This document shows, piece after piece, positions 1-13,035 of a DNA stretch of 13,035 nucleotides (within the stretch, counting starts at the first letter, position 1; the number at the start of each line of letters is the position of its first letter). The stretch spans positions 1-13,035 of the forward strand of contig JBKPCR010000532.1 in the NCBI GenBank assembly GCA_046727435.1, read 5' to 3'. Origin of the DNA: CAVPRW01 sp046727435 [NCBI: bacterium] (GTDB lineage Bacteria > Tectomicrobia > Entotheonellia > J063). A program made the translations under genes and the position numbers. The notes under the pieces were generated by a model. That model did not search any database, was not told the DNA's origin, and saw only the letters and a program-made list of their open reading frames with translations.

Positions 1-186
1 CGGCAAGTTGCAGAGCGCCTGTTCAAGGCCGCATGCCTGCAGACGTGCGGCGATGTCTTCGGGCGGCGCTTCGTAGGGGAACCCATGCTCGACACCGCGG
101 AAGCCGGCGCGCGCGGCTGCCTCAAAACGGTCGAAAAAACTTACTTCCTGAAACAAAAAACCCAGATTGGCAGAGAATCGAGGCAT
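1..186 (-). CDS. hyi: Hydroxypyruvate isomerase-like TIM-barrel enzyme, N-terminal fragment
   Basis: The reverse strand from ATG at 186 is open to the left edge for 62 codons, so the gene is truncated by the window. The peptide begins MPRFSANLGFLFQEVSFFDR and continues through AGFRGVEHGFPYE. This matches the start of the Hyi/OtnI family of the xylose-isomerase-like TIM barrels (MPRFxANLxxxFxEVPFxxRF, then AGFxxVExxFPY). Hyi interconverts hydroxypyruvate and tartronate semialdehyde in glyoxylate metabolism. The paralogue OtnI isomerises 2-oxo-tetronates, and the N-terminus alone does not separate the two. The catalytic metal-binding residues lie further along and are not in the window. The start is supported by GGGAG 8 nt upstream and by alignment of the family's first residues. 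The gene is divergent from the peroxiredoxin at 723. Confidence 0.85.
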   Translation of the reverse strand, partial: MPRFSANLGFLFQEVSFFDRFEAAARAGFRGVEHGFPYEAPPEDIAARLQACGLEQALCNLP

Positions 187-722
187 CGTCACATCTCCCA
201 GAGCGAGCATACTTGCCGCGTCTGCACCCTACTCCCGGGGCTGCTGGGGCCGAGGCAGGGGCCAGTGGCGATCACGCGACAGCGTTGGATGAGCCCAGTT
301 AGCATCACCACCCCCTCGACTTGATGGAAGTGGGGAACGATCATATCCTAATACCGAATCTCGTGCGGTGTATAGCAAAAATAAGGCACATTTTCTCCGT
401 CGCGGGCAGACAACGCACAGGGCGGAGGACTACCGCTGACGGTCGTGTATGCTGCGGTCTACTAGCTTGCCTTTGTCTGGCAGATGCGGTATGTAGGAAG
501 GCCAGCAGGGGTTCTGAGTCCGTAGCTAGCAGGCTGGTACAAGCTGCCGGGCAGGGCCAGGAGGCGTAGGGATTGTTAAACATGGCTCGTGCAGGTGGTG
601 GACCTCCTCCAAGCCCACGAATGCGTGACCTCTGGACTCCTCAAATGGCAATGCAAACTACCGGCCCATCAGGCAACCAACGTCATTCGTAGCCGCCATC
701 CATCATGTTTGGAGATCCCGCT
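187..722. other. Divergent intergenic region, no gene seen
   Basis: This 536-bp spacer separates two divergent genes. I read both strands. The short open frames in it (for example 321-569 plus and 341-583 minus) give low-complexity peptides rich in Arg, Ser and Ala with no family resemblance and no ribosome binding site. I saw no tRNA, rRNA, CRISPR or insertion-sequence ends. Promoters for both flanking genes should lie here, but I found no -35/-10 pair good enough to report. The only clear site is GGAG at 711-714, the ribosome binding site of the peroxiredoxin, 8 nt before its ATG. Confidence 0.5.
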
Positions 723-1193
723 ATGACAGATTTACGCTTTGGTCAACCCGCGCCTGACTTCACCCTACCCTCCACCTCAGGCGCCGACATCACGCTATCG
801 GCGCTCCGGGGGCAGGACGTGGTGCTCGTTTTCTACTGCTTCGACTGGGGCAGCATTTGAACGCCGGAGCTCCTCGGCCTGGTCAAGGTCGATCCGGAGA
901 TCCGGCAGCGCGGTGCAGCGATCCTACCCATCAGTGCCGATAGCCCCTTCTCGCACGCCGCATACACGAAGGCCCAGGGATTCCCCTTCCCACTTCTGAG
1001 CGACATCCACCGCACCGTCATCCGCGCCTATGGCGTCCTCGACGAGGCCCGCAATGTGGCCTGGCGCTCCACCTTCGTGGTAGACCGGGACGGCACGCTA
1101 CGCTGGGGGCAGGTGGGCGATCGTCAAATGGTGCGGGACGGAACGGAGATTTTGCGCGTCCTCGATCTGCTAACACAATTGCGGGCGACATGA
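723..1193 (+). CDS. AhpC/TSA-family peroxiredoxin, putative selenoprotein (in-frame TGA at the peroxidatic Cys position)
   Basis: Reading TGA at 858-860 (codon 46) as an amino acid gives a complete 156-residue thioredoxin-fold peroxiredoxin ending in TGA at 1191-1193. Visible family features are the N-terminal GQPAPDFTLPSTSG (7-20), the strand VVLVFY (33-38), the active-site segment FDWGSI-U-TPEL (40-50), FPLLSD (89-94), AYGV (102-105) and WRSTFVVDRDG (114-124), which includes the Arg expected to activate the peroxidatic residue. In relatives the codon-46 position, in FDWSPVCTxEL-like segments, is the peroxidatic Cys. The enzyme should reduce hydrogen peroxide or organic hydroperoxides using a thiol donor. 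The start is supported by GGAG 8 nt upstream. A hairpin fitting a bacterial SECIS follows the TGA (870-899). Oddities are Cys39 in place of the usual active-site Pro, Gly43 in place of the usual Thr/Ser, and no Cys after codon 46. The alternatives are a recent Cys-to-stop mutation or a sequencing error. The frame stays clean for 110 further codons, which argues against old decay. Confidence 0.78.
870..899 (+). promoter_or_regulatory. Candidate bacterial SECIS hairpin for selenocysteine insertion at 858-860
   Basis: Just after the in-frame TGA, 874-880 pairs with 886-892: seven base pairs, one of them G-U, closing a five-base loop GGUCA at 881-885. Below it, 870-873 (CUCC) pairs with 896-899 (GGAG) across a three-base bulge at 893-895. 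Twenty bases separate the TGA from the first loop base. Known bacterial SECIS elements lie inside the coding region just after the UGA, with a G at the start of a small apical loop roughly 16-37 nt away. The E. coli fdhF element has the same GGUC in its loop. The pairing was worked out by eye and no folding energy was computed. Confidence 0.6.
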
Positions 1194-1231
1194 GGTCGAG
1201 TGCGCGATCAGCGTAAATGCAGGCGGAGTGG

Positions 1232-1258
1232 GCTTCTCTTGCTGAAGCGGTGAGCTTC
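1232..1258. terminator. Possible weak hairpin between convergent genes
   Basis: GCTTC at 1232-1236 pairs with GAAGC at 1244-1248 around a seven-base loop. A second GCTTC at 1254-1258 can compete for the same GAAGC. The element lies between the convergent ends of the peroxiredoxin (1193) and the Uma2 gene (1311), where a terminator is expected. There is no T-run after either arm, so classical intrinsic termination is doubtful. Confidence 0.25.
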
Positions 1259-1310
1259 TCCCCGTGGTGAGGGCAGCCCTGTCCAGAGCTTAGGTTGGCC
1301 TACGCAACTC

Positions 1311-2030
1311 CTACGGCGTGGCGGTCGATGGGCGGAGACGCGCGACAAAAGCATTGTGTTCAGGACTGGTCAGACCTTGCTGAACGAAAGCCAGCACGGT
1401 CGCCAGATCACCCCGTAGCAGCGCCGCTGGGTCAAGCCACAATCCGGGAAAGACCTCGCTGCGGACCAGACCCTGAGCATCCTGCGGCATCCGCTCGTAT
1501 TGCCCATCCCGCAGGACGAACCAATCGATCTCCTGTTCCAACACGCGCCAGACCAGGTATTCGCGCACCCCACTGCGGCGATAGACGTGTAGCTTGACAT
1601 GTAGATCGTAGCTCACCGAACTCGACGCCACCTCGGCAACTAGCTCCGGAGCCCCCTCGATGATGCCATCGTCACTAATGCGGACTTGTCCTCCGCGGGT
1701 CGGATCAATGAACAACAACGCATCCGGTTGCGGCTCATTGTCCAGGTCTAACCGCACGCTGCCGTTATCGCCCACTTCGACGCCAGGCGTGTTTGCGGTG
1801 TACAGGCCCAACCAACCGATCAGATGCGCATGCGGCGCGCCGTTCTGGCGGTGACGCACGGGCGAAGGCACGTAGACGACTCCTTCGAGGAGCTCGGCTT
1901 TTTTTAGGTGTGGCATCGCCTCATAACGACGCTCAAACTCGGCACGCGTCAGCCGATCGCCGTTTTCCAGCGCTGGCACGGCGTCGTCACGTGTTTGCAT
2001 GGACATGGAGGTCGTCGTTAAAACAGCCAT
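1311..2030 (-). CDS. Uma2-family (DUF820) PD-(D/E)xK endonuclease-like protein
   Basis: This 239-residue protein has the Uma2/DUF820 layout: an N-terminal segment around [13 protein letters not shown] (27-39), [12 protein letters not shown] (43-54), then the nuclease-like core. The core has QPDALLF with Asp103, [10 protein letters not shown] with Glu133, and [20 protein letters not shown] with Lys146. These fit the catalytic D...E...K of PD-(D/E)xK folds in this family. The family is widespread in cyanobacteria and other environmental bacteria, often in many copies. Its cellular role is unsettled, and nuclease activity here is inferred from the fold only. The start is supported by GGGAGAG ending 4 nt before the ATG. 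It lies 116 nt downstream of tldE on the same strand, with a perfect hairpin in the gap, so it may be a separate unit or the attenuated last gene of the tld operon. It converges on the peroxiredoxin. Confidence 0.85.
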
Positions 2031-2072
2031 GCCACTCTCCCTTTCAAAACTCCCCTAAAGCCGGCTAAGGCA

Positions 2073-2096
2073 GACGCCTGAGCAATATTAGGCGTC
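2073..2096. terminator. Perfect 7-bp hairpin between tldE and the Uma2 gene
   Basis: GACGCCT at 2073-2079 and AGGCGTC at 2090-2096 are exact inverted repeats around a ten-base AT-rich loop. In minus-strand RNA the hairpin forms about 50 nt after the tldE stop and about 42 nt before the Uma2 start. It could terminate or attenuate the tldD-tldE transcript. There is no T-run on the minus strand after it, so a Rho-independent terminator is not proven. Confidence 0.35.
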
Positions 2097-2146
2097 GGGA
2101 CGATGTAATACGCTTCCTTCCGCAGCCTACATAAACGCACGAGTGT

Positions 2147-3469
2147 TCACAACGTAAAATTAAACTGCTCGACCAGTGCTCCGGGCAGGCGGCTGCTCCC
2201 AGTCGAGCGTTCGTGGTAGGTGCTGGGGTCCAGGATGAAGTCGCGTTCGGCCGTGAGGCCCAAAAGATGCTCGCCTAATAGGCGGTAAATGGTTTCATCG
2301 AAGCGCATGACGCTCAAAGGAGCCTGGATCACACCCCCTTCTACCCAGAAGGTGGCAAAGCGCGTCATGCCCGTGATGCGGCAGGCTGAGCGGTCGGAAT
2401 AGTTAAGGTACCACAGATTATTGATGTACACCCCGGTGTCGAGCCGCTGCAATACATCGTCGCGCACGATATCGCCGGCGGCCATCTCGACCGACTCTGG
2501 CGCCTCAGCGATGGAGGCGCCGTTCGTGGGCACTCCGTATTCCTTGGCCGAACGCGGTGACACAAGACAGTCGTGGAAGACACCGGCCTCGATGAGCGTC
2601 ACCTGATCCGGTCTGATGAATCCAGCTGCCTGAAAATTCGGTGAGACGCCATCGCGGGTGTTCTCACGCATGGTGACGGTTGGGTGCAGATAGACGCCTT
2701 CCTCCACCATCTTGAGCAGCGTGGTCTGCTTCGTACGATGATCTTTGAGACCAAAACCACTCCAGGCGAGCATCTCGAGAATGTCATAGAGAGCTGCGGG
2801 AGCCAGGTAGACACGATAGCGCCCGGGGGGGATGATGTGTGGTGGACGCCTCAGGACCTCGAGCTGCGCTGCCGCCTCTGTGACCTTACGCATAAAGACG
2901 GTGGGCTCCCAGACGAACCCAGCATAGCTCGTCTTGACGGCCTTATCGTGTTGATAATAAACACTCCAATCACAGTTGAAGGTAAAGCTTTCAAACCAGT
3001 TCCGCTGTCCGAGCACATTCGCAAAGCCGGCGTAAATGCCGCCAGCCGCATAAATGCCGACCAGATCTCGACCACTGCCGGCGTCAAGGACGGCAGCAAC
3101 GGCCTCAGCCCGATCAGGGAGACGGTTCTCCCCCTGTTGCACGGTGGAGTTCACGGTGGTGGCATAGAGGAGATACGGATCCTCGGGAAGATACGGAAGC
3201 TGCTCCCGCAGTTCGGTGAGCAATGCGCCGATTCGGGCACGGTCGCTGTCAAAATCTCCAGAGAGCGCAATCTCCGCCCCCGCGTGTCGTCTATCGTGGA
3301 TAAGGTCCAGGGCCAGAAAGCGCTGAACGACAGTCCCAGCCTGGCGTATGGCGCTGCGGTTGAAGCGCACGAAGTCGGAATCCTCGGCGTGAAAGGTACA
3401 GGTATAGAACTCATCCGCGAGCAGTGACGCGGTGATAGCGTCGGCAAGCGCGTAAAAGTAGTCCTGCAT
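2147..3469 (-). CDS. tldE: TldE/PmbA-family subunit of the TldD-TldE protease
   Basis: This 440-residue protein resembles the PmbA/TldE side of the modulator-of-gyrase family. It lacks the HExxxH zinc motif, as expected of the non-catalytic partner. Recognisable stretches are the N-terminal YTCTFHAEDSDFVRFN region (22-37), the mid-region HPTVTMRENTRDGVSPNF (about 263-280), and the C-terminal GVYINNLWYLNYSDRSACRITG (about 347-368). The last of these matches the family's conserved segment before the final beta structure. TldE pairs with TldD to form a cytoplasmic peptidase that degrades unfolded peptides and, in some bacteria, processes modified peptides such as microcin B17. The gene starts 3 nt after the tldD stop, with GGAG 8 nt before its ATG, so the two are almost certainly co-translated. 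It ends in TGA, showing that TGA is a normal stop in this genome. It could be named PmbA, the same family. Confidence 0.88.
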   Translation of the reverse strand: MQDYFYALADAITASLLADEFYTCTFHAEDSDFVRFNRSAIRQAGTVVQRFLALDLIHDRRHAGAEIALSGDFDSDRARIGALLTELREQLPYLPEDPYLLYATTVNSTVQQGENRLPDRAEAVAAVLDAGSGRDLVGIYAAGGIYAGFANVLGQRNWFESFTFNCDWSVYYQHDKAVKTSYAGFVWEPTVFMRKVTEAAAQLEVLRRPPHIIPPGRYRVYLAPAALYDILEMLAWSGFGLKDHRTKQTTLLKMVEEGVYLHPTVTMRENTRDGVSPNFQAAGFIRPDQVTLIEAGVFHDCLVSPRSAKEYGVPTNGASIAEAPESVEMAAGDIVRDDVLQRLDTGVYINNLWYLNYSDRSACRITGMTRFATFWVEGGVIQAPLSVMRFDETIYRLLGEHLLGLTAERDFILDPSTYHERSTGSSRLPGALVEQFNFTL

Positions 3470-3472
3470 CGT

Positions 3473-4906
3473 CTATTCTCCACCAAAAACTTCGACGTTG
3501 GCGAACAGACAGGCCGGTGCGGCATGTCCCGTGCGCATGACCTGATTCGGTTCGCCCTTGCCACAATTCGGCGTGCCCATGATTTCCACAGTGTCGCGGT
3601 TGCCGACCATCGCCAGGCTGCGCCAGAAGGTGGCAGAGATGCCACGGTAGTTCGGGTTTTTCACCACCGTCGTGAGGCGACCCCCTTCGATCAACTGGCC
3701 CCACTCGCAGCCAAACTGAAACTTGTTGCGCGAGTCATCAATGGACCAGGAGCAGTTGGTCCGCATGTAGATGCCGCGGTCTATAGCGGCAATCATCTCG
3801 TCCAGGCTGGCGTTGCCCGGCTCGAGGTTGATGTTGGCCATGCGGTCGATGGGGGGGCGATTCCAACTCGAAGCACGAGCATTGGCGACTCCTGGAACAT
3901 TGGCGCGGATCTGTGAGGTGCGTCCACCGAGGGCACGCTGCAAGATGCCGTTCTGGATGAGGTACTCACGACGCGCGGGTTGGCCATCGTCGTCGAAGCC
4001 ATAGCTCACAAACTGCTCAGGGTTGGTGGGGTCAAAGGTGATGTTCAGCAGGTCTGAACCGTAGCGGTAGGTCCCGAACATGTCGGGCGTCACAAAGCTC
4101 GTGCCCGCGTAATTGCGCTCATCGCCGAGGATGCGGTCGAGCTCCAAAGGGTGCCCGACGGACTCATGGACTTGTAAACTCACCTGGTCTGGCGCCAGCA
4201 ACACGTCCATTGTGCCCGAGGGGCAATTGGGCGCCACGAGCAATTGCAATGCCTCTTGGGCTATGCGAGGGGCAGCGGTACGAAAGCCGACGTGTTCGAG
4301 GATCTCCATGCCCCCCTGACGGCAGAAGCCTCGCCCGCCAAAGGTGCGTGTCTGCGTCTCCGCTCCAGCGTTGGCTGTGGCGCTGAGCATGGGCACGAGA
4401 TAGCGAAAACGCTGCTCGACATGGCCGCCGTCGGCTGTGAGGTAGAGCGTGTCGACTGCCGTATGCCATAGCGACGTTTCCCAATCGACGATGCGGTCGT
4501 CGGTCTTGAGCCGCGCGCACTCGCCCCGTAGCAAGTCGATCTTCTCAGACAACGGCACACTGGGCCAAGGTTGGCGCTCCACACTGCTGTACTCACCATG
4601 AGGTGGCGCGACGATTAGCTGCGCGAAATCCACCACGCTCTGGCGCGCACTCAGCCTTGCCCAGTCGTGCGCCTGCTCAGCGGCACGGCGCAGACCACTG
4701 AGGCTCAAGTCGCTCGTCGCAGCATACCCCATGCCACGGCCAGCATAGACCGTCAACATGGCGCCACTGTCCTCTGAGGTCGCAAAGGGCTGGACGACAT
4801 CTTGACGTACGGCGAGGTACTCGGAGCGCTCCCTGACATAGCGTAACGAGCAGAAATCCACCGGCGGCACCGCCTGGCGGAAGCGTTCTGCAAGACGTAC
4901 GTCCAT
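3473..4906 (-). CDS. tldD: TldD-family zinc metalloprotease, catalytic subunit
   Basis: This is the catalytic partner of TldE, 477 residues from the chosen start. The zinc site is visible: VHESVGHPLELD carries HExxxH with His247, Glu248 and His252, and Cys448 in GTPNCGKGEP matches the cysteine that completes metal binding in TldD. Other family segments are GRGMGYAATSDLS (57-69), LLAPDQVSLQ just before the metal site, FDDDGQPARREYLIQNGIL (304-322) and the C-terminal TGHAAPACLF. The complex acts on peptides threaded into its cavity in the cytoplasm. An in-frame ATG at 4921 would add five residues. I prefer 4906 because AGGAG lies 4 nt upstream of it, whereas nothing comparable precedes 4921. 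It heads a two-gene operon with tldE. No modified-peptide precursor was found nearby, so general peptide turnover is the safer reading. Confidence 0.92.
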   Translation of the reverse strand: MDVRLAERFRQAVPPVDFCSLRYVRERSEYLAVRQDVVQPFATSEDSGAMLTVYAGRGMGYAATSDLSLSGLRRAAEQAHDWARLSARQSVVDFAQLIVAPPHGEYSSVERQPWPSVPLSEKIDLLRGECARLKTDDRIVDWETSLWHTAVDTLYLTADGGHVEQRFRYLVPMLSATANAGAETQTRTFGGRGFCRQGGMEILEHVGFRTAAPRIAQEALQLLVAPNCPSGTMDVLLAPDQVSLQVHESVGHPLELDRILGDERNYAGTSFVTPDMFGTYRYGSDLLNITFDPTNPEQFVSYGFDDDGQPARREYLIQNGILQRALGGRTSQIRANVPGVANARASSWNRPPIDRMANINLEPGNASLDEMIAAIDRGIYMRTNCSWSIDDSRNKFQFGCEWGQLIEGGRLTTVVKNPNYRGISATFWRSLAMVGNRDTVEIMGTPNCGKGEPNQVMRTGHAAPACLFANVEVFGGE

Positions 4907-5024
4907 GCCTCTCCTCCTCATGGTGTTGAAGCCAATACACAGTCATCCGCCCCCTTTCCGCAGCCAGCTCCATCATCGGCTTCGGACGGTTATCTTATGG
5001 CATGATGATCATGTAGACAGGAGT

Positions 5025-5053
5025 ATATTAAAGGGCTGGAGAGCTGCTGTCGA
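5025..5053 (-). promoter_or_regulatory. Candidate sigma70-type promoter for tldD-tldE
   Basis: On the minus strand TCGACA (5053-5048, five of six bases matching TTGACA) is followed after exactly 17 bp by TAATAT (5030-5025, four of six matching TATAAT). It sits about 120 nt upstream of the preferred tldD start and is the best-spaced pair in the gap. An overlapping TATACT at 5027-5022 is a closer -10 match but would give a 20-bp spacer. Confidence 0.4.
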
Positions 5054-5212
5054 GGGGCGTCAGCCAGAGAGGGGTCCTACGACATGTTGCTGATTGTGTA
5101 AACACTGGCACCTAAAATCGTTTCTTGGAAAAAGGCACTCATGATCAGGTGAACCAGCCCATCCACCCACGCGCCCGTGTGAAATAGCCCAGAGACCCAA
5201 GCCCTTGCGTCA

Positions 5213-5227
5213 CCTCCTTAACGGAGG
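5213..5227. repeat. Short inverted repeat CCTCC/GGAGG
   Basis: CCTCC at 5213-5217 and GGAGG at 5223-5227 form a five-bp stem with loop TTAAC. An outer pair, AAGCCCT at 5199-5205 and AGGGCTT at 5225-5231, is also complementary but overlaps the inner arm, so the two pairings are mutually exclusive. On the minus strand the arm reads AAGGAGG, a perfect Shine-Dalgarno sequence, but no credible gene follows it. Confidence 0.35.
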
Positions 5228-5275
5228 GCTTCGGTGCGATGTGGTTAATACGTGTCATGGGCAGTGAATGTGGGC

Positions 5276-5299
5276 CCGCGCCTTAACGGGTTGGCGCGG
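5276..5299. terminator. Perfect 7-bp GC-rich hairpin downstream of the exported-protein gene
   Basis: CCGCGCC at 5276-5282 and GGCGCGG at 5293-5299 are exact inverted repeats around a ten-base loop. In minus-strand RNA the hairpin lies about 95 nt past the stop of the 5395-6663 gene, where a terminator would be expected. No T-run follows it on that strand, so Rho-independent termination is unproven. Confidence 0.35.
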
Positions 5300-5320
5300 C
5301 ATGTGAGCCGAAAACGCCCC

Positions 5321-5356
5321 TTGTTTGCGGGGCCGGGGTGGTTGTTTGCGGGCCGG
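5321..5356. repeat. Two tandem copies of TTGTTTGCGGG(G)CCGG
   Basis: The 16-base word at 5321-5336 recurs at 5342-5356 with one G missing, a 21-bp period. That is two helical turns, which would put both copies on the same DNA face. It could be a protein-binding pair or a slippage repeat. Nothing else identifies it. Confidence 0.4.
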
Positions 5357-5394
5357 ATAGATAGGTTCGCTGTCTTCATGCGGTGTTCTGCGAC

Positions 5395-6663
5395 TTACGG
5401 GGTGGCTCGCACGCCAAGGCCGCAATAATTCTCAAGAAATGCCGCCGACGTGCATTGGACGCCTACGGGGGCATAAGGGCCGATGAAGCGTTCGGCGACG
5501 AACTCCATGGGATCCTTATCCGCCTCAGGCGGGAGGACCCGCTGCAGGTCCCCTGAAAAGGGTTCGGCACGGGTGCGCTCGGTGACAAGATTCCGGTAGA
5601 TCAGGACCGGGATCACGTGGCTGCCCCAGGACAAGAGGTTCATCCCCGTGGCGTGATGCGTGACCTCCGGCGCATCGCTGATCACCAGCGTAACATATCC
5701 CTCGGCGTCTAGCTTGGCCTCGAAATCAGGGACACAGGCGCTGGTTTGCGAGGACATCCCCCCGATACACATGGACCAGTAGCGAACATGTTCTGATCCC
5801 GTCAATGCCGTTCGTCCATCCCTGGTCTGTGGGACGATGGGTGGCTTGAATCGCATGACGACGACCTCTCGTCCCAGGCGTGGAGGCGCAGGAAACGACA
5901 CCAGATAATCATTATGCGGGTTCTGGTACAGCGCAAAGTTCCCGCCATGTTCGGCCCAGAAGTGCACGCGGCCGGGTGGATTGCTGGGACGTGAGGATGC
6001 CTGGGTGGTGAACGTGGTCAGCTCCCGCCACGGCAGCAAGTCGCCGAGGCCGAGCGTGACATCCCGGGTGCATGGCCTTGCCTGTCCCGTGGCAAGCTCG
6101 TGGAGCGTGACCACTGGCAGTCCGACCCCGCCAGTCATATCCCGACCGTCATCAGGCACATAAATGCGGAGCATGAGCTGGGAGGCCGAGCCTGGCCGGT
6201 AGGTCAGGACGTTCTGCGCCGACTCAGGTGGGCGGCCTCCTTCCGGAATCCACCACAGCGTATAGGCACGCTGTGCCATGTCGCGCGCTGTGCCTGGCAG
6301 AAACGGATTGTGGCTGCCCGCGTCTGGAACCATGTCGCGATCAAGCAAGGCCTGAGCGGCCATCCCGTGATCGGCGTGGACGTATGCCACGAAGCTCTCG
6401 TAGCGTGCATGCGCAAATTGTCCCTGGATTTTGAAACCTAGTTGTTTGCCCGTCTGAGAGGCGGACAAGAAGCGGACCCAATAGGCACCGTACGCGTCGG
6501 GAAAGGCAATATTGCCCTGGGTCAGATGGAACGGACGGCCCCACGAAGCTGCGCACCAGCGTTTGGAGACCAGGACTCTTGCGGCACCGATCCCGATCAC
6601 GAGCAGTAGCACGAGACTCAGGGGGATGGCGACTATTTTTTTCTTGAAGCATCCCAGATGCAT
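5395..6663 (-). CDS. Conserved-looking exported or membrane-anchored protein of unknown function
   Basis: The protein is 422 residues. The N-terminus has a positive segment (FKKK, 6-9) and a hydrophobic stretch at about 10-29 (IVAIPLSLVLLLVIGIGAAR), so it is a signal anchor or signal peptide. No lipobox is seen. The rest is soluble and should lie outside the cytoplasmic membrane. Notable stretches are FPDAYGAYWVRFL (54-66), HARYESFVAYVH (85-96), PDAGSHNPFLPGTARD (113-128), LRIYVPDDGRDMTGGVGLP (about 165-183), HVRYWSMCIGG (about 289-299) and a Cys-containing C-terminus. These resemble uncharacterised secreted proteins with a PDxGSxNPFxPG and YVPDxGxDxTGG signature, but I know no function for them. 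No strong ribosome binding site precedes the ATG. The gene is divergent from hsdR and does not look like part of the restriction operon. Confidence 0.8.
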   Translation of the reverse strand: MHLGCFKKKIVAIPLSLVLLLVIGIGAARVLVSKRWCAASWGRPFHLTQGNIAFPDAYGAYWVRFLSASQTGKQLGFKIQGQFAHARYESFVAYVHADHGMAAQALLDRDMVPDAGSHNPFLPGTARDMAQRAYTLWWIPEGGRPPESAQNVLTYRPGSASQLMLRIYVPDDGRDMTGGVGLPVVTLHELATGQARPCTRDVTLGLGDLLPWRELTTFTTQASSRPSNPPGRVHFWAEHGGNFALYQNPHNDYLVSFPAPPRLGREVVVMRFKPPIVPQTRDGRTALTGSEHVRYWSMCIGGMSSQTSACVPDFEAKLDAEGYVTLVISDAPEVTHHATGMNLLSWGSHVIPVLIYRNLVTERTRAEPFSGDLQRVLPPEADKDPMEFVAERFIGPYAPVGVQCTSAAFLENYCGLGVRATP

Positions 6664-6987
6664 GGTTGAGTGAGAAAGGCCTAGTGTAAGATAAAGCAGA
6701 GACGTGAATTAATATAAATTGATCAACGTGTTCTGGGGTTGGACGCCGGGCGATGGGCGCAGCATCCCGCCGTTAAGCCATGCCGAATTTCTGCAAAAAA
6801 TGCACGATTGGATCGCGAAAGGCGCCGCTTGCCCAGCGTGATCCACAATAACTCTTTACCTTTGGGGCGGCGTGTATATTATAGGCTTTAGGCCGTTTGA
6901 TGAAATACAGACGAGGGAGGCTCCCAGAGGGTACTATCGAAGGGAACCCTCCAAGAGAGACCCTGCTAAGAGAAGTAGAATATTTCC
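6664..6987. other. Divergent intergenic region upstream of hsdR
   Basis: This 324-bp gap separates the minus-strand exported-protein gene from the plus-strand restriction operon. It holds an AT-rich patch at 6706-6726 ending in the palindrome TTGATCAA, which may carry the promoter of the minus-strand gene, a candidate hsdR promoter at 6855-6882, and a leader inverted repeat at 6927-6951. No gene or RNA was recognised in it. Confidence 0.45.
6855..6882 (+). promoter_or_regulatory. Candidate promoter for the hsdRMS operon
   Basis: TTTACC (6855-6860) and TATTAT (6877-6882) are separated by 16 bp and resemble sigma70 -35 and -10 boxes. Transcription would start near 6890, giving a leader of about 100 nt. 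The leader includes an inverted repeat, GAGGGT at 6927-6932 and ACCCTC at 6946-6951, which could form a hairpin ahead of the weak hsdR ribosome binding site. Confidence 0.35.
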
Positions 6988-9900
6988 ATGTCACTGGCGC
7001 CAAACGAAGCGTTCTCGTCGCCGAACTTCGCGTTCCTCGTAAAGTACGACGAGGTGCTTGTCCACCATGCCGCGCTCGCCGAACGCTATGTCTTCGATGA
7101 CCCGAACTCTGCGCTGATCAAACTCCGCCAGTTTGCTGAGCTCTTGGCCCAACACGCTGCGGCCTATACCGGCGTTGTAGTCGAAGCCTACGAATCCCAA
7201 CGCGAACTGATCGACAAGCTGTGGGACCGCCAGATCATCAACGCGCAAGTCTCTCAATTGTTTCATGGACTGCGCAAAGCTGGCAATGAAGCGGCACATC
7301 AGCATACCGGCGACCGACGCGAGGCGCTCCACCAGTTGCAGATGGCACGGAAGCTCGCCATCTGGTTCCACAAATCTTTCGGCGGCGACACACACTTCAA
7401 GGCCGGGCCATTCGTCCCACCCCCGGACCCGCACCAGGCGGAACGCGAGCTCCATACCGAGCTTGAACGCTTACGCCAAGCCTTGGTAGCCACTCAAGAG
7501 CAAATAGTCGGGACCCAACAGCTCGTCGAAGAACATGCTCGGCAGCGTCAAGAGGCCGAGACTGCTGCAACACGTTCCTACAATGACCTGACGGCAGCAC
7601 TAGAACTGGCCGCCGAAACCGAACAACAACTCGAACAAGAACGACAGCGGTTTCAGCTCCACCTCGCCGACCTGCAAGCCCAGGTGGTAGCGGCACCCAT
7701 CGAGCAACGAGCGGCTGTCGTCGAACTGGCGCAACACGAGGCTGAGGAGCTGGACCTCGATGAGGCCGCCACCCGTCGGATCCTTGATAGACAGCTGCGT
7801 GAGGCTGATTGGGAAGCAGACACTCAAACATTGACTTACGCTGCCGGCGCACGACCGGTGAGGGGACGCCACCTGGCCATCACGGAATGGCCAACCGCCA
7901 ATGGACCGGCGGACTACGTGCTGTTCGTTGGCCTGACCCCTGTGGCCGTGGTGGAAGCCAAACGCCGACGACAGGACGTGGCGGGTTCGATCGAACAAGC
8001 CAAGCGCTATAGCCGCGGCTATATGGTTGCGGCCGATCATCAATCGCCCGGCGGACCATGGGGTGAGTACACGGTGCCGTTCCTGTTCGCCACGAACGGC
8101 AGGCCTTTTCTGCGCCAGATCGCCGAGAAAAGCGGTATCTGGTTCCTCGATGCACGGCACGACACCAACCACGCGCGAGCCCTGGAAGCGTGGTATACTC
8201 CCGAAGGTCTGTCCCAGCTCCTCCAACAAGACATCGCCACTGCCAACGCCCGGCTGCAAGCCGAACCGACCGATTACCTGCCACTGCGCGACTACCAGGC
8301 ACAAGCCGTCCGTACCATCGAACGCCACATCGCGGCGGGCCAGCGCGAGCTGTTGGTGGCCATGGCGACCGGAAGCGGGAAGACGATCACCTGCATTGGG
8401 CTAGCCTACCGGCTGGTGAAATTAAAACGTTTCCGCCGCATCCTGTTTCTCGTTGACCGTACCACCCTGGGCGACCAGGCGTCTGACAAACTGAAAGACG
8501 TGCGGCTGGAAAACCTGCAATCATTCCCCGATATCTATGACGTCAAAGAGCTCGGCGACCTCCGGCCTGAGGCCGATACCCGCCTGCACATCGCGACGAT
8601 ACAAGGCATGATCAAGCGTATCTTGTATCCCTCCGATGAAGCACAGCCGGTGCCCGTCGACTGGTACGACTGCGTCATCATCGATGAGTGCCATCGCGGC
8701 TACAACCTGGATCAGGAGATGTCCGACGCCGCCCTGCAGTTCCGCAGCGAGTCCGACTACATCTCAACGTATCGCCGTGTGCTCGACCACTTCGACGCGG
8801 TCCGCATCGGCTTGACGGCCACTCCAGCGCTGCACACCACGGAAATTTTCGGCCCACCCGTCTTTGAATACTCCTATCGCCAGGCCGTTATCGACGGCTG
8901 GCTGGTCGACCACGAGCCGCCGTATCGGCTCGTCACCAGGCTCGCCGAAGAAGGCATGACATGGGAGCGCGGCACCGAAATGAAGGTCTACGATACCCAC
9001 ACCGGCCAGCTCCAACTCTTCAACACGCCCGACGAAGTGTCCGTGGAAATCATCGACTTCAACCGCAGGGTCATCACCGAGAATTTTAATCGCACGGTGT
9101 GCCAGGCACTGGCCGAACATCTCGATCCGGCCCTGCCTGGGAAGACATTGATCTTCTGCGTCAACGACATGCATGCTGACCTGGTCGTGCGCCTGCTGAA
9201 ACAAGCCTTCGACAACCGCTACGGCCCCATGCCTGACGACACCGTGAAGAAGATCACCGGAGCGGCCGACCAACCAGCCCAGATCATCCGCCGCTACAAG
9301 AACGAGCAATTGCCCAAGGTGGCCGTCACGGTGGACTTGCTGACCACGGGTGTCGATGTGCCGGAGATCGTCAACCTGGTGTTCATCCGTCGCGTGCGTA
9401 GCCGTATTCTGTTTGAGCAGATGCTGGGGCGCGCCACGCGTCTATGCCCCGACCTCTACGGCGCCAGCCTCGACAAAGAGCGGTTCTACATCTTCGATGC
9501 GGTGAATATCTATGACGAGCTGCAAGATGTCTCAGACATGCATCCGGTGGCCACCCGGCCGTACATGACCTTCGGGCAGTTGGCGCAGGAGCTGCGGGAT
9601 ATTGACGACGAGGCATTTCAACACATGGTCAAAGGGGAGCTTCTGGTCAAGCTCCGTCGCAAGCGCCTCACCGATCAGCAGGTGGAGGACCTCGTCGCCC
9701 GAACCGGGATGAATCGGCGGCAACTGCTCGACCATCTGCGGCAATCGACCCCACAAGACATCGGGCAGTGGTTTTCGCGGCACCCCGAGGTGGCGAACAT
9801 CCTCGACGAAGGCCACTGGCGCGGCACGAAGTTCATTGTCTCAGAGCACGAAGACGAATTTCTGCGCGTCGAGCGCGGCTATGGTCAAGCCACACGGCCG

Positions 9901-10401
9901 GAGGACTATCTGGAAACGTTTCGTCGCTTCATCACCGAGAACCTGGATCAGATCCTAGCGCTGATCGTCGTCACCCAGCGGCCGCGCGATTTGACGCGGG
10001 CCCAGTTGCGCGAATTGCGGCTACAGCTCGATCAGGCTGGCTTTAGCGAAGCGAACCTGCGAACGGCCTGGCGAGAGACCACCAATCAGGACATCGCGGC
10101 GTCAATCGTGGGTTATATCCGACACGTCGCGCTCGGACAGCCACTGCTGGCGCACAGTCAGCGTGTCCAAGCCGCGATGCAGAGGATTCTTGCCAGCCGG
10201 CCATGGACCGAGCCGCAACGCCGATGGCTCGAACGCATTGGCAAGCAACTGGAGCAAGAAGTCGTGGTGGATCGTGAGGCAATTGACAGCGGCCAGTTCA
10301 AGGCCCTGGGCGGCTATCAGCGGCTCAACGTGGTTTTTAACGGTCAATTGGACGACATCCTGCGCGACATCGCCGAGGCGATGTGGCAACCAGCGGCGTA
10401 A
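6988..10401 (+). CDS. hsdR: Type I restriction enzyme R subunit (HsdR), nuclease and DNA translocase
   Basis: The protein is 1137 residues, normal for this branch of HsdR. In order: a DUF4145-like helical domain (about 11-130, with SPNFAFL, LIKLRQFAELLAQ and GNEAAHQH); a Glu/Gln-rich coiled coil (about 150-235); a PD-(D/E)xK nuclease (about 250-400) with Asp309 in GPADY and Glu323/Lys325 in VVEAK; and an SF2 helicase-type translocase with Walker A ATGSGKT (460-466), DECH (566-569), LTATP (609-613), LTTGVDVP (785-792) and QMLGRATR (811-818). A C-terminal EcoEI-type domain that docks on the methyltransferase follows. It pulls unmethylated DNA past the HsdM2S core using ATP and cleaves at a distance. 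All visible catalytic motifs are intact. The start places the conserved SPNFAFL ten residues in, as in relatives, although the ribosome binding site is weak (AGAGAAG). It is the first gene of the R-M-S operon. Confidence 0.96.
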   Translation: MSLAPNEAFSSPNFAFLVKYDEVLVHHAALAERYVFDDPNSALIKLRQFAELLAQHAAAYTGVVVEAYESQRELIDKLWDRQIINAQVSQLFHGLRKAGNEAAHQHTGDRREALHQLQMARKLAIWFHKSFGGDTHFKAGPFVPPPDPHQAERELHTELERLRQALVATQEQIVGTQQLVEEHARQRQEAETAATRSYNDLTAALELAAETEQQLEQERQRFQLHLADLQAQVVAAPIEQRAAVVELAQHEAEELDLDEAATRRILDRQLREADWEADTQTLTYAAGARPVRGRHLAITEWPTANGPADYVLFVGLTPVAVVEAKRRRQDVAGSIEQAKRYSRGYMVAADHQSPGGPWGEYTVPFLFATNGRPFLRQIAEKSGIWFLDARHDTNHARALEAWYTPEGLSQLLQQDIATANARLQAEPTDYLPLRDYQAQAVRTIERHIAAGQRELLVAMATGSGKTITCIGLAYRLVKLKRFRRILFLVDRTTLGDQASDKLKDVRLENLQSFPDIYDVKELGDLRPEADTRLHIATIQGMIKRILYPSDEAQPVPVDWYDCVIIDECHRGYNLDQEMSDAALQFRSESDYISTYRRVLDHFDAVRIGLTATPALHTTEIFGPPVFEYSYRQAVIDGWLVDHEPPYRLVTRLAEEGMTWERGTEMKVYDTHTGQLQLFNTPDEVSVEIIDFNRRVITENFNRTVCQALAEHLDPALPGKTLIFCVNDMHADLVVRLLKQAFDNRYGPMPDDTVKKITGAADQPAQIIRRYKNEQLPKVAVTVDLLTTGVDVPEIVNLVFIRRVRSRILFEQMLGRATRLCPDLYGASLDKERFYIFDAVNIYDELQDVSDMHPVATRPYMTFGQLAQELRDIDDEAFQHMVKGELLVKLRRKRLTDQQVEDLVARTGMNRRQLLDHLRQSTPQDIGQWFSRHPEVANILDEGHWRGTKFIVSEHEDEFLRVERGYGQATRPEDYLETFRRFITENLDQILALIVVTQRPRDLTRAQLRELRLQLDQAGFSEANLRTAWRETTNQDIAASIVGYIRHVALGQPLLAHSQRVQAAMQRILASRPWTEPQRRWLERIGKQLEQEVVVDREAIDSGQFKALGGYQRLNVVFNGQLDDILRDIAEAMWQPAA

Positions 10402-10447
10402 GCGGATAGAGGCGCAGTGCCACATGATGGATACCAGGAGAGGCTGA

Positions 10448-11878
10448 ATGACCACTCAGGAGATCGTGGCCAAACTGTGGAACCTATGCCACGTGTTGCG
10501 CGACGACGGCATCACGTATCACGAGTACGTGACGGAGTTGACGTTTTTGTTGTTCCTCAAGATGGCCAAGGAGACGGGAATCGAGAACCAGATTCCCGCG
10601 GGCTATCGCTGGGACGATCTGAAAGGCCGCGATGGGGTTGAGCAGCTCGCCTTCTATCGGGCGCTGCTGGTGCATCTGGGCAACGAAGGAGCTGGTCGCG
10701 TGCAGGCCATCTTTCACGACGCCAACACGGCGCTGAGTCAACCGCGCAACCTGACCAGGTTGGTGGAAAGCATTGACTCGCTGGATTGGTACTCGGCCCG
10801 CGAGGAAGGGCTGGGGGATCTGTATGAAGGATTGCTGGAGAAGAACGCCAGCGAGAAGAAGTCGGGAGCGGGGCAATATTTTACGCCGCGACCGTTGATC
10901 GAGTGCATGGTCAACTGTATCCAGCCGCAGCCGGGCGAGATCGTGCAGGACCCTGCGGCCGGCACCGGTGGTTTCCTGATCATGGCCGATCGCTACATCA
11001 AGCAGCGCACCGACGACTTATTCGACTTGCCGGAGAAAGAGCAGGATTTCCAACGCCGGCAGGCGTTTGTTGGCGTCGAACTGGTGCCCGACGCGCATCG
11101 GCTCTTGTTGATGAACGCCATGCTACACGGCATTGAAAGCGACCTGCTCCTCGGCGACACGTTATCACCCATGGGAGCGCGGTTACCCAGAGCCAACATC
11201 ATCCTGACCAACCCGCCGTTCGGCACTAAACGGGGCGGCGGGCGGCCCACGCGCGACGACTTTACCTTCATCACCGGCAACAAGCAGCTCGCTTTCCTGC
11301 AGCATGTCTATCGTGGTCTGAAGCCCGGAGGACGGGCGGCCATCGTCATGCCCGATAATGTGCTGTTTGAAGAAGGCACAGGCACGAAGATCCGCGCCGA
11401 CCTGATGGACAAATGTAACCTGCACACGATTCTGCGGCTGCCCACCGGCATCTTCTACGCACAGGGCGTCAAAACAAATGTCCTGTTCTTCACACGCGGT
11501 GCAACGGATACGGGCAACACCAAGCATCTCTGGGTCTATGACCTTCGGACCAACATGCCAGCGTTTGGCAAACGCACGCCCCTGACGCACGAGCACTTTG
11601 CGGAGTTTGAAAGGTCCTATGGCAGCAAGAGCGATGGCACCGGCGAGCGCATCGACCAGGCTGAAGCAGGCCGCTTCCGCTGCTTCACCCGCGAGGCGAT
11701 TGCCAAACGTGGCGACAACCTCGACATCAGTTGGCTCAAGGATGATGATGCCCACTCAGCTGACGGCTTACCGGAACCCGACGAGATCGCCGCACTGATC
11801 CGCGACCGGCTTCAAACGGCAATGGAGGAGATTGAGGCTCTGACCACCTTGCTTGAAGGCGAGGAGGTCGAAGTATGA
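10448..11878 (+). CDS. hsdM: Type I DNA methyltransferase M subunit (HsdM), N6-adenine
   Basis: The protein is 476 residues. It has the N-terminal HsdM helical domain (about 5-130), then the methyltransferase core: GAGQYFTPRPL (140-150), the AdoMet-binding DPAAGTGGF (168-176), GVEL (209-212), GDTL (236-239) and the catalytic NPPFG (255-259) typical of N6-adenine methylation. Two HsdM with one HsdS protect the host by methylating the target, and the same core directs HsdR to unmethylated DNA. AGGAG lies about 7 nt before the ATG, 46 nt after the hsdR stop. It ends with TGA overlapping the hsdS start (ATGA), so translation is coupled. All motifs are intact, so the enzyme is probably active. Confidence 0.97.
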   Translation: MTTQEIVAKLWNLCHVLRDDGITYHEYVTELTFLLFLKMAKETGIENQIPAGYRWDDLKGRDGVEQLAFYRALLVHLGNEGAGRVQAIFHDANTALSQPRNLTRLVESIDSLDWYSAREEGLGDLYEGLLEKNASEKKSGAGQYFTPRPLIECMVNCIQPQPGEIVQDPAAGTGGFLIMADRYIKQRTDDLFDLPEKEQDFQRRQAFVGVELVPDAHRLLLMNAMLHGIESDLLLGDTLSPMGARLPRANIILTNPPFGTKRGGGRPTRDDFTFITGNKQLAFLQHVYRGLKPGGRAAIVMPDNVLFEEGTGTKIRADLMDKCNLHTILRLPTGIFYAQGVKTNVLFFTRGATDTGNTKHLWVYDLRTNMPAFGKRTPLTHEHFAEFERSYGSKSDGTGERIDQAEAGRFRCFTREAIAKRGDNLDISWLKDDDAHSADGLPEPDEIAALIRDRLQTAMEEIEALTTLLEGEEVEV

Positions 11879-13000
11879 GTGAGATGAACGATGGCCAACC
11901 GTCAGGCTGGGTCAAGACAACACTCTCCGAAGTGGCATCTGCATCAAGAGCGAAAGCCGAGCCGGGTAACTTCGGCAATGTACCGTACATTGGACTTGAG
12001 CATATTGAAGGTGGTAGCAATCGGATCCTCAGTATTGGGAGGGTAACAGATGTCAAAAGCACTAAGAGTATTTTCCAGCGCGGTAATGTATTGTATGGGA
12101 AGCTTAGACCTTACTTGAAAAAAGTCTGTAGGCCAGATTTCGACGGTGTTTGTTCGACAGACATTCTTGTCTTTCCAGAATCACCTAATATAGACAACGG
12201 CTATCTGCTGTTCTTCCTCTCAAAGCAATCAACAGCAGACTATGCAACTCAAAATTCTAACGGAATCAATCTGCCTCGGATCAGCTCTCGTGCATTGGGT
12301 GAGATTGAGTTTCCGCTACCACCCCTCGCTGAGCAGCGGCGAATTGTGGCGAAGATCGAGGCGTTGCTGGAGCGGAGTCGGCAGGCGCGGGAGGCGCTTT
12401 CGGAAGTAGCGCCACTGCTGGAGCAGTTCCGACAGTCAGTGCTGGTCGCTGCCTTCCGCGGTGATCTGACCGCCGACTGGCGCGCCGCTCACCCAAACGC
12501 CGAACCCGCCAGCGAACTCCTCCACTGCATCCGCGTCGAACGCCGCCGCCGCTGGGAACAAGCCGAACTGGCCAAATACAAAGCCCCAGGCCAAAAACCG
12601 CCGGAGAACTGGAAGGATAAGTACAAGAAGCCTGAGCCGGTTGATGATGCTGATCTGCCGGAGCTACCTGAGGGCTGGTGCTGGGTGAGGTTTGATGAGA
12701 TCCTTTGTGAACTGCGTAACGGTGTTTCTCCAAAACCGAATGACGCACCACCGGGAACTCCAATCTTACGAATCAATAGCGTGCGACCACATAAGGTGCT
12801 GCTTGACGACTTAAGGTATCTGCCTAACGCGGATAATTACAGCAAAACATACCGCCTAAGAGATCAAGACCTTCTTTTTACACGGTACAACGGTACCCTT
12901 GAGTTGGTTGGAGTTTGTGGCCTTGTCCGAGAGCTAGGCGATCTAGTGGTATTGTATCCAGACAAGTTAATACGCGCTCGCATTGAGCACGAGCTAGTGG
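11875..13000 (+). CDS. hsdS: Type I specificity subunit (HsdS), 3'-truncated
   Basis: The gene starts inside the hsdM stop (ATGA overlap) and stays open to the window end, but only 375 codons are genuine because adapter sequence begins at 13001. The first target-recognition domain is about 1-150, with YGKLRPYL at 74-81. The central conserved region has PPLAEQRRIV (149-158), a coiled coil, SVLVAAFRGDLTADW and a charged linker. The second recognition domain begins near LPEGW (264-268) and includes LLFTRYNG (333-340). The end of this domain and the C-terminal conserved repeat are missing. HsdS sets the bipartite DNA target, which cannot be read from sequence alone. By hand count GC is about 43% at 12001-12240, about 67% at 12361-12600 and about 48% at 12721-12960. 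A translation continued past 13000 adds an artificial tail (AVSYTHLRAHET). Confidence 0.95.
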
Positions 13001-13034
13001 CTGTCTCTTATACACATCTCCGAGCCCACGAGAC
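13001..13034 (+). other. Nextera transposase adapter contamination at the contig end
   Basis: The bases 13001-13019 are the 19-bp Tn5 mosaic end, and 13020-13034 continue exactly as the read-2 side of the Illumina Nextera adapter, ending CCCACGAGAC. The final base, 13035, would be the first index base. This is library sequence and not genomic DNA or a natural Tn5 end. Genuine sequence therefore ends at about 13000. Confidence 0.97.
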
Positions 13035-13035
13035 G

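What the first reader, a model, noticed from the sequence alone, without database searches (positions are those of the whole stretch)
723..1193. Hidden selenoprotein peroxiredoxin: TGA exactly at the peroxidatic cysteine
A full-length AhpC/TSA-type frame is interrupted only by TGA at 858-860, where the family has its catalytic Cys (FDWGSI-U-TPEL). The 110 codons after it keep family motifs, including the catalytic Arg115, with no frameshift or second stop. TGA also ends tldE and hsdM, so UGA-to-Trp reassignment is unlikely. Sec in place of the peroxidatic Cys is established for some bacterial peroxiredoxins, such as the PrxU of Eubacterium acidaminophilum. This member has an unusual active-site segment and would be missed or called a pseudogene by standard gene callers.
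Basis: partly seen in the sequence, partly recalled or inferred. Interest (0 to 1): 0.88.

Follow-up and report, generated by a model that had tools for sequence, protein, structure and literature searches.

The report
Selenocysteine peroxiredoxin lacking its threonine
A bacterial gene that looks broken by a stop codon most likely encodes an antioxidant-type enzyme with selenocysteine in its active site, from a family that has lost an active-site residue usually thought essential.

Summary
In detail: 723-1193 (+) is a full AhpC/TSA (peroxiredoxin-fold) frame with one in-frame TGA (858-860) at the peroxidatic position. It is very probably a selenoprotein gene. In the 95-genome phylum that holds the Rokubacteria hit G001, orthologues (60-82% identical) carry TGA there in 36 of 36 readable copies besides the window. 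A 7-bp hairpin, its loop 20-21 nt after the TGA, pairs in 255 of 259 cells with a GC/CG-swapping closing pair; synonymous resampling did not reach it in 2000 draws. Codons after the TGA are under purifying selection. selB passes its cut-off in 33, and tRNA-Sec in 30, of the 37 orthologue-bearing genomes. The family has also replaced the canonical Pro and Thr (PxxxTxxC) by invariant Cys39 and Gly43 (CxxxGxxU); 25 of 26 other Sec-bearing relatives read keep Thr/Ser. It fails the PrxU cut-off, and its motif is not in a 2026 review's table. Known kind, new variant. Untested: the window's own genome (none held; host unsettled), Sec incorporation, and activity without the Thr.

The parts
723..1193 (+). 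Sec-peroxiredoxin-like gene, 156 codons including Sec46; terminator TGA 1191-1193
711..714 (+). GGAG, Shine-Dalgarno-like, 8 nt before the ATG
   Evidence: sequence
858..860 (+). in-frame TGA read as selenocysteine (Sec46), aligned to the peroxidatic Cys
875..891 (+). bacterial SECIS-like hairpin: arms 875-881 and 885-891; in the window the closing pair is G.A, so the loop is GGUCA, 20 nt after the UGA
837..839 (+). Cys39 codon at the canonical Pro position of PxxxTxxC
   Evidence: invariant in 36 of 36 rows of A1
849..851 (+). Gly43 codon at the canonical catalytic Thr position
   Evidence: invariant in 36 of 36 rows of A1
1065..1067 (+). Arg115 codon, the catalytic Arg position
   Evidence: invariant in 36 of 36 rows of A1

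Best explanation
The gene encodes a peroxiredoxin-fold selenoprotein: the UGA at codon 46 is decoded as selenocysteine by SelB and tRNA-Sec, directed by the hairpin that follows it. Supported by sequence: fold family, conserved TGA, conserved hairpin, selection on downstream codons, Sec machinery in relatives. Inferred: Sec46, activated by Arg115, attacks a hydroperoxide and becomes a selenenic acid; with no C-terminal resolving-Cys tail, it is then reduced by an external thiol, or through a selenenylsulfide with Cys39, which stands where peroxiredoxins usually have a proline. Gly43 replaces the threonine, so the usual hydroxyl that helps cleave the peroxide is absent; I infer that selenium reactivity, and perhaps the Cys39 thiol, makes up for it. 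The confidence given is for a Sec-decoded, redox-active Prx-fold protein; that the reaction is peroxide reduction I put at about 0.6, and the Cys39 bond at about 0.35.
For: TGA at codon 46 in 36 of 36 readable orthologues besides the window, Cys in none. A 7-bp hairpin with its loop 20-21 nt after the UGA pairs in 255 of 259 cells; the closing pair is GC in 20 and CG in 13, with at least 4 changes on the tree. Synonymous resampling gives at most 5.70 of 7 pairs in 2000 draws against 6.89 observed. dN/dS after the UGA is 0.11-0.35 in the 11 pairs computed. selB is over cut-off in 33 and tRNA-Sec in 30 of 37 orthologue-bearing genomes. selA and selB are adjacent, with a TCA-anticodon tRNA-SeC upstream, in G092 and G001. 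Prx fold: pLDDT 89.6; solved matches are Prx1-type and AhpE. Residues 39 (C), 43 (G), 46 and 115 (R) are invariant in 36 of 36.
Against: No sel gene can be sought in the window's own genome, and its host is unsettled. A review says the catalytic Thr can be replaced by Ser but by no residue lacking OH (PMC8533274, passage), which argues against ordinary peroxidase activity. Folded one by one, only 29 of 37 copies meet the bSECIS rules, and 1547 of 4451 control codons also do. The independent-pairs test of the covariation had too few pairs to reach significance. The window's own closing pair is non-standard (G.A). Three bearing genomes (G002, G080, G090) pass neither the selB nor the tRNA-Sec cut-off. 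Many orthologues have a second Cys near residue 77 (majority residue in the consensus), so Cys39 need not be their resolving residue; the window and G092 lack it.
Confidence: 0.82

Rival explanations
1. A selenoprotein, but not a peroxidase: a thiol/selenol-disulfide oxidoreductase or similar reductase in which Cys39 and Sec46 form the working pair. (A branch of the best explanation as regards Sec, a rival as regards the reaction.)
For: The Thr is Gly in 36 of 36 and Cys39 is invariant. Cys39 is the only Cys in the window protein. For Cys-Prx an OH residue is said to be needed at the Thr position (PMC8533274, passage).
Against: Sequence and fold are peroxiredoxin, with Arg115 kept. No CxxC/UxxC spacing. 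No neighbour recurs across the whole family that would suggest a partner (neighbours were clustered, not annotated by profile).
Confidence: 0.3
2. A pseudogene with a nonsense mutation, or a sequencing error at 858-860.
For: It looks so to a caller using the standard code (no such ORF); the G004 copy (L005/L035) has a downstream frame break.
Against: The same TGA in 36 of 36 other readable copies, 35 of which keep the frame to the end; purifying selection; conserved hairpin.
Confidence: 0.02
3. UGA is reassigned (to Trp or Gly) in the host, so no Sec is involved.
For: None found in the calls made.
Against: TGA ends two window genes and this gene itself; relatives carry selA, selB and a TCA-anticodon tRNA-SeC; the codon stands at the catalytic Cys position.
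Confidence: 0.01
4. The contig comes from a host without Sec machinery that acquired the gene, so this copy is not decoded even though its family is.
For: Window GC 59% against 67-74% for the relatives' loci measured. TldD is 66% identical to a copy in another phylum, while only 2 of the 95 genomes have one at E 1e-60, 37-38% identical. No synteny with the nine relatives' contigs compared.
Against: The window copy keeps the frame, the TGA and six of seven hairpin pairs, and its hairpin region folds better than 199 of 200 shuffles.
Confidence: 0.1

Closest known systems
PrxU, selenocysteine peroxiredoxin first reported from Eubacterium acidaminophilum (NCBIfam NF040737)
   Same: Peroxiredoxin fold with Sec at the peroxidatic position; it is the best NCBIfam match.
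   Different: 74.7 bits against a curated cut-off of 270. Sec-Prx are described as PxxxTxxU/TxxU (PMC13188914; PMC1088965); this family is CxxxGxxU.
AhpE, Rv2238c of Mycobacterium tuberculosis
   Same: Best solved-structure match by sequence (E 7.3e-22; profile 1.8e-27); similar length and fold (TM 0.90 by target length); ungapped active-site register.
   Different: AhpE has P, T and C where this has C, G and Sec.
Other Sec-bearing Prx relatives in the 95 genomes and in the phyla of G107 and G098 (centre records titled Vicinamibacterales and Anaerolineae)
   Same: Sec at the same place, same fold family.
   Different: 25 of 26 read keep Thr or Ser three residues before Sec, one has Leu (L081); at the Pro position they have P, V, L or, once with Thr kept, C (L080) (read by eye).
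Prx-SUH thiol peroxidase (NF045827, CxxU) and Prx-like UxxC/UxxU and UxxS selenoproteins of the review's table
   Same: Sec-bearing Prx-like proteins (PMC13188914).
   Different: Different Sec motifs; NF045827 is not among the 14 NCBIfam matches at E 0.01.

Membership tests
Bacterial selenoproteins | In-frame UGA at a catalytic position, conserved in homologues | tested here: met
   TGA in 36 of 36 readable orthologues besides the window
Bacterial selenoproteins | bSECIS: stem-loop after the UGA, loop 3-9 nt and 16-37 nt away, G in the first two loop positions, MFE -7.5 or lower (rules read in PMC13188914 section 5) | tested here: met
   Window: loop GGUCA, 20 nt after the UGA, -17.7 kcal/mol; 29 of 37 by single folds, control codons 1547 of 4451; comparative support
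Bacterial selenoproteins | selA, selB, selC, selD in the same genome | not testable with these tools
   No genome held for the window. In relatives; selD was not searched
Bacterial selenoproteins | Selenium shown in the protein | not testable with these tools
   Needs 75Se labelling or mass spectrometry
Peroxiredoxin (AhpC/TSA) superfamily | Pfam AhpC-TSA above its gathering score | tested here: met
   126.3 bits against 26
Peroxiredoxin (AhpC/TSA) superfamily | PxxxT(S)xxC active-site motif | tested here: not met
   CxxxGxxU in 36 of 36. Not universal in the superfamily: an atlas gives Thr 71.7% and Ser 16.3% of Prx-like proteins (PMC2757866, passage)
Peroxiredoxin (AhpC/TSA) superfamily | Catalytic Arg | tested here: met
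   R115 invariant in 36 of 36; that this is the catalytic Arg is by family position, recalled
Peroxiredoxin (AhpC/TSA) superfamily | Peroxidase activity | not testable with these tools
   No assay
PrxU equivalog NF040737 | Score over the curated cut-off of 270 bits | tested here: not met
   74.7 bits

The most novel reading that the evidence does not exclude
A lineage of Sec-peroxiredoxins has dispensed with the catalytic Thr and carries instead an invariant Cys seven residues before the Sec, so that peroxide (or disulfide) chemistry runs on selenium, Arg115 and an intraloop Cys39-Sec46 selenenylsulfide: a catalytic design not described for peroxiredoxins in the papers I searched.
Probability: 0.3. 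Interest if true: 0.75.

Novelty: new variant of a known kind. Interest (0 to 1): 0.5.

Why it matters
The gene is invisible to standard gene callers, yet kept in 37 of the 95 genomes searched. Its active site breaks a stated rule of peroxiredoxin chemistry (an OH-bearing residue three before the catalytic residue; PMC8533274), so it offers a natural test of whether selenium makes that residue dispensable. It also fits a report, cited in the 2026 review, of a Methylomirabilota MAG with 63 predicted selenoprotein genes; that GTDB places Rokubacteria in that phylum is from recall.

Tried and rejected
Sequencing error, nonsense pseudogene and UGA reassignment: rejected. PrxU membership: rejected by score. 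Gene neighbourhood: clusters of flanking ORFs recur in at most 10 of 37 loci, the widest one (by eye AAA/MoxR-like) downstream in a set of loci; nothing recurs across the family (most loci were held only 1.5 kb to each side). Placing the host by TldD: the best full-length match (66%, G244) is among 235 genomes of the phylum of G103. The 31 genomes chosen from there have no orthologue of the Prx (best E 7.5e-23), nor have 377 genomes of that phylum at E 1e-35. The tools did not name that phylum; L016's title says Proteobacteria, and I only suspect Myxococcota. Viral contigs: no relative of TldD or of this protein (such scans find close relatives only). Plasmids: 367 records with matches, all under 60% identity. 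The single-sequence bSECIS rules are weak evidence alone, and the independent-pairs test lacked power. fold_alignment also drew five pairs before and across the UGA, which I do not interpret. Distance between Cys39 and Sec46: not measured, the model's coordinates were not among the files.

Literature seen. PMC13188914: outline with abstract, sections 5 and 7 (parts 1-2 of 3), part 2 of 3 of the reference list, and passages. PMC1088965, PMC8533274, PMC2757866: passages only. PMC12013277: term search, no hits. Deng 2026 (reference 66) and the E. acidaminophilum paper: not read, seen as references. Haft & Tolstoy 2025: not held. Other papers: search listings only. 'Not catalogued' refers to the review's table and these searches alone.

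Full report
Observation. The frame 723-1193 (+) reads MTDLRFGQPAPDF...VFYCFDWGSIUTPEL... through one TGA at codon 46 to a terminal TGA. Pfam AhpC-TSA covers residues 7-128 (E 8.8e-37). The best solved relatives by sequence are M. tuberculosis AhpE and then 2-Cys peroxiredoxins; Sec46 falls on the catalytic Cys with no gap in the active-site segment. TGA also ends TldE and HsdM.

Relatives. A scan of the genome collection returned 29 loci. The only ones at 69% identity or more were four Rokubacteria contigs: L001, L002 and L005 carry TGA at the codon, L003 is masked there. That scan uses exact 8-residue patterns, so it finds close relatives only. In the 95-genome phylum of G001, full matches at 60-82% identity lie in 35 genomes; G003 is partial (masked) and G004 broken, making 37 bearing genomes. 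The sequences fetched gave 36 besides the window in which codon 46 can be read: all 36 are TGA, none Cys. Thirty-five of them keep the frame to the end; L035 does not, and it is the G004 copy seen as L005. In a quick tree the window branches first and G092 (82% identical) next within the family (support 89 and 95, no bootstrap).

SECIS. In the 37 sequences, offsets 17-23 pair with 27-33, counted from the T of the TGA as 0 (window 875-881 with 885-891): the stem begins 14 nt after the TGA and the loop 20-21 nt after it. 255 of 259 cells pair, 98.5%; sliding the partner by 1-3 columns gives at most 47.1%. The closing pair is GC in 20, CG in 13 and non-standard in 4, the window among the last with G.A; on the tree the GC/CG state needs at least 4 changes. 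Since these bases also encode protein, I resampled synonymous codons with pooled usage: 2000 draws gave a mean of 5.22 and a maximum of 5.70 of 7 pairs against 6.89 observed; all seven pair in 33 of 37 observed and in at most 11 in any draw. Against: folded singly, 29 of 37 meet the published bSECIS rules, but so do 1547 of 4451 other codons of these genes. The independent-pairs test had one pair on well-supported branches and four on all, too few for significance. The window's 51 nt from the UGA fold at -29.2 kcal/mol, z -4.3; L001, L002 and L005 have z -1.4, -1.4 and -2.5.

Selection. NG86 dN/dS after the UGA is 0.11-0.35 in the 11 pairs I chose (window-G092 0.154, with dS about 1, so uncertain); before it, 0 to 0.64.

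Machinery. selB passes its cut-off in 84 of 95 genomes and in 33 of the 37 bearing the gene (misses G002, G050, G080, G090; G050 has a fragment); 2 of 14 control genomes also pass. tRNA-Sec passes gathering in 79 of 95 and in 30 of 37 (misses G002, G003, G042, G056, G059, G080, G090), with stricter filters in force; 5 of 14 control genomes pass. ARAGORN finds a TCA-anticodon tRNA-SeC in the three loci examined, L101-L103. selA and selB are adjacent in G092 and G001. selD was not sought. The 37-genome counts are read by me off the listings. As most of the 95 genomes have selB, presence and absence give no test here.

Active site. In the 36-row alignment C39, G43, residue 46 and R115 are invariant; the broken L035 copy, not in it, shows the same C, G and U. 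Against the canonical PxxxTxxC this is Pro to Cys and Thr to Gly. Of 26 other Sec-bearing Prx loci read (13, 13), 25 have Thr or Ser at the Thr position and one Leu; this count is by eye from the printed motifs, and the loci are those that were fetched, not a full survey. A review states that the Thr can be replaced by Ser but not by a residue lacking OH (PMC8533274, passage). An atlas gives Thr 71.7% and Ser 16.3% in Prx-like proteins (PMC2757866, passage), so some 12% of those have neither, and a Gly there may have precedents that I did not see. The fold model (36-row alignment, U as C) has pLDDT 89.6, lowest in residues 41-50 (mean 69), and matches peroxiredoxin I (Z 26.1, rmsd 1.1, 153 aligned) and AhpE (Z 24.5, rmsd 1.6, 151 aligned). 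The window protein's only Cys is C39; many orthologues have another near residue 77.

Distribution. With the family profile, true orthologues score 1.8e-78 to 2.7e-83 (5 bearing genomes; non-bearing G005 4.3e-38). Elsewhere the best are 9.1e-37 in 396 genomes of the phylum of G107 (13 matches at 1e-30) and 2.4e-32 in 400 of the phylum of G098 (5 matches), and none in 377 of the phylum of G103 at 1e-35; in these large searches only 9 or 10 candidates per genome were scored. The 15 of those 18 matches that were fetched (L127-L141) keep Thr or Ser. So among what was searched the CxxxGxxU form was found only in the phylum of G001 and in the window.

Host. The window's GC is 59% against 67-74% for the relatives' loci measured. 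Of eight window proteins, only HsdR (30% over 236 residues) hits any of the nine relatives' contigs compared. The best full-length TldD match is 66%, in another phylum (235 genomes); in the 95 genomes only 2 reach E 1e-60, at 37-38%. The organism is unassigned, and Sec machinery in it is inferred only from the intact gene.

Known or new. The 2026 review lists 119 selenoprotein families/subfamilies (PMC13188914): Prx as TxxU, Prx-like as UxxC/UxxU, a cd02970 form as UxxS and Prx-SUH as CxxU; no GxxU peroxiredoxin appears. It cites a Methylomirabilota MAG with 63 predicted selenoprotein genes. I therefore call this a new variant of a known kind. What it does (peroxidase or thiol oxidoreductase) is inference.

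Noticed in passing
   Followed up: partly
G001 (L030 lies in it): 10 of 16 matches to this protein carried one TGA inside the match: probably many further Sec-redoxin genes in one genome. Not each was checked for the TGA's place.
   Followed up: no
L127-L130, L132-L136, L137, L138, L141: Further Sec-peroxiredoxins with Val at the Pro position and Thr/Ser kept (such as FYVLAFTGGU, FYVFDFSPGU) in genomes of the phyla of G107 and G098.
   Followed up: no
L080 (G032): A Sec-Prx paralogue with Cys at the Pro position but Thr kept (FYCLDWTPGU), a possible intermediate.
   Followed up: no
L005/L035 (G004): The orthologue lacks about 46 codons after the UGA and changes frame: a decayed copy or an assembly fault.
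   Followed up: partly
window 2147-4921 (-): TldE/TldD pair; the TldD is 66% identical to a copy in the phylum of G103 and distant from those in the 95 genomes.
   Followed up: partly
window 6988-13000 (+): Type I restriction-modification genes: HsdR with EcoEI_R_C and HsdM by Pfam; the HsdS-like frame named by position and recall.
   Followed up: no
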